From the NCBI RefSeq assembly GCF_902806695.1, contig NZ_CADCXN010000113.1, forward strand, positions 1 to 64,000: a DNA stretch of 64,000 nucleotides, in the 5' to 3' direction. The stretch's first letter is position 1. Each line of letters starts with the position of its first letter. Made by a program: the position numbers and the translations under genes. Positions 1-64,000 of the stretch are shown here, piece after piece. Origin of the DNA: Candidatus Methylobacter favarea (GTDB lineage Bacteria; Pseudomonadota; Gammaproteobacteria; Methylococcales; Methylomonadaceae). Under the pieces are notes generated by a model. It made no database searches. It was not told the origin of the DNA and worked only from the letters and a program-made list of their open reading frames with translations.

Positions 1-61
1 CGGCACTATCCAGTTCTTCCACAGTGAGTCGATCCGATACCTTTAAGGCGACGTGAGACAT
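1..61 (-). CDS. start of an unidentified gene, cut by the window edge
   Basis: An ATG at 61 on the minus strand opens a frame that stays open to the window edge, giving MSHVALKVSDRLTVEELDSA. A GGAG lies about 8 bases upstream as a possible ribosome binding site. It would be the next gene downstream of flgN on the same strand. In Pseudomonas that place is held by a PilZ-type flagellar brake gene, but these 20 residues do not let me name it. Confidence 0.3.
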   Translation of the reverse strand, partial: MSHVALKVSDRLTVEELDSA

Positions 62-158
62 AGCATTTCTCCGGAAACTCAACCCTATTCAACTTAGACT
101 CCGGAGATTTCATAAGATTCGTATAATATGTTTGGGTCGCCAGCTTTTTCAGCAAAAA

Positions 159-659
159 CTATACTGAAATCAAGGAGCGGGTAAACGGCTCACTTTTACT
201 TGAACCGTCGGGGCCGTAAGTATTTGCCGATTGCGGCTTGCCTTTTAAAATGTGCAGTGAGCGATCAACGTGGCGTTTTAAAAGTTCTATGCTTGCGCCA
301 TTTTGTTCATTCAGGCTTCTACACTTGGTCCAGAGTAATCTCATTTGCGCCCAATTGTCGGCCATTTCACTGACAGCCAAACCCGCTGTTTCGGCTCTTT
401 GAAAATATTCTTCAATATCTTGCTGATTATTAGCCAGCTTTTCTGTGGCCAGTAGTTGGCTCAACTGGGTATTGAACTGCTCCAGTTGCCCAACCAGATG
501 CTTTTTGCTGGCGACGATATTAATAATTGATTCAGCATGCTGCATTGACTTTAAAGCCTCGGCTTCGAGGTTAAGCTGGTCATGAAGCTGTTGCGTTAAA
601 TAAAGCCCATTAAGAATGAGCCGCGCTGTTATCGGGCAGGTATTTTCTATTATTGTCAT
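159..659 (-). CDS. flgN: FlgN, flagellar export chaperone
   Basis: FlgN-family chaperones bind the hook-filament junction proteins FlgK and FlgL in the cytoplasm and deliver them to the flagellar export gate. The 166-residue product is helical and hydrophilic, with long Leu, Gln and Glu-rich stretches, the usual size for the family. It ends in a tail with TYGPDGSSKS, like the YGPDG-type tail of many FlgN proteins. Its ATG overlaps the flgM stop by four bases (ATGA, 656-659), so the two are translationally coupled. Identification rests on weak family similarity plus its position after flgM. Confidence 0.8.
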   Translation of the reverse strand: MTIIENTCPITARLILNGLYLTQQLHDQLNLEAEALKSMQHAESIINIVASKKHLVGQLEQFNTQLSQLLATEKLANNQQDIEEYFQRAETAGLAVSEMADNWAQMRLLWTKCRSLNEQNGASIELLKRHVDRSLHILKGKPQSANTYGPDGSSKSEPFTRSLISV

Positions 660-970
660 GTACTGTCATCCTGAGCCAATAATTTTTCAAACTGAATTAT
701 TTTTTGCGCAATTCGTTCAGCGTTGATGGGATAATTTCCATCAGCAAGCGCCTTTTTTACGGCATTAACCCGGTCAATATCCACTGCCGGCAACGCCGAT
801 GATGAGGCAAAAGCCTTTTTTATTTCATGGGCAATGGCAGTAATCGCAACACTGTCATTTTTTTCAGGGCTTTTAATGGGCCCATTTTTGGTATCGCCGG
901 CTTCAGTTTTTGGCTCGGTTTTAATGATGAGCTGACTCTGGGTTCTGCCTGTTATTGATTCGATAGCCAT
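656..970 (-). CDS. flgM: FlgM, anti-sigma-28 factor
   Basis: FlgM binds FliA (sigma-28) and holds it inactive until the hook is finished and FlgM is exported. The 104-residue product begins MAIESITGRTQ and has a disordered, Lys/Pro/Thr-rich first half. The second half, with VDIDRVNAVKKALADGNYPI and AERIAQKIIQFE, is the conserved FliA-binding region of the family. A GAGGAA sits about 10 bases before the ATG, and a near-consensus sigma-28 promoter lies at 1005-1031, so FliA probably raises the level of its own inhibitor. The gene is followed at once by flgN. Confidence 0.9.
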   Translation of the reverse strand: MAIESITGRTQSQLIIKTEPKTEAGDTKNGPIKSPEKNDSVAITAIAHEIKKAFASSSALPAVDIDRVNAVKKALADGNYPINAERIAQKIIQFEKLLAQDDST

Positions 971-1004
971 TTGAAATTCCTCAGTATCTTTTATTTGTAC
1001 ATGC

Positions 1005-1031
1005 GTATCGGCAGGCTGGCAAAAAACTTTA
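1005..1031 (-). promoter_or_regulatory. sigma-28 (FliA) promoter of flgM-flgN
   Basis: Read on the minus strand, TAAAGTTT (1031-1024) is followed by 11 bases and then GCCGATAC (1012-1005). The enterobacterial FliA consensus is TAAAGTTT-N11-GCCGATAA, so all but the last base agree and the spacing is exact. Transcription would start near 998, about 28 bases before the flgM ATG. It separates flgMN control from flgA. Confidence 0.8.
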
Positions 1032-1063
1032 ACTGTTATTTAACATTGCTAATTTAACCGAGC

Positions 1064-1762
1064 TTAATAATTAACAGCAACCAGCCCGGATTCTACGACT
1101 GTCGCATTAATAATGCGTCCCGAGTTCTGATTCTTGATCCTGATAGTTTGGCCTTTGGCGCCATCCATTACCGCTATGCCGTTCATGCGGATGGCAAAAG
1201 CCGGTTGTATGGCGCTGATAATGACTTTATCTCCTCTTTTAATGAGCTTGGGATCGACAAAATTTCTCAGGCTAAGAATCGTCCCGGCCGGCATTTGGCG
1301 AATAGCCTGTTTGTTTTCCACTTGTTGCGCTTCAGTGAAAAAATCATCTCTGAGATTGGAAACATCCCGTTTTTCCAGCGCAAGATGTTGTGAAGTAATA
1401 ATTTCTCCCCGTTGTACAGGCTTCGATAAGACCAGAACCTGTTGATAGAATTTAATGACGGAAGAAGTGAAAATTGACCATTTCGTTTGTGCCGGGCAGC
1501 GTATACCGATCGAATTCCGGCCTGCTTTTATCAAGCCGGTTGTAGTAAATGCTTCCAGCGGTTCAGTACATTCCGGCAGCTTTAATTGGCTGTCAACGGG
1601 TATCAGGCTGATTTCATATTCAGCAGAAGTGTTTATCTTTTGCGCGATAAAATTTTTAACAGCCTCACTGATAGATGCGGGTGATTGACTGCGTTGGTCG
1701 GCATAGCCTGGAGCAAAAAAAGTCCAGAATAGTATCAGCATGATAAATATATTTTTAATCAT
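1064..1762 (-). CDS. flgA: FlgA, P-ring assembly chaperone
   Basis: FlgA is a periplasmic chaperone that helps FlgI assemble into the P ring around the rod. The product starts MIKNIFIMLILFW, a signal peptide ending near PGYA. The C-terminal half is an SAF-type domain (PVQRGEIIT, RQMPAGTILSLRNFVDP, VKRGDKV-like IKRGDKVIISA) as in FlgA/CpaB proteins. The frame also has an ATG at 1804, giving 14 extra residues. I prefer 1762 because a sigma-54-like promoter element covers 1800-1815, which would place the transcript start downstream of the longer ATG, and because the shorter form has a cleaner signal peptide. It diverges from flgB. Confidence 0.9.
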   Translation of the reverse strand: MIKNIFIMLILFWTFFAPGYADQRSQSPASISEAVKNFIAQKINTSAEYEISLIPVDSQLKLPECTEPLEAFTTTGLIKAGRNSIGIRCPAQTKWSIFTSSVIKFYQQVLVLSKPVQRGEIITSQHLALEKRDVSNLRDDFFTEAQQVENKQAIRQMPAGTILSLRNFVDPKLIKRGDKVIISAIQPAFAIRMNGIAVMDGAKGQTIRIKNQNSGRIINATVVESGLVAVNY

Positions 1763-1799
1763 CGGAAATGCCCGGTTAATGACTCTTCCAAAACTAATA

Positions 1800-1815
1800 A
1801 GCATTATTAATGCCA
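1800..1815 (-). promoter_or_regulatory. sigma-54-like promoter element before flgA
   Basis: On the minus strand TGGCATTAATAATGCT has the obligatory GG-N10-GC spacing (GG at 1814-1813, GC at 1802-1801). It agrees with most of the consensus TGGCAC-N5-TTGCA. The start of transcription would be near 1789, leaving a leader of about 27 bases before the ATG at 1762. RpoN control of flg genes is known in Pseudomonas and Vibrio; here it is a prediction. Confidence 0.45.
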
Positions 1816-2051
1816 GGCAAACTTACGCTAATTACCTTAAGCGACAGGCAAAAGTTGGATCCTGGCGGTTGGTTGTGGCAATTAATTGACGCATCGTTCG
1901 CTTTGTTTTGACGTTTTAATCATTGATAAACGAATTAACGGCCATTTTTTGCCGAATTATTCCTTTTACCTGAAAACCGTGCCTGCTTGTTTTCGGATTA
2001 ATGCCATTTTTTATATATTATCTTATTGATATTTAAAATCTTACAATCAAC

Positions 2052-2067
2052 TGGTATGTGCTGTGCT
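2052..2067 (+). promoter_or_regulatory. sigma-54-like promoter element before flgB
   Basis: TGGTATGTGCTGTGCT has GG (2053-2054) and GC (2065-2066) exactly ten bases apart, and partial agreement with TGGCAC-N5-TTGCA. The predicted start, near 2078, leaves a short leader before the Shine-Dalgarno GAGGTAA and the flgB ATG at 2101. It is the only such element I found between flgA and flgB on this strand. Confidence 0.4.
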
Positions 2068-2100
2068 TTATTTTTAACAGACTACTTTGAGGTAACTATT

Positions 2101-2493
2101 ATGGCAATTAATTTTGACAATGCACTTGGCGTTCACCCTCAGGCGCTCGCTTTGCGGGAACGGCGCAGTGAGGTGCTTGCGGCTAATTTAGCCAATGCAG
2201 ATACGCCGAACTACAAAGCCCGTGATCTGGATTTTAAGTCTGTGCTAAAACAAACCACGTCGGCTGAAAAAACTATGGAGCGTAGGCAAGCCGGACATTT
2301 TGCTCCCCCGCAGCAATTATTGGGCGCACAACTTATGTACCGTAATCCCAACCAGGTTTCCCTGGACGGAAACACGGTTGAGTCTCATGTTGAACAGGCT
2401 AAGTATGCCGAGAATGCGGTGCAGTATCAGGCCAGTTTGCAGTTCATCAGTAACAAATTCTCCGGGCTGATGATGGCCTTAAGAGGGCAATAG
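2101..2493 (+). CDS. flgB: FlgB, proximal rod protein
   Basis: FlgB is a proximal rod subunit of the flagellar basal body and is exported by the flagellar type III apparatus. The 130-residue product starts MAINFDNALGVHPQAL and carries the rod-protein N-terminal motif LAANLANADTPNYKARDLDF near residues 35-55. The frame is open further upstream to 2026, but GAGGTAA lies just before the ATG at 2101 and family members start here. It heads the flgB-flgL run, with flgC only two bases downstream. Confidence 0.95.
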   Translation: MAINFDNALGVHPQALALRERRSEVLAANLANADTPNYKARDLDFKSVLKQTTSAEKTMERRQAGHFAPPQQLLGAQLMYRNPNQVSLDGNTVESHVEQAKYAENAVQYQASLQFISNKFSGLMMALRGQ

Positions 2494-2495
2494 CC

Positions 2496-2912
2496 ATGTC
2501 CGCTTTTAACATATTTGATATTGCCGGCAGCGGCATGAATGCCCAGTCGGTAAGGCTTAATCTGGTTGCCAGCAATATTTCCAATGCCAACAGCGTCAGC
2601 AGCAGCCTGGGTCAGGTTTATAAATCCAGACAGCCGGTATTCGCAGCAGCATTAAGAAATGTCATGGATAAACAGGATGCCGCGGGCAAGGTGAAGGTAT
2701 TAGGTGTGGTGGAGAGTCAGGCGCCCGCGGTCAGGGAATATGCCCCTAACCATCCGATGGCCGATAAGGACGGTTATATCTTCAAACCCAATGTCAATAC
2801 GGTTGAAGAAATGGCCAATATGATGTCGGCATCCCGTTCTTACCAGGATAATGTCGAAGTGTTGAATACGGCAAAACAAATGCTTCTGCAAACGTTGAAA
2901 ATGGGCCAGTAA
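2496..2912 (+). CDS. flgC: FlgC, proximal rod protein
   Basis: FlgC is a proximal rod subunit. The 138-residue product has the N-terminal rod motif MSAFNIFDIAGSGM followed by LVASNISNANS, and the C-terminal signature VNTVEEMANMMSASRSYQ with NVEVLNTAKQMLL, which packs as a coiled coil in rod proteins. Length is usual. It starts two bases after the flgB stop and is followed after 12 bases by flgD. Confidence 0.96.
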   Translation: MSAFNIFDIAGSGMNAQSVRLNLVASNISNANSVSSSLGQVYKSRQPVFAAALRNVMDKQDAAGKVKVLGVVESQAPAVREYAPNHPMADKDGYIFKPNVNTVEEMANMMSASRSYQDNVEVLNTAKQMLLQTLKMGQ

Positions 2913-2924
2913 GGAGATGAAAAA

Positions 2925-3599
2925 ATGAGCAGCATAAATCCCTACAGCGGTTTGGGCGTGGCAATTCTTGATACTGCGACTGCAGCCGAAACTAAAAAAA
3001 AGGCCCTGGGCCAGGATGAATTTTTGAAGTTAATGACCACCCAGATGACGCATCAGGATCCGACCAAACCTATGCAAAATGGCGAGTTCCTATCGCAAAT
3101 GGCGCAGTTTGGAACAGTGTCCGGCATTCAGGATTTACAGCAATTATTCAAGGATTTTTCTGCCTCGATCAGCTCGGACCAGGCGCTGCAAGCGGCCAGT
3201 CTGGTGGGCCGGTATGTTTCAGCTCCCTCCGATGAAGGTCTGCTGGCGGCCGGTGGAGAAATTAAAGGCAAAATTGAACTGCCTTCCAGTTCTCCGAATG
3301 TCAGCGTAAAAATTCTCGATGCGACTGGCGATATTGTAAAAATTATCCCGCTGGGCGGCCATTCAGCAGGATCAGTGCCTTTTACCTGGGATGGCGTGAA
3401 TGCAAATGGAGTTCCTGCTTCTCCCGGTGTTTACAAGGTCCAGGCGGAAGCCGGCGTGGATGGCGTCAATACGGCGTTAAAGCCGGAGATTGAGTCTCAG
3501 GTAGAGAGCGTCTCCATGGGCAATGGCACGAATGGCGTACAGGTTAATTTAAAGGGCCTGGGCGCGGTCAGTTTCAATCAAATAAAACAGATTCTGTAA
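2925..3599 (+). CDS. flgD: FlgD, hook-capping protein
   Basis: FlgD forms the scaffold cap that guides polymerisation of FlgE into the hook and is then lost. The 224-residue product has the FlgD N-terminal region LGQDEFLKLMTTQMTHQDPT and MQNGEFLSQMAQF. A C-terminal FlgD Ig/Tudor-like part includes IIPLGGHSAGSVPFTWDG and ASPGVYKVQAEA. A GGAG lies a few bases before the ATG. The order flgC-flgD-flgE is the standard one. Confidence 0.96.
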   Translation: MSSINPYSGLGVAILDTATAAETKKKALGQDEFLKLMTTQMTHQDPTKPMQNGEFLSQMAQFGTVSGIQDLQQLFKDFSASISSDQALQAASLVGRYVSAPSDEGLLAAGGEIKGKIELPSSSPNVSVKILDATGDIVKIIPLGGHSAGSVPFTWDGVNANGVPASPGVYKVQAEAGVDGVNTALKPEIESQVESVSMGNGTNGVQVNLKGLGAVSFNQIKQIL

Positions 3600-3614
3600 G
3601 TCAGGAGACAGGCA

Positions 3615-4889
3615 ATGAGTTTTACCACAGCATTAAGCGGATTGAATGCCGCGTCAAATAATTTATCCGTAACCGGCAATAATATTGCCAATGCCAACAC
3701 AACGGGTTTTAAAAAGTCGCGCTCCGAATTTGCTGATGTTTATGCGAGCAGTCTTGGCGGTGTGAATAAAACTCAGCCGGGCGCCGGCGTCAGAGTCACT
3801 GAAGTCGCGCAGCAGTTTAATCAGGGCAATCTGGACTTTACTGAAAACAGTCTGGATATGGCGATCAGCGGCGAAGGCTTTTTCACTCTGGCCAATGATC
3901 CAGCTGATCTTAAATCGCTTGTTTATAGCCGTTCCGGCGCCTTCAGGGTTAACAAGGATGGTCTTGTGACCAATACCCAGGGGCAGGCTTTGCTGGCCTA
4001 TTCCCCAAACGGTACAGCGGTTAGTGATGGCTTTAGTCAGGGAGTTTTGAAAACAGTGTCGCTAAATACAGGCGCAGGCCTGCCGGTTTCGACGAAGAAT
4101 GTTGAATTACAGGTTAACCTGGATAGTAACAATACTGTCCCGGTTACTGCTACCTTTGATCCACTGGATTCAACTTCCTATAACCAGCAGTCATCGGTAT
4201 CGATTTATGATTCCCTGGGTGAATCGCATACCTTAACGACTTATTTTGTAGCGGGGCCCGTGACAGGCGGTGCCACAAGAGATTGGAAAGCATATCATTA
4301 CATTACCGATGACCCGGCAATTCCCGTATCGATAGATACCGGCGGCATACCGGCAACCTTGACTTTCGATTCAACCGGAAAATTAACAGCTCCTGCCAAT
4401 GGGCAGGTTCCTTTAGCCCCTTATTCGACCGGAACGTCGGCAGCAGATATTACCGCCAGGATGAACTATTCGGGTTCCACGCAATTATCCGCGCCCTTTA
4501 GCGTGGATGCGTTAACGCAGGACGGATTAGCGGCCGGTAAATTAACAGGCATCTCTATTGATGATGAAGGAGTTATTTTTGCCCGTTTCAGCAATGGCGG
4601 CGCAACCCCGTTAGGCAAGGTGGCTATGACCCGGTTTCCCAATCCTCAGGGTCTGTCAAAACTGGGCGATACCAACTGGGCGCAAAGCGCCAATTCAGGG
4701 GAACCTATTCCCGGTGAAGCCGGCACCGGCAATTTCGGACTGATTCAGTCCGGGGCGCTGGAGCAGTCCAATGTCGATCTGTCGGCGCAGCTGGTCAATC
4801 TTATTGTTGCCCAGCAGGCTTATCAGGCCAACTCGCAAACAATCTCGACTGAAAACAGCATCGTCCAGACAATTTTGAATATTCGTTAA
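3615..4889 (+). CDS. flgE: FlgE, flagellar hook protein
   Basis: FlgE polymerises into the hook, the universal joint between rod and filament. The 424-residue product begins MSFTTALSGLNAASNNL with [20 protein letters not shown], and carries the hook motif NLDFTENSLDMAISGEGFF. It ends LSAQLVNLIVAQQAYQANSQ and TENSIVQTILNI, the C-terminal coiled-coil segment. The middle is a variable D1/D2 domain rich in Thr, Ser and Gly. Length is normal for a short FlgE. A Shine-Dalgarno AGGAGA lies upstream. Confidence 0.96.
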   Translation: MSFTTALSGLNAASNNLSVTGNNIANANTTGFKKSRSEFADVYASSLGGVNKTQPGAGVRVTEVAQQFNQGNLDFTENSLDMAISGEGFFTLANDPADLKSLVYSRSGAFRVNKDGLVTNTQGQALLAYSPNGTAVSDGFSQGVLKTVSLNTGAGLPVSTKNVELQVNLDSNNTVPVTATFDPLDSTSYNQQSSVSIYDSLGESHTLTTYFVAGPVTGGATRDWKAYHYITDDPAIPVSIDTGGIPATLTFDSTGKLTAPANGQVPLAPYSTGTSAADITARMNYSGSTQLSAPFSVDALTQDGLAAGKLTGISIDDEGVIFARFSNGGATPLGKVAMTRFPNPQGLSKLGDTNWAQSANSGEPIPGEAGTGNFGLIQSGALEQSNVDLSAQLVNLIVAQQAYQANSQTISTENSIVQTILNIR

Positions 4890-4910
4890 ACCTTTAAGTA
4901 GGAAGCAGTC

Positions 4911-5651
4911 ATGGATCGAAGTTTATATATAGCAATGAGCGGGGCCAAACAAACCCTGTTGGCGCAAACGGCAAACGCCAATAATCTGGCGAATTCACAG
5001 ACTACCGGCTTCAAGTCGGATTTGGAGCAATTTCGCAGTATGCCCGTATTCGGTTCGGGTTTTCCTAGCCGGGTCTATGCCATGACCGAACGGCCGGGAA
5101 CTGATTTTTCTCCCGGTGCCATACAGACAACAGGACGTGAACTGGATGTCGCCATTAATGGCGAGGGCTGGTTTGCGGTTCAGGGTGCGGATGGCAGTGA
5201 AGCCTATACCCGAGCCGGTGATCTGCGCGTTACTCCGGAAGGGCTATTGCAGACCAGCGCAGGATTGCCGATGCTGGGCCAGAATGGGCCTGCGTCCATT
5301 CCGCCGGCTCAAAAGCTGACAATAGGCGAAGACGGCACAATCAGCATTATTCCCCTGGGCTCCAATGCAACGACCCTGGCAGTGGTTGACCGGATTAAAA
5401 TGGTTAAGCCTGCGATGGATAATCTGGAAAAGCATGAGGACGGCTTGCTGCATCTCAAGGATGGAAAACCGCTGGCAGCCAGTGCCGGGGTCAGTTTGGT
5501 ATCAGGGGCCTTGGAAGCCAGTAATGTCAATGCCATCCAGTCCCTGGTGGAAATGATAGAACTGGCAAGAAATTTTGAGTTGCAAACCAGGGTAATGAAG
5601 ACTACAGATGAAAATTCCGGCGTTAGTTCCAGGTTAATGCAGATGGCATAA
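4911..5651 (+). CDS. flgF: FlgF, proximal rod protein
   Basis: FlgF is the rod subunit between FlgBC and FlgG. The 246-residue product starts MDRSLYIAMSGAKQTLLAQ with NANNLANSQTTGFKSDLEQF. It has TGRELDVAINGEGWFAVQ in the first third and ends with GALEASNVNAIQSLVEMIEL and ARNFELQTRVMKTTDE, all typical of FlgF. Length is as expected. It lies between flgE and flgG with a 56-base gap before flgG. Confidence 0.96.
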   Translation: MDRSLYIAMSGAKQTLLAQTANANNLANSQTTGFKSDLEQFRSMPVFGSGFPSRVYAMTERPGTDFSPGAIQTTGRELDVAINGEGWFAVQGADGSEAYTRAGDLRVTPEGLLQTSAGLPMLGQNGPASIPPAQKLTIGEDGTISIIPLGSNATTLAVVDRIKMVKPAMDNLEKHEDGLLHLKDGKPLAASAGVSLVSGALEASNVNAIQSLVEMIELARNFELQTRVMKTTDENSGVSSRLMQMA

Positions 5652-5707
5652 ACCCTGGGCTCAATATCTAGTGTAAGTCAATATCTTGTCAAAATCAGGA
5701 GTTTATC

Positions 5708-6496
5708 ATGACAGAACGAGCATTATGGGTAGCTAAAACCGGTCTGGATGCCCAGCAAACCCGCATGGCCGTTATTGCCAATAATCTGGCTAACGTAAAT
5801 ACCACCGGCTTCAAGAAATCCAGAGCCATATTCGAAGACCTGGTTTACCAGAATATACGGCAGGTGGGGGCGCAGTCCACGCAAAATACCCAATTACCGA
5901 CGGGGCTGCAGCTAGGAACGGGTGTTAGAACGGTTGCGACAGAGAAGCTGCATACCCAGGGAAATATTCAGCAAACGGAAAATTCCCTGGATATCGCTAT
6001 CAACGGACGCGGCTTCCTGCAAATTCTTATGCCTAACGGCGATATAAACTATACCCGCGATGGTTCACTAAAACTGGATTCCACGGGCCAGCTTGTCACT
6101 TCAGGCGGCTTGACTCTGGAGCCTTCGCTTACGGTGCCTGAGGATGCCATCAGCGTCACGATTGGCCGTGACGGGACAGTCTCTGTCTTGCAGCCTGGCA
6201 ATGCTGCGCCCGTTGAAGTCGGGCAAATTCAGACCGCTGATTTTATTAATCCGACCGGCCTTGAGCCGATTGGCGAGAACCTGTTTCGGGAATCCGTTTC
6301 CAGCGGGCCGCCGATTTTGGGCACGCCGGGTGAACAGGAATACGGGCCTTTGCTGCAGGGATCTCTTGAAACCTCAAATGTAAATGTGGTGGAAGAATTG
6401 GTCAACATGATTGAAACGCAGCGGGCTTATGAGATGAACTCGAAAGCGATTTCAACGACTGACCAGATGTTGTCCTTTGTGACGCAGCAATTATAA
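5708..6496 (+). CDS. flgG: FlgG, distal rod protein
   Basis: FlgG is the distal rod protein that spans the P and L rings. The 262-residue length is close to the usual 260. The product starts [20 protein letters not shown] with [20 protein letters not shown] and the distal-rod segment [15 protein letters not shown]. It ends [20 protein letters not shown] and [23 protein letters not shown] precedes the ATG. It is followed by the ring genes flgH and flgI. Confidence 0.97.
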
Positions 6497-6510
6497 ATCG
6501 AGGTGAGGGC

Positions 6511-7185
6511 ATGATTGCTTATAAACCGGCTTTTCTGCTTATAGTCGGACTATTACTCGAAGCGTGTACGCCATTGCCGCAAAGAGATCCAGCCTTTGCC
6601 CCGGTTGCGCCGGCGGATTTAAGGGCGCCTGCGCAAAATTCCGGGGCCATCTATCAAGCCGGATACGATATGCGCCTGTTTGAGGATCATACGGCAAGAA
6701 GAGTCGGCGATGTTTTGACCATCAAGCTGCAAGAGCTAACTCAGGCGAAAAAGAAAGACGATCTTAATGCTAATAAAGATAACAGTTTGTCCATAACAGC
6801 GCCTACTATATTAGGCATGACTGCATCGGCTTTATTAGGTAATGACATTGAAACCAGTATGAAGTCAGCAAAACAATTTAAAGGAACCGGGGGGGCAGAT
6901 CAGAGCAATAGCCTGATCGGGGATATTTCTGTCACGGTAGTTGAGCTTTTGCCAAATGGCAATTTAAAAGTGCGCGGCGAGAAGCGCGTTACCCTGAATC
7001 AGGGCGATGAGTACATCAGGTTATCGGGAATAGTCCGCCCTGTCGATATCGATGTGTCCAACACTATTTCTTCAGATAATGTCGCCGATGCGACGATTAT
7101 GTATACAGGCAATGGCGCAATGGCTGACGCCAGCAAGATGGGCTGGCTTTCAAGGATTCTTTTTAGTCCCTGGTTTCCCTTCTGA
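6511..7185 (+). CDS. flgH: FlgH, L-ring lipoprotein
   Basis: FlgH forms the L ring in the outer membrane. The 224-residue product has a lipoprotein signal with lipobox LLEAC and the lipidated Cys at residue 19. Later come YDMRLFEDHTARRVGDVLTI and LPNGNLKVRGEKRVTLNQGD, then YIRLSGIVRPVDID, conserved in FlgH. AGGTGAG is the ribosome site. The next gene, flgI, starts ten bases downstream. Confidence 0.96.
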   Translation: MIAYKPAFLLIVGLLLEACTPLPQRDPAFAPVAPADLRAPAQNSGAIYQAGYDMRLFEDHTARRVGDVLTIKLQELTQAKKKDDLNANKDNSLSITAPTILGMTASALLGNDIETSMKSAKQFKGTGGADQSNSLIGDISVTVVELLPNGNLKVRGEKRVTLNQGDEYIRLSGIVRPVDIDVSNTISSDNVADATIMYTGNGAMADASKMGWLSRILFSPWFPF

Positions 7186-7194
7186 GTCATAACT

Positions 7195-8301
7195 ATGAAC
7201 AATGCCTACAAGCCTTTTATTTGTCTGCTACTGGTTATTGCCTGCGATAATCCGGTTTATGCCGAACGCATCAAGGATATTGCCACCATTGAAGGTGTGC
7301 GCACTAATCAGCTGGTGGGATACGGGCTGGTGGTCGGGCTGGCTAATAAATCCGGCGATAAAACCACGACATTTGCCGGACAAAGTTTGCGCAGCATGCT
7401 GGCGCGCCTTGGGCTTAGATTGCCGCCCGGTTTTGATCCGAAAGCAAAGAATATAGCGGCAGCGGCTATTTATGCAGAATTACCGCCCTTTGCCAAGCCG
7501 GGGCAGCAAATTGATGTTACGGTCTCTTCGCTTGGCGATGCAAAAAGTTTGCGCGGCGGCGTGTTATTAATGAGCCCGCTGAAAGGCGCCGATGGGCAGG
7601 TATACGCTATCGCTCAGGGTAATCTGGTGGTCGGCGGCTTGAGCGCATCAGGGCAGGATGGGTCGAATATTACCATTAACAATCCCAATGTCGGCCGCAT
7701 TGCCAACGGGGCTACGATTGAGCGCGTCGTCAATATGCCCTTTGCCGATGGCAATGCCTTGATTTTTAATCTGCACAATTCGGATTTTACTACCGCGAGC
7801 CGCATGGCGGAAGCCATTAACCGGGTATTGGGTCCCAATACTGCAAAGCCGATCGACGCCACTTCGGTAAGGGTTAATGCGCCGCTGGATTCAGGACAAA
7901 AAGTAACCTTCGCTTCAATGATTGAAAATATGATGGTTGCTCCCGATGATGCGCCGGCGCGTATTATTATTAATTCCCGCACCGGAACGGTTGTTATCAA
8001 CAGCAAAGTCCGGGTGCAGCCTGCCGCGGTTTCTCACGGGAGTTTGACCGTTACTATCAGTGAAAATCCGCAGGTCAGCCAGCCGAATGCATTTTCCAAT
8101 GGCCAAACCGTGGTGACGCCGCAGTCGCAAGTAAAGATCGAAGAAGAAAAAAACCGCATGTTTTTGTTTAATCCCGGCGTTTCACTGGATGAAATTGTCC
8201 GCGCCGTAAATAATGTGGGCGCCGCGCCCAGCGATCTCGTCGCTATTCTTGAAGCCCTTAAAGCGGCGGGCGCACTGCGCGCCGAATTAATTGTGATCTA
8301 G
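7195..8301 (+). CDS. flgI: FlgI, P-ring protein
   Basis: FlgI makes the P ring in the periplasm around the rod, helped by FlgA. The 368-residue product has a signal peptide likely cut after NPVYA. The mature protein starts [20 protein letters not shown] and [14 protein letters not shown], a highly conserved FlgI region. The C-terminal part has [20 protein letters not shown] and [18 protein letters not shown]. Length is standard. Confidence 0.97.
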
Positions 8302-8333
8302 TCGGAGATTATTATGTTACCTGGGAGATGGTC

Positions 8334-9335
8334 ATGCTAGGCGTGCAAAATGCCGATGTTTATACCGATTTTAATGGCTTGTCCAAGTTAAAAAGCGAGG
8401 CCAGGAAACAGTCGCCAGAGGCAGTGAAGGAAGTAGCCAGGCAATTTGAAGCCATCTTTCTGAGTAATGTGCTTAAAGGCATGCGCGAGGCTAAACTGGC
8501 TGACGGTCTTATGGATAACGACCAAAGCAAGTTTTACAGCGAGATGTATGATCAGCAGTTGGCCATGCATCTCTCAGGATCGCCGGGCCTGGGTCTTGCC
8601 GACTTGATCGTCAAGCAGCTTGGCCGTGACCAGCCTGAGAATGAGAAGTCTGCCAATGAGAAAAACCAGAAGCTGGAGCTTGAAGATTATTTGAACAGAT
8701 CGGCCGGCACGCCAAAAGTTATTTCAGCGCAGCGCAGTGGGATCGACAAGCAAGTAGACAATGCGGCTGATAATCAGAGCAAGAGCCCGGTTGAGGAAAT
8801 TTTTAATACTCCTCTAAAGAATGAATCTGCCCTGCCGATAGAATCAGCAGGACAGTTTATTAATCAGTTGCAGCCGTATGCCGAACAGGCGGCCAAGCAA
8901 TTGGGAGTGGAGCCCAGGGTGATATTGGCGCAAGCGGCGCTGGAAACGGGTTGGGGCCGTGCATTAATAAAAAACAGCAATGGCGGCAGCAGTTTCAATT
9001 TGTTTAATATTAAAGCCGATAAAGACTGGCACGGCAAACAGGTTCAGGTAACTGCGCTGGAATTGGATCAAGGCATTGCCAAACAGGTTAACTCGGGATT
9101 CAGATCCTATGATTCATTTCAGGAAAGTTTTCAGGATTATGTGGATTTTATAAAAAGCAATCCCCGTTATGGCGAGGCATTAAAACAGGCGGGTAACGCA
9201 AATCACTATATGCAGGCATTACAACAGGCAGGCTATGCGACAGATCCGCACTACGCCGACAAGGTCATGGGTATTTATCAAGGCAATGCGCTCGCAGGTT
9301 TTAAGCCTGATACTGTCATTGCCATGAATCCATGA
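8334..9335 (+). CDS. flgJ: FlgJ, rod cap with peptidoglycan hydrolase domain
   Basis: FlgJ caps the growing rod and cuts a hole for it in peptidoglycan. The N-terminal rod-binding domain has VKEVARQFEAIFLSNVLKGM. After a charged linker comes a glucosaminidase domain of about 150 residues, with ILAQAALETGWGRALIK, in which the Glu after AAL is the expected catalytic acid, and FNLFNIKADKDWHGK. An ATG at 8328 is in the same frame, but GGGAG at 8323-8327 fits the ATG at 8334 better. This is the two-domain FlgJ of beta- and gammaproteobacteria. Confidence 0.95.
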   Translation: MLGVQNADVYTDFNGLSKLKSEARKQSPEAVKEVARQFEAIFLSNVLKGMREAKLADGLMDNDQSKFYSEMYDQQLAMHLSGSPGLGLADLIVKQLGRDQPENEKSANEKNQKLELEDYLNRSAGTPKVISAQRSGIDKQVDNAADNQSKSPVEEIFNTPLKNESALPIESAGQFINQLQPYAEQAAKQLGVEPRVILAQAALETGWGRALIKNSNGGSSFNLFNIKADKDWHGKQVQVTALELDQGIAKQVNSGFRSYDSFQESFQDYVDFIKSNPRYGEALKQAGNANHYMQALQQAGYATDPHYADKVMGIYQGNALAGFKPDTVIAMNP

Positions 9336-9377
9336 TTATCAATAAGCCGGTACAATCATCAGAATTAGGACGCTAAC

Positions 9378-11033
9378 ATGGTAGGCATTTTAGCTACATC
9401 ATTATCCGGACTTACGGCAGCTCAGCATGCCTTGGAGACGACCAGCCATAATATTGCCAATGTCAACACCGAAGGCTACAGCCGGCAGCGGGTTGAGCTT
9501 GGCACCAGGCCGGCGGAATTTACCGGTGCCGGCTATATCGGCCAGGGCGTCAATGTAAATACGGTTGCCCGCAGCTATGACCGGTTTATTACTAATCAGC
9601 TGACTTCCAGCACTTCCGCATTTTCTGAATCAGATGCATTTCATGCGCTGGCGTCCCGCGTCGATAACATTGTATCCAATGAAGCGACCGGTTTGTCTCC
9701 GGCTTTAAAGTCGTTTTTTAATTCTGTGAATGAAGTCGCCAATGATCCCTCGTCCATACCTGCCCGGCAAGTACTGGTTTCTGAAGCTGAATCCGTGACG
9801 CAGCAATTTACTACCCTGTCATCCCAATTTAGGGATTTGCGTCATCAGACTAACAATCAGTTGCAGGGAACAGTTAATGATATAAACTCATTTGCACAAA
9901 GCATTGCTTCGCTGAATGCGAAAATTGTTCTGGATTCAAACCGCGCATCGCATGAACAGTTACCTAATGATCTGTTAGACCAACGCGATGCCCTGGTAGC
10001 AAAACTTGCAGAAAAAGTAAGTGTTTCCACCGTTGCGCAACAGGATGGATCGTTGACTGTGTTTATCGGCAGCGGGCAATCGCTGGTATTGGGCGCGACA
10101 ACAGCTACTGTGTCTTTGACAGAATCAAGTACTGACCCTTCTCATAAAAACATTCTGGTAGCCGGGCAGGATATAAGCCGGAATATTACCGGCGGTGAAC
10201 TGGCCGGCGCTCTTAAATTTCGCGATGAAGTACTGGACCCGGCTCAGCAGCAGCTCGGTTTGCTGTCAGCGGGATTTGCTGTTGAATTTAATAAGCTGCA
10301 TGAGACGGGATTCGATTTAAACGGAGCTGCCGGAAAAAAATTATTTGGTTTCGGAACGCCGGCGCTGACTGTGCCAATAACACCGGATCCGACTAATTCA
10401 ACGGGCAGTTCAGTTACAGCCGTTTATGACCCCGGCACTGCAAGCCAACTTTATCCAAGCGATTATATGCTGAGTTATGACGGCAGCAATTATTCCTTAA
10501 AAAGGCTGAGCGATAATACGACAAGCACTTTTGCAGGTCCGGCCGCAACTATAAACGGGCCTGGATTCATTTTGTCAACCTCGGGAGTTTCTGCTAACGA
10601 CAGTTTTTTAATCAGACCGACATTTGATGCGGCCCAAAAAATAACTTCCCTGATTACTGATCCGGATGAAATTGCGGCAGCCGGAACCGGTGCGCCAGGA
10701 GCTCCTGTACCTGGAGATAATGCTGTAGCATTAAGCCTGGCCGGCCTTGAAAATGCCCCTGTTTTGCTGGGTGGAAAAGCCACTTTCAGCGATGCCTATG
10801 GCCAACTCGCAGCAAAAGTCGGTACAGTAACGCATGCAGCAGATATCAGCCGGTCAGCCCAGGAAGCATTATTCAATCAGGCAAAACAATCCAGGGAAAA
10901 TCTGGCAGGCGTCAATCTGGATGAAGAAGCTGCCAATCTGATTAAATTTCAAAATTCCTATCAGGCTTCGGCTAAAGCGATTGCCGTCGCCAGTTCTTTA
11001 TTTGATACGTTAATCGGGGCTATCCGGGGGTAA
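9378..11033 (+). CDS. flgK: FlgK, hook-filament junction protein 1
   Basis: FlgK joins hook to filament and is a likely client of FlgN. The 551-residue product starts GILATSLSGLTAAQHALET with HNIANVNTEGYSRQRVELGT. It has the FlgK segment VNEVANDPSSIPARQVLVSE and ends VNLDEEAANLIKFQNSYQAS with AIAVASSLFDTLIGAIR. The middle is variable, and length is typical. Seven bases separate it from flgL. I saw no separate sigma-28 promoter in the 42-base gap after flgJ. Confidence 0.97.
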   Translation: MVGILATSLSGLTAAQHALETTSHNIANVNTEGYSRQRVELGTRPAEFTGAGYIGQGVNVNTVARSYDRFITNQLTSSTSAFSESDAFHALASRVDNIVSNEATGLSPALKSFFNSVNEVANDPSSIPARQVLVSEAESVTQQFTTLSSQFRDLRHQTNNQLQGTVNDINSFAQSIASLNAKIVLDSNRASHEQLPNDLLDQRDALVAKLAEKVSVSTVAQQDGSLTVFIGSGQSLVLGATTATVSLTESSTDPSHKNILVAGQDISRNITGGELAGALKFRDEVLDPAQQQLGLLSAGFAVEFNKLHETGFDLNGAAGKKLFGFGTPALTVPITPDPTNSTGSSVTAVYDPGTASQLYPSDYMLSYDGSNYSLKRLSDNTTSTFAGPAATINGPGFILSTSGVSANDSFLIRPTFDAAQKITSLITDPDEIAAAGTGAPGAPVPGDNAVALSLAGLENAPVLLGGKATFSDAYGQLAAKVGTVTHAADISRSAQEALFNQAKQSRENLAGVNLDEEAANLIKFQNSYQASAKAIAVASSLFDTLIGAIRG

Positions 11034-11041
11034 GGACTATT

Positions 11042-11983
11042 ATGCGGATTTCAACTTCATGGGCTCAGCAATTGGGTGTTAATTCGCTTCTTGATCAGCA
11101 ATCAAAGGTCAGCGAATTGCAGATGCAGCTGTCTGCTCAAGAAAAGATTCTGAAACCTTCCGATGATCCGGCGGCTGCGGCTCGAATTATTGATCTTGAC
11201 CAGGGCATAAAACAGACGGAGCAGTACCAAAGCAATATCAATGCCGCACGGCAGCGGCTTTCCCTGGAAGACGGCATATTGCAGGATGCGGTTAATGTTC
11301 TGCAGAGAGTGAAAGAGCTAGGTATTCAAGGATTAAATGATACCAATTCGCCAAGCGACCGGACTGCCATCGCCGTGGAGCTCGAAGGTCTCAGCGACCA
11401 TTTAGCCGGTCTTGCCAATACCAGAAATGCAAATGGTGAATATCTGTTTTCGGGGTTTAAAAGTGATACTCAGCCATTCAGTAAAGACACGGACACGCCC
11501 CCGCTCCATGTTGGCGCCTATATTTATTCAGGAGATTCAAATCAGCGCAATATTCAAATAGGCACAGACAGGCAAATTTCCGACGGCGATTACGGTATTA
11601 ATGTTTTCGGGGCTCCTACCGGTCCGCTACCCGCAACAGTGCCGGCCCCCGGATCTATAACCAATATTTTTGAAGCCATTGGTAAACTGGCTGCCGATTT
11701 GAGGAGTAATGCGCCGGACTCTGCATCTCTGGATGATATTTCTTCAAGTCTGGATAGAATGTTGACTACACAATCATCAGTTGGAGTCAGGCTGAATGCA
11801 CTGGATAGACAGGAAGATCTGAATTCTGCTTCCGTGCTGGAGCTTAAAACAGTTTTATCGCAAACAGAGGATCTGGATTTTACCGAGGCTATCAGCAAAT
11901 TTAATCTGCAGACGGTATCATTACAGGCTGCGCAGCAGGCTTTCAGCCGCGTACAAAATTTATCATTGTTTAATTATCTTTAA
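11042..11983 (+). CDS. flgL: FlgL, hook-filament junction protein 3
   Basis: FlgL sits between FlgK and the flagellin filament. The 313-residue product is flagellin-like at both ends. It begins MRISTSWAQQLGVNSLLDQQ with LSAQEKILKPSDDPAAAARI, then VLQRVKELGIQGLNDTNSPS and ANGEYLFSGFKSDTQPF. It ends DLDFTEAISKFNLQTVSLQA with QQAFSRVQNLSLFNYL. It is the last gene of the flg run; no flagellin gene follows, and the DNA downstream is decayed. Confidence 0.96.
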   Translation: MRISTSWAQQLGVNSLLDQQSKVSELQMQLSAQEKILKPSDDPAAAARIIDLDQGIKQTEQYQSNINAARQRLSLEDGILQDAVNVLQRVKELGIQGLNDTNSPSDRTAIAVELEGLSDHLAGLANTRNANGEYLFSGFKSDTQPFSKDTDTPPLHVGAYIYSGDSNQRNIQIGTDRQISDGDYGINVFGAPTGPLPATVPAPGSITNIFEAIGKLAADLRSNAPDSASLDDISSSLDRMLTTQSSVGVRLNALDRQEDLNSASVLELKTVLSQTEDLDFTEAISKFNLQTVSLQAAQQAFSRVQNLSLFNYL

Positions 11984-12429
11984 GGCCGTATTTTTTACTG
12001 AAGCCATATATAAGATATGGTCTGCTCCTGCTCCAGTTTCCGCATCGAATCATCGGTGTTTAATTTCAATCAGAGTACCAACCGCTCACCCACAGTTTTA
12101 AAAGCTAGTAGTCTGAGAAGTTGACCCGGCATTATTTAGTCGCTTTCCGGGTATAAAGCGTCAAGGATAACAGCGGATAACTTGGGTATTCCGGGTGCTG
12201 CAATTGTGATACGGTTCGCCATCGAATGAATAGTTGAGGGACTCAATGAAGCCACCTGTCTTTGTTGCGATAGCGTTCGGCATAAAACCTGGTCCGGATG
12301 GTACGCAAAACGATTTGAACGTGATCTGTAACGATCCGGTCAAATCCGCTTGACCTGCTGGCGGACTGAACGTATTTCGCTCTGACGAGAAGCAGCAGGC
12401 GGGCAATATTAAAAGGGCCATGTTTCGTT
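11984..12429. other. non-coding or decayed stretch after flgL
   Basis: No convincing gene here. A short hairpin, CCATAT-ATAAG-ATATGG, lies at 12004-12020, but its T-rich side is upstream, so it is a poor terminator for flgL. Open frames are short, on both strands, and unlike any family I know. Confidence 0.5.
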
Positions 12430-12581
12430 AACTGTTAATTGCCGACCTGATCGGACTCGCCGAGATGCACATTAAGGTCGGGAATGCACTGTTCAAGACA
12501 GAACGCATTAATTTTGCCTTGGAACAACTGGAGATAGGTCTTGCCATCGAGCCCAATAATTTAACCGGCTTGCGAGAATAA
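12430..12581 (+). pseudogene. remnant of a TPR-repeat protein
   Basis: In one plus-strand frame the product reads LIGLAEMHIKVGNALFKTER followed by INFALEQLEIGLAIEPNNL. This has the tetratricopeptide pattern (a GNALF-type first helix, an A-x-x-x-L-E-x-A/G-L second helix and the P-N-N turn). A stop codon precedes the segment and a TAA at 12579 ends it, so only about 1.5 repeats survive. TPR proteins with glycosyltransferase domains are common beside flagellar genes, but no catalytic part is visible here. Confidence 0.55.
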
Positions 12582-13418
12582 GGCAAGTGCCTGCAACAAC
12601 TCTCGTTGCCTTGAAAACCATACATTACTCTTGAGTGAAAGAGACTCCATTATCAAGATACATTAGCACGATATTCTAACAATGCGAAAATCGGGGCATT
12701 ATTGAGCCATGTGGATAAGGATGATTGATAGCTTCATGGCGAAGTAAGGACAGTACAGCCGCACAAATGCGCGTCGAGGCCGCTGCGAACAAACCTTATT
12801 GTGAGATCCGATTAAAAGCTCTAGCGTATCTGCGCAATCCCGGCCGATATTGCCGCAGAAAAAATCGCTGAAACTCTGTCTGTTCCAGTTCAGCCAAGCG
12901 AAACCTAGAGCAATGATCCGTCGCCTATGATCAAGAGAATTGTTAAATTGTAAAGCTTTAGTTGTCACCGATGTGCCCAGCCCTGCCTTGTCCTTATTCA
13001 GAAGCTCTGCGGCTGAAGGTCACCAATGCCCTCGACAGCGGCAACACGACACGCCAAGTCAGCCTTGTATCACGTCAGCTTGTCTTTTGTCTCCACCGTG
13101 CCACGTGTTGCCGGCACACCGGCCCTGTTCACAGCCGACAGATCGGCCGTTACAGGCGAGCCTTGCTTTATAAGGCCGAGCTAACCGCAACCAAGGGAGC
13201 GCAAGTCCAGGATAGCAAAGCTCAAGGCTAGGTGACGTAAGGCCGCTGAGCGGACCTATGACAAGCTCTGGATAACGGGGTCAATTACTCGATCAGTTTC
13301 AGCCTGAGCAAGGCCTGAATTTCTTGAAGCACTGAGGGTATGGGGGTTTCAACTAATAAACAAGTGCGCTAGTGTGACACCAGTTCAACCTCCTCATTTA
13401 CCTCACCGGGAGACTACC
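12582..13418. other. decayed stretch without a recognisable gene
   Basis: Frames of 60-90 codons overlap one another on both strands with no start context or known motif. The 12960-13230 part is GC-richer and may be a worn coding region; one frame contains ALLYKAELTATK. I could not assign it. It leads into repeat copy A at 13419. Confidence 0.4.
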
Positions 13419-13625
13419 ACAACAATCCCTGAATACCTTCTGATAAAACCTCTGGTTTTCTTCGGTCAAGCTAAAAGATTATAGTAGACGTTACTAATCA
13501 TTCGAGATAACGTTATCGGGGAACCGATGAAAAGATCATAAAACCCATTTGAGGGAACTGAAGGGAAAGAGTCAAGCGTGAACCTATAAAAAACCAGCAT
13601 GCCACAGCGCAGAATAAGGCAAAAG
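13419..13625 (+). repeat. 207-bp dispersed repeat, copy A
   Basis: This segment matches 15155-15361 without gaps at roughly 90% identity by eye. It can fold into several hairpins: AAAACC-TCT-GGTTTT (13445-13459), TAGTA-GACGT-TACTA (13482-13496) and ATCGG-GGAA-CCGAT (13515-13528), the last with a GNRA-type loop. No open frame spans it. It may be a structured RNA, the end of a mobile element, or part of a decayed group II intron. Confidence 0.85.
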
Positions 13626-14009
13626 TGCTATGAGCGGAATTCAAGCTTTAGCACACCTGATTTGCGGCTTTAACAGGGCCAGCGGAGATGAATTAGATTG
13701 GAGAGGGATTGGGCTTTGACAAGCGCAAAGTCATTCCATAGGGCAACTGTAAATCTCCCGGCAGATGTAAAGATAACAGCTTGGCGTTTATTGGCTATTT
13801 CCATAAAACCCTGAGCCAGCCTTAAAGGATCTGACCATGCTAAGGTTAGGGGCATTTATCCGATTAGTACGGGGAATTAATTTAGGGTTTAAGGTACTAC
13901 AGTCTGTTGCCAAATTAAATCAACTGACGAGGCTATTTCGAATTTGCATAACTAAATTACTGCATAATAGAAGTGTTAAACAGTTTATTACAACGCAAAG
14001 AGAGGAACA
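13626..14009. other. stretch before the rhomboid gene
   Basis: No gene is assigned. A 61-codon minus frame (13670-13855) reads like protein (IANKRQAVIFTSAGRFTVAL) but has no start signal and no family I recognise; it may be a remnant. The last 100 bases are AT-rich and probably hold the promoter of the gene at 14010, although I see no clear sigma-70 pair. Confidence 0.4.
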
Positions 14010-14711
14010 ATGATACCGATTAGAGATACCGCGCCGTGTAATTCAATACCTTTGGTAACCTGGAGTTTGATCGCAATTTGCATCATTGTTTTTGTTGCCA
14101 TGCAGTTAATGCCCCTTCAATCAAGTTACCGGATAGTGAATCTTTATGGAATGGTTCCGGTACGATACTCCAACCCGCAATGGGCTATTAGCTCAGGCCT
14201 GCCCTTCGATTATTATTTATCATTTTTGACCAGTTTGTTTCTGCATGGAAACTGGCTGCATCTGATTATTAATATGTGGTTTTTGTGGATTTTCGCCGAC
14301 AGTGTGGAAGATAGAATGGGACATTTACGATTTTTGATCTTTTATTTGATGTGCGGCTTGCTGGCTACTATTCTCCAGTGGTATTTTGATCCCACTCTCG
14401 CCATACCGGTTGTGGGCGCATCCGGTGCTATTGCCGGAGTTCTGGCCGCCTATTTTTTTCTATATCCGCTTGAGCGGGTGGTAGTCTGGGTGCCCATATT
14501 GTTTTTACCTGTCTTGATTCACGTTCCTGCCATTGCTTTTCTGGGTTTGTGGATCATTATTCAATTACATAATGCAACAACCTCGCTGCTTTTTGAAGGC
14601 GTTACTGTTGATGTCGCCTGGTGGGCTCATTTGGGCGGCTTTATTGCCGGTTCTGTTTTGTACCGGTTATTTCTTCGAAAAGATCCGCTTAAGAAAAATG
14701 AATTAATTTAG
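14010..14711 (+). CDS. rhomboid family intramembrane serine protease
   Basis: Rhomboids cleave membrane proteins inside the bilayer using a Ser-His pair. The 233-residue product has about six hydrophobic segments. The family signatures are present in order: H84-x-x-x-N88 in HLIINMW, the nucleophile Ser138 in GASGAIAG, and the catalytic His207 in WWAHLGGF. All catalytic residues are in place, so it should be active. GAGAGG lies before the ATG. It sits alone between two copies of a 207-bp repeat, in otherwise decayed DNA. The substrate is unknown. Confidence 0.92.
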   Translation: MIPIRDTAPCNSIPLVTWSLIAICIIVFVAMQLMPLQSSYRIVNLYGMVPVRYSNPQWAISSGLPFDYYLSFLTSLFLHGNWLHLIINMWFLWIFADSVEDRMGHLRFLIFYLMCGLLATILQWYFDPTLAIPVVGASGAIAGVLAAYFFLYPLERVVVWVPILFLPVLIHVPAIAFLGLWIIIQLHNATTSLLFEGVTVDVAWWAHLGGFIAGSVLYRLFLRKDPLKKNELI

Positions 14712-14826
14712 CCTTTTTTAAGGTATAATTCAAAATATCAAAGAGTCTTGCTTCTGGCGATGAAGCAGGTCAGGGGTTGTTTTCTGGCCAAAGGCTATTC
14801 AAGTCCTATCGGAAATTCAAAATCAT

Positions 14827-15153
14827 ATGAAAAAAATTAATGTTGCATTGGTAAGACTTCTTCAATTTATGGTTTTTACCTTGTTTACCTTTATGGTGAT
14901 AACCTATTTTGGCGCTATGGTTTTACTGCCGCTTGATGCCATTTCATTGCTGATAAAACTCATGTCCGCCATCGGCTTTAATGGTTTTATTGCTGCTGTT
15001 ATTGCTATTCCGATTGTCGGTTATTTAAGTTTGCTTGTTTACAAAACCCCCGGGCTTTCGAGGATGATAGTTGATACAGGGGTAGACCTTGTAAAAGCCG
15101 GTAAAATAAGGGTTGAGGCGTTTAACGAAATTGCCAGTACAATTAAAGGCTAG
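14827..15153 (+). CDS. small membrane protein of unknown function
   Basis: The 108-residue product has two clear membrane segments, one around residues 10-40 (LLQFMVFTLFTFMVITYFG) and one around 56-77 (IAAVIAIPIVGYLSLLVY). A soluble C-terminal part of about 30 residues follows (DTGVDLVKAGKIRVEAFNEI). I do not recognise the family. It lies 115 bases downstream of the rhomboid gene on the same strand. Repeat copy B begins two bases after its TAG, so the C-terminus could have been trimmed by that insertion. Confidence 0.65.
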   Translation: MKKINVALVRLLQFMVFTLFTFMVITYFGAMVLLPLDAISLLIKLMSAIGFNGFIAAVIAIPIVGYLSLLVYKTPGLSRMIVDTGVDLVKAGKIRVEAFNEIASTIKG

Positions 15154-15154
15154 T

Positions 15155-15361
15155 ACAACAATCCGTGAATACCCCCTAATAAAACCTCTGGTTTTCTTCG
15201 GTCAAGCTAAAAGATTATAGTAGACGTTACTAATAACCCTAGATAACGTCATTGGGGAACCGATGAAAAGATTACAAAACCGACTTGAGGGAACTGAAGG
15301 GAAAGAGTCAAGCGTGAACCTATAAAAAACCACTATGCCACGGCGCAGAATGAAGCAAACG
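15155..15361 (+). repeat. 207-bp dispersed repeat, copy B
   Basis: Second copy of the segment at 13419-13625, in the same orientation, with about 20 substitutions and no gaps. The hairpins are retained. In the GGAA-loop stem the copy B sequence is CATTGG-GGAA-CCGATG, where a C-to-T change gives a G-U pair and an extra C-G pair forms, so pairing survives. Its left edge lies one base beyond the stop codon of the small membrane protein gene. An IS481-like remnant follows. Confidence 0.85.
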
Positions 15362-15419
15362 CACTGCCTATTATTGAATCCGTCAAAACCCGTAGCATCG
15401 GCAATTGTTCTTGAGTGAA

Positions 15420-16080
15420 AAACGGCCAGACCTTAATTGTTTAATACATCAGCGGTAGTGATCCGGGTTTTGGTGGTATAGAGTCTGGCAAAGGCGACTT
15501 TAAAGTAGATGTCGACAAAGGTTTGCTGATAAACCCCGCCGATGCCTTTAAAAATGCCGACCTAAAAAGTGTCCCGGGAACCGGGATAAAACCTAAGCTG
15601 CGCGCTATCGATTTCCGCACAGACCTCGTCATCCTGACGGTTCTTTTCCAGGGCGGCAACTTGCGCTTCAGTGAGGATTAGCCCTTGCTCTGCGCCTTTG
15701 ACCTCTGGCGCTTTGAGGCGATCTTTAAAGGGGGTCAGAGGCTGGCACGCCGCTCGGCGCTACGCACACACCGGCCTTAGGGCACTCATTACTCAGCTGC
15801 CACTGGCCGTGAGCCGGATAAGGGATGGCATGAGTCAGCACCGACTGTTCCGTCAGGTCAGCGACCCGGTTTTTCAAGTTCCTGGCTTCGCCTTTTATCG
15901 AACAGGGCTTCAACTCCGCCTTGCTCAACCGCTGCTTTATAGCGATACAAGGCAGCGGGACAAGCCCCGCGTCTTACGGGCCCTGGCTGCATTACCCCGC
16001 TCTTCCGCCACGCTCAACAAGCCGGCTTTAGGGGTGATGAGGCTTACCTTATTCTCAAGCATGAGGGCGACCTCTTGGGG
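15420..16080 (-). pseudogene. remnant of an IS481-like (integrase-core) transposase
   Basis: Minus-strand pieces line up in order with this transposase type. First KVSLITPKAGLLSVAEE (near 16060), then after frame changes and stops FKDRLKAPEVKGAEQGLILT and EAQVAALEKNRQDDEVCAEI (15735-15600). Last, QQTFVDIYFKVAFARLYTTK (about 15520-15460), where the first catalytic Asp would lie. The frame ends at TAA soon after LYTTKT, so the rest of the DDE core is missing. Several frameshifts and stops make it inactive. Identification is from memory of the family. Confidence 0.7.
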
Positions 16081-16149
16081 TGGGATAAAAATTCGACAGG
16101 TCTATCTAACTCGTAACCCTTCCTCTTTTCAAGAGCGCTGTCAGGTTAA

Positions 16150-16428
16150 GTCTGAACTATTACACCTCACCTGGCCACAGACAGAAGACGCACGTACGGC
16201 CTCCCTCAACGCAGGCGGCGTGTATCGCCGCGTCTTCGCCCAGGGCTTTACCGGCTTGCCAAGCTTGCAAAGTGGGCGGACTCAAACCCCGCACGGCACA
16301 GGCTGGGTCTTGGCCGGCCTAGCCAGCCACCAGCGCCCCGAGCTTTTTTTCAGGATCAGCAAGGCTGCGGCTTCAGCCAGGGCTTGCTCTTTGAACTCGC
16401 TGGAATACTGCTGTTTTAGGGTGGGCAT
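16150..16428 (-). pseudogene. remnant of a transposase orfA-like gene
   Basis: An ATG at 16428 (minus) opens MPTLKQQYSSEFKEQALAEA, which resembles the helix-turn-helix start of two-gene IS transposases (orfA). In another frame the text continues DPEKKLGALVAG and GLSPPTLQAWQAGKALGED, so a frameshift splits it. It lies directly upstream of the IS481-like remnant on the same strand and probably belonged to the same element. Confidence 0.5.
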
Positions 16429-16640
16429 TTTTTAATCTCAAATTTCAAAATGTCTGAAAATTTGAGGCGACAACTATTTTGACGCAGGAGATATCGAAGC
16501 TGGATTTAATATTGGATGAAATCAGCCGCAAAGTGAATTTCGGCTGCGCCCAAAGCTTTCATAGCAGAGTTCTCAATGGCTAAAGATTTGTCGCGCTGGC
16601 GCAGCAATAAACATCCAATATAGCGTTCTACCGGACGCAC

Positions 16641-16679
16641 GATTAGCTTGACTTTATTCAAGATTAGCTTGACTTTATT
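16641..16679 (+). repeat. short tandem repeat (two 18-bp units)
   Basis: GATTAGCTTGACTTTATT occurs at 16641-16658 and again at 16662-16679, three bases apart. It lies in the 360-base gene-free stretch between the transposase remnant and the end of uvrB. I see no other feature there. Confidence 0.7.
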
Positions 16680-16789
16680 ATTGATGCCCCGCGCGAGTCG
16701 TTACCTCCAGCGTCTTCAGTAAAACTCATCGTCTGGCTTGGGGTGAGTGCTGTCACTGCAGATTAAACCACGAGTTTTAAAAATCAGCC

Positions 16790-18799
16790 TTATGCCAATA
16801 TTTGCTCCTGCACCAATTTAATTTCATCCCTGATTTTTGCCGCCTGCTCAAATTCCAGATTTTTCGCATGCCGGTACATGGCATCTTCCAATTGCTTCAG
16901 CTTTTTACCGGCCTGTTTAGGTGTCATTGCCTTATAATCGGCTGAAAGTTCCGCCACTTTGCTGAATGACTGGGCGGAAGTTATAAATCCTGAACCGGGA
17001 ATGGCCAGCTGCAATATATCGGTTATTGATTTTAAAACAGTTGCAGGCTGTATATGATGGTCAGCATTAAACTTGCGCTGCTTTTCACGGCGGCGCTCGG
17101 TTTCTTCTATCGCCTGCTGCATGGATTTGGTAATCCGGTCCCCATACAAAATAGCTTTACCATTAATATTGCGCGCTGCCCGGCCTATCGTCTGAACCAG
17201 GGACACGACTGAACGCAGAAAACCTTCCTTGTCGGCATCGAGTATGGCGACCAACGACACTTCCGGTATATCAAGGCCTTCGCGCAACAGGTTAATGCCT
17301 ACCAGCACATCAAACTGTCCCAGCCTTAGATCCCGAATAATCTCAACCCTTTCCACGGTATCAATATCCGAATGCAAATACCGCACCCGCACCTCATGCT
17401 CGGACAGATATTCCGTCAAATCTTCGGCCATTCTTTTTGTGAGCGTGGTCACCAACACGCGTTCTTTTAGAACGACGCGCTTGTTGATTTCCGATAATAA
17501 GTCATCAACCTGCGTCGTTGCCGGGCGCACTTCCACTTCAGGATCAATCAGGCCAGTCGGCCTGACAACCTGTTCGGCAAAAACGCCTGAATGCTCCTTT
17601 TCATACGGGCCCGGAGTTGCCGACACATAAATTCTCTGCGGCGATTTGATTTCGAATTCTTCAAATGTCAACGGCCGGTTATCCAGAGCGGACGGCAATC
17701 TGAAGCCGTATTCCACCAGTGTTTCCTTGCGCGAACGGTCGCCTTTATACATGGCGCCGATCTGCGGCACCGTGACATGGCTTTCATCAATAATAACCAG
17801 CGCATCATCGGGTAAATAATCAAACATGGTCGGCGGCGCTTCTCCCGGCCCCCGGCCCGACAGATAGCGGGAGTAATTTTCAATGCCGGAGCAATAGCCC
17901 ACTTCCAGAATCATCTCAAGATCAAACAGCGTCCTTTGCTCAAGCCGCTGCGCTTCAACGAGTTTATTCATTGAATGCAACTGCTTCAGACGCTCTTTAA
18001 GCTCTATCTTGATCGCATCCACTGCCGACAATAACTGCTCCCGCGGCGTAACATAATGATTTTTCGGATAAACCGTATAACGCGCGATTCTTTTGACGAT
18101 TTCGCCCGTTAACGGATCGAACAATGATAATCTTTCAACTTCATCATCAAATAACTCTATTCTTAACGCTTCCTGGTCGGATTCGGCGGGGAAAATATCA
18201 ATGACATCGCCGCGGACGCGGTAAGTTGCCCGGCGCAGTTCCGTATCATTGCGGGTGTACTGCATGTCTGCAAGACGCCGCAAAATACTTCGCTGATCAA
18301 TCATGTCGCCTTTTACCAGATGCAACACCATTTTGAAATACGATTCGGGCTCGCCCAATCCATAAATGGCTGAAACCGTTGCGACAACAATCGTATCTCC
18401 CCTTTCTATTAACGCCTTGGTTGCCGATAAACGCATCTGCTCTATATGCTCATTAAGCGAGGCGTCCTTGTCGATAAAGGTATCCGACGCCGGCACATAG
18501 GCTTCCGGCTGGTAATAGTCATAATAAGAGACGAAATATTCAACGCTGTTCTCGGGAAAAAACTCTTTCATCTCGCCATATAACTGGGCAGCCAGCGTTT
18601 TATTGGGCGCCATAATCATGGCCGGACGCTGAACTTTATCAATAACATTGGCTATGGTGAAAGTTTTACCCGAACCCGTTACGCCCAGCAACGTCTGGTG
18701 AACTTCGCCGTTGCTTAAGCCTTCAACCAGCTGCCCTATCGCTGTGGGCTGGTCGCCGGCCGGGTGAAACCGGCTGTGAATTTTAAATTGCTTTTTCAC
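16790..18799 (-). CDS. uvrB: UvrB, excinuclease ABC subunit B
   Basis: UvrB is the damage-verification helicase of nucleotide excision repair; UvrA loads it and UvrC then incises. The 669-residue product has Walker A in GVTGSGKTF (about residue 40), the beta-hairpin region [12 protein letters not shown], and motif [10 protein letters not shown]2 helicase C-terminal motifs include [15 protein letters not shown] and [11 protein letters not shown]-terminal UVR motif that binds UvrC ([20 protein letters not shown]) completes it. Full length and intact. It diverges from aspC, an arrangement also seen in Pseudomonas. I saw no LexA box of the CTGT-N8-ACAG type in the shared 103-base gap. Confidence 0.98.
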
Positions 18800-18842
18800 T
18801 TACACATTCTCATAGACATTATTTTTAACACTAGGCTTTTAG

Positions 18843-18867
18843 AAAGCCATTATACATAGCGTATAAT
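18843..18867. promoter_or_regulatory. overlapping divergent -10 boxes of uvrB and aspC
   Basis: A perfect TATAAT at 18862-18867 faces aspC, with a weak -35 (TTTAGA) about 18 bases upstream. On the minus strand a second TATAAT (18854-18849) faces uvrB, with no good -35. The two lie only 7 bases apart, so polymerase binding for the two genes may compete. Confidence 0.5.
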
Positions 18868-18902
18868 TCTTTATTTTAGACCTGAATTTTACACGGCGGA
18901 CC

Positions 18903-20084
18903 ATGAGCATCAAACTTTCTGACAGAGTCAAAGCAGTCAAACCTTCACCCACATTGGCCGTAACAGCCAGAGCCGCGCAAATGCGCGCGGCAGGCAAAGA
19001 CATCATCGGCCTCGGCGCCGGCGAGCCGGACTTTGACACCCCGGATCATATTAAAGCGGCAGCAGTCAAGGCCCTGGACAATGGCTTTACCAAGTATACG
19101 GCCGTTGACGGCATTCCCAGCCTGAAAAAAGCCATTATCGCTAAATTTAAAAAGGATAACGGGTTTGATTATCAGCTTAATCAAATTCTGGTGTCCTGCG
19201 GCGGCAAACAAAGTTCCTACAATTTAACCCAGGCCCTGCTTAACTCGGGCGATGAGGTTATTATTCCGGCACCCTTCTGGGTTTCTTATCCTGACATGGT
19301 GCTTTTGGCTGACGGCGTGCCGGTTATTATTGAAAGCACACAGAATCAGCATTTTAAAATTTCGCCCGAGCAATTGCGCGCGGCCATTACCGCTAAAACC
19401 CGGCTGATCTTTATCAACAGCCCCTCCAATCCATCAGGTATTGCCTATTCCCTGGAAGAGCTCAAGGCTTTGGGCGATGTGCTCAAGGATTTTCCCGAGA
19501 TTATTATCGCAACCGATGATATGTATGAACATATACTCTGGGAGCAAGGCACGTTTGTTAATATTTTAAATGCCCACCCTGAATTTTATGACCGCACAGT
19601 CGTCTTAAACGGCGTTTCCAAAGCCTATTCCATGACCGGCTGGCGCATCGGTTATGCGGCAGGCCCTGCCAACCTGATTAAAGCCATGGGCACTATTCAG
19701 TCGCAAAGCACCTCTAACCCGACCTCCATTTCGCAGGTTGCGGCAGAAGCCGCCCTGACCGGCGACCAAGGCTTTATTGACCGCATGTGCACCGAATTCA
19801 GACAACGCCATGATTATGTAGTTTCCGAGCTCAATAAAATTGACGGCGTAGAATGCCTTGAAACAGACGGTACGTTTTATGTTTTCCCCAGCGTAAAAAA
19901 GCTTATAGCCAGACTGGAGGGTATCAACGACGACCTGGAATTTTCCGAATATTTAATCGAAAAAGCCGGCGTTGCCTTAGTGCCAGGCTCTGCTTTCGGC
20001 TGCCCCGGCCATATCAGGATTTCGATAGCGACCAGCATGGCGAATCTGCAGAATGCTATGGAGCGAATTAAGAAAGCGATTTAA
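18903..20084 (+). CDS. aspC: aspartate aminotransferase, class I PLP enzyme
   Basis: It transfers an amino group between aspartate and 2-oxoglutarate using pyridoxal phosphate. The 393-residue product matches the subgroup Ib type. It starts SDRVKAVKPSPTLAVTARAA with IGLGAGEPDFDTPDHI, then has INSPSNPSGIAYS. The PLP lysine is in VLNGVSKAYSMTGWRIGYAA, and FYVFPSVK and VALVPGSAFG follow near the end. It is intact. A hairpin overlaps its stop codon (TTAAGATTT paired with AAATCTTAA), but without a T-run after it. Confidence 0.92.
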   Translation: MSIKLSDRVKAVKPSPTLAVTARAAQMRAAGKDIIGLGAGEPDFDTPDHIKAAAVKALDNGFTKYTAVDGIPSLKKAIIAKFKKDNGFDYQLNQILVSCGGKQSSYNLTQALLNSGDEVIIPAPFWVSYPDMVLLADGVPVIIESTQNQHFKISPEQLRAAITAKTRLIFINSPSNPSGIAYSLEELKALGDVLKDFPEIIIATDDMYEHILWEQGTFVNILNAHPEFYDRTVVLNGVSKAYSMTGWRIGYAAGPANLIKAMGTIQSQSTSNPTSISQVAAEAALTGDQGFIDRMCTEFRQRHDYVVSELNKIDGVECLETDGTFYVFPSVKKLIARLEGINDDLEFSEYLIEKAGVALVPGSAFGCPGHIRISIATSMANLQNAMERIKKAI

Positions 20085-20197
20085 GATTTTGCAGGGGTAA
20101 GGCAAATCTTAAAAGCCTAATCATTTAAAGGAATGTGCACAATTTTCTTATTTACTTTGCGTGGTCATTTTTGCGGATTGTGATCATCAAAAAGTTT

Positions 20198-20235
20198 CGT
20201 CATTCCGGCAGGGCGTGGGAATCCAGGCACAAGGA
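20198..20235. repeat. possible REP-like palindromic unit
   Basis: CGTCATTCCGGCAGGGCGTG and the following GGAATCCAGG resemble the CGTCATTCC...GGAATCCAG intergenic units common in proteobacterial genomes. The arms ATTCC and GGAAT can pair. Only one copy was noticed in this window, so the call rests on resemblance alone. Confidence 0.3.
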
Positions 20236-20366
20236 TGTGAATGCATGATTGAGTATTGTGCTTAAATCAAGCGATCGCATAACTGGCAACTTGCCGTCCG
20301 TGGCGCTGAATACCCGTGTCCGGCGGGCATGTTAATATTCTGGCTTTTCCGCAACTGCTGTCAAGC

Positions 20367-20893
20367 TGCTCAACGATGTTCCGAACTGCGCGCCCCGGCT
20401 CAAACCGGGACGCAGCGCCAAGACGAGCTTGTGCATCGTTGATGCTCAAAGCGTCAAAAACACCGATGGCGCCAGAGATAAAGCTTATGAAGCCGGCAAA
20501 AAGGTAGCGGGCCTCAAGCGTCATATCTTTGTTGATAGCCCAGCTTTGCCGCCTGCGATAGCCGTCACCACGGCCAATATCACCGATCACCTGGGGGCGC
20601 TGGAGGCCATTGCCCGGAACTTGACAGGCTTATCGGCGGTTGCTTCGCTGTTAGGCGATGGCGGCTTTACAGGGCAGCCTTTTGCTGAGGCCGTCCAGCG
20701 TTCGCCAGGTGCCGCCCTACAAGTCCCCAAACGCCATGAGCTTCATACCTTGGCGGTGCTTGCGTAACGTGGGGTAATCGAGCGATTCTTTGCCGGGCTG
20801 GAAAAATACCGAACGCTTGCTTGACACCCGCTTACAATTTGTCAATTTGGCTGTCTTGGCGTTATTGCTGAGAAGATATTGAACAGATTCTTA
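20367..20893 (+). pseudogene. internally deleted IS5-family (IS427-like) transposase, copy 1
   Basis: The plus frame from about 20429 reads CIVDAQSVKNTDGARDKAYE and GKKVAGLKRHIFVDSPALPP, the mid-part of IS427-group transposases. In a shifted frame the C-terminal part with LTPAYNLSIWL-like residues is replaced by text ending at the inverted repeat AGAAGATATTGAACAG (20872-20887). Frame breaks occur near 20765. The N-terminal part and left inverted repeat are missing. It is nearly identical to 56277-56788, and both copies lack the same piece between PNW and KPGRSAKTS (about 90 bases compared with a full-length gene). Confidence 0.8.
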
Positions 20894-21019
20894 GAAAAGA
20901 AGTTTGACCAGTATTTGAAAACTACCGATTGGGGCTAAATGACGCAGGGCTCAAAGTATCGGAAGACGTCTACCCAGATGCGCTTACGCTAATCCAAAGT
21001 AAATCTATTCAATTACCCT

Positions 21020-21775
21020 AACCGGCCTCATTATCGATAAGGGCGAAGATTTTGGTTTGAATGCCTTCCGGTTAATTCGGCAAATGGTCCCTGAGGATAA
21101 AAACGATTTATTCATTCTCGGAGAGGCTCGCCAACGAATTTATGGTAGCAAAGTGGTTTTGAGTCAATGTGGCATTAAAATCATTGGCCGTAGCCGTAAG
21201 TTACGGGTTAACTACCGAACAACTGAGCAAATCAGACGAGGTGCGGTCTCGTTGTTGAATGGTATTCTTTTTGAACGACTTTGATAATGGCGTAGACGAA
21301 CAAAGAGGTTATCGTTCTCTAACGACTGGGGTAGAACCTATTATCCAGTGTTTGCTAGTGCCAAATTGGAAGCCGGATTTATTGTTAATTCTCTGAAAAA
21401 GTTAATAGAACAGGACTTAGCTAAGGCCTGTATTTCTGTCAGAAGGCATACCGATATGGAACGTTATCTGGCGGCCTTGGGAGAATCGGGTATTGCCTTT
21501 TATCAAATTGATCAGAATACGCTCGATAACACCGCGCAACCCGGAGTCAGGTTAGCAACTATGCATTGAGTCAAGGGGTTTGAGTTTGATTATATGTAAG
21601 TCGCCCGAGTCAATGAAGGTGTTGACCATTAGCTGCTTTAGAATCAGATGACCCGACGATTACTAGAGAACACGATCAGCCCGAAAGATCTTTATTGTAT
21701 GTAGAATTACTCGAGCTAAACGTTTTTGTGCCCTTTCTGGGTTTGGTAAGTTTTCTCGGAATATACTTAAAAAAA
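21020..21775 (+). pseudogene. UvrD-like superfamily I helicase, broken
   Basis: Pieces in the right order read DKGEDFGLNAFRLIRQMVPE (a worn motif II), ARQRIYGSKVVLSQCGI and RKLRVNYRTTEQIRRGAVSL (motif IV region). After a frameshift near 21285 come FASAKLEAGFIVNSLKKLIE, MERYLAALGESGIAFYQID, and VRLATMH-stop-VKGFEFDYM, where an in-frame TGA interrupts motif V. A worn motif VI (SLLYV) follows near 21700. The N-terminal part, including Walker A, is absent. It lies just behind IS5 copy 1, which may have removed the 5' end. Confidence 0.75.
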
Positions 21776-22207
21776 GTGACTTGTATTAGCTCAAATATTT
21801 TTCAGAGCCATGCTTAGCAATAATAAAGTGAGAAAACCGCAGTTGACTTATTTCAGCTAACTCTTATTTAAACTCTGGACTTTACAATAGCCCAGCACGA
21901 ATCGATAAAGGGTCAGCTCGCACCGGCTGGCGCAAACATTCAGCTACAACTTGCTGCTATGTACAGCAAGGCTTTTCTTGAGGTTTTGCTATACGCCAGA
22001 CCTCAAATACCCAACATTTGTCAGGCTTAAGCGCCGGGGAATTTCTCCGGAATGCGTTCGTTGTAGAATAGTTTGCGGGTTAACTTTAGTAATTTCACTG
22101 CTTTATTCCATACCAACAAGCCTTGATATTGCTCGTCAAAGGCCGCAATCCTGCTGCCTCGACCCGTTTGAATGTATTCGCCCGCGGCCGTGGGGATGGC
22201 CCTTGCC
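21776..22207. other. stretch without a recognisable gene
   Basis: Between the helicase remnant and the end of the pyrC-like gene I find no supported gene, RNA or repeat. The one 86-codon frame (21951-22211) has no start context and no family signature. No clear terminator for the pyr operon is visible. Confidence 0.4.
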
Positions 22208-23494
22208 TTAAAAGTCTTCCAGACGATGAATAATTCTGCCCGCTTGCACGGTGCAGGTTACCCGGCCTTTCAATGTCCGGCCCCAGAAAGGCGTATTGAT
22301 GCCCTGGCTTTTCCAGTTGTCAGAGTTGACTTGCCAGTCCAGGTCAGGATCAAAAATGCATACATCCGCGGAAAAGCCAGGTGTCAAGGCGCCGCTTTTT
22401 ATGCGGAGAATACGGGCAGGATTTTTGCTCAGCGCTGCTATGCCCTGTTCCAGTGTGATGGCTTTTTCTGCGACCAGTTTGAGCATTAATGGCAAGACGG
22501 TTTCCAGTGATGACATCCCCGGCTCTGTTTCCGGAAATGCACCCAATTTGGCATCCAGATCATGGGGTTGATGATCAGAGCACAGACTGTCGAGCATGCC
22601 GCTAGCCAGGCCATGTCTTAGATACTGCTTGTCGGTCTCGCTGCGTAAAGGCGGCAATACATGGTAGATGCTGTCAAAAGGCGCCATATCATTTTCGGTT
22701 AGATGCAGCTGATGAATGGCGGCGTCCGCGCTGACATCCAGGCCGTATTTTTTTGCCTGATGTATCTTGATTACCGAACGCTTGCAGCTTAACTGGCCAA
22801 AATGCACGCGGCAGCCGGTAAGTTCGACCAGTTCCAGGCATTGGGCCAGTGCTATGGTTTCAGCGGCATCAGGGATGCTCGGCAGTCCGTATCGGGTTGA
22901 AAACGCGCCTTCATGGGCGCAGCCGTTATTGCTCAGCCAAAAGTCATTAGGCCGAAACATTAACAATAAGTCATGGCTCGCGGCATATTCCAATGCCCGC
23001 CTTAATATCAGCAGGTTTTTTACCGGTTCATTAGCATTGCTGACGGCAATACAGCCGGCCTGTTTCAGCGACAGCATGGAGCTTAATTCCGCGCCTTCCA
23101 GTTTCTGGGTAAGGGCGGCGATCGGGTAAATTTGCTCATAGCCGGCTTTTTTCGCCAGATCCCTGACCAGTTCCGCAACTGCCGGCGTATCGATAGGCGG
23201 AGTGGTATCCGGCTGCAGGCACATGGTGGTTATGCCGGCGCAGGCCGCAGCACGGGTTTCACTTTTAAAATTTGCCTTGCGGCTGTGTCCCATATCCCGC
23301 AGGCGCGTACTCAAGTCAATAAAGCCCGGGCAAACTATCTGGTTTTTGGCGTCAATGACATGGGTGGGCTGGAAACCGGCCGGCTCATCAGTGACGGAGA
23401 TAATTTTTCCGGCAGCGATATAAATAGAGCCGATGCGGTCGATTTTACTGGCCGGGTCGATGAGTCTTCCGTCTTTAATGTGCAGCTGATTCAT
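22208..23494 (-). CDS. pyrC: dihydroorotase-like PyrC', probably non-catalytic
   Basis: This 428-residue protein belongs to the amidohydrolase dihydroorotase family, but the metal-binding H-x-H of active enzymes (DLHVHLREPG type) reads DLSTRLRDMG at residues 60-69, so both histidines are lost. CSDHQPHD keeps the later region. In Pseudomonas such a PyrC' has no dihydroorotase activity and serves as a structural partner of aspartate transcarbamoylase; the same role is inferred here. Its ATG shares one base with the pyrB stop (TGATG), showing tight coupling. A true dihydroorotase should lie elsewhere in the genome. Confidence 0.9.
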   Translation of the reverse strand: MNQLHIKDGRLIDPASKIDRIGSIYIAAGKIISVTDEPAGFQPTHVIDAKNQIVCPGFIDLSTRLRDMGHSRKANFKSETRAAACAGITTMCLQPDTTPPIDTPAVAELVRDLAKKAGYEQIYPIAALTQKLEGAELSSMLSLKQAGCIAVSNANEPVKNLLILRRALEYAASHDLLLMFRPNDFWLSNNGCAHEGAFSTRYGLPSIPDAAETIALAQCLELVELTGCRVHFGQLSCKRSVIKIHQAKKYGLDVSADAAIHQLHLTENDMAPFDSIYHVLPPLRSETDKQYLRHGLASGMLDSLCSDHQPHDLDAKLGAFPETEPGMSSLETVLPLMLKLVAEKAITLEQGIAALSKNPARILRIKSGALTPGFSADVCIFDPDLDWQVNSDNWKSQGINTPFWGRTLKGRVTCTVQAGRIIHRLEDF

Positions 23495-24456
23495 CAGGCA
23501 AGTCCCTGTTTTTGCATCGCCATAGCCATAATCGCCATACGGATGGCGATGCCGTTGCTGACTTGCTTCAGGATGACCGACTGCGGGCCGTCAGCCACTT
23601 TTGAATCAATTTCGACACCGCGGTTAATCGGCCCTGGATGCATAACGATGGCATCGGGCTTGGCGATTTTCAGCTTATCTTCAGTAAGCCCAAAACATTT
23701 GAAATATTCGCTTTCACTGGGCAGCAACGCCGAGCTCATGCGTTCTTTTTGCAGGCGCAGCATGGCAATAACATCCATATCCTTGAGTCCTTCCGTCAGA
23801 TTATGAAAAACCCTGACGCCCAATGTTTCAACATGCGCAGGGAGCAGGGTCTTGGGAGCGATAACCCTGATTTCGGCAACGCCCAGGGTATTTAGTGCCT
23901 GAATCTGTGAGCGGGCAACACGGGAATGCAGAATATCGCCGATAATAGCCACGCGCAGATTTGAAAAGTCTTTTTTTATCTGGCGAATGGTAAACATATC
24001 CAGCATGGCCTGGGTTGGATGAGCATGTTGCCCGTCGCCGGCATTGATGACGCTAATATGCGGGGCAGTATGTTGGGCTATAAAATGGGCGGCGCCGCTG
24101 ACAGCATGGCGCACCACAAACATGTCCACATGCATGGCTTGCAGGTTGCGAATGGTGTCGAGCAGGCTTTCGCCTTTTGAAGTTGAAGAGGTCGCAATGC
24201 TCATGCTTAACACATCGGCGGATAAGCGTTTTGCAGCCAGTTCAAAGGTCGTGCGTGTGCGCGTGCTGTTTTCAAAAAACAGGTTGACGATAGTTTTGCC
24301 GCGCAGCAAAGGGACTTTTTTAACCTTTTGTCCGGACATGCCTACAAATGATTCAGCCATATCCAGAATTTCTGTTAACAGGCTTTTGTCCAGGCCCTCG
24401 ATAGTCAGAAAATGCCTGAGCTTACCCTCCTGATTTAACTGCAAGTCATCAGGCAT
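23494..24456 (-). CDS. pyrB: PyrB, aspartate carbamoyltransferase catalytic subunit
   Basis: PyrB condenses carbamoyl phosphate and aspartate in the first committed step of pyrimidine synthesis. The 320-residue product has [16 protein letters not shown] (carbamoyl phosphate binding), [12 protein letters not shown] and the aspartate-binding LRLQKERM. Length is usual for the catalytic chain. No pyrI is present, and PyrC' follows directly, as in the Pseudomonas-type dodecameric enzyme. It lies four bases after pyrR. Confidence 0.97.
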
Positions 24457-24460
24457 GGAT

Positions 24461-24979
24461 TTAGGCAGCTACTTCGATGGTTTGCAACTCAATAGTCAAT
24501 GGCTCAGGACCGGTCAGTTTAAGGCGCTGGTCTGCATTCAGGATAATGCTTGCGCCGGCGCAATCGGGATTGATTGGAATTTGTTTGCCGTCACGTTTTA
24601 TCAGCACTGCCAAAACCACCTGCTTGGGCCGCCCATAATCGAAAATTTCATTCAAGGCTGCACGGATAGTTCTTCCGGTATAAAAAACATCATCGATCAG
24701 GATAATGTCACGACCTTCAATATTTGGCGGCAATTGGCTGGGCTTTACATTGGGATTGACGCCGATCCGGGAAAAATCGTCCCGGTAAAAGGAAATATCC
24801 AGAAGCCCCAGCGCTTCCTCGATATTGAGCCGCTGATGCATGTGTTCGGCAATCCATACGCCGCCGGTACGAATGCCTATCATCAGCGGGCTAGTCAGTT
24901 TTCTTTCAACAATGCTGCGTCTCAGCGCGGCTTCCAGGTTATTAAGCAGGTCAGGAATTTGTAGGTAGTTCAGGGTCAT
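24461..24979 (-). CDS. pyrR: PyrR, pyrimidine regulatory protein / uracil phosphoribosyltransferase
   Basis: PyrR is a phosphoribosyltransferase-fold protein that controls pyr genes in many bacteria and can have uracil phosphoribosyltransferase activity. The product of 172 residues starts [20 protein letters not shown] and has the PRPP-binding loop [18 protein letters not shown]. The open frame runs upstream to 25120, but family starts and the overlap pattern favour the ATG at 24979, inside the end of ruvX (29-base overlap). I saw no attenuator hairpin with an obvious PyrR site. Confidence 0.93.
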
Positions 24980-25430
24980 TTTGGGTAGTGTGGTTATTGA
25001 GCCAGGTCTGCAAGATAAGCTGGGCAGCCAGTTGATCCTGTACTTTCCAGAGTCTGGTTGCCGTGAGGCTGACTTCATCAAATAGCATTTGCTTGGCTTC
25101 AAATGTCGACAAGGTTTCATCCTGCTGATAAACAGGCAGTTGATAGCGGCCTTCCAGTTGCCGGCAGAATTTTAACATGCGCAAGGTCACAGCGTTGTCC
25201 GAACCGTCCGCCTGTCTTGAAATACCCACCACTAAGCCTGCAGGTTGCCACTCGTTTATCAACGTCCTGATTGTTTCCCAATCAGGACGTTGATTAATAG
25301 AACGGATGGTTTGCAGTGAACTGGCTGTAGAGGTGGTCGTTTGACCTACCGCTACGCCTATTTTTTTAGTACCGAAATCAAAGCCCAGATAAGTATCGGC
25401 ATGGGCTTTGGATAACAAGGGATCTCGCAT
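24951..25430 (-). CDS. ruvX: RuvX (YqgF), Holliday junction resolvase-like protein
   Basis: YqgF/RuvX proteins have an RNase H-like fold and act in 16S rRNA processing and possibly in junction resolution. The 159-residue product has the N-terminal acidic motif YLGFDFGTKKIGVAVGQ, VVGISRQADGSDN in the middle and YQQDETLSTFEAKQMLF, with the conserved acidic residue. Length is slightly above the usual 140-150. It lies between yqgE and pyrR in the order known from Pseudomonas. Confidence 0.94.
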   Translation of the reverse strand: MRDPLLSKAHADTYLGFDFGTKKIGVAVGQTTTSTASSLQTIRSINQRPDWETIRTLINEWQPAGLVVGISRQADGSDNAVTLRMLKFCRQLEGRYQLPVYQQDETLSTFEAKQMLFDEVSLTATRLWKVQDQLAAQLILQTWLNNHTTQNDPELPTNS

Positions 25431-25539
25431 AGTCTGGCCTCTAACTGATCAAAAGGCCAGGTGGACAAGGGGCAAGATGAGAGTCAATAAGCAAGACTGG
25501 CTCTACGGCAGTGATTAAGTGCAGAACAACGGACTGGAT

Positions 25540-26106
25540 TTAGCCATGTCCGGCCGGCATGGTTAATTGATTAATATCAATACCAATTTGCCCCGCTGCC
25601 GCGCTCCAGCGCAGGTCAACCGGTGTATCAAATAAAACTCCGGTAGCAAAAGGCGTATTCAGCCAGGCATTATCCAGCATTTCTTTTTCCAGTTGCCCTT
25701 CGCCCCAGCCTGCATAACCTAAAGCGACCAGGTATTTTTCAGGCCCTTTTCCTACAGCAATGGCCTCGATTACATCCCGGGAGGTGGTCAGGGAAATGGC
25801 TTCTGAGACCGGCAAGGTAGCATCCCAATTGCCTCCGGCAGGGTGGATCACGAAACCGCGCTCCTGCTGTACAGGGCCGCCAGCAAATACAGGGGCTTGT
25901 GCTGCAACGGAAGAAGTTGCCCGTATATCCATTTGCTTAAAAATTTCGCCCAGCTTCATTTGTGCCGACCTGTTAATGACTATGCCTAATGCCCCCTCTT
26001 GATTGTGCTGGCATAAATAGGTTACGGTATGGGAAAAATTAGGATCCGCCAAACCCGGCATGGCGATAATAAACTGGTTGTTAAAGTAAGTAGCGCGGCT
26101 CATCAT
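25540..26106 (-). CDS. yqgE: YqgE/AlgH family protein (DUF179)
   Basis: The family is widespread, and its molecular role is not firmly established; AlgH was linked to alginate regulation in Pseudomonas. The 188-residue product has FIIAMPGLADPNFSHTVTYL, GALGIVINRSAQMKLGEI and VFAGGPVQQERGFVIH, then YLVALGYAGWGEGQLEKEM, all typical of DUF179. Two Met codons start the frame (MMSRA), and either may be used. It belongs to the gshB-to-pyrC' series, with 109 bases before ruvX. Confidence 0.93.
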   Translation of the reverse strand: MMSRATYFNNQFIIAMPGLADPNFSHTVTYLCQHNQEGALGIVINRSAQMKLGEIFKQMDIRATSSVAAQAPVFAGGPVQQERGFVIHPAGGNWDATLPVSEAISLTTSRDVIEAIAVGKGPEKYLVALGYAGWGEGQLEKEMLDNAWLNTPFATGVLFDTPVDLRWSAAAGQIGIDINQLTMPAGHG

Positions 26107-26147
26107 AGGCTTATGTATCGTGTTAGTGGTTAGCTTTGCAAATATTC

Positions 26148-27026
26148 CTATCGTGTGGTCATGCCTGATTCATCAGAGAACTTCCATACTCTGGTGATTA
26201 TCAGAACATCCAGTTCTTTAAGTAGTTCAGTTGGTAAAGGCGCAAACGGCGCGCTGATTCTGACAATTCGTTCAGCTGCTTCGTCCAGAGCCTGATTTCC
26301 GGAAGACTGATTGATGCGTATACTGTAAATATCCCCGTCTGCCTTAATACCTACATCCATAATCAGTGTAGCCGAGAAATTTTTCTTGGCCGCCACTTCC
26401 GGGTAATTAAGATTGCCCGTTCGTTCCACTTTACCTTCCCAATCCTTTATATATTGAGCGGCCACATATTTATGCGCACTCACTGAATTAACGAACTTTA
26501 CCTTGGCCTGATCAGCATTCTGCTGGCTGTGCCTGATCTCGGTGCCCATTTGGGTAATTTGTTGCTGTAAAGTCTCGCGCGATAAGTGCGGATGTTTTTC
26601 CTTGGTATTGGCAACAGCGGCTTTAGCCGTTGCCGCAACGAGCTTGTTTTCAGCTTTTTGCCGGGTAATAATTTTTTGCTTTGCTTTGGGCCTGCTTTGC
26701 TGCTGCGCGCTCTTATTGAGCTGTTGTTTCTGGCTATTGTTCCGGCTGGAAAGCTTTTGTGCTGGCGGTTCGGGTTTTCTGCTTTCTTTGCCTGCGCCCA
26801 GCTGATTTTCCTGAGCCAGAAATTTTGCTTTTTCAGGGGTTTTTTTGACCGGTGTATTGACTAGCGTAATGTCTATGGATCTGCTGGTTTTTTCCGCTTG
26901 AGGCGGTGTGAAACCAATACCCAATATAATAACAACATGTGCGACAGCCGCCATAAACAGGGCTACCAATAACGAATCATTATTGGATGAAGAAGCAGAC
27001 GGATAGAACGTTGCCGGATTTGTCAT
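26148..27026 (-). CDS. tonB: TonB family energy transducer
   Basis: TonB carries energy from ExbB-ExbD in the inner membrane to outer-membrane receptors. After a short N-terminus comes one membrane anchor (ALFMAAVAHVVIILGIGF). A long Lys, Pro and Gln-rich periplasmic linker follows, then a C-terminal TonB domain of about 85 residues with GNLNYPEVAAKK, ADGDIYSIRINQSSG and LIITRVWKF. The frame also allows an ATG at 27047, which would overlap gshB; the ATG at 27026 follows the gshB stop by one base and is preferred. The gene order matches Pseudomonas. Confidence 0.9.
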   Translation of the reverse strand: MTNPATFYPSASSSNNDSLLVALFMAAVAHVVIILGIGFTPPQAEKTSRSIDITLVNTPVKKTPEKAKFLAQENQLGAGKESRKPEPPAQKLSSRNNSQKQQLNKSAQQQSRPKAKQKIITRQKAENKLVAATAKAAVANTKEKHPHLSRETLQQQITQMGTEIRHSQQNADQAKVKFVNSVSAHKYVAAQYIKDWEGKVERTGNLNYPEVAAKKNFSATLIMDVGIKADGDIYSIRINQSSGNQALDEAAERIVRISAPFAPLPTELLKELDVLIITRVWKFSDESGMTTR

Positions 27027-27027
27027 A

Positions 27028-27975
27028 TTAGTGAATCGTCTTTTCAATATGATCCATCAGCAGCCCGGCAATATTAAGCCCAAACTGACGATCCAGTTCC
27101 TGCACGCAGGTAGGGCTGGTTACATTAATTTCAGTCAGCTTATCGCCTATTACATCAAGTCCTGCAAAAACCAGCCCCCTTTGCCGGAGTGCAGGCCCGA
27201 CTTCACTGGCAATCCAGTGATCTCTTTTTGTCAATGGACGGCCTTCCGCAGAGCCGCCGGCCGCAAGATTGCCGCGGGTTTCACCTTGAGCCGGTATACG
27301 CGCCAGGGCATAGGGCACTGCTTCACCGTTAACCACTATAATGCGCTTATCGCCGTCCTTAATTGCGGGCAGATACTTTTGCGCCATAACATACCGCTTG
27401 TTATATTGAGTCATAGTTTCCAGTATCACGCTGAGATTGGGATCGCCCGGACGCAAATGAAAAATTGATGTGCCGCCCATGCCATCCAGGGGCTTTAGTA
27501 TAATTTCTCCCTGTTCCTGAAGAAAGCTCCTGATTCTGGCGGCTTCTCTGGCCACCAGGGTTTCAGCGCAGCACTGCGGAAACCAGGCGGTAAAAAGCTT
27601 TTCATTGGCATCCCGCAACGACTGCGGTTTATTTACCACATAGACACCCAAATTTTCCGCGCGTTCCAATAAATACGTGGCATAAATATATTCCTGATCG
27701 AAAGGCGGATCCTTGCGCATCATAATTACATTCAGCTGATCCAGTGGAATATCCTGTTCTGAAATAAACCGGTGCCACTGTTGTTCATGGCGCTCAACCT
27801 GTAAGGTCCTGGTCCGGGCATAAGCTCTGCCGTTTCTAAGATACAAGTCATTAAGCTCCATATAATGCAATTCCCAGCCCCTAGCCTGGGCTTCAAGCAA
27901 CATGGCAAAACTGGTATCTTTTTTAATATTTATATGGGCTATGGAGTCCATGACCATACCGAACTTGATAAGCAT
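27028..27975 (-). CDS. gshB: GshB, glutathione synthetase
   Basis: GshB joins gamma-glutamylcysteine and glycine with ATP to make glutathione. The 315-residue product has the ATP-grasp fold, with MRKDPPFDQEYIYATYLLE in the N-terminal domain, EIILKPLDGMGGTSIF, and GDKRIIVVNGEAVPYALARI. The end has GLDVIGDKLTEINVTSPTC. The open frame runs upstream to 28053, but AGGA lies five bases before the ATG at 27975 and the family starts with this MLIKFGMVMD-type sequence. It heads the operon that runs to pyrC'. Confidence 0.96.
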   Translation of the reverse strand: MLIKFGMVMDSIAHINIKKDTSFAMLLEAQARGWELHYMELNDLYLRNGRAYARTRTLQVERHEQQWHRFISEQDIPLDQLNVIMMRKDPPFDQEYIYATYLLERAENLGVYVVNKPQSLRDANEKLFTAWFPQCCAETLVAREAARIRSFLQEQGEIILKPLDGMGGTSIFHLRPGDPNLSVILETMTQYNKRYVMAQKYLPAIKDGDKRIIVVNGEAVPYALARIPAQGETRGNLAAGGSAEGRPLTKRDHWIASEVGPALRQRGLVFAGLDVIGDKLTEINVTSPTCVQELDRQFGLNIAGLLMDHIEKTIH

Positions 27976-28117
27976 TATTATCCTGTTAAAGCAATAAGGA
28001 AACGTCCCTTTGAGGACGAAGCCAATGATGGGGCCGAGATCTGAAGCCGACAAGTCGATTTGATTACTTTAAAACATACCTGGTCAGCGCTAGTAAGGTT
28101 CATTTTATAGATTGTTA

Positions 28118-28146
28118 TTTACCTTGAAAAGATTTTTTGGTATAAA
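28118..28146 (+). promoter_or_regulatory. sigma-70 promoter of rpmB-rpmG
   Basis: TTTACC (28118-28123) and TATAAA (28141-28146) are separated by exactly 17 bases. Transcription would start near 28153, giving a leader of about 37 bases with AGAGG before the rpmB ATG. It lies in the divergent gap between gshB and rpmB. Confidence 0.6.
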
Positions 28147-28189
28147 GACCAGCTAACTTTCAGATTTAGGCACAGACTAGAGGTTCATC

Positions 28190-28426
28190 ATGTCCAGAGT
28201 ATGTCAGGTAACAGGAAAACATCCGATTACCGGTAATAACGTATCACACGCCAACAACAAAACCAAAAGACGCTTTCTTCCCAATCTGCAATTCCACCGA
28301 TTTTGGGTAGAAACCGAGAACCGCTGGCTTCGTCTTCGGATTTCCGCCAAGGGCATGCGTATCATTGATAAAAAGGGCATTGATGCTGTTCTGGCTGATA
28401 TGCGCAGTAATGGCGATAAAATCTAA
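28190..28426 (+). CDS. rpmB: 50S ribosomal protein L28
   Basis: L28 is a small protein of the large ribosomal subunit. The 78-residue product is standard in length and sequence: [20 protein letters not shown], then [37 protein letters not shown] and a short tail. It has no zinc-binding cysteine set beyond the single Cys5. rpmG follows after 14 bases, the common rpmB-rpmG pair. Confidence 0.98.
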
Positions 28427-28440
28427 AGAGGAGAGAGAAA

Positions 28441-28596
28441 ATGCGCGATAAAATTAAACTGGTTTCTACGGAAGGCACCGGGCACTTTTACACCACGACA
28501 AAAAACAAGCGAACCATGCCTGAAAAAATGGAGATTAAAAAATTTGACCCGGTTGTTCGCAAACATGTGCTGTACAAGGAAGCCAAAATCAAATAA
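28441..28596 (+). CDS. rpmG: 50S ribosomal protein L33
   Basis: L33 is a large-subunit protein of 51 residues here: [20 protein letters not shown], then [19 protein letters not shown] and [12 protein letters not shown]. This is the form without zinc cysteines. GAGGAGAG precedes the ATG. The gene is short, but its match to the family is unmistakable. A hairpin terminator follows. Confidence 0.97.
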
Positions 28597-28626
28597 TTAC
28601 GGCTTGCTGATCTCGCTTATGTGGCC

Positions 28627-28654
28627 AAACCACAGCTGATTGTTCTGTGGTTTT
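28627..28654. terminator. terminator after rpmG, probably bidirectional
   Basis: AAACCACAG (28627-28635) pairs perfectly with CTGTGGTTT (28645-28653) around a 9-base loop. The T-tract after it is short (TTTT) and the A-tract before it is AAA. It lies between rpmG and the converging gene that ends at 28678, so it can serve both. Confidence 0.7.
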
Positions 28655-28677
28655 GCTGACTGTTCCGATTGAATCCT

Positions 28678-29178
28678 TCATTTAGCGGCCTTAAGTCTCT
28701 CCAGAACCTGAGTCAATTTTTCCATCTGTCTGGATAAAATTCGATACCGCTTTTCAATATGCTCCTTTTCAAGCGTCAGCTCCCGGTATTTATCCGTGAG
28801 TTGACGGTTCGTTTTTCTCAGGTTTTCATTTTCTGATTTAAGAAATTTTATCTGGTTTTCCCAATCGCTACCGGCAGCAACTAGTGAATGATCATCAGAC
28901 TCCGGCCGATTTTTCAGAGCAACGCTTTCTCCGGATTCAATCAGCGTCTCAATGCCGTCGTCTATTTTAAAATGAGCGGTTTCATTGCCCGGATCGGGCG
29001 CAATGCCTTCCATTCCGCCTTTTAAAATCCTGGCGTTAAATTTATGCTTAAGCAATAAAAATGCCGCCGCCTCACTGATCTTTCCGTCAGCGCAAACAAC
29101 GATCACGGGTTTTTCACGATTCAGGGTCTTAAGCTGCATTCGTAGTGAGAAAAACGGCGCATTAATACTGTAATTCAA
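28678..29178 (-). CDS. fragment: rhodanese C-terminal part with coiled coil
   Basis: This is the last frame of the broken gene. Its first ATG (29178) lies inside the rhodanese fold, after the DVRSQEEY segment, so the ATG is not a natural start. The residues include REKPVIVVCADGKISEAAA with the active-site Cys in VCADGK, then a Glu/Lys/Arg-rich heptad region (ENENLRKTNRQLTDKYREL) to the end. The coiled coil suggests self-association. Confidence 0.55.
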   Translation of the reverse strand: MNYSINAPFFSLRMQLKTLNREKPVIVVCADGKISEAAAFLLLKHKFNARILKGGMEGIAPDPGNETAHFKIDDGIETLIESGESVALKNRPESDDHSLVAAGSDWENQIKFLKSENENLRKTNRQLTDKYRELTLEKEHIEKRYRILSRQMEKLTQVLERLKAAK

Positions 29179-29216
29179 ATGCCGGACATTATATTCCTCC
29201 TGGGAACGAACATCGA

Positions 29217-29663
29217 TTAAAGCGGCTCCTGTTTTAATGCCTCCAGCATCACTGCATAATTTACAAACTTTAAAGACGGCTTCTTTACCCAGGATAAAAA
29301 ATGTTTTTTCTCCAGACGCAATAAACTCATATCCGTCAATGCCGTAATGGTTACATTCCGGGGCGCATCGGATATCAGAGCATCTTCGCCAAAGGTGTCA
29401 CCGTTTCGCAGTCGGGCTAATTTAATATCTTTCGCGGTTGGCGACGGCTTTCGGGCTAGCTGGCATTCCCCGCTTTTTATCAAATAAAAGTAATCACCGG
29501 CGCTGTCTTGCTCAACAATGATCTCGCCTTTATTAAAACTGATCATTTCCATGCTCATTAAAATTTTTTGTAAATTTATGGGCGGAAGGCATTGAAAAAC
29601 TGGCAATTTCAGTAAGGCTGTCATCCAGTCATCCTGATCGGCTTCAGGCTCTTCAGTGACCAT
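29217..29663 (-). CDS. fragment: second cyclic-nucleotide-binding domain
   Basis: This is the middle frame of the broken gene, and on its own it has an ATG (MVTEEPEADQDD). The 148 residues hold one full cNMP-binding domain: FNKGEIIVEQDSAGDYFYLI, KSGECQLARK and LRNGDTFGEDALISDAPRN. It stops at 29217 just before the rhodanese part, which continues in another frame. It could be translated alone, but the domain logic says it is a piece of a longer protein. Confidence 0.6.
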   Translation of the reverse strand: MVTEEPEADQDDWMTALLKLPVFQCLPPINLQKILMSMEMISFNKGEIIVEQDSAGDYFYLIKSGECQLARKPSPTAKDIKLARLRNGDTFGEDALISDAPRNVTITALTDMSLLRLEKKHFLSWVKKPSLKFVNYAVMLEALKQEPL

Positions 29664-30185
29664 ATACGAGTTGTCCTCTTTATAACAAAGGGGGGCGGAC
29701 TATTAACAATATCAGCATCGAGGCGCAAAAAACGCACTATTCTCTTTGCTATTGCATCAATTTTTCTCGAAATCTTGTGAGCTAATGCAAATCGTGCAGG
29801 TTCACTTCCAGCGCTAATAACTTCACCGATAAGGCCTTCTGCCTTAAGAATAACTTCGCCCTTTAACAAATAGACAAGGTCGGTGTCCGTATTTCCTTTT
29901 TTAAATAAAACTTCGCCTCGGGATTCCTGTACAGTCATTTCGACGCATAATTCGCTAAACCGGGCGCCCGGCCATTTGTTATGCGGGATTCACTTGCGAA
30001 TAAGCCCGCCGTCTTCAGTGTTCAACTCCCCAGCCATCAAAATAACTTAAGCGAGATCATTTAATTGGATAGTAGATTATTATGTCCCGATGGTCAGGAA
30101 ACTATAGACTTTAACCTTGGGTCTTGTATTAAATACTTTTAAATATATAGTGTCTATTAAGCCGTTTAACGCTCAGGGAGCCATA

Positions 30186-31541
30186 ATGAAGAATAAGTTA
30201 TTGAAACAGCTGGTATGTATATCTTTTTTATCCATTTTTATTCCTCCGATATCTCAGGCTGCCCTGCCGGCTTTTGTCGAAGGCGGCCAGTTGCCCTCGC
30301 TTGCTCCGATGCTTGAGCGCAGCATGCCGGCGGTAGTGAATATCTCGACATCGACCAATATCGAGATTAGGGACAATCCGCTCATGCAGGATCCGTTTTT
30401 TCGTTACTTTTTTAATGTGCCTGATCAGCCCCGTCAACTGCAGCGTAACAGTCTGGGTTCAGGCGTGATTATCGACAGCCAGCACGGCTATGTCCTGACT
30501 AATAATCACGTAATCGATAAGGCCAGTAAAATTATGGTGACCTTAAATGACGGGCGCCAGCTCAACGCCGAATTAATCGGCGCCGATCCCGAAGCCGATG
30601 TGGCGGTAATTCATATTCCTGCCGATAATTTAACACAGCTGCCAATAGCCGACTCAAGCCAGTTGAAAGTCGGTGATTTTGTCGTCGCCATCGGTAATCC
30701 GTTTGGCCTGGGCCAGACAGTAACATCCGGCATTATCAGCGCCCTGGGACGTTCCGGTCTTGGCATAGAAGGGTATGAAGATTTTATCCAGACCGATGCT
30801 TCAATTAATCCGGGCAATTCCGGAGGCGCGCTCGTTAATCTGCGGGGCGAATTCATCGGCATGAACACGGCGATTCTCGCACCCACAGGCGGAAATGTCG
30901 GCATAGGCTTTGCCATTCCCTCCAATATGGCTATGACGATTAAGGACGCGCTGGTTAAACACGGGGAAGTCCGCCGCGGTTTGTTAGGGGTAATCACCCA
31001 GGATTTGACGCCTGAACTGGTCAATGCGTTTAATCTGAAAAGCAGGCAAGGCGCGGTTATCAGCCGGATTGAAAGTAACTCCCCGGCCGCAAAAGCCGGT
31101 TTGGAGCCCGGCGATATTATTGTCGCCGCTAATGGCCGACCGATTAGAAACAGCTATGATCTTCGCAATATCATTGGCCTTATGCAAATTGGCGATCAGG
31201 TGAGCCTGGAATATTTTCACGGCAGTGAAAAAAAAGAAGTTACCGCCACTATCGGCAAAGCGACGCGCGCACAATTGGCCGGAGAGAATCTCCACCCGAG
31301 ACTGCGGGGCGCCTTATTGACTGCAACGCAAAAGGATCAGGTTGAAGGGGTTTTAATTGCCAAAATCGACAGTTCATCGCCTGCCTGGCGTGCTGGTCTC
31401 CGCGCCGGAGACGTTATCGTTTCCGCTAATCGCTATCGTATTCGCAATCTTGTCGAATTAAGACAGGTGGTTGATCCTAACGAGGCTTTGCTGCTTAATA
31501 TTCAGCGGGGACAGGAAGGCTTCTTTGTTGTGTTAAAGTAA
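30186..31541 (+). CDS. degQ: DegQ/DegP-type periplasmic serine protease
   Basis: Do-family proteases degrade or refold damaged envelope proteins. The 451-residue product has a signal peptide (MKNKLLKQLVCISFLSIFIP, cut near ISQA). Then comes a trypsin-like domain with His108 (LTNNHVID), Asp138 (PEADVAVI) and Ser212 (INPGNSGGALVN), and two PDZ domains (GLLGVITQDLTPEL, SPAAKAGLEPGDIIVAANG; then SPAWRAGLRAGDVIVSANR). The open frame begins at 30117, but GGGAG precedes the ATG at 30186 and the signal peptide fits it. The long Q-linker of DegP is absent, which favours DegQ/MucD type. Confidence 0.94.
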   Translation: MKNKLLKQLVCISFLSIFIPPISQAALPAFVEGGQLPSLAPMLERSMPAVVNISTSTNIEIRDNPLMQDPFFRYFFNVPDQPRQLQRNSLGSGVIIDSQHGYVLTNNHVIDKASKIMVTLNDGRQLNAELIGADPEADVAVIHIPADNLTQLPIADSSQLKVGDFVVAIGNPFGLGQTVTSGIISALGRSGLGIEGYEDFIQTDASINPGNSGGALVNLRGEFIGMNTAILAPTGGNVGIGFAIPSNMAMTIKDALVKHGEVRRGLLGVITQDLTPELVNAFNLKSRQGAVISRIESNSPAAKAGLEPGDIIVAANGRPIRNSYDLRNIIGLMQIGDQVSLEYFHGSEKKEVTATIGKATRAQLAGENLHPRLRGALLTATQKDQVEGVLIAKIDSSSPAWRAGLRAGDVIVSANRYRIRNLVELRQVVDPNEALLLNIQRGQEGFFVVLK

Positions 31542-31557
31542 TGTCAAAGATTAAAAA

Positions 31558-31595
31558 TGTTATTGCTCATATCAATAACAGAAATCTGTATTTTT
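31558..31595 (+). terminator. possible terminator after degQ
   Basis: TGTTATTG (31558-31565) pairs with CAATAACA (31573-31580) around a 7-base loop. The stem is AT-rich, and the TTTTT run lies 11 bases further on, so it is a weak candidate. It separates degQ from moaB. Confidence 0.3.
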
Positions 31596-31646
31596 GCCGA
31601 ATCAGCAAAGAGTCGACAGGGCATTTTTTCATATTGATATAAAACC

Positions 31647-32168
31647 GTGACTGCTGAAAAACAATTTATACCGTTAAACATTGCCGTGCTGGTGGTATCC
31701 GACAGCCGTACTGAGGCCGATGATGTATCCGGCAACCTGCTGGTTGAGCGCGCAATTGATGCAGGACACTGCGTTATTGAAAAGAAAATTGTGCCTGATA
31801 ATATTTACCGGATCAGGGCCGCGGTTTCCAGCTGGATTGCCGCGGATGCGATTAATGTAGTATTAACCACAGGCGGCACGGGCGTAACCGGCAGAGACGG
31901 CACTCCGGAGGCGGTTGAGCCTTTGCTGGATAAGACGCTGGCCGGTTTTGGCGAAATTTTCAGAATGATTTCCTATCAGGAAATTAAAACCTCGACCATT
32001 CAGTCTCGGGCCATTGCCGGCGTCGCCAATGCGACCTATATATTTTGTCTGCCCGGTTCATCAGGAGCATGCCGCACCGCCTGGGATGTATTAATCAGGG
32101 AGCAACTTGATTACCGCACCCGGCCCTGCAATCTGGTGCAGCTCATGCCCAGGCTGAGGGAGGAATAA
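31647..32168 (+). CDS. moaB: MoaB, molybdenum cofactor biosynthesis protein
   Basis: MoaB-type proteins bind molybdopterin and may adenylylate it. The 173-residue product has the family motifs VVSDSRTEADDVSGNLL, VVLTTGGTGVTGRDGTPEAV (the MPT-binding TGGTG) and YIFCLPGSSGACRTAWDV. The start is a GTG at 31647; no better ATG exists upstream in frame, and the ribosome site is weak. It is followed two bases later by a DUF423 gene that also uses GTG. Confidence 0.92.
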   Translation: MTAEKQFIPLNIAVLVVSDSRTEADDVSGNLLVERAIDAGHCVIEKKIVPDNIYRIRAAVSSWIAADAINVVLTTGGTGVTGRDGTPEAVEPLLDKTLAGFGEIFRMISYQEIKTSTIQSRAIAGVANATYIFCLPGSSGACRTAWDVLIREQLDYRTRPCNLVQLMPRLREE

Positions 32169-32170
32169 CA

Positions 32171-32566
32171 GTGCATTCTGTGTTTTTATTTCTCGGCGCT
32201 ATAAATGCATTTATCGGCGTCGGCATGGGCGCCTTCGGCGCGCATCGCCTAAAAGTCCTGTTAAGTCCGGAAATGTTAAGCGTTTATCAAACCGGTGTCA
32301 CCTATCATATGTGGCATGCGCTGGGCCTGATCAGCATTGGGCTTATCCGGCAGCAAGCGCCTGATTCCAGCCTGTTGCGTTGGGCGGGGTGGCTGATGTT
32401 CATCGGCATAATTCTTTTTTCCGGCAGTTTATATTTACTGGCAATATTAAATATAAGAGGTCTGGGTATAATTACCCCTTTCGGCGGCCTTGCTTTTTTA
32501 ACAGCCTGGCTATTGCTTAGCCTTTTCGCCGCCAGGAACAACTTGACATTACCAGGAAAAAAATAA
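32171..32566 (+). CDS. DUF423 small membrane protein
   Basis: The 131-residue product has four hydrophobic segments and the DUF423 signature near the start, GAINAFIGVGMGAFGAHRLK, with YQTGVTYHMWHALGLISIG and SGSLYLLAILNIRGLGIITP after it. The family (E. coli YgdD) has no established function. The start is GTG, with AGGA upstream. Its TAA shares one base with the pepN ATG (TAATG), so the two are probably co-translated. Confidence 0.9.
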   Translation: MHSVFLFLGAINAFIGVGMGAFGAHRLKVLLSPEMLSVYQTGVTYHMWHALGLISIGLIRQQAPDSSLLRWAGWLMFIGIILFSGSLYLLAILNIRGLGIITPFGGLAFLTAWLLLSLFAARNNLTLPGKK

Positions 32567-35220
32567 TGCGCGACGCTAATCTCCACACCATTTACCTGAA
32601 AGACTATACAGCTCCCGAGTATCTTATTCACAACGTGGCCCTGAATTTTGTCCTTGATGAGGAAAAAACCCGGGTTACCTCAAGGCTCACCATGAGCCGC
32701 AACCCCGCCAGTCAGTCGCGCGACCAGTCACTGACTTTAGCCGGCGAAAACCTGATATTAATCCGTATAAATCTGAATGACGGGAATGACCTGACCGAAG
32801 AGCAGTACCAACTGACTCATGACTCATTAATTATTAATGAAGTGCCGCAGCAGCAAAATTTTATCCTTATCATCGAAAACCTGATTAATCCGAAAGCCAA
32901 TACCGCCCTGGAAGGGCTATATCTGTCCAACAGCATGTTGTGCACGCAATGCGAAGCGGAAGGCTTTAGAAAAATCACTTATTTTCTGGACCGTCCCGAT
33001 GTGATGGCGAAATTTACCACGACTTTGGTTGCCGATAAGAATCGCTATCCGGTTTTATTGTCGAATGGCAACAAAGTCGATCGAGGCGAATTGCCCGGTA
33101 ATCTTCACTGGGTGACCTGGGAAGATCCGTTCAACAAGCCCTGTTATTTATTTGCGCTGGTTGCCGGGCGGCTGGAATGTCTGGAAGACAGCTTTACGAC
33201 GCTGTCCGGCCGCCGCATCAGCTTGCAAATCTTCGTCGAAAAACAGGATATCGATAAATGCGGCCATGCCATGCAATCGCTGAAAAACGCCATGCGCTGG
33301 GATGAGAAGGTCTATGGACGCGAATATGATCTGGATTTATATATGATCGTCGCAGTAAGCCATTTCAATATGGGTGCGATGGAAAACAAGGGACTTAATG
33401 TATTCAATACCAAATTTGTGCTGGCCCGGCCCGATACGGCCACTGACTCTGATTATGAGCATATTGAAGGCGTTATCGGCCATGAATATTTCCATAACTG
33501 GACCGGCAACCGCATCACCTGCCGGGACTGGTTCCAGCTCAGCCTGAAAGAAGGTTTTACGGTATTTCGCGATCAGGAATTTACCGGCGACCGGACCTCG
33601 AAAGCCGTAAAACGCATTGAAGACGTCAATATGCTGCGCACCCGCCAGTTTGCCGAAGACGCAGGCCCTCTGGCGCATCCGGTACGCCCTGAGTCCTACA
33701 TTGAAATCAACAATTTTTACACCTTGACCGTGTATGAAAAAGGCGCGGAAGTGGTAAGAATGATACATACCTTGCTGGGAGCTGAAGGCTTTCGCAAAGG
33801 CAGTGATTTATATTTTGAGCGCCATGACGGGCAGGCCGTTACCTGCGATGATTTCATCAAGGCCATGGAAGACGCCAACGCGGCGGATTTGAAACAATTC
33901 CGGCGCTGGTATTCCCAGGCCGGCACGCCGGTAGTAAGTGTGCAGCAGCATTATGATCAAGCTACAAAAACGCTTGCCTTAACCCTCAGGCAAAGCTGCC
34001 CGCCGACTCCCGGGCAAGCGGTTAAAGAACCGCTGCATATTCCCGTTAGAATAGGCCTGCTTAATAGCGACGGCTCTATAGCTTCCTGCCTGATGCAAGG
34101 CACGAATCAGGCCACTGAAGAAGTGATTCTGCCGCTAACCCAATCAGAACAATCCTTTACTTTCGAGAATTTACCGGCGTCAAAGCCCATTCTTTCCATT
34201 CTAAGAGGATTTTCAGCACCTGTTAAACTGGTGCTGGAGCGCAGTCTTGAAGAACTGGCCTTTTTATTAAGCTACGACCGCGATACCTTTAATCGTTGGG
34301 AAGCGGGACAACAGCTGGCCGGCCAGATAATCTCAGGACTAATCGCCGATGTGCAACAAGGCCGGGAACTCCAGGTAAATCCAGTTTTTATCAAGGCATT
34401 CAAACAGGTACTGGAGCAAGCCTGGGATGACTTATCCTATTTTTCCTTATTGCTCAGCCTGCCCTCGGAAACCTATCTGGCAGAGCAAATGCAGTTTATT
34501 GATGTAGAAGCCATTCATAAAGCCAGAGAATGTGTTGCACTAACGCTAGCTGAACAGCTACAAGCGCAGTTTAAAACCTTGTACCTGGCCAATAATCGTG
34601 AAGAGTCAGGGCAGTTTGATGCCGGCGCTATCGGACGCAGACGGATTAAAAACACTTGCCTGGGTTATTTAGGCAAACTGGAAAATAAAGAGATTCAGGA
34701 GTGGGCGACTACAGCCCAGAACACCGCTAAAAATATGACTGACCAAATTGCAGCGTTGGCGGTTATCGTCAATAATCCGCATCCTGCCAGACAATCCTGT
34801 CTGGATAATTTTTACCGGCAATGGCAGGCCGAAGCGCTGGTCATTGATAAATGGTTTGCCTTGCAAGCTTCCAGTCCCATGCCGGATACATTTGCCAAGG
34901 TTCTGTCACTCATGAAGCATCCGGCCTTTGACTTAAAAAACCCGAATCGCGTCAGAGCTTTAATCGGAGCCTTCAGCCAGGCCAATCCGCTGCATTTTCA
35001 TGCCGCCAATGGTCAGGGTTATCAATTTCTCGCCGATCAGATTATTGCCCTGAACTCCCTCAATCCGCAGGTCGCTTCCCGCATGGTGAATGCGTTAACT
35101 TCATGGCGCCGGTATGATAAGGCAAGACAGGAGTTGATGACGGCACAACTAAAAAGAATTATTTCTACTGAAGCGATTTCCGGCGATGTTTACGAAGTGG
35201 CGAGTAAAAGTCTTCTCTGA
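32566..35220 (+). CDS. pepN: PepN, aminopeptidase N
   Basis: PepN is a broad zinc aminopeptidase (M1 family) of the cytoplasm. The 884-residue product shows MGAMENKGLNVFN, which recognises the free amino end, and the zinc site HEYFH (about residues 306-310) in GHEYFHNWTGNR, with the third ligand Glu in SLKEGFTVF. The C-terminal half has the all-helical PepN domains (RYDKARQELMTAQL at the end). Length is close to E. coli PepN. It starts one base inside the DUF423 stop. Confidence 0.97.
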   Translation: MRDANLHTIYLKDYTAPEYLIHNVALNFVLDEEKTRVTSRLTMSRNPASQSRDQSLTLAGENLILIRINLNDGNDLTEEQYQLTHDSLIINEVPQQQNFILIIENLINPKANTALEGLYLSNSMLCTQCEAEGFRKITYFLDRPDVMAKFTTTLVADKNRYPVLLSNGNKVDRGELPGNLHWVTWEDPFNKPCYLFALVAGRLECLEDSFTTLSGRRISLQIFVEKQDIDKCGHAMQSLKNAMRWDEKVYGREYDLDLYMIVAVSHFNMGAMENKGLNVFNTKFVLARPDTATDSDYEHIEGVIGHEYFHNWTGNRITCRDWFQLSLKEGFTVFRDQEFTGDRTSKAVKRIEDVNMLRTRQFAEDAGPLAHPVRPESYIEINNFYTLTVYEKGAEVVRMIHTLLGAEGFRKGSDLYFERHDGQAVTCDDFIKAMEDANAADLKQFRRWYSQAGTPVVSVQQHYDQATKTLALTLRQSCPPTPGQAVKEPLHIPVRIGLLNSDGSIASCLMQGTNQATEEVILPLTQSEQSFTFENLPASKPILSILRGFSAPVKLVLERSLEELAFLLSYDRDTFNRWEAGQQLAGQIISGLIADVQQGRELQVNPVFIKAFKQVLEQAWDDLSYFSLLLSLPSETYLAEQMQFIDVEAIHKARECVALTLAEQLQAQFKTLYLANNREESGQFDAGAIGRRRIKNTCLGYLGKLENKEIQEWATTAQNTAKNMTDQIAALAVIVNNPHPARQSCLDNFYRQWQAEALVIDKWFALQASSPMPDTFAKVLSLMKHPAFDLKNPNRVRALIGAFSQANPLHFHAANGQGYQFLADQIIALNSLNPQVASRMVNALTSWRRYDKARQELMTAQLKRIISTEAISGDVYEVASKSLL

Positions 35221-35357
35221 AACATCAGCGCCGGGGATATGTTTTTGCCCCTAATTGCTCGTTAAATCATCCGGAACGTTGCATTGGCTGATAAAATATA
35301 AAATTATCGCCAATGCCATGCATATAATCGTTAAAAGCTCATCGCCGAGAGGACACT

Positions 35358-38009
35358 ATGGGGAACTGGAAATTTTTACCCGCCTTGATTGGGTCGGTAC
35401 TGGTAGTTGGTATTGTTTTATATGTCGCCTTTTACTTCATTTTCCTGCATTTTTTCGTTGACTTATGGTGGTTTGAGTCCTTAAAGCTCGAGTTTTATTT
35501 CTGGCTGAGACTGCTTTACAAGTTTTTTCTTTTTGGCGGAGTAACGCTGGCTTTCTTCACCATTTTCTTTTTGCATTTCTGGATCGCTTCGCGTTATCTG
35601 GGTTTAAACCCGCCTGATGACGTGCTGGGCAATTTAGAGAAAAACAGGCGGTTTCAACACTTGGCTGATCAATTCATGAGCGGGTCGGTAAAAATCTACA
35701 CACCCATATCGCTGATTCTGGCGATGGTGGTCGCCATACCTTTTTATAAACAGTGGGAGACGGCTTTACTGTACTTTTATGGCAGGGATTCGGGCTTAAC
35801 CGAACCGGTTTATGGCAATGATATCAGCTTTTATTTATTGTCCTATCCCATTTATATGCTTATCCAGCAGGAGCTGCTGAGCACCGCTATTCTGATTTTC
35901 CTACTGGTCGGCATTTTGTATTGGCTGGAACACAATTTTGTGCCGAATCAGCGCAAACAATATCCTCTCGGCGCTAAAATCCATTTGATTGTTTTAATCG
36001 TTTTTGTGCTGATATATGTGGTGTGGGGATTTCTGCTGCAACGTTTTTCACTGCTTTATACCGATACTCATGAGCCTGTATTTTATGGTCCCGGATTTGT
36101 AGAAATCCGTTACCAATTGCCGCTTATCTGGCTGGGAATTATTACTTTTCTGGCAACCGCTATCACTGCAAGCATATTTGTTTTTTCAGACCAGCATCGC
36201 ATTAAAGCGCCGTTTATAATTTCCCTGCTTGCCTTTATCGGTGTTTTACTGCTGCCAAAAAGCCAGTTTATCCCCGACTTAATCCAGAAATATATTGTTG
36301 CTCCAAATCCTGTCAAGGCCGAAAAGCCGTTTATGGATAACAATATTAAAGCGACCCTGGATGCGTATGATTTAAAAAACATCAAGACTATTGATCTGAC
36401 TATCAAGTTAAACGCAACTCAGGATATTGAGACCTGGGGCAACCAGAAGCGCTTTGAGAATATTCCGGTATGGGACAGGGAATATCTCATTGACAGTTAT
36501 AAGCAGCTACAGGAAATAAGGCCGTATTACCGCTTCCTGGCTGTCGATGAAGATCGCTATTTTATTCTCGACCATACCCGACAGGTTAATCTGGCCGCCC
36601 GGGAGGTCAACATATCGAAACTGCCCGAGGCAGCGCAAAACTGGGAAAATACCCATTTGCGCTATACCCATGGCTATGGCGCCGTTGTTACGCCTGCCGC
36701 CCAGGATGCAGATAAACCGCTGGTTTGGTATCTGCGCGATTTAAATATGTACTCCGATGTGGGGCTAAATGTTAAACATCCGGATATTTATTTTGGCCAG
36801 GAACAGTATGACTACGCCATAGTACCGAATAAACTCAATATAGTGGGAATTGCCGGTACGGCGTCAATGGAAGGGGAGGAGTACAAAGGCGAAGGCGGCA
36901 TACCCATTTCTTCCTATTTCAGAAAAGCGCTGTTGAGTTTTTATTTCCAGGATCCGAAAATATTTTTTTCAGTCAATATTTCCACCCGGAGTCAGCTATT
37001 GATGCGCAGAAATATAACTGAGCGTATTACCAGGATCGCCCCGTTCCTGCATCTTGACAAGGACCCTTACCTGGTGCTGAGCAACGACAGATTTTACTGG
37101 ATTCAGGACGCTTATACCTTGTCCCCCTGGTATCCGGTTTCCAAATCTGCCGCCGATGATTTTCTTGAGGGCAATCAGAAATTTAACTATATTCGCAACT
37201 CGGTCAAGATCATTGTAGATGCGCTGGATGGCGACGTGGACTTTTATATTTCTGATCCTTCAGACGCCATTATTCAGGCATACAGAAGAATTTATCCGGG
37301 ACTGTTTAAAAATCTTGAAGAAATGCCGGCTGAGTTGCGTAAGCATTTGCGCTATCCGCGGGATCTGTATTATCTGCAGATGAAAGTTTATGCAAGATAC
37401 CACCAGCGCACCCCCGAATTATTCTACGAACAAGCCGAAACCTGGCAATTTGCCAATGTCCGGAGACAACCGGTACGGCCTTATTACCAGACAATGGATT
37501 TCGGCAACTGTAATAACCGGGAAGAATTTGTCATGATCAATCCGATGACGCCGGTTAACAGGGATAACCTGAGCATGATCGGGGTGGCCGGCATAGTGGA
37601 TGGAGCAAATTGCGGACTGGATTACAAACCGGGCATTACTGTTTACAGGTTCGGTAAGGAGGTGCAGGTCAATGGGCCGGCTCAGGTTGAAGCGTTGATT
37701 AACCAAAATCCGGAAATATCCGCGCAGTTTACCTTATGGGGACGTTATGGCTCGACGGTAAAAATGGGCCGAATGATTATTCTGCCGATGGGCAATACCA
37801 TTCTTTATGTACAGCCTATCTATCTGGTTTCGATCAAGACCAAAATACCCGAATTGACCAGGGTCATTGTCTCTATCGGCAATGAGGTAGTAATGGATAG
37901 AACCTTATGGTCGGCATTTGAGCGTTTAAAGAAAATATACATTCAGGGCGCCGCCCAGACTGAGGGGGCAGAAACGCTAAAGGCGATTGAAAAACCGGAA
38001 GGTGAGTAG
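35358..38009 (+). CDS. UPF0182 family membrane protein (COG1615)
   Basis: The 883-residue product has about seven membrane segments in the first 320 residues (SVLVVGIVLYVAFYFIFLHF, FFLFGGVTLAFFTIFFLHF and others). A large periplasmic or external part of about 560 residues follows, with KATLDAYDLKNI, GYGAVVTPA, and GRMIILPMGNTILYVQPIYL near the end, all typical of UPF0182. The function is unknown. A Shine-Dalgarno GAGAGGA precedes the ATG. The family is better known from actinobacteria and cyanobacteria. Confidence 0.9.
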   Translation: MGNWKFLPALIGSVLVVGIVLYVAFYFIFLHFFVDLWWFESLKLEFYFWLRLLYKFFLFGGVTLAFFTIFFLHFWIASRYLGLNPPDDVLGNLEKNRRFQHLADQFMSGSVKIYTPISLILAMVVAIPFYKQWETALLYFYGRDSGLTEPVYGNDISFYLLSYPIYMLIQQELLSTAILIFLLVGILYWLEHNFVPNQRKQYPLGAKIHLIVLIVFVLIYVVWGFLLQRFSLLYTDTHEPVFYGPGFVEIRYQLPLIWLGIITFLATAITASIFVFSDQHRIKAPFIISLLAFIGVLLLPKSQFIPDLIQKYIVAPNPVKAEKPFMDNNIKATLDAYDLKNIKTIDLTIKLNATQDIETWGNQKRFENIPVWDREYLIDSYKQLQEIRPYYRFLAVDEDRYFILDHTRQVNLAAREVNISKLPEAAQNWENTHLRYTHGYGAVVTPAAQDADKPLVWYLRDLNMYSDVGLNVKHPDIYFGQEQYDYAIVPNKLNIVGIAGTASMEGEEYKGEGGIPISSYFRKALLSFYFQDPKIFFSVNISTRSQLLMRRNITERITRIAPFLHLDKDPYLVLSNDRFYWIQDAYTLSPWYPVSKSAADDFLEGNQKFNYIRNSVKIIVDALDGDVDFYISDPSDAIIQAYRRIYPGLFKNLEEMPAELRKHLRYPRDLYYLQMKVYARYHQRTPELFYEQAETWQFANVRRQPVRPYYQTMDFGNCNNREEFVMINPMTPVNRDNLSMIGVAGIVDGANCGLDYKPGITVYRFGKEVQVNGPAQVEALINQNPEISAQFTLWGRYGSTVKMGRMIILPMGNTILYVQPIYLVSIKTKIPELTRVIVSIGNEVVMDRTLWSAFERLKKIYIQGAAQTEGAETLKAIEKPEGE

Positions 38010-38097
38010 TACCTTGTTTGAAGCGCGGTAAATGGCGGCAATTATTGCTCTGTATTCAACCGATCCTGGCTTTTGACGGCCGCCGCCCGTTTGAGGC

Positions 38098-38649
38098 TTA
38101 CCACCACCAGCCATAAGGCCGGTAGTATCCTCCCCAGTAATAAGGATAGCCATAGTAGCCAAAATAAGGATAGTAGCCGTAACCATAGCCAAATCCGCCG
38201 TAACCGCCATAGTAATTACGATAATACTCCGGCCACAGGTAAATAACCCTCGCTGAAACCAGCGGCAGCCGGAGAATTTTTTTTCCAATAGTACGTTCTA
38301 GCTCACCCTCAAGCGTGCCTGCCACAGTAATTTCCTTGTCTTTGGCATACACCACGGGGTCGAGAAATTTGGCGCTTTTAAAAATAAACCGTCCTTCATT
38401 GGCTTTGTCCAATTGGGGTCGACCGGAACTGCCCAGGGGATAATACAATACCTGCACAAGGCTGAAATTCTGTTCATTTTCCACCTCAATTATAGTTCCG
38501 CCCCAGCGCACAGGCGCATGCTTGTAGTTATTAATATTTTGTATTGCCTGGCTATAGGTAACATCATATAAAGGCGGCTCTTTAATGGCAGGAGGCAAAT
38601 TCGAACACGCAGTCAATAACAGACAGATTAATAATAAATACCGTGCCAT
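38098..38649 (-). CDS. slp: Slp family outer membrane lipoprotein with aromatic tail
   Basis: Slp is a starvation-inducible outer membrane lipoprotein in E. coli with unclear function. The 183-residue product has lipobox LLLTAC (Cys15), then PPLYDVTYSQAIQNINNYKH, VRWGGTIIEVENEQNFSLVQ and EGRFIFKSAKFLDPVVYAKD, typical of Slp. The last 35 residues are almost only Gly, Tyr, Phe, Pro and Trp, ending GWWW. GGAG precedes the ATG at 38649; the frame is open to 38718, but the earlier ATG lacks a signal sequence. It converges with the UPF0182 gene. Confidence 0.88.
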   Translation of the reverse strand: MARYLLLICLLLTACSNLPPAIKEPPLYDVTYSQAIQNINNYKHAPVRWGGTIIEVENEQNFSLVQVLYYPLGSSGRPQLDKANEGRFIFKSAKFLDPVVYAKDKEITVAGTLEGELERTIGKKILRLPLVSARVIYLWPEYYRNYYGGYGGFGYGYGYYPYFGYYGYPYYWGGYYRPYGWWW

Positions 38650-38998
38650 ACTGATTCTCCTGTTATCTACGCGCAGATGGTTAATAATATAGAAAGTGCC
38701 TTTTTGCCTTAAGCTCATGTCCTTATTAAGTGTTACTGAGCCAGTACCTGTGAATAAGACTGATCTTCATGCTAAAAATTCCAGCTTTCAAGCATATACA
38801 AGCTATATGATTAGAACTATTCTAAGACAGCGGTTGTTGCCGACAGCTCGCTAGAGATTGCCAGCGACAGGGGTTTTCTGCAATGGCCCTCATAAAAATT
38901 AATATATCAACTTTCGCCTCCGATAGTTCCAGGGCCGCTCATGGCTTTAAGGGGATGCTGAAAGTCTTCTCTTTACTTTATTTGGTCAATTTGTTTCC

Positions 38999-40045
38999 AT
39001 GCAAAAAAATACTTCTCATTTTCTTTTTCCGGCATTTGTTGTGCTGGTGACGATGGCTTTTTTCTGGTTAATTAAGGATTATTTATTAGCCTGTTTCTGG
39101 GCAATAATTCTGGCTGTAATTTTTGATCCTGCTTATCAGCGGTTTAAGCAATATTTTAAAAATTCGGAAAAACTGCCGTTGTTTCTAACCATGCTTGTGA
39201 TTATTCTGGTTTTTGTAATCCCTTTTTTAACCATAACTTTGAGGATAACAGAGGAAAGTGCAGAGTATTATAAAAAAATTGAAAGCGGAGAAATAAATCC
39301 TCAACTTTATTTTCAAAATATCCTCTCTTTTTTGCCAAAATTCAATAAGTTGACCCCTATCGGCGGAATAAACGTTGAGCAGATCAGCAGCTCTGCGGGA
39401 AATGCCTTTGCCCAGGCGGTAAAATATACAGCGCAGCAAGTCCCCGGCTTTACTCAAAATATATTAAATCTAATCGTTCAGGTTGCCCTGACTTTTTACA
39501 TGCTGTTTTTTTTATTGCGCGACGGCCGGCAATTGATAAGAAAATTTATCCACCTGATTCCGATAGGAGACAGTATAGAAATAGAATTATTCGATCGTTT
39601 CACCAGCGTTGCCAGAGCCACTGTTAAAGGCGGTTTAATCGTAGCGGTAATTCAGGGCAGTATTGGCGGCTTGCTATTTTGGTCCGTCGGTATTCCCGCC
39701 GCTTTTTTATGGGGCATGCTGATGATAATTTTATCCTTACTGCCGATAGGCAGCGCTCTGGTCTGGGCTCCAGCTGCGGTAATTTTATTTTTTCAAGGTC
39801 AAACTTTAAAAGCCGTTATTATTTTGGCAGTTGGCATTCTGGCCATCGGCCTGATAGATAATTTTCTGCGGCCGCGACTGATAGGCAAAGATATTAAAAT
39901 GTCGGATTATCTGGTGCTGGTATCAACCTTGGGCGGATTGGCCTGGTTTTCATTAACAGGATTTGTATTAGGCCCCGTCATAGCCGCTTTATTTATTACC
40001 TGCTGGGAAATAGTGGGGAAAAATAGCCAGGCCAGTAAACCTTAA
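38999..40045 (+). CDS. AI-2E family transporter (PerM-like)
   Basis: The family is a set of membrane proteins with eight segments, some of which export signals or solutes. The 348-residue product starts with three close hydrophobic segments and has the cytoplasmic or periplasmic loop in the middle (residues 80-145). It ends LRPRLIGKDIKMSDYLVLVS with TLGGLAWFSLTGFVLGPVIA, which is the family signature. The substrate cannot be told from sequence. It is a single gene between slp and the cation transporter. Confidence 0.9.
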   Translation: MQKNTSHFLFPAFVVLVTMAFFWLIKDYLLACFWAIILAVIFDPAYQRFKQYFKNSEKLPLFLTMLVIILVFVIPFLTITLRITEESAEYYKKIESGEINPQLYFQNILSFLPKFNKLTPIGGINVEQISSSAGNAFAQAVKYTAQQVPGFTQNILNLIVQVALTFYMLFFLLRDGRQLIRKFIHLIPIGDSIEIELFDRFTSVARATVKGGLIVAVIQGSIGGLLFWSVGIPAAFLWGMLMIILSLLPIGSALVWAPAAVILFFQGQTLKAVIILAVGILAIGLIDNFLRPRLIGKDIKMSDYLVLVSTLGGLAWFSLTGFVLGPVIAALFITCWEIVGKNSQASKP

Positions 40046-40109
40046 AAAGCGAAGCTTTTAATTGCCAATTTAAAAAGAATAGAGTGGTTTTTAAAAAGTG
40101 TATTTACAC

Positions 40110-41012
40110 TTAATCAGCATTATCAATTTCAAAGAATATCCATTTAACCCGGGCATGCCTTTGCCTGATTTGCCGTTCCATGGCATTGATTTCATTCACG
40201 GCCCTGAGAACGGTCATATCCGGTTGAAGCTCGGCTTTAATAGTAACCATGACATTATTGCCGTGATTGATTGCCCACATATTCAGTACCTGCAGCACGC
40301 AGGGTTGAGTCTCCAGGTAGCGCTGGATGTCATCACTGATAGCGTCGGCAGATTCACCCAGCAGCAAGGAATGGACTTCTGTGCCTACCAGGACAGCAAC
40401 GGTAATCAGTAAAAATCCGATTAATATCGACCCTGCCGCATCATAGGCGGTATTGCCGGTGATCATGGTCAGACCCAGCATTATTAGGGCGATCCCGAGC
40501 CCTGCCAGAGCTGCCATGTCTTCACCGGTTACCACTATCAGTTCGCTGGATTGAGTTTCTTTAAACCATTGCCACATGGAACGGGCGGCTTTTTCCTCTT
40601 GCAAAGCCGCCAGCGCACCTTTTAAGGAAAAATATTCCAAACCCGCAGCAATCAGCAAGATGATCAAGGCGACACCCTCATTTTCGACAGTATGCGGATG
40701 GGTGTAGCGCAGCCATCCTTCATACACTGAAAAGACGCCGCCTACGGAAAACAAGGTGAATGCCACCATCATCGACCAGATATACGATTCCCGTCCAAAA
40801 CCCATGGGGTGTTTGCGCGTCGCCTTTTTTGCGGACCTCTTCATACCGATAAACAGTAATACCTGGTTTCCGCAATCGGCAAACGAGTGAATCGCTTCGG
40901 CTAATAAAGAGCCTGAACCGGTCCAGAAAGCTGCGCCTGTCTTGGCCGCGGCGATGCCTAAATTAGCCGCAAAGGCATAGAGAATGGCAGTAGTTGAGCT
41001 GGTATCTGACAT
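40110..41012 (-). CDS. cation diffusion facilitator family transporter
   Basis: CDF proteins export divalent metal ions by proton exchange. The 300-residue product has five to six membrane segments and the metal-site pattern H-x-x-x-D in LAEAIHSFADCGNQ of the second segment. A second acidic site lies in YDAAGSILIGFL. The C-terminal cytoplasmic domain (VLNMWAINHGNNVMVTIKAE) is present. The segment linked to metal preference does not give a clear answer. A CDF branch with a long linker between segments fits (QSSELIVVTGEDMAAL). Confidence 0.9.
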   Translation of the reverse strand: MSDTSSTTAILYAFAANLGIAAAKTGAAFWTGSGSLLAEAIHSFADCGNQVLLFIGMKRSAKKATRKHPMGFGRESYIWSMMVAFTLFSVGGVFSVYEGWLRYTHPHTVENEGVALIILLIAAGLEYFSLKGALAALQEEKAARSMWQWFKETQSSELIVVTGEDMAALAGLGIALIMLGLTMITGNTAYDAAGSILIGFLLITVAVLVGTEVHSLLLGESADAISDDIQRYLETQPCVLQVLNMWAINHGNNVMVTIKAELQPDMTVLRAVNEINAMERQIRQRHARVKWIFFEIDNAD

Positions 41013-41122
41013 AAATGTTCTTGACCCGGGCAGGTGAGACTCAAACGGTTAAATAGCTTCAAGTAAACTGCTAAACCTGATCAGCATCGACAGCACTTAA
41101 CCTTAACTATGATACTCATCGC

Positions 41123-41359
41123 TTAATTTTTCCTCAATAAACAATTCAGTTCATCCACGAGTTCGCACCAGTCCGAATTCACTTTTATTGCTTCAGCCAG
41201 AAACCCAGCCTGTGCCTGATTCCAGAAATCTGCCTCAGGCAAGGCAATAGCAGGCGGCAACGGTCTGTGTTTCTCGATAAAAGCCTGAATCTGTTCATCG
41301 CTGTCTGCTAAACCTAATTGACAAAACAATGTTTGCATCGTGTGAGGTGAAGTATCCAT
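41123..41359 (-). CDS. DUF2789 family protein
   Basis: The 78-residue product starts MDTSPHTMQTLFCQLGLADS, then HRPLPPAIALPEADFWNQAQ and FLAEAIKVNSDWCELVDEL, matching the DUF2789 pattern of small helical proteins in gammaproteobacteria. No function is known. It is transcribed in the same direction as the CDF gene, 110 bases upstream of it. Confidence 0.85.
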   Translation of the reverse strand: MDTSPHTMQTLFCQLGLADSDEQIQAFIEKHRPLPPAIALPEADFWNQAQAGFLAEAIKVNSDWCELVDELNCLLRKN

Positions 41360-41846
41360 TTGAATCCCTGAAATTATTAAGATTTACTGTGAGGCGATAA
41401 CATTCTCAACGTTTTCAACCGATGGCTCTTGCACTATGAACCGCTCTTGCAAGACCTGAGAAGTCTATCAGTAAGTTGTTTCCGCGCGTGAGCCGAACTA
41501 ATGATGTATCAGATTTTCTTTACAGATTTTAAACCCGTTGTTGCCGTTGACAGTGCAAGCAATACATAACATAACATACAATTGCCTGACAGCTAGCTAT
41601 AAAAATAATAAATTAGTCAATCAACCAATACTTCAAATCGAAAGCTAAATCGATTATCGCATCAGCATGTCCATGTGCTTATATTCTTTATGTTACAGTT
41701 TATTAATTCACTATAATTATTCAATAACCCCGTTATCAGTACGGTGTCGAGTTATGCTTTGACAAATGCGCGAGCGGATTTTTTAGCGGCGCCATCACCG
41801 CCATGATATTATCAATCAATATAATAGTTACAGAGTAGAGGGCAAA
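41360..41846. other. intergenic region before gnd
   Basis: About 490 AT-rich bases between the DUF2789 gene and gnd. A TTGACA at 41759-41764 could be a -35 box, but the sequence 17 bases on (TTTTTA) is a poor -10. No gene, RNA or terminator could be supported. The gnd ribosome site is AGAGGGC just before 41847. Confidence 0.4.
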
Positions 41847-43292
41847 ATGAAAGCGAACATAGGCTTAATCGGTTTGGCAGTAATGGGACAAAATCTGGTT
41901 TTAAACATGAATGACCACGGTTTTAAAGTCGCGGTTTTCAACCGCACCACCCGCACAGTAGATGAATTTTTGAACGGCCCGGCCAAAAACACTCAAATTA
42001 TCGGTACGCATTCGCTTGAAGAGCTGGTTAACAGCCTGGAGTCGCCCCGCATAATCATGCTGATGGTTAAAGCAGGGGTAGTGGTCGATCAATATATCGA
42101 CAAGTTGCTGCCGCTGTTATCAGCGGGCGATATTATTATTGACGGCGGCAACTCGCTTTTTACAGATACGGCCCGCCGCACGCTGGCCCTGAAAGACCAA
42201 AACCTTCTCTTTATAGGCGCCGGCGTATCCGGAGGTGAAGAAGGCGCAAGACATGGGCCTTCTATTATGCCGGGCGGCAATAAAGCCGCCTGGCCTGCCG
42301 TTAAAACTATTTTACAGGCCATCAGCGCGAAAGTTGACGGCAAACCGTGCTGCGAATGGGTAGGCGAAAACGGCGCCGGCCACTATGTCAAGATGGTGCA
42401 TAACGGCATTGAATACGGCGATATGCAGATTATCGGCGAAGCTTATCAATTGTTGTCTCAAGGCTTGGGGTTGACGGCCGATGAAATGCATGCTGTATTT
42501 GCCGACTGGAATAAAGGCGAATTAATTTCCTACCTGATTGAAATCACTGCCGATATTTTGGCTTTCAAGGATGAAGACGGTCAACCCCTAGTGGAAAAAG
42601 TCCTCGATACGGCGGGCCAAAAAGGCACCGGCAAATGGACCGGGATTAATGCGCTGGAATTGGGCATTCCTTTAACCTTAATCGGCGAAGCCGTATTTGC
42701 CCGCTGCTTGTCCGCACAAAAAGAAGAACGGGTCAAGGCCGCGCAATTGTTGCCTAAACACAGCCAGATTTTTAACGGCGACAAGCAAATCATAATCGAA
42801 GCCATTCGTAATGCCGTGTATGCATCCAAGATAATTTCTTATGCTCAGGGGTTCAGATTAATGCGCGAAGCTTCCAAAGAATACGGCCTGGCGCTCAACT
42901 ATGGTGAAATTGCACTGTTGTGGCGCGGCGGCTGCATTATTCGCAGCGGATTTTTAAATGATATCAAGCAGGCTTATGACGCCAGCCCTGATTTGGAAAA
43001 TCTTCTGCTGGCGGAATTTTTTATGAATGCCGTGGCCCGGTCTGACAAAGGCTGGCGCAAAGCCGTCATTCTAGCCATAGAACTGGCTATCCCGACGCCG
43101 GCATTTGCTTCGGCATTGGCTTACTACGACGGCTATCGGACAGAAAGACTGCCTGCCAACCTTTTGCAGGCGCAAAGAGACTATTTTGGCGCCCATACCT
43201 ATGAGCGGACCGATCAGCCCAGAGGCCGGTTTTTCCATACCGACTGGACAGGTCATGGCGGCAAGACGGCATCATCTACCTATACTGTATAA
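41847..43292 (+). CDS. gnd: 6-phosphogluconate dehydrogenase, decarboxylating (NADP)
   Basis: It oxidises and decarboxylates 6-phosphogluconate to ribulose 5-phosphate. The 481-residue product has the nucleotide-binding GLAVMGQNLVLNM with NRTT, the family signature GAGVSGGEEGARHGPSIMPG, and the substrate site MVHNGIEYGDMQIIGEAYQL. It ends in the usual RGRFFHTDWTGHGG tail. Length is that of the long (type I) enzyme. It is followed by zwf and pgl, so the oxidative pentose phosphate route is clustered; in RuMP methanotrophs this set oxidises formaldehyde-derived sugar. Confidence 0.97.
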   Translation: MKANIGLIGLAVMGQNLVLNMNDHGFKVAVFNRTTRTVDEFLNGPAKNTQIIGTHSLEELVNSLESPRIIMLMVKAGVVVDQYIDKLLPLLSAGDIIIDGGNSLFTDTARRTLALKDQNLLFIGAGVSGGEEGARHGPSIMPGGNKAAWPAVKTILQAISAKVDGKPCCEWVGENGAGHYVKMVHNGIEYGDMQIIGEAYQLLSQGLGLTADEMHAVFADWNKGELISYLIEITADILAFKDEDGQPLVEKVLDTAGQKGTGKWTGINALELGIPLTLIGEAVFARCLSAQKEERVKAAQLLPKHSQIFNGDKQIIIEAIRNAVYASKIISYAQGFRLMREASKEYGLALNYGEIALLWRGGCIIRSGFLNDIKQAYDASPDLENLLLAEFFMNAVARSDKGWRKAVILAIELAIPTPAFASALAYYDGYRTERLPANLLQAQRDYFGAHTYERTDQPRGRFFHTDWTGHGGKTASSTYTV

Positions 43293-43419
43293 GCCATAGC
43301 TTTACCGCCGTATTTTTACCACTTATTGTTTTATCCCTTATTATTGTTCACCGCGAAGGTTATCAATTTATTCATAAACTTCGGGGTCTGTGCGATGAAT
43401 TTTTTTACGAGTCTATTTC

Positions 43420-44901
43420 ATGAACGCTGAGCCTTGCACTTACGTTATATTTGGCGCCACCGGCAATCTTTCCAGAATTAAATTAATGCCGGCACTGTAT
43501 CATCTCGATGTGGCCAGGCAGTTACCGGAGGGAACGCGCATTTTGGCCATAGGCCGCAGGCCCTGGGATCAGCAGAAATGGGTGGAGGAAGCCAGGGATA
43601 TGATTCAGGCAAAGGGCGATCTTGATGAAAACGTTTTACAGCGTTTCAGCGAGCGGCTGTATTATCATCAGGGCGATATAGAGCAGGAACAGTGCTATAC
43701 GGATCTGGCCGGTTTGCTTAACCGGAATAAAAACTTCCCCAAAAACATTGCTTTTTATCTGTCCATCAGTCCGTCCGATTTTGGCCCAGTCATGGAATTT
43801 TTAAGCAAAAACAGCTTGTTTGACGAGGAATACGGCTGGCGGCGGGTAATTATTGAAAAGCCGTTTGGCTATGACCTGGACAGTGCGCAGGCTCTACAAA
43901 AACGCATCAGCCAATATTTGACGGAACAGCAAATTTACCGAATCGATCACTATCTGGGTAAAGGCATGGTGCAGAATGTGCTGGTCTTCCGTTTTGCCAA
44001 TGTAATGCTGGAGCCGTTATGGAACCGCAACTATATAGATCATATCCAGTTTACTCATTCTGAAACAATCGGTATAGAAAGCCGCGGGGAATATTACGAT
44101 AGTGCCGGCGCCCTGCGCGACATGCTGCAAAGTCATCTGTTGCAGCTATTGACGCTGATGGCAATGGAGCCGCCGGTGTCCATGGAAGCAGAATCCTTGC
44201 GCGATGAAAAAGTCAAGGTATTAAAATCAATTCGCCCCATTCCCAAAGAAGCCGTGCATGGGCACGCCTTCCGCGCTCAATATGGCAAAGGCACTATTAA
44301 CGGCGAAAAAGTCAAAAGTTATCTGCAGGAAGAACATATACCCGCTACCAGCGTGACTGAAACCTATGCGGCCATGAAACTCTATATTGACAACTGGCGC
44401 TGGCGCGGCGTGCCTTTTTATCTGCGGACCGGCAAGCGCATGGCCAAGGCCCAGTCAACGATTTCAATTTGTTTTCGCCATCCGCCGCTGCAATTTTTTC
44501 GTGACACCCAGGTTCAATGCATGAATCCTAATTGGGTGCTGCTGGGCATACAGCCGGAAGAGTGCATTCGCATTGAAATGACGGTAAAAGAACCGGGTCT
44601 GGAAATGAACACCCGGGTCAGCAGTCTTGATGCCAGTTTCCGAAACAGTGATGAGAAAACGATTGATGCCTATGAGGATTTATTGCTGGATGTGTTAAAA
44701 GGCGACCGGTCATTATTTCTGCGCTTTGATGAAGTCGAGCACGCGTGGCGCGTTGTCGAACCCATTCTGCAAACCTGGGCGATTGAGCGCGACTATATCG
44801 CCACTTACCCGGCCGGCTCCTGGGGGCCGGAAGACAGCCGCCGTCTGTTCGATAAGGAAGCGCAGTCCTGGCGCAGCTCATTAATTCCGGAGGGCAAGTA
44901 A
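43420..44901 (+). CDS. zwf: glucose-6-phosphate 1-dehydrogenase
   Basis: Zwf oxidises glucose 6-phosphate to 6-phosphogluconolactone. The 493-residue product has the nucleotide-binding FGATGNLSRIKLMPALYHL, the active site RIDHYLGKGMVQNVLVFRFA with its catalytic His, and KPFGYD for substrate binding. It ends in RRLFDKEAQSWR. Usual length. Its TAA is directly followed by the ATG of pgl with no gap. The upstream gap to gnd is 127 bases and may hold a promoter that I cannot define. Confidence 0.97.
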   Translation: MNAEPCTYVIFGATGNLSRIKLMPALYHLDVARQLPEGTRILAIGRRPWDQQKWVEEARDMIQAKGDLDENVLQRFSERLYYHQGDIEQEQCYTDLAGLLNRNKNFPKNIAFYLSISPSDFGPVMEFLSKNSLFDEEYGWRRVIIEKPFGYDLDSAQALQKRISQYLTEQQIYRIDHYLGKGMVQNVLVFRFANVMLEPLWNRNYIDHIQFTHSETIGIESRGEYYDSAGALRDMLQSHLLQLLTLMAMEPPVSMEAESLRDEKVKVLKSIRPIPKEAVHGHAFRAQYGKGTINGEKVKSYLQEEHIPATSVTETYAAMKLYIDNWRWRGVPFYLRTGKRMAKAQSTISICFRHPPLQFFRDTQVQCMNPNWVLLGIQPEECIRIEMTVKEPGLEMNTRVSSLDASFRNSDEKTIDAYEDLLLDVLKGDRSLFLRFDEVEHAWRVVEPILQTWAIERDYIATYPAGSWGPEDSRRLFDKEAQSWRSSLIPEGK

Positions 44902-45585
44902 ATGCAGAATAACCATCGCTGGCATGTCCTGGAAACGGCCGAACAGGTTGCACAGCCAGCCTGCCAGCATATCCTGGAGATAGCCCGGCATGCTATTGCA
45001 GAACAGGGCAAATTCAAACTAGTCCTGGCTGGCGGCAGCACCCCGGAAAAAGTTTACCATTTATTGGCGCAAACCAATGCAGACTGGCAGCGATGGTATA
45101 TTTATTTCGGTGATGAACGCTGTTTACCTGTAGATCATAAAGACAGAAACAGCGTGATGGCCGCTCAGTCTTTTCTGGAAAAAGTAGCGATTCCGGCATC
45201 ACAGATATTTACCATGCCTGCTGAACTGGGCCCTGAACAAGCGGCTAAAAGCTATCAACAAACTATTGCCGGTGCGCTGCCGTTTCATCTGGTTTTGCTA
45301 GGCATCGGAGAAGATGGCCATACGGCCAGTTTGTTCCCCGGCCACAAGCATCCGGAACAAGAACTGGTGCATGCGGTTTATAATGCCCCCAAGCCGCCGC
45401 CCGAAAGAGTTTCCCTCAGCGCAAAAGCCTTAAGCAGCACTGATCGGCTTATTTTCCTGATTACCGGCGCAAGCAAACAGGAAGCCGTTAAAAATTGGCG
45501 TCTGGGACAGGACTTACCGGTTGCCGCTGTAACTGCGCAAAATCCAGGCGATATTTATATAGATCGGGCGGCCTATAATGCCTAG
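44902..45585 (+). CDS. pgl: 6-phosphogluconolactonase
   Basis: Pgl opens the lactone made by Zwf to give 6-phosphogluconate, the substrate of Gnd. The 227-residue product is of the DevB type, with VLAGGSTPEKVYHLLA, YFGDERCLPVDHKDRNS and GIGEDGHTASLFPGH, then ERVSLSAKAL. All conserved residues of the family are visible. The ATG directly abuts the zwf stop codon. A SHOCT-domain gene converges from the other side. Confidence 0.96.
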   Translation: MQNNHRWHVLETAEQVAQPACQHILEIARHAIAEQGKFKLVLAGGSTPEKVYHLLAQTNADWQRWYIYFGDERCLPVDHKDRNSVMAAQSFLEKVAIPASQIFTMPAELGPEQAAKSYQQTIAGALPFHLVLLGIGEDGHTASLFPGHKHPEQELVHAVYNAPKPPPERVSLSAKALSSTDRLIFLITGASKQEAVKNWRLGQDLPVAAVTAQNPGDIYIDRAAYNA

Positions 45586-45622
45586 TGCCTTAATCAGGTT
45601 TTTGCTGTGTCAATCCACTGAA

Positions 45623-46486
45623 TTATAAGCGGCCCAACAGTTCCGATTTTTTTGCATTGTATTCATTTTCCGTCAATATGCCTTTATCTTTCAGGCCGGC
45701 CAGTTTCTCGATAGCCGCGAAAATATCGGCTTCCTGACTTGATGACTGCGTATTAACAGCATTATTCGCGCTATAGAAAGTCTGGTCTGGCTGGGAAGAG
45801 GATTGTACAGGCACATTGTCGATAGAAATAACCGGCAGATTATTGACATCAACCACACCGTATTGGCTGGTAAAAGTAATGGAGCTGCCGCCCGATTGCT
45901 GCTGAGAGAAGCCGCCAATCTGATGATCGAGCGTATCATAGAGCGTTACATGGCCATTCGCCTCTATTGCGAGGCGCTGTATATTGGCGAAATAAGCATA
46001 GCGGACATTGTTCTGGGCGCCGGTGCTGGTAGGAAATTGCAGACCTGCGGGCCACCAGTTGCCGGAACTGCCCGCCGGCGGCGGAACAAACAAACTGACC
46101 GGCCCGTTTGCTCCTGAGCCATTTTGCTGCTGCTGATTACCGCTATAGTTGCCTTGTTGCTGAGAGCCTTGATTCTGTGACTGAAAGTTGCCAGTTTGAA
46201 TTAAATCCGGCTGATTGGCGATCAGGTTGGAGAGCTCCTGGCAAAGCCCCCCGACACTGTTTTTTAAATTATTATTGAACATATCGCCCAACATAATCAT
46301 ACCGCCCCGCATCCATTGGCCCGAGCCGCCGAATTCCGGATGGTTAAACTGCGCCATAGAGCCGTTGCCGTTAATAACCGACTGCAGCAGACTGAAGACG
46401 GCATCCGGGCTAAAATTATATTTCTGTGCCAACTGATTTATTATCTGCTGGCCTTCGGGAGTAAGCTGTCTCATTAGAAAATTCAC
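45623..46486 (-). CDS. SHOCT domain-containing protein
   Basis: The 287-residue product starts LTPEGQQIINQLAQKYNFSP, followed by a Gln, Asn, Ser and Gly-rich stretch around residues 100-125 (NQGSQQQGNYSGNQQQQNGS). A beta-rich middle follows (NVRYAYFANIQRLAIEANGH and VTLYDTLDHQIGGFSQQQSG), and then a C-terminal SHOCT motif: FAAIEKLAGLKDKGILTENE with YNAKKSELLGRL. SHOCT motifs are thought to mediate oligomer formation. No signal peptide is seen. The function is unknown. It converges with pgl. Confidence 0.8.
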   Translation of the reverse strand: MNFLMRQLTPEGQQIINQLAQKYNFSPDAVFSLLQSVINGNGSMAQFNHPEFGGSGQWMRGGMIMLGDMFNNNLKNSVGGLCQELSNLIANQPDLIQTGNFQSQNQGSQQQGNYSGNQQQQNGSGANGPVSLFVPPPAGSSGNWWPAGLQFPTSTGAQNNVRYAYFANIQRLAIEANGHVTLYDTLDHQIGGFSQQQSGGSSITFTSQYGVVDVNNLPVISIDNVPVQSSSQPDQTFYSANNAVNTQSSSQEADIFAAIEKLAGLKDKGILTENEYNAKKSELLGRL

Positions 46487-46971
46487 CTATTAAAGATTAA
46501 ACACAAAAGATATCAGGCATTTCCCAGAGCTCATTAAGTGCAGGCAGGGGTTTATCCCTGAATTATTTCACAGTCTAATGGAACACCCGGATAAAAGCAC
46601 TATTTAATATAAATTCCCATGCCTCGACAGGAATACCGGCCTTTTGTTAAGCTCTTATTTGCACATCCCAGAGGAACGGACTCCAGGGCATAACAGGCGG
46701 AGCATGTGCTTTGCCAGCCGTTTTAATGCTTAGTCTAATAAAATATCTGAATTTCATTGACCGTTCGTTGTGCTAGCCGGGATTCAGGCCGATGGTTTTT
46801 AAAACGAAGCCACGACTTGTTGTCCAAAATCCCATAAGCCAGCCCCAAATTAAGTATAATAGTCTGGGTATTACCTAGCTAAAACCCTTACCGTTGTTTC
46901 AGCACTAAAAACCGGCGAGGAGGCTGTGGAATAAGGGTATTTATATAAATATAAAAAGAAGGGTCGGTTTT
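46487..46971. other. intergenic region between the SHOCT gene and the next membrane protein gene
   Basis: About 485 bases with no supported gene or RNA. The last 60 bases are AT-rich (TATTTATATAAATATAAAAAG), probably promoter DNA for the gene at 46972, whose ribosome site is AGAAGGG. The SHOCT gene must also start its transcript here. Confidence 0.4.
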
Positions 46972-47745
46972 ATGTGTTGGAGTGGGGAGGCGTCCGCGGT
47001 TTTAGCCGCCGCAGGTCTGAGTACCGCAGCGTATGTGGCACTTAAAGGAGAGTCCAGGGAACTCTGGATACCGTTAACCTATTTTGCCTTAATGGAACTG
47101 TTACAGGCAGCGACCTATGTCTATATAGATTTATGTGATAACCCGATTAATCAGGTGCTTACGCTTTTTGGCTATTTGCATGTGGCGTTTCAGCCATTCT
47201 TTGTCAATATGGTCGCGATGTACTTTATTCCGGAAAGCGTCAAACTGAAAATACGAACGACGGTTTATACGGTTTGCGCGATCGGTTCGGTTGCGATGCT
47301 GGTGAAAATGTATCCTTTCGCCTGGGCTGGAACCTGCCGCGTTGGGATAGAGGGATTTTGCGGGCCTCATGTCTGTTCTACGTCGGGCTCCTGGCATATT
47401 GCCTGGCAAATGCCTTTGAATGGCTTGATGTCCGACCCGGTCGGCTGGCTGTTTGGGTTTGACTGGGGCTTGCACGCATTCACCTATATTCTGGTTGCGT
47501 TTTATATGCCTTTTATTTACGGCTCATGGCGTTTTGTAACTTTCCATTACCTCATAGGCCCCTTTATTTCTGATCTTACGACGACCGACCCTAACGAATA
47601 TGCGGCGGTTTGGTGTCTGTTTTCTATCGCGCTTTGCGTCTCTGTCATTAAAACGCCGATCAGGAAGTATCTCCATGTTACATCGTGGCCATTTTATAAA
47701 AAATGCCTTGGCAATTCCTTCTATCCCTCAAAGATAAGGGCATAA
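46972..47745 (+). CDS. multi-pass membrane protein of the MCWSGEAS type (DUF5765-like)
   Basis: The 257-residue product starts MCWSGEASAVLAAAGLSTAA and has about six to seven membrane segments. Cysteines cluster in the loop around residues 122-136 (GTCRVGIEGFCGPHVC), which may lie outside the cytoplasm and form disulphides or bind something. The MCWS start is typical of a DUF family of unknown function that I recall as DUF5765. The TAA is followed after 75 bases by the end of amrS on the other strand. Confidence 0.75.
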   Translation: MCWSGEASAVLAAAGLSTAAYVALKGESRELWIPLTYFALMELLQAATYVYIDLCDNPINQVLTLFGYLHVAFQPFFVNMVAMYFIPESVKLKIRTTVYTVCAIGSVAMLVKMYPFAWAGTCRVGIEGFCGPHVCSTSGSWHIAWQMPLNGLMSDPVGWLFGFDWGLHAFTYILVAFYMPFIYGSWRFVTFHYLIGPFISDLTTTDPNEYAAVWCLFSIALCVSVIKTPIRKYLHVTSWPFYKKCLGNSFYPSKIRA

Positions 47746-47820
47746 ACACAGATAGAGGCAAACGGGCGGCAAGGCTTTTACTTACGGCTCGTTTTTCGTT
47801 GTGTTTTTGCCGGAGGGCAT

Positions 47821-48906
47821 CTAACCCACAGCAACAGCTCTTCGTCTAGCGCCCCAGCTGCCGGCCCTGGCATTAAAAACGCCTGCGCAGCCTGCCCCGC
47901 AAAAACTGCACAAGCCTGACTTATCCAGATTCCATTCCCCCAACTGATACCAGTCGCGGCCTATCAGTAAATTTCCGCAATCATGGCAATAGGTGCTGTT
48001 TGCGAACTTATCATGGACATTGCCCACATAGGGATAATGCACGCCATTTTTCAGGGCAATTTCTCGCGCCTGCAGCAGGGAATTAACAGGCGTATGCGGT
48101 TTATCCCGCATCTTCCAGTCAGGATGAAAGGCAGTGAAATGCATCGGCACATCCGGCCCCAGATTTTCAACTACCCATTGCGTCATGGCCTCCAGCTCTG
48201 CTTCCGAATCATTCTCGCCCGGAATAACTAATGTTGTCAGTTCCAGCCAGACAGAAGTCTCATGCTTGATATATTTAAGGGTATCCAATACGGCTTGCAG
48301 ATGCGCGCCGGTAATCGCATGGTAAAAACGCTCGGTAAAGGCTTTTAAATCAATATTCGCGGCATCCATCCATTGATAAAATTCGGCTCTTGGCTCTGCG
48401 CACACATAGCCGGCAGAAACCGCTACCGATTTTATACCGAGACTTCTGCAAGCCTGGGCGGTATCTATTGCATATTCATGAAACACCACCGGATCATTGT
48501 AGGTAAAAGCCACACTGTCGCAACCATATTCCAGCGCTGCCTGAGCTATAACGTCCGGTGAGGCCTTGCTCATCAGCGTATCCATTTCGCGCGACTTGCT
48601 GATATCCCAATTCTGGCAAAACTTGCAGGCAAGATTACAGCCTGCCGTTCCGAAGGATAATACCGGCGTGCCTGGCAAAAAATGATTTAGCGGCTTTTTC
48701 TCGATAGGATCAATAGCAAAACCGCTTGATCGACCATAACTGGTCATGACAATTTGATTGTCCAGATTTTGCCTGACGAAGCACAAGCCGCGCTGCTCCG
48801 GATGCAGTTTGCAAAATCTCGGACACATGTCACATTGAACACGGCCGTCTTCCAGCGCATGCCAATACTGCGTTTTAACTGTGTCATGGGAAACAAAAAC
48901 ACTCAT
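47821..48906 (-). CDS. amrS: AmrS, AmmeMemoRadiSam radical SAM enzyme
   Basis: The AmmeMemoRadiSam system is a conserved trio of unproven function. AmrS (361 residues) has the radical SAM cluster C90-x3-C94-x2-C97 in GTAGCNLACKFCQNWDIS. It also has an N-terminal Cys set (C25, C28, C32, C42), and a C-terminal Cys-rich tail (CHDCGN, CSFCGAGCAG) fit for extra iron or zinc. FTYNDPVVFHEYAIDTAQ and HFTAFHPDWKMRDKPHTP are typical of this PflA-like subgroup. It diverges from amrB and amrA. Identification is strong because all three parts are adjacent. Confidence 0.93.
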   Translation of the reverse strand: MSVFVSHDTVKTQYWHALEDGRVQCDMCPRFCKLHPEQRGLCFVRQNLDNQIVMTSYGRSSGFAIDPIEKKPLNHFLPGTPVLSFGTAGCNLACKFCQNWDISKSREMDTLMSKASPDVIAQAALEYGCDSVAFTYNDPVVFHEYAIDTAQACRSLGIKSVAVSAGYVCAEPRAEFYQWMDAANIDLKAFTERFYHAITGAHLQAVLDTLKYIKHETSVWLELTTLVIPGENDSEAELEAMTQWVVENLGPDVPMHFTAFHPDWKMRDKPHTPVNSLLQAREIALKNGVHYPYVGNVHDKFANSTYCHDCGNLLIGRDWYQLGEWNLDKSGLCSFCGAGCAGVFNARAGSWGARRRAVAVG

Positions 48907-49065
48907 TAATATTCTCCTTGAACCGTTCTTAAATCACTTTGTCTGTAGTTAATAAAATTTGGGCCTAACAAAAGCAGGCGGTTATTAGCCGCTCTATCAG
49001 AAATAACCTGACTTTCAAGGTTTTTACAGATTGAATTATTACTATAGAAATAGGAGGGCAATCTC

Positions 49066-49845
49066 ATGAATAGACAGCCTGCTGTAGCAGGAACATTCTA
49101 CCCTGCCAATCCGCAGCAACTTCACCAAATGTTAGATCAGCTACTTAATGATGCTGAAACTACTGGAAAAGTTCCCAAAGCCATCATTGCGCCCCATGCC
49201 GGCTATGTTTATTCCGGCCCGATCGCCGCAACTGCCTATGCCCGGTTAAAAAAAGCCCACGATATGATAAACCGCGTAGTCATTATCGGCCCCTCCCATC
49301 GCGTAGCTTTTAAAGGCCTGGCCCTGAGCAGAGCGCAAACATTTGCTACTCCTTTGGGCAGCGTCCTGGTGGACCAGAAAGCTCTGCAAGGGCTTGAGCA
49401 CTTGCCTTTCGTAGACTATATCGAACAGGCCCATACGCAAGAACACAGCCTCGAAGTCCATCTGCCTTTTTTGCAGGAAATGCTGGATGATTTTAAAATT
49501 ATTCCTCTGGTCGCTGGCGATGCATCACCGGAACAGGTCAGCCAGGTTATTGATATGCTGTGGGGCGGAGAGGAAACGCTGATTGTGATCAGTTCTGACC
49601 TAAGCCATTATCATGATTACAGAGCCGCTCAACAACTTGATAAATCAACCAGCGCCGCCATAGAACAACTGCAATATGAACAGCTGGCGTTTGATTCCGC
49701 TTGCGGCAAGGTTCCGGTCAGCGGCTTATTAAAGTTGGCGCGGGAAAAATCACTTACCATTAAAAATATCGACCTGCGCAATTCGGGCGACACCGCAGGT
49801 GATAAAAGCAGAGTTGTGGGTTACGGCGCTTATGTCATTGAGTAA
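49066..49845 (+). CDS. amrB: AmrB, MEMO1 family protein
   Basis: AmrB belongs to the MEMO family, structurally related to extradiol dioxygenases. The 259-residue product has RQPAVAGTFYPANPQQLHQM at the start, APHAGYVYSGP with the first metal His, EHSLEVHLPFLQ with the second, and ISSDLSHYHDY, then GDKSRVVGYGAYVI at the end. AGGAGGG precedes the ATG. The end overlaps the start of amrA by 14 bases, so the pair is coupled. Confidence 0.94.
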   Translation: MNRQPAVAGTFYPANPQQLHQMLDQLLNDAETTGKVPKAIIAPHAGYVYSGPIAATAYARLKKAHDMINRVVIIGPSHRVAFKGLALSRAQTFATPLGSVLVDQKALQGLEHLPFVDYIEQAHTQEHSLEVHLPFLQEMLDDFKIIPLVAGDASPEQVSQVIDMLWGGEETLIVISSDLSHYHDYRAAQQLDKSTSAAIEQLQYEQLAFDSACGKVPVSGLLKLAREKSLTIKNIDLRNSGDTAGDKSRVVGYGAYVIE

Positions 49846-50389
49846 AGATCATCAAAAAAAACTGCTCGACTTGGCGAAAAGCTCCATTCAGCATGGTTTG
49901 CAAAAAGGCAAACCGTTAAAGGTTGATTTAGCCGATTTTCCTCCGCAATTAACCATAAAGCGCGCTACCTTTGTTACCTTGTTACTCCACGATCAACTGC
50001 GCGGCTGCATTGGCACGCTGGACGCGGTGCGGCCGCTAATTGAAGATATTGCAGAAAATGCCTATTCTGCGGCTTTCCAGGATCCTCGCTTTCCGCAATT
50101 GAAGGAGAATGAGCTCGACCACTTGAAAATCCATCTGTCCATTCTGACGCCTGCCGAACCGGTCATTTTTACTTCCGAACAGGATTTATTACACCAGTTA
50201 CAGCCTGGCATAGACGGCCTGATTCTGGAGGATGGCCACCGGCGCGGAACTTTTTTGCCTTCAGTATGGGAATCCCTGCCGGAAGCCGAACAATTCTTGC
50301 GGCATTTAAAACAAAAAGCGGGGCTGGCGCCTGATTACTGGTCTGACAGTATTCAGGTTTATCGATACCGTACCGAAGTGATTGTTTAA
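49832..50389 (+). CDS. amrA: AmrA, AMMECR1 domain protein
   Basis: AMMECR1 proteins are small conserved proteins of unknown biochemical role. The 185-residue product has the family core FVTLLLHDQLRGCIGTL (with LRGCIG, the invariant motif), DIAENAYSAAFQDPRFPQLK and LHLSILTP-like IHLSILTPAEPV. It ends RGTFLPSVWESLPEAEQFLR. The ATG at 49832 lies in the end of amrB. The frame is open from 49799, but the shorter start fits the family. With amrS on the other strand this completes the trio. Confidence 0.94.
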   Translation: MSLSKDHQKKLLDLAKSSIQHGLQKGKPLKVDLADFPPQLTIKRATFVTLLLHDQLRGCIGTLDAVRPLIEDIAENAYSAAFQDPRFPQLKENELDHLKIHLSILTPAEPVIFTSEQDLLHQLQPGIDGLILEDGHRRGTFLPSVWESLPEAEQFLRHLKQKAGLAPDYWSDSIQVYRYRTEVIV

Positions 50390-50618
50390 AAATTGAGAGC
50401 ATTTCAATATATGATGCGGCTCCGGCAAAGCCGTCAGGCATTCTTCATGCGGAATTGCCAATTGACAGAATCAAAACCGTGTTGTAAATAATATCAACCC
50501 TGCGCTAATGTTCTCAAGAACGGCATGACGGCTTAAGTTTTACCCGCCCGCCATTTTCCCGCAGCTTTGCGTGCTCCGCACCGATTAATCAATTTCACTA
50601 CTGACGATAAACGGCGCC

Positions 50619-51233
50619 ATGGAAAATCATTTCCAAGATTTGGACGCGGGCGAAGCCTATGAAATCGCCCGGAAAAGAATATTCGCTGAATTGCTGGATG
50701 CGCATCATACGACTTTCTATACCGTCATCAGCGTTATTCAGGCAACCTGCTTCGGCTTCCTTGTCCTGGTATGTTTTGAGGAAGGCAGACACTTCGGTAT
50801 TTACCAGTGGCTGCTCGCCGCAAACACGCTGGTGATTATTATTCTGGTGTGAAATGGGTTTATCAGAGGATTTGTGGCTCTCATTTATGTGCCCAAATTA
50901 ATCGACGGCATGATACCGTTTGCGCTTGGCGCCGGTCAGTGCTTCTCGGCCTATTTTGTAGCGCACGGAGCCCGCGGCTGGTATTGGAGCCTGGCGGCGA
51001 TCTGTGTTATCGGCTGCTTGGGATATGTCAACGCCGAAGTGAACGCCCGCCTGAACCCTGCCGAAAACGATCAGGTTCTGGCTTTTTACGGCCGGCATTT
51101 ACGCATACTGCAGTTATCGACTTTGCTGCTTGCAGCGATCTGCACGGCCCTGGCCGGCTTTTCCAAATGGCCTGATGAAATACTTATCGCGCTCACTTTT
51201 GTCATCACGGCAGGCTACGCATTGACGGACTAA
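50619..51233 (+). pseudogene. four-segment membrane protein gene broken by one TGA
   Basis: A single frame from 50619 to 51233 codes for 204 residues but has TGA at 50850-50852. Before it: MENHFQDLDAGEAYEIARKR and membrane segment YTVISVIQATCFGFLVLVCF, then LLAANTLVIIILV. After it the same frame continues GFIRGFVALIYVPKLIDGM, AAICVIGCLGYVNAEVNARL and LLAAICTALAGFSKWPDEI. No frameshift is needed, so one base change (for example TGG to TGA) would break a four-segment protein. I do not recognise the family. Confidence 0.65.
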
Positions 51234-51385
51234 GTTCTCTGGCTGCGTTTCGAAAAGCTGGCGCGCGGCAAAGCTTGATCTCCATAAAGCCCGGTAAATT
51301 AAACGCATCTCCTGCATGCTTTCTGGGCGATTGCTGCAGTCTGCGCCCCGGCGGCGACCGGATAACTCGGCGATATGTGCAGTAG

Positions 51386-52453
51386 TCATTTTATCGGCTG
51401 GCTGTGCAGGCGCTGCAACAGCCTGTTAATTGCCGGCTCCTGGCGCATTATGCTCTCGCACAAGCGGAATTGCCCGGCGGCTCGCTGTAAGTTTTGCTCT
51501 GGCCCGGTCACTTTAAAATAGCGATTGCCTTGCAGATAATCCGTATAAAACCTGAGGCCTAATTCAAACGGAATCAGCCGTATGGCAGGGTACAAATACC
51601 GGTAATCATAATCTGAAAAGAACGCACCGGCCTCGCTCAAATAGCTCTTTAATATAGCCGCGCCAATATCCAGATCAAATTCATCAGTCTCCGGCTTATG
51701 GCAACAGGAGCGCAGGCAATCCGCGATATCGTAATGCACTAATCCGGGATTGACGGTATCGAGGTCAATAAGGCTGACGATATGTTTGCTGTGTTTATCA
51801 AAAAGAAAATTATTCAATTTGGGATCGCCATGAATGATGCGCACTGGCAGTAAACCTTGACGTTTGGCATGTTCCAGATCATCCGCCATAGACTGGAAGC
51901 TGGCGATAAAATCAGCGCAATAGCGGTTTTCAGTTGATCCTGATTGTGTTTGGCGTTGGTTTAAAACGCCGTGATAATGGTTTAAGTAGTCAGGCGTAAT
52001 ATGAAAGCCGGGTAAGGTATCGTATAAGGCGTTGGGATTGAGATCACTGACCAGGCGATGAAAATGCCCCAGTGCAAATCCTGCCTGTTCTGCCTGGCTG
52101 ATATGGGCTAGGGTCTCAAGGCTTTCGGTATCGGCGATAAAACTCAGCGCTCGCCAGTAATCGCCTTTTTCATCCTGAAAATAGGGGTTTTTAGCGGTAG
52201 TCAGTAAAATTTCAGGGACTTTTAACCTGACCGAGCCGCTGATTTTTTGCTCAATATGTTGATTAAGCCTTATCAGGTTGGCCATGATGTGTTCGGGCTC
52301 TGGAAAAACTCTGCGGTTTATGCGCTGCAGAACGAATGGCGAAGAGGCTGTAGTAACCAGGTAGGTATCATTGATCAGGCCATTGCCGAGCGGAATAATT
52401 TGCTTGACGGTTGCGGCGAACCGGCGGGCGATGAGAAATAGCGGGTTCATCAA
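51386..52453 (-). CDS. aminoglycoside phosphotransferase-fold kinase, substrate unknown
   Basis: The 355-residue product has the kinase-like APH fold: GNGLINDTYLVTT nucleotide loop near residue 22, PFVLQRINRRVFPEPEHIMA with the ATP-binding Lys replaced by a Gln/Arg-type LQRIN, then VRIIHGDPKLNNFLFD with the catalytic Asp and VSLIDLDTVNPGLVHYDIAD with the metal-binding Asp. This type often acts on sugars, sugar amines or choline. It may be an N-acetylhexosamine kinase relative, but the substrate cannot be told here. It is a full-length, single gene. Confidence 0.85.
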   Translation of the reverse strand: MMNPLFLIARRFAATVKQIIPLGNGLINDTYLVTTASSPFVLQRINRRVFPEPEHIMANLIRLNQHIEQKISGSVRLKVPEILLTTAKNPYFQDEKGDYWRALSFIADTESLETLAHISQAEQAGFALGHFHRLVSDLNPNALYDTLPGFHITPDYLNHYHGVLNQRQTQSGSTENRYCADFIASFQSMADDLEHAKRQGLLPVRIIHGDPKLNNFLFDKHSKHIVSLIDLDTVNPGLVHYDIADCLRSCCHKPETDEFDLDIGAAILKSYLSEAGAFFSDYDYRYLYPAIRLIPFELGLRFYTDYLQGNRYFKVTGPEQNLQRAAGQFRLCESIMRQEPAINRLLQRLHSQPIK

Positions 52454-52486
52454 AATTGGTGCGAAAAAGGTAACGGCGGTAGCGGT

Positions 52487-52823
52487 TCAGTTTGAAATTG
52501 ATATATTTTCAAAACTGCCTTGGTAGTCATCCGAACTTAAAACCGTATCATACAAACCAACTCTCTCTCCCTCATGTTTGTTGATGCCAATGTATTCAAG
52601 GCTTGCATCCTCGTATCGCTTAAACTTGTACACAGCATCGTTCATCAATGCACTATTAAAAACACCAAGACTTACCAATAATTCAAAATCTTTTACGGTT
52701 AAGCCTGTTACTTTTTTGAATAAACCGGGTTCAAATTGGGTTATGACATCTCTAAGGCTTCTTTCCCGATAATCAGTCAGATATATAAACACGGGGATAC
52801 GTGTTGCAAACTTGATCAGCTTT
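52487..52823 (-). pseudogene. C-terminal fragment of a large protein, cut by an IS3 element
   Basis: The minus frame reads [60 protein letters not shown] and AVYKFKRYEDASLEYIGINK. The text is coherent and acidic at the end. I recall the segment from the C-terminus of large helicase- or restriction-type proteins, but I cannot prove that. The upstream part is gone: the IS3 element begins where the frame stops making sense (about 52825), so the gene was split or trimmed by that insertion. Confidence 0.55.
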
Positions 52824-53059
52824 TTGATGTATCAACCTATTACCGGACACCTGGTTAAGAGCTGCTTGCGGCAATTCATAGTCAACGGGCGATAGATAAC
52901 CGTTGGAGGAATGCAGTCGCTCGCGGTTGCAGAACACTTCGATATATTCAAACACCGCTTGTTTACCCTCCGCTCGGATTTGATGAGGCATCAGTTCGGT
53001 TTTCAAGCTAGGGAAGAAGCTTTCTGAAACGGGGTTATCCCAACAATTGCTCTTACGGC

Positions 53060-53566
53060 TCATGCTCTGCCGGATGCCATGTTGGTTAACAGGGCCCGAT
53101 GACTTTCCGGCGCCTGTTGACTGCCCCGCTCGGTAGGCCGCCTCAGTCCCTTTTCCGGCTTTCGCTTGCAAATGGCCATCAATAAGGCGTCGTTCACCCG
53201 TTTAGCCCGCCTAGGCTCGGCCATTGACTCGCCCACCCTGGGCCGGGAATAAAGATCAATCACTACGGCTGAATACAGCCAGCCTTCTGGGGCAGGAATA
53301 GGGGTGATAGCGTCGGCCTGGACCTGATGGGGTCGATCGACGTTAAACGGACGATCCAGAGAGTCAGGCGCAAGCGGCTGATTATGCCTGGAGTTCATCG
53401 CGGCTTTGAATTGGCGCTGGGTTTTACAGGCTAACCCGGCTTCTCCCATCAGACGTCCTGGTCGCCAGCGGCTGAGCGTCCGGTCTCGGCCTGATAAGGC
53501 CATCTTGAGGCGACCAGTTCCGTTTTTATTGAACTCGCTTTGCAGGAAGCGACCCATCAAGTCCAC
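53060..53566 (-). pseudogene. IS3-family transposase OrfB, broken
   Basis: The DDE core is readable but damaged. AVVIDLYSRPRVGESMAEPR has the first Asp. [20 protein letters not shown] has Glu where family members have the second Asp (TDRGSQ). After a frameshift near 53100 the 52773-53171 frame gives [58 protein letters not shown] and [17 protein letters not shown], the C-terminal end of OrfB. The upstream part to orfA also has frame breaks. Confidence 0.75.
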
Positions 53567-53644
53567 CCCTATTCTGTTGCCTGTGATTTGATCCAGGCGA
53601 TTTTCACCGGGTTCCCTGTCGAAGGTCGCTGCCGCCTTTATTAA

Positions 53645-53899
53645 TCAATCGCGCTCCTCGGTCAGGCGGGAGGATTCTTTGTTGATGCGCTTGAGTTCAC
53701 CGTAAAGAGGCTCATCGGTTCGTACCGTTTTATCGTTCTCCTTAGAGCGGCTGTATTTGCCGGTCCAGGTGTGCAGGGGAGTGACGTTAATGCCGAGGTC
53801 TTTGGCCGCCTGAGTGAGGGGTTTATCCGCTTCATTCGCCAGCTTGACCGCTGGGGCTCTGAATTCGGCTGTATAAATATCAGGTTTTTCTGGTTTCAT
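53645..53899 (-). CDS. IS3-family transposase OrfA
   Basis: OrfA is the helix-turn-helix part of the IS3 transposase and is normally fused to OrfB by a programmed frameshift. The 84-residue product reads MKPEKPDIYTAEFRAPAVKL, ANEADKPLTQAAKDLGINV and TPLHTWTGKY, where family members have TLHTWIGKY and a Leu zipper after it. AGGTG precedes the ATG. The frame is intact although its partner is not. Confidence 0.75.
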   Translation of the reverse strand: MKPEKPDIYTAEFRAPAVKLANEADKPLTQAAKDLGINVTPLHTWTGKYSRSKENDKTVRTDEPLYGELKRINKESSRLTEERD

Positions 53900-54036
53900 T
53901 TGGATTCACCTTTTTGGAGGGTATTTTAAAGAGTGGGTCCGCTTTAGTGTAGCCATATCCCAGTCCTGAGTCGCTAATACTGCCTACATGCACACCAGGG
54001 GCTGGCTGTAAATTTTGCTCTTGCCAGGGGTCGCTT

Positions 54037-54474
54037 TCAGGGAACGCTTTCGCTACCCTGGCTCCTTAGCGGCGCCGCAACGTCAGTAAATTCAATAATA
54101 TCTGCTCGCACAGTGATCTTGGGCAGGGCGAATAAAATGAAATAGGTAGAGGTATGTTCATGCACTACGTTGATGATAGCCTGGGCCTTGCCGCCGGCAA
54201 CAGGTGCGTGTTGGTAAAGTTTGCTAAGGGCCTCTTCATACTGAGGGGACTTGAAAGGAATAAGTCCCAGGAAACTAAAACCCATACTGCTGCCGATGGC
54301 ATTGGCTTTTACTATTTTGTAATTTTGCCGCGATAAATGCACCACCGTTGTAGTTAATATCTGCGTTCCTCCCGCCGCTGGGAGCAGGCCGGCTAAGCCG
54401 GGCAGGGCCGGTAGCGCAGCGGCGCAACCGCTAAGCAAATGCAGAATCGGCAATATTTTCAACCATTTAGCCAT
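54037..54474 (-). CDS. putative lipoprotein of unknown function
   Basis: The 145-residue product has a lipoprotein signal MAKWLKILPILHLLSGC with the lipidated Cys at residue 17, followed by AAALPALPGLAGLLPAAGGT. The rest has VVHLSRQNYKIVKANAIGSS, GLIPFKSPQYEEALSKLYQH and VVHEHTSTYFILFALPKITV, which looks like a small alpha/beta lipoprotein. GAGGG stands before the ATG at 54474. I do not know its function. Both sides are mobile-element debris. Confidence 0.6.
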   Translation of the reverse strand: MAKWLKILPILHLLSGCAAALPALPGLAGLLPAAGGTQILTTTVVHLSRQNYKIVKANAIGSSMGFSFLGLIPFKSPQYEEALSKLYQHAPVAGGKAQAIINVVHEHTSTYFILFALPKITVRADIIEFTDVAAPLRSQGSESVP

Positions 54475-54773
54475 GATACCCTCTACCAACAAAGTTATTG
54501 AATTAGCCCGCTAGACAGGAGGATTAATTTCTGCCTTGAAACCCTCCGTCTTATTTCGAAAGCCAAGCTCAAAAACGCGAGACACGGCTCAATTTATGCG
54601 TAACGAACCTTTTCAGGCCATACTTAAACCTTTCCGTTCAGTGCTGTAAAGATAAATTTTAATTGCATCAACGTTGTAGATGAGAAAAAACATAGAAAGC
54701 TGATAGAGTGGGTTAAAAGGTCATTAAATATTGCATTTTGTTTTATGAACATGAAAAGCAGTAAACAACAAAC

Positions 54774-55200
54774 CAATGAACTGACAGCTATCTTAAACCA
54801 GCATTTTCAATGGAACAAGGTCAGAAGGGCATGTGTTGGGGCATGTTGATCGCCTTGCCGGACGTAAGGGTTAACCAGGCGCCGTCAGCCTCAAGTTTCC
54901 CAGAGCAAGCACTGATCCGAAGCGTCATCATCGGAGACAGCGATTTTTTAGCGAACAGTGGTGGACTACATGGGCCTTGCCTACTTTGTCATGACCCCAC
55001 TGGTTTCACCGTTTTATCTATCTCTGAACGGCACTAACTGGAAGCGCGGTCAAGTCAAACTCAATTTGCTGGTCCCCCACTGTGGTTTATCGAGGAGCGG
55101 GTATAGGCTGGCGTTAAATAAACCGAACAATTTAAACAGTCCGGAGCGTAATGTCCTGTTACAGCGTTTCCCTGGTCAGTTTGGTAAAGACCGAATCAAA
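54774..55200 (+). pseudogene. IS4-family transposase remnant
   Basis: Plus-strand pieces: LTAILNQHFQWNKVRRACVG, then in another frame GMLIALPDVRVNQAPSASS and FPEQALIRS, then FYLSLNGTNWKRGQVKLNLL and LNKPNNLNSPERNVLLQRF with PGQFGKDRIK. In an intact IS4 transposase these read LNWNKAR, GMLIALLQVRTVNL, FYLSLDRTNWKWG and GNSNSRERIALLQRF. The first catalytic Asp (LDRTNW) has become LNGTNW. Frames are broken and the C-terminal half is missing. Confidence 0.6.
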
Positions 55201-55203
55201 TGA

Positions 55204-55640
55204 CACTGCCGACAACCCGAAGATTTTTAAAGTCAACGAGAACTGTATAATCACCTCAAGCAATACATCGCCTATAGCATTACTGTCTATATTGTTGATG
55301 ATTGCCACGATAAGCCCACTAATAGTGGCCTGATCAGCAACGTGGGTTCTTAGCCCATAATCTCCTGTAGCCGGCGTAATCAAATCGGCCATAACCATTT
55401 ACCTGCTCGACTTGAGTAAAGGTCTTGAATATCAAGGATCCGTTCTTGTACAGGATCAGTGATTGTAAGATCGGCGCCATGTTCTACAACAGTCGCTCTA
55501 CCCTATTTTTCTTTAGCGAGTTTGTGGATAACTGCATGATTGATACTTTGCAAAGTGATCTCCTGAATTAAAAGGTTATTTACAATGCTGAAAAAATCAT
55601 GTCGATCTTGATATTTCTATTGCCCATCACTTCACTCGGA
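55204..55640. other. stretch between transposase and restriction-gene remnants
   Basis: No supported gene. A minus frame at 55159-55398 reads like protein (GLIVAIINNIDSNAIGDVLL), but it overlaps the IS4 remnant and has no start signal. The remainder (55400-55640) is AT-rich with no clear repeat or terminator. Confidence 0.35.
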
Positions 55641-56108
55641 ACGCCTCCTTCACCTCATCAACCAGATGGTTGATGACCTTCACGGCGATGCGCCCCGACT
55701 TCGACTTGTCAATGGTCTTGATGTGTCGCTGTTGAGCGAGCGTTTGAGTTGTCCGAACAGATGCAATTTGGCTTCGTCGCCGGGGTCACGCCACTTGATG
55801 TAAAGCAAGAGCCGGGTATGATAAAACAACCGGATTGATGAGCGCAGGTCACCCGTATGCTCCAGATTTAGATCGAAAGATTGGCCGATTATGCCGGCAT
55901 TTTGAGTGTGGAAGGGCCGATCAGGTCGAGTGTGATCTCCAGAATGGAATCGCTATTGAATTCGGCGGTGAGCCGTTCCTCCAGCAGTTCCGCCCGGCAG
56001 CTATGAACGCGAGGAAATTGAACTTCCAAGGCGTCGCGGTCGGGCCGAACCGCTGTGATGCGGACGGTTGCGCGAGGCTTTTGCGGCGGCGCCAGCATGG
56101 GCTCGTAA
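55640..56108 (-). pseudogene. remnant of a type III restriction endonuclease (helicase-type subunit)
   Basis: From 56098 down, the minus strand reads RDALEVQFPRVHSCRAELLE and ERLTAEFNSDSILEITLDLI. After a frameshift near 55895 it reads NAGIIGQSFDLNLEHTGDLR, IRLFYHTRLLLYIKWRDPGD and EAKLHLFGQLKRSLNSDTSR. The part EAKLHLFGQLKR is a strong landmark of the Res subunit of a group of type III restriction systems, recalled from family knowledge. The frame then decays. The N-terminal side ends exactly where IS5 copy 2 starts (56109), so that element cut the gene. Confidence 0.65.
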
Positions 56109-56793
56109 GAGCCTGTTCAATATCTTCTAAATATGTTTGATAACAGGGGTATGAGAAAAATGTATCCTAGCGACATCACTCGAGAACAATTTGAACAGCT
56201 CAGGACATTGCTGGAAAGTGCCGGCAAGAAAACGCGTTCCCGGACTGTCGACCGGTACGGCGCATGCTGCCGAGCGATGTTCCGAACTGGCGCAGCCTGA
56301 CTCAAACCGGGACGCAGCGCCAAGACGAGCTTTTGCATCGTTGATGCTCAACGCGTCACAAACACGGATGGCGCCAGAGATAAAGCTTATGAAGCCGGCA
56401 AAAAGGTAGCGGGCCTCAAGCGTCATATCTTTGTTGATAGCCCAGCTTTGCCGCCTGCGATAGCCGTCACCACGGCCAATATCAGCGATCACCGGGGGGC
56501 GCTGGAGGCCATTGCCCAAAACTTGACAAGCTTATCGGCGGTTGCTTCGCTGTTAGGCGATGGCGGCTATACAGGGCAGCCTTTTGCTGAGGCCGTCCAG
56601 CATTGGCCAGGTGCCGCCGTACAAGTCCCCAAACGCCATGAGCTTCATACCTTGGGGGTGCTTGCGCAATGGGGGTAGTCGAGCGATCCTTTGCCGGGCT
56701 GGAAAAATACCGAACGCTTGCTTGACACCTGCTTACAATTTGTCAATTTGGCTGTCTTGGCGTTATTGCTGAGAAGATATTGAACAGATTCTC
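56109..56793 (+). mobile_element. internally deleted IS5-family element (IS427-like), copy 2
   Basis: Inverted ends are intact: CTGTTCAATATCTTCT on the left (56113-56128) and its complement AGAAGATATTGAACAG on the right (56773-56788). The inside starts with MRKMYPSDITREQFEQLRTL and LESAGKKTRSRTVD, the IS427-group transposase start, then lacks about 17 codons before RMLPSDVPNW. It lacks about 30 more before KPGRSAKTS. Then comes GKKVAGLKRHIFVDS and a worn end. About 685 bases long, it cannot encode a working transposase. Confidence 0.85.
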
Positions 56794-56886
56794 AATAGGC
56801 TCAGGGTGGGCAGGCTTTCTGCGAGCCGGATCATTAGCTTCGGTTCATAAGCTGCGAGTCAAACTCTTCAGATAGCTTTATTTTTC

Positions 56887-57420
56887 TCATAAACGAGGCG
56901 CTTGAATTTTAAGATATTCGCTCTCGGCAAAAATATCCTGGTTATCCTCAACCCGGTCCAGATACACTTTTCCTTCCAGATGGTCATATTCATGTTGAAA
57001 AACCCTGGCCACAAATTCGTTCAGTTTTAATTCCACCGGCTGTCCCTGTTGATCGCTATAGTGGATCATTATATCTTTATATCGCGGTACCAGGGCGCGA
57101 ATGCCGGGGATACTTAAACAGCCTTCCCAGTCCTTTTCCTTATCATTCGATAAGGCTTGAAAGGATGGGTTAAACATAATGGTGGGCTCCATCTGCGGGG
57201 CGGAAGGGTAACGAGAAGTGGGGCGTGAGGCTACTATAATTATCCGCTTTGACTCGCTAATCTGGGGCGCAGCAAGACCGACACCCTGAGTGGTTGCCAA
57301 AGTACTCTGCATGGCCTCAACTATCTGCCGAATTTCAATACTGTCAATATCATTAACCACTGCCGCTTTTTTTCTAAGAATAGGGGCGCCTAACTGCTCA
57401 ATCTCACGTATCGTATTCAT
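56887..57420 (-). CDS. def: peptide deformylase
   Basis: Def removes the formyl group from new proteins and uses a metal in its active site. The 177-residue product has all three signatures: GVGLAAPQI (residues 47-55), EGCLSIPG with the metal-binding Cys, and QHEYDHLEGKVYLDR with HExxH. Length is in the usual range (about 170). It is followed upstream by ppk, six bases away, so the two may be transcribed together. Confidence 0.97.
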   Translation of the reverse strand: MNTIREIEQLGAPILRKKAAVVNDIDSIEIRQIVEAMQSTLATTQGVGLAAPQISESKRIIIVASRPTSRYPSAPQMEPTIMFNPSFQALSNDKEKDWEGCLSIPGIRALVPRYKDIMIHYSDQQGQPVELKLNEFVARVFQHEYDHLEGKVYLDRVEDNQDIFAESEYLKIQAPRL

Positions 57421-57426
57421 TTTTTT

Positions 57427-59526
57427 TTAAGCCTGTAATTCATGTAAAAGCAGGGTCTGGGCTTGTATCGGCTCTTCACCCTTGGCTTGCAATGCCCGCC
57501 GGTAGCTGCCGTCCGGCTGCAGCAGCCAGGCTTGGGTGTTATCTTTTAAATACAAATCCAGAGCGTGCATAATCCGGTTATATAAACGCTTGCTTTCAAT
57601 CGGGAAACAGATTTCAACCCGCCGGAACATATTGCGATTCATTAAATCGGCGCTGGAAGCATAGACTTCCTGATTGCCGTCATTGGCAAAAGCATAAATG
57701 CGGGCATGTTCGAGAAAGCGTCCGATAATCGAGCGCACTTCAATATTTTCGGATACGCCGGGGATACCTGGCCTTAAACAACATACGCCGCGGACAATCA
57801 GCTTGACTTCGACCCCGGCCTGCGATGCCCGGTAAAGAGCCTGGATGGACTGCTCTTCGACAATGGCATTCACCTGAATGATGATTTTTGCCGGTTTGCC
57901 ATTTCTGGCGTGCGTTATTTCCCGTTCTATTTTTCCTATCAGGCCGCTATGCAATGTGAAGGGTGATTGCAGCAGTTTATTCAACTTCGTGACTTTTCCC
58001 AAACTGGTAAGCTGGGCAAATACGCGCCGGACATCTTCGCCCAATTCCTTGTCGCAGGAAAACAAGCCGTAGTCCGTATAGAGTTCCGCGGTTTTACGAT
58101 GATAATTCCCCGTGCTCAGATGCACATAATTGTGCAACTCCTTGCCTTCTCTTTTTAGCACCAGACACATTTTTGCATGGGTTTTATAGCCTACCACCCC
58201 ATAAACCACATGAACCGCGGCTTCCTGAAGTTTAGAGGCCAGGCTGATATTCTCTTTTTCATCGAACCTGGCCCTGAGTTCTATCACCACCGTTACCACC
58301 TTGCCTGCCCGTGCTGCGTTAATTAATGCATTTACGATAGGCGAATCGGCGCCGGTGCGATAGAGCGTTTGCTTGATTGCCAGTACATCGGGAGCGACAG
58401 CCGCCTGGCGTAAAAACTCCACAACCGGTGAAAACGACTCAAAAGGCTGATGCAGTAAAAAATCATGGCGCTTGATAGCGGCGAATATATCCTTGTTACG
58501 CGCCAGTTGCGGCGGAATGGAAGGCTTAAATGAAGTAAATTTAAGATCCGGCCTGTCAACCAGCTGGATAATCTCCTGAATCCTGTTCAGGTTAACCGGA
58601 CCGTCAACCAGAAACAGACGATCGGACGTCATTTCAAAGCGCGCCAGCAAGAAATCCACTGTTTCCTCGGGACATTTGGCATCGATCTCCAGCCTGACTT
58701 CATCGCCGTAATTGCGCATGGCCAACTCGCCCTGGACGGCAAGCAACAAGTCGTCGATGGCGTCATCATCAACAAAAAAGTCACTGTTCCGGGTCACCCG
58801 GAATTGATAGCAGCCTTTGACATTCATGCCATTGAACAGCTCATTAATGAAGGCATGAATAATCGATGATAAAAAAACAAAATCGCTGCGCCCGCTCCGG
58901 GTTTCCTCGGCAGGCAGCTGAATAATGCGAGGCAATGCTCTTGGCGCCTGTAAAATAGCCCGACCGCTGTTTCGGCCGAACGCGTCCTTACCGGTCAGGG
59001 AAATTATAAAGTTTAAACTTTTATTGAGTATGCGCGGAAAAGGATGAGCCGAATCCAGGCCGACCGGCGTTAAAATCGGCAGTAACTCATCATTAAAATA
59101 TTTTTCCAGCCATTCTTGCTGCGCTTCAGTCCATTCGTTGCGGCGAATAAAGCGGATATTTTCCCTGGCTAATTCAGGAATCAGTATCTCATTCAGGACT
59201 TTATATTGTTCGTCCACCAGTTGATGGGCATTAACAGCAATCAGATCCAACTGTTCCGCAGGCGTTAAACCGTCCGGGCCGATGGCTTTCGGATCAATGG
59301 TCGCCATTTGAATGACGCTGGCCACCCTGACTTCAAAGAATTCATCAAGATTCGAGCAGGAAATGCACAGGTAATGAAGCCGTTCAAGCAGGGGAACATT
59401 TTCATCTTTTGCCTGCGCCAGCACTCGCTTGTTAAATTCAAGCAGGCTCAGTTCGCGATTAATATACAGATCAGTTCTTTGAAGATTTACTTTATCGTCT
59501 ATTTGCTCTATTTCTTCGGTTTCCAT
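57427..59526 (-). CDS. ppk: polyphosphate kinase 1
   Basis: PPK1 makes polyphosphate from ATP. The 699-residue product has the N-terminal domain (LYINRELSLLEFNKRVLAQA), the head domain, and catalytic parts with KQTLYRTGADSPIVNALINA, RARFDEKENISLASKLQEAA, YKTHAKMCLVLKREGKEL and YVHLSTGNYHRKTAELYTD, where the phosphorylated His of the family lies in the HLSTGN motif. The end has SADLMNRNMFRRVEICFPI. Length is usual. It precedes def on the minus strand. Confidence 0.97.
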   Translation of the reverse strand: METEEIEQIDDKVNLQRTDLYINRELSLLEFNKRVLAQAKDENVPLLERLHYLCISCSNLDEFFEVRVASVIQMATIDPKAIGPDGLTPAEQLDLIAVNAHQLVDEQYKVLNEILIPELARENIRFIRRNEWTEAQQEWLEKYFNDELLPILTPVGLDSAHPFPRILNKSLNFIISLTGKDAFGRNSGRAILQAPRALPRIIQLPAEETRSGRSDFVFLSSIIHAFINELFNGMNVKGCYQFRVTRNSDFFVDDDAIDDLLLAVQGELAMRNYGDEVRLEIDAKCPEETVDFLLARFEMTSDRLFLVDGPVNLNRIQEIIQLVDRPDLKFTSFKPSIPPQLARNKDIFAAIKRHDFLLHQPFESFSPVVEFLRQAAVAPDVLAIKQTLYRTGADSPIVNALINAARAGKVVTVVIELRARFDEKENISLASKLQEAAVHVVYGVVGYKTHAKMCLVLKREGKELHNYVHLSTGNYHRKTAELYTDYGLFSCDKELGEDVRRVFAQLTSLGKVTKLNKLLQSPFTLHSGLIGKIEREITHARNGKPAKIIIQVNAIVEEQSIQALYRASQAGVEVKLIVRGVCCLRPGIPGVSENIEVRSIIGRFLEHARIYAFANDGNQEVYASSADLMNRNMFRRVEICFPIESKRLYNRIMHALDLYLKDNTQAWLLQPDGSYRRALQAKGEEPIQAQTLLLHELQA

Positions 59527-59547
59527 GCTGTGCCTGTAGCGTAACTC

Positions 59548-60207
59548 TTAGGGTGCGATACCGGTAATAAAGACATGCCGGTCGCTTATTTGTTCGACGA
59601 AGAAGTTCAACCCGGCCTGCGTCAACTGTTTTTTAATTTCCGGCAGTGTATAAGCGGCCAATAAGGAATAATAAAAGTCCCGCTTCAAAATCTCGGGTTC
59701 ATCAAGGGCGTAAGTCTTCACCAGCTTTTGAGCGCTTTCCAGGCAGTCTGGACGTAATAAATCCATGACGACGACGCGCGTGCCCTGCCGGGAGTATTTT
59801 TTTATTACCTGCCAAAGCCCCTGCGGATCATGCAAATGATGCAGCAGGCTATTGCAGAAAATAATCTCATAACCGGATTGCGGCAGGATCACATCAGGCA
59901 GCATGCCGAGAATGAATCTTATGCGCGTTTTCAACTCCCTGGAAGTCGATAGCTTACAATAATCTATCATTGCTTCGGAACCGTCAACCGCATGCACTTT
60001 ACTTAACGGAAAAGCTTTGGCGAAACGGCAGCTTATGTCACCCGGCCCGCAGCCTAAATCCAGGGCCGTGCCGCTAAACTGCGGCTTATTTATAAATAGC
60101 TTCAGCCGTTCAATAAATTGATAATGCGGTATTTCAAAGTCTGCTTTGGCATACGCTTTTACTTGCGCATGATCTTCCATCAGCTCCGGTTCTGGCAGTC
60201 TTTTCAT
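59548..60207 (-). CDS. class I SAM-dependent methyltransferase
   Basis: The 219-residue product has the SAM-binding motif TALDLGCGPGDISCRFAKAF, then VHAVDGSEAMIDYCKL (motif II acidic loop) and YEIIFCNSLLHHLHDPQGLW. The substrate cannot be inferred; similar proteins methylate small molecules or lipids. Its ATG overlaps the stop of the upstream PLP enzyme gene by four bases (60204-60207), so they form a pair. It lies 21 bases from ppk. Confidence 0.88.
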   Translation of the reverse strand: MKRLPEPELMEDHAQVKAYAKADFEIPHYQFIERLKLFINKPQFSGTALDLGCGPGDISCRFAKAFPLSKVHAVDGSEAMIDYCKLSTSRELKTRIRFILGMLPDVILPQSGYEIIFCNSLLHHLHDPQGLWQVIKKYSRQGTRVVVMDLLRPDCLESAQKLVKTYALDEPEILKRDFYYSLLAAYTLPEIKKQLTQAGLNFFVEQISDRHVFITGIAP

Positions 60208-61100
60208 TTTCTTTTCCCTTGTAAACCTCCGGTATGTACAGCAATAATACGCTGACCGCGCTTAAAATACTGTCTATGGAGTAAATCGTAGAGCCCGTAC
60301 ATCATTTTCCCGGTATAAACCGGTTCAAGCGGAATGGACGTGTTTAACTCAAACTCATTTATAAATGAAATCAATTCAGTAGTGGTTTTGGCGAAGCCGC
60401 CGAAGTGGTAATCCAAGTTTATCCGCCAGTTGTTACAATTGCGTGAAAGCAGCCGGGTGATGTCATCCGTTAAAAATCCGGCATTTTTAAAGGCTGCAAA
60501 GCCTACTACTGATATATCTTCTGGGACAGCATCTATAATGCCGGCTAGTGTCGCTCCCGTTCCGCACGATACACAAACTACGTCATGAGGGACTTCAATC
60601 TCGGCAATCAGTTCCGCCAGGCCTTTTAAGGCTAACGCCTGAGCGCCGCCTTCCGGCAGCCAGTATTGATTTGGCTTTAAGCCGGGCAGATCAAAACTGC
60701 CTTGATATTGCCTGAGAGTTCTATATTCGGAACGAGAGACAAACTTCAGCTTCATGCCCCAGTTTTTCATGTCCATTAAAGTCGGCGTCAAGGTTTCCGG
60801 CTGTTCGCCCCGAATCAATCCAATGGTTTTTAAACCTATAGCATTGCCTGCATAAGCCAGCGCATGCAGATGATTGGAATAAGCGCCGCCCATGCTGATT
60901 ACAGTATCTACATCCAAAGACAATGCATGATCGAGACTATATTTCAACTTGCGCCATTTATTTCCGGAAATAACCGGATGCAATAAATCGTCACGCTTCA
61001 TCCACAGTTCGATTCCATAATAATCAAGCATAGCATTATTAATTTTCGCCAAAACCGATTTATTGAAGGTTGTTTCCAACTTTATGAGTTTCGGATGCAT
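60204..61100 (-). CDS. PLP-dependent D-cysteine desulfhydrase / ACC deaminase family enzyme
   Basis: The 298-residue product is a type II fold PLP enzyme. The PLP Lys is in GNKWRKLKYSLDHA (about residue 47), and the nucleophile region is SMGGAYSNHLHALAYAGNAI. The phosphate-binding loop is VVCVSCGTGATLAGII. The family includes ACC deaminase and D-cysteine desulfhydrase; the substrate is uncertain, and the short length (usual 330) argues for a divergent member. It is coupled with the methyltransferase gene that follows. Confidence 0.82.
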   Translation of the reverse strand: MHPKLIKLETTFNKSVLAKINNAMLDYYGIELWMKRDDLLHPVISGNKWRKLKYSLDHALSLDVDTVISMGGAYSNHLHALAYAGNAIGLKTIGLIRGEQPETLTPTLMDMKNWGMKLKFVSRSEYRTLRQYQGSFDLPGLKPNQYWLPEGGAQALALKGLAELIAEIEVPHDVVCVSCGTGATLAGIIDAVPEDISVVGFAAFKNAGFLTDDITRLLSRNCNNWRINLDYHFGGFAKTTTELISFINEFELNTSIPLEPVYTGKMMYGLYDLLHRQYFKRGQRIIAVHTGGLQGKRK

Positions 61101-61278
61101 TTTAGTTGCATTAATTAATTATCCAACGAGAACTATGAACACAGGCTGATCGAATTGCAATAGGGCAAGACACAAGCATACATTTCCATTGCGGAAAACT
61201 GAATCCATAAGCCCCACTAATCACTGACGCATTTTCTTAATATGAAAACTTCATAAGTATTTGCTTGATTTCCAGCTT

Positions 61279-61308
61279 TTGGTATGTAACTTAAATTGTA
61301 TATATAAT
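61279..61308 (+). promoter_or_regulatory. candidate sigma-70 promoter of phhB
   Basis: TTGGTA (61279-61284) and TATAAT (61303-61308) are 18 bases apart. The -10 box is perfect. The start of transcription would be near 61315, about 60 bases before the phhB ATG. Confidence 0.5.
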
Positions 61309-61373
61309 CAGTTTCTATTAGATATTTGAAATACAATTTTTGCTACTGTTTAAAATCAAACAAGAGGTAAATT

Positions 61374-61757
61374 ATGGCATGGAGAGAACACAAACACGAA
61401 GACACCTACACCGATGCAGAGGCAGAGGAACGCTTGAAAGAAGAATTGCCCCACTGGTATCTGGAAAACGGCTGGATTCGGCGTAAATACAAAACCAGCG
61501 GCTGGAAAAGCACGCTGATGGTTGTTAATACGATCGGACATTTGGCTGAAGCGGCGTTTCACCATCCTGATCTTACAGTTTCTTACGCCTTTGTAATCGT
61601 TAAACTGGTGAATCATGCAGCAAAAGGCATCACCAACAAGGATTTTGAATTGGCGCACAAAATCGAAGAAGTGATTATGTGGCAGCCCGGCAAGCAAGGC
61701 GGTGCGCTGGAGGGAACGCCTGACGACCCCAGGTTCAAATATATCAAATATGATTAA
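61374..61757 (+). CDS. phhB: PhhB-like 4a-hydroxytetrahydrobiopterin (pterin-4a-carbinolamine) dehydratase
   Basis: This enzyme regenerates tetrahydropterin after aromatic hydroxylation; a version is widespread in bacteria that lack phenylalanine hydroxylase and may serve in pterin chemistry. The 127-residue product has AEAAFHHPDLTVSYAFVIVK with the family HHPDL motif, and LVNHAAKGITNKDFELAHKI. It is longer than the usual 95-110 at its C-terminus (GALEGTPDDPRFKYIKYD). AGAGGTAA precedes the ATG. No hydroxylase gene is next to it. Confidence 0.9.
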   Translation: MAWREHKHEDTYTDAEAEERLKEELPHWYLENGWIRRKYKTSGWKSTLMVVNTIGHLAEAAFHHPDLTVSYAFVIVKLVNHAAKGITNKDFELAHKIEEVIMWQPGKQGGALEGTPDDPRFKYIKYD

Positions 61758-61820
61758 GCATCAGGCTGTGCACCTTTGAAGCCATGCTGTGTCTTCTTCT
61801 AAAAGAGAAACGGTGGAGAT

Positions 61821-61850
61821 GACGCGCGATGACGCGCGTCGCCCTGTTTT
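61821..61850 (+). terminator. terminator after phhB
   Basis: GACGCGC (61821-61827) pairs with GCGCGTC (61834-61840) around a 6-base loop, followed within 10 bases by TTTT. The right side overlaps the last codons of metZ on the other strand. The sequence is also a tandem GATGACGCGC pair. Confidence 0.5.
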
Positions 61851-63030
61851 ATAATCCTTTTAACAGATCCTTTTTAATATCTTCAATATTTTCAAGGCCC
61901 ACTGAAATCCGTATCAAACTATCCTTAATCCCGGCTGCCGCCCTGGCTTCAGGCGCCAGTCGACCGTGAGTGGTCGTTGCCGGGTGCGTGATGGTGGTTT
62001 TAACATCCCCGAGGTTTGCCGTAATCGAGATCATTTCTGTGGCATCGATCAATTTCCATGCTTGCTCCTTGCCGCCGTTGAGCTCAAAACTGAGCACGCC
62101 GCCAAAGTGGCTCTGCTGACGCTTCGCCAGTTCATGTTGCGCATGCGATTGCAAACCGGGATAGTGGACCTTTGCAATACCGGCTTGCTGTTCCAGCCAT
62201 TTAGCCAGCTCAAGGGCATTATCGCAATGCGCTTTCATTCTTATTGCCAGGGTTTCGAGCCCTGACAAAAATACCCAGGCGTTAAACGGGCTCATTGTGG
62301 CTCCGCCTGTGCGAAGATAAGGGTAAATAAACTTTTCTATTATCTCATTGCAGGCGATGACGGCGCCACCAATGCAGCGGCCTTGGCCATCAATATATTT
62401 GGTCGCTGAATGCACCACAATATCCGCGCCAAGCTCAAAAGGCTTTTGCAGCGCCGGTGTGCAAAAGACATTATCAACAATTAACAAGCAGTTATGCTTG
62501 TGGGCAATAGCCGCCAATAATTCAATATCGGCGATTTCAATCAGGGGATTGGATGGCGTTTCCAGAAATAAAAAGCGCGTATTCGAAGTAATTGCCGACT
62601 CCCATGCGGCGGGATCGGTCAAATCGACAAAATCTGTTTTAACCCCGAATTTGCCAAAATAATTCTGCAACAGCAACACGGTATTGCCGAATACACTGCG
62701 CGAACAGACCACGTGATCGCCTGTTTTAAGAAAGCCCATGCCGACGGCCATAATTGCCGCCATGCCGGATGAAAACGCCAGACAACGCTCGCCTTTTTCC
62801 ATAAGCGCAAGCCTTTCCTGAAAGGCGCTAACCGTTGGATTGGTGAAACGGGAATAGATATTGCCGGCTGCCTGTCCGGTAAATCGTAAAGCCGCCTGTT
62901 CAGCACTTTTGAAAACATAACTGGAGGTCGTAAAAATAGGCATGCTGTGCTCATCTTCATGAGTGCGCTTGTGCCCTGCCCTTATCGCCTGGGTTTCAAG
63001 AGAATAGTTGTTCCAGTTAATATCTTTCAT
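61849..63030 (-). CDS. metZ: MetZ, O-succinylhomoserine sulfhydrylase
   Basis: MetZ makes homocysteine directly from O-succinylhomoserine and sulfide. The 393-residue product is a cystathionine gamma-synthase-family PLP enzyme: ETQAIRAGHKRTHEDEHSMP, YSRFTNPTVSAFQERLALME, and the PLP Lys in VVHSATKYIDGQGRCIGGA. It ends VKTTITHPATTTHGRLAPEA with SLIRISVGLENIEDI. It lies 61 bases after purF, an order also seen in Pseudomonas. Confidence 0.95.
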   Translation of the reverse strand: MKDINWNNYSLETQAIRAGHKRTHEDEHSMPIFTTSSYVFKSAEQAALRFTGQAAGNIYSRFTNPTVSAFQERLALMEKGERCLAFSSGMAAIMAVGMGFLKTGDHVVCSRSVFGNTVLLLQNYFGKFGVKTDFVDLTDPAAWESAITSNTRFLFLETPSNPLIEIADIELLAAIAHKHNCLLIVDNVFCTPALQKPFELGADIVVHSATKYIDGQGRCIGGAVIACNEIIEKFIYPYLRTGGATMSPFNAWVFLSGLETLAIRMKAHCDNALELAKWLEQQAGIAKVHYPGLQSHAQHELAKRQQSHFGGVLSFELNGGKEQAWKLIDATEMISITANLGDVKTTITHPATTTHGRLAPEARAAAGIKDSLIRISVGLENIEDIKKDLLKGL

Positions 63031-63091
63031 TGGCTACAGGCCTGTATTTGCTAAAGGTTCTGACATTAAATAAGAGCAACAAGCTGCTTAA

Positions 63092-64000
63092 TTAGTCGGA
63101 ATTCTGCATTTCAATAATGAATTTTCCCGAATTACGCTCTGTCTGTGCAGTGTCATTGCGCAAGGCTTCCGTATACTTCAGATACGCATTATCAATATCG
63201 CCGGTAATGTATTTATTACTAAAACAGGAAGTATCGAAATGTTTAATATCAGGATTACCTTTGCGGACAGCATCGATTAAATCATCCAGATCCTGATAAA
63301 TCATCCGGTCAGCGCCTATTGCCGCGCATATTTCATTTTCCGTAAGATTATGGGCGATCAATTCATGCGCGGCCGGCATGTCAATGCCGTAAACATTCGG
63401 ATAGCGGACAGGCGGCGCAGCAGAAGCAAAGTAAACTTTTCTGGCGCCTGCCTCGCGGGCCATCTGGATAATTTGCGCCGAAGTTGTTCCTCTTACGACT
63501 GAGTCATCAACCAGCAATACCTTTTTGCCTTCAAATTCAAGGCCAATAGCGTTTAATTTTTGCCTGACCGATTTTTCCCTCATTTTCTGGCCCGGCATGA
63601 TAAAAGTCCGGCCAATATAACGATTCTTAATAAAACCTTCCCGATACTTTACCCCTAGCCTGTTGGCCATCTGCAAAGCCGCGGTCCTGCTGGTATCCGG
63701 GATAGGAATAATGACATCAATATCATGATCGGGCCATATGCGAAGCACTTTTTTGGCCAGTTTTTCGCCCATGCGCAGACGCGCTTTGTAAACCGAAATA
63801 TTATCAATAATTGAATCCGGACGGGCAAAATAGACGTATTCAAAAATACAGGGACAATGATCTTTCACTTTCGAGCACTGCCTGGTGTGCAATATGCCGG
63901 CTTCTTCAATAAATACGGCTTCTCCAGGTTCAATGTCTCTGATAAGGTCAAAACCGAGCACATCGAGAGCAACGCTTTCTGATGCAATCATAAATTCAGG
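63092..64000 (-). CDS. purF: PurF, amidophosphoribosyltransferase (5' part cut by window edge)
   Basis: PurF makes phosphoribosylamine from PRPP and glutamine, the first step of purine synthesis. About 302 codons of the C-terminal part are visible; the frame stays open to the window edge. Present are the end of the glutaminase domain ([20 protein letters not shown]), [14 protein letters not shown], and the PRPP loop [20 protein letters not shown]. It ends with a long tail ([15 protein letters not shown]). The catalytic Cys of the N-terminal domain is outside the window. Confidence 0.96.

Follow-up and report, generated by a model that had tools for sequence, protein, structure and literature searches.

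Direct repeats around a rhomboid gene pair in Candidatus Methylobacter favarea as very probable decayed left ends of an IS630-family insertion sequence

Here we report that two direct repeats in the genome of Candidatus Methylobacter favarea, lying on either side of a rhomboid protease gene and a gene for a small membrane protein, are very probably the decayed left-end sequence of one IS630-family (Tc1/mariner-type) insertion sequence, standing around ordinary chromosomal genes. In the window, by which we mean the whole stretch of 64,000 nucleotides that was analysed, positions 13411–13623 and 15147–15359 align as direct repeats over 213 nt without a gap, with 90% identity and a spacing of 1736, a match far above chance. 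An earlier note made on this DNA had described a 207-bp pair in the same orientation at about 90% identity, and our base-by-base comparison bears this description out, as it does the presence of the rhomboid gene and of a 108-residue membrane-protein gene between the copies. The note had also seen no intact reading frame across the repeat, and this we confirm: no frame spans it because, on the identification proposed here, the repeat consists of the left inverted repeat, the leader and the remnants of the transposase start. Its extent has to be revised, since what was described is the left part only of a longer element, of which copy 1 reaches position 13897. The left end of the element is fixed by the target site CTA|G, which places the start of copy 1 at 13417 and that of copy 2 at 15153.

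Identification of the element

IS630-type elements move by cut and paste, inserting into TA dinucleotides that are duplicated in the process. If the repeats belonged to a mobile element, other copies were to be expected, and these were found: searches with the left part, with the right part and with the active ends brought the full or partial copies in the genome to 15 or more, each matching some part of the element. The search with the left part gave ten matching places in the genome, and that with the right part gave contig ends on C24, C72 and C90 together with internal pieces on C60 and C93. An identical left end of 125–127 nt closes five contigs (C63, C47, C90, C132 and C89) and an identical right end of 126 nt closes three (C24, C72 and C90), as expected from a recent, multi-copy element that breaks a short-read assembly. 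The active element of this genome is thus known from its ends, its interior being absent from the assembly. The active left end reads C-TA-GTACAACAAACCGCAAATAACCCGTAAT; the reverse complement of the active right end is C-TA-GTACATCAATCCATAAATTCCCCGTAAT. The two inverted repeats agree at 22 of 28 positions and, over 40 bp, 12 of 2000 shuffles did equally well. Each of the eight active junctions (8/8) has its TA within CTAG, the left and right flanks of an active copy being read apart, on either side of the assembly gap.

The family assignment comes from the coding remnants as well as from the ends. The reading frame of the active right end encodes LAFIAYFNKTMSKPFKWTYQGKVMTI and then stops, which corresponds to the C-terminus of an IS630 transposase; this peptide shows up to 71% identity to transposases of cyanobacterial plasmids, one of which is annotated as IS630 family. 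A relative (G059) matches the right end at 82%, and there the match belongs to a full-length element built on the same plan: both termini carry the inverted repeat GTACAGCGCCCCGTAAGTTCG and lie in CTAG, and they enclose a transposase of 388 aa that scores 193 bits against the NCBIfam IS630 model NF033545 (cut-off 100) and 1e-22 against Pfam DDE_3. Used as a tblastn query, this transposase detected a decayed C-terminus on C60 (E 2.6e-14), C91 (4e-6) and C2 (8e-5), and other decayed transposase segments on C35 (6.5e-5). The element therefore combines an IS630-type transposase (partial here), TA on both sides and terminal inverted repeats. ISY100 and IS630 both target TA and duplicate it on insertion (PMC2170065); Tenzen and Ohtsubo (1991), judged by the title under which PMC2170065 cites their work, deals with the preference that IS630 shows for a TA lying within CTAG.

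Several further searches complete the picture of where the element occurs. The 490-bp element gave no match to plasmid and phage DNA. A scan of 85,000 species genomes for RGGGAACCGATGAAAAGA returned 31 matches, all of them chance on inspection, and a match to the repeat in G040 was rejected as a chance 32-bp match in apparent coding sequence. At the start of contig C67 (L172), just upstream of a helicase gene, there is another IS630-type right end (ELKTRILKGIGEFNASPAVFRWNKFDLGVA, in CTAG), apparently of a second IS630 subgroup within the same genome.

The two copies in the window

Copy 1 (13417–13897, plus strand, 481 bp) is an internally deleted, non-autonomous IS630-family element, bounded by TA at 13415–13416 and by TA at 13898–13899. 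Its left part aligns with the five active left ends and its right part with the three active right ends, and its downstream part matches the copies on C91 and C2 at 93–95%, both of these having the internally deleted form common to copy 1. The terminal inverted repeats are eroded. The left one (13417–13444, plus strand), aligned to other left ends, has changed from GTACAACAA... to what is now CCACAACAATCCCTGAATA..., and the right one (13870–13897, plus strand), whose reverse complement is GTACCTTAAACCCTAAATTAATTCCCCGTA, aligns to the active end given above; between themselves, the two ends of copy 1 match weakly, at a level equalled by 81 of 2000 shuffles. A decayed transposase C-terminus lies at 13688–13822 on the plus strand and reads MN*IGEGLGFDKRKVIP*GNCKSPGRCKDNSLAFIGYFHKTLSQP; with the full-length G059 transposase as the tblastn query it gives an E value of 1.7e-4, modest if taken alone. 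A probable remnant of the transposase N-terminus, a weak one, is located at 13541–13621 (plus strand), where tblastn with the N-terminal ORF of a Calothrix IS630 gave E 0.29, compared with 0.05 in the copy on C35.

Ahead of this remnant, at 13513–13537 (plus strand), the third hairpin of the repeat, which has a GGAA loop and is directly followed by ATGAAAAG, can be read from the sequence; in the active copies the same segment is AGGGAACCGATGAAAAGACGAAAA. The segment possibly contains the ribosome site and start codon of the transposase, and the hairpin may cover this start. In the old copies the frame of the N-terminal remnant differs from that of the ATG after the hairpin, and translational control by the hairpin is therefore a guess. 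Judged from its sequence, copy 1 is a complete element, although internally deleted and decayed.

Copy 2 (15153–15362, plus strand) is an IS630 left end that has lost its 3' part, with its target TA at 15151–15152. The match to the element ends at about 15362 and the right end is absent. The TAG stop of the 108-aa gene is part of the CTAG site into which copy 2 is inserted. About 70 bp beyond copy 2 lies a decayed fragment of an IS481-family transposase (15433–15597, minus strand; NCBIfam NF033577, E 2.8e-5, 23.8 bits, below the cut-off). Farther on, 16041–16256 has a weak match to psRNA2 (RF02349), scoring 28.9 bits where the gathering score is 65, and its surroundings are decayed. On the other side, the roughly 1.4 kb that separate flgL from copy 1 (11984–13416) contain no recognisable intact gene and are decayed in appearance.

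The rhomboid gene pair and its displacement

The rhomboid protease gene (14010–14711, plus strand; Pfam PF01694 Rhomboid, E 3e-35) is present in 36 of the 41 genomes searched. Its partner, the 108-aa membrane-protein gene (14827–15153, plus strand), adjoins it in G001, G015, G010 and G014 too, and neither Pfam nor NCBIfam matches the encoded protein above cut-off. With its counterparts in relatives (loci L145, L146, L147 and L149), this gene has a conserved place next to the rhomboid gene in the family, and its product is a possible functional partner or substrate of the protease. The relatives carry the two genes without these repeats; on such comparison of gene content, what the repeats enclose is a conserved chromosomal pair and not cargo.

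In G001, which belongs to the same genus, the order is argJ, mutT/thiE, the 108-aa gene, the rhomboid gene and a helicase gene (names read from translations), again with no repeats, and a CTAG stands at the boundary between the 108-aa gene and mutT. The stretch of the window homologous to G001 runs from 13913 to 15137, just inside both insertion sequence copies, and the pair is now found in the flgL–uvrB region. Of its former neighbours, mutT/thiE is on C35, where it immediately adjoins an IS630 remnant, itself followed by a gene reading as speA, and the helicase gene is at the start of C67, next to what reads as the end of a further IS630-type transposase, a peptide that taken alone gave no family match. 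The pair is separated from both ancestral neighbours, and at each break there is an IS630-family copy. Since these neighbours are now elsewhere beside IS630-family copies, the insertion sequence copies are probably the points of recombination. Recombination between IS630 copies would have displaced the rhomboid/108-aa pair, and such an insertion sequence-associated rearrangement, as far as draft contigs allow it to be traced, is probably the simplest account of the displacement.

The earlier note had also considered that the repeats might be the ends of a composite mobile unit carrying the two genes. The first half of this idea has held, in that the repeats are insertion sequence ends; the second half, the composite unit itself, finds no support. 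In such a scenario two IS630 copies would have carried the pair by cut and paste, as a composite transposon, to the flgL–uvrB region, and what moved would have been core genes rather than accessory cargo. The pair is indeed bounded on both sides by IS630 copies, which are in direct orientation, it is displaced relative to its context in the same-genus genome, and an IS630-associated composite transposon has been reported, to go by the title of Tenzen and Ohtsubo (1991) as cited in PMC2170065. Nevertheless, we regard this scenario as unlikely. A composite transposon has two complete copies, outer ends and an outer target duplication, and this arrangement was not found here: with the right end of copy 2 gone, neither an outer end nor an outer TA duplication is visible. 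Nor is there a clean scar at the old site: mutT/thiE now has the IS630 remnant and speA as neighbours, and the helicase gene stands at the start of a different contig, next to another kind of IS630-type end. Moreover, overall identity between the two window copies (89%) is no higher than their identity to other old copies (88–93%). They do share four substitutions, which suggests local conversion between them. With rearrangement through IS630 copies as the preferred reading, the locus is an example, if a modest one, of the displacement of two core genes, with breakpoints that coincide with IS630 copies.

Hairpins of the repeat and comparison with known elements

The hairpins of the repeat had led the earlier note to propose a structured RNA. 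All three can be drawn in each copy, as had been described, and 97.6% of their cells are paired across the aligned copies; most of these pairs, however, are invariant, and the three hairpins in six copies yield a single compensatory cell, a level that 105 of 500 shuffles reached, so that the alignment holds no excess of compensatory changes. Folding was no better than that of shuffled sequence (z-scores of −0.42 for copy 1, −0.89 for copy 2 and +0.47 for the active left end), and Rfam gave no match to the window repeats, either at its gathering scores or with the limit relaxed to E≤5, and none to the other copies. A structured non-coding RNA shared by the two copies is accordingly very improbable. 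The note's suspicion that the repeat is a decayed group II intron, reduced to its 5' part, deserves next to no credence and was refuted by the comparisons: no Rfam intron or ribozyme domain matched at E≤5, the element is bounded by inverted repeats set in CTAG and has the reading frame of an IS630 transposase, and the reverse transcriptase matches of this genome are on other contigs or well away from any copy, none adjoining one. A candidate structured RNA or intron thus gives way to a well-known type of element, and the case serves as a warning that the left ends of insertion sequences may resemble conserved, hairpin-rich repeats.

The IS630-family element shares important features with IS630 and ISY100 of the Tc1/mariner superfamily: (i) TA is present on both sides of the insertion, here within CTAG; (ii) the inverted repeats, of 24–28 bp, are imperfect; and (iii) the DDE transposase is related to NF033545 and Pfam DDE_3. 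In contrast to those elements, the window copies are decayed and no transposase can be encoded by them. A similar comparison can be made with bacterial MITEs and other internally deleted insertion sequence derivatives, which, like copy 1, are short, have both ends of the parent insertion sequence and have no transposase. Unlike the MITEs, copy 1 has a length of 481 bp, retains remnants of transposase coding sequence and belongs to an element with few copies; from these features it would be better called an internally deleted insertion sequence than a typical MITE.
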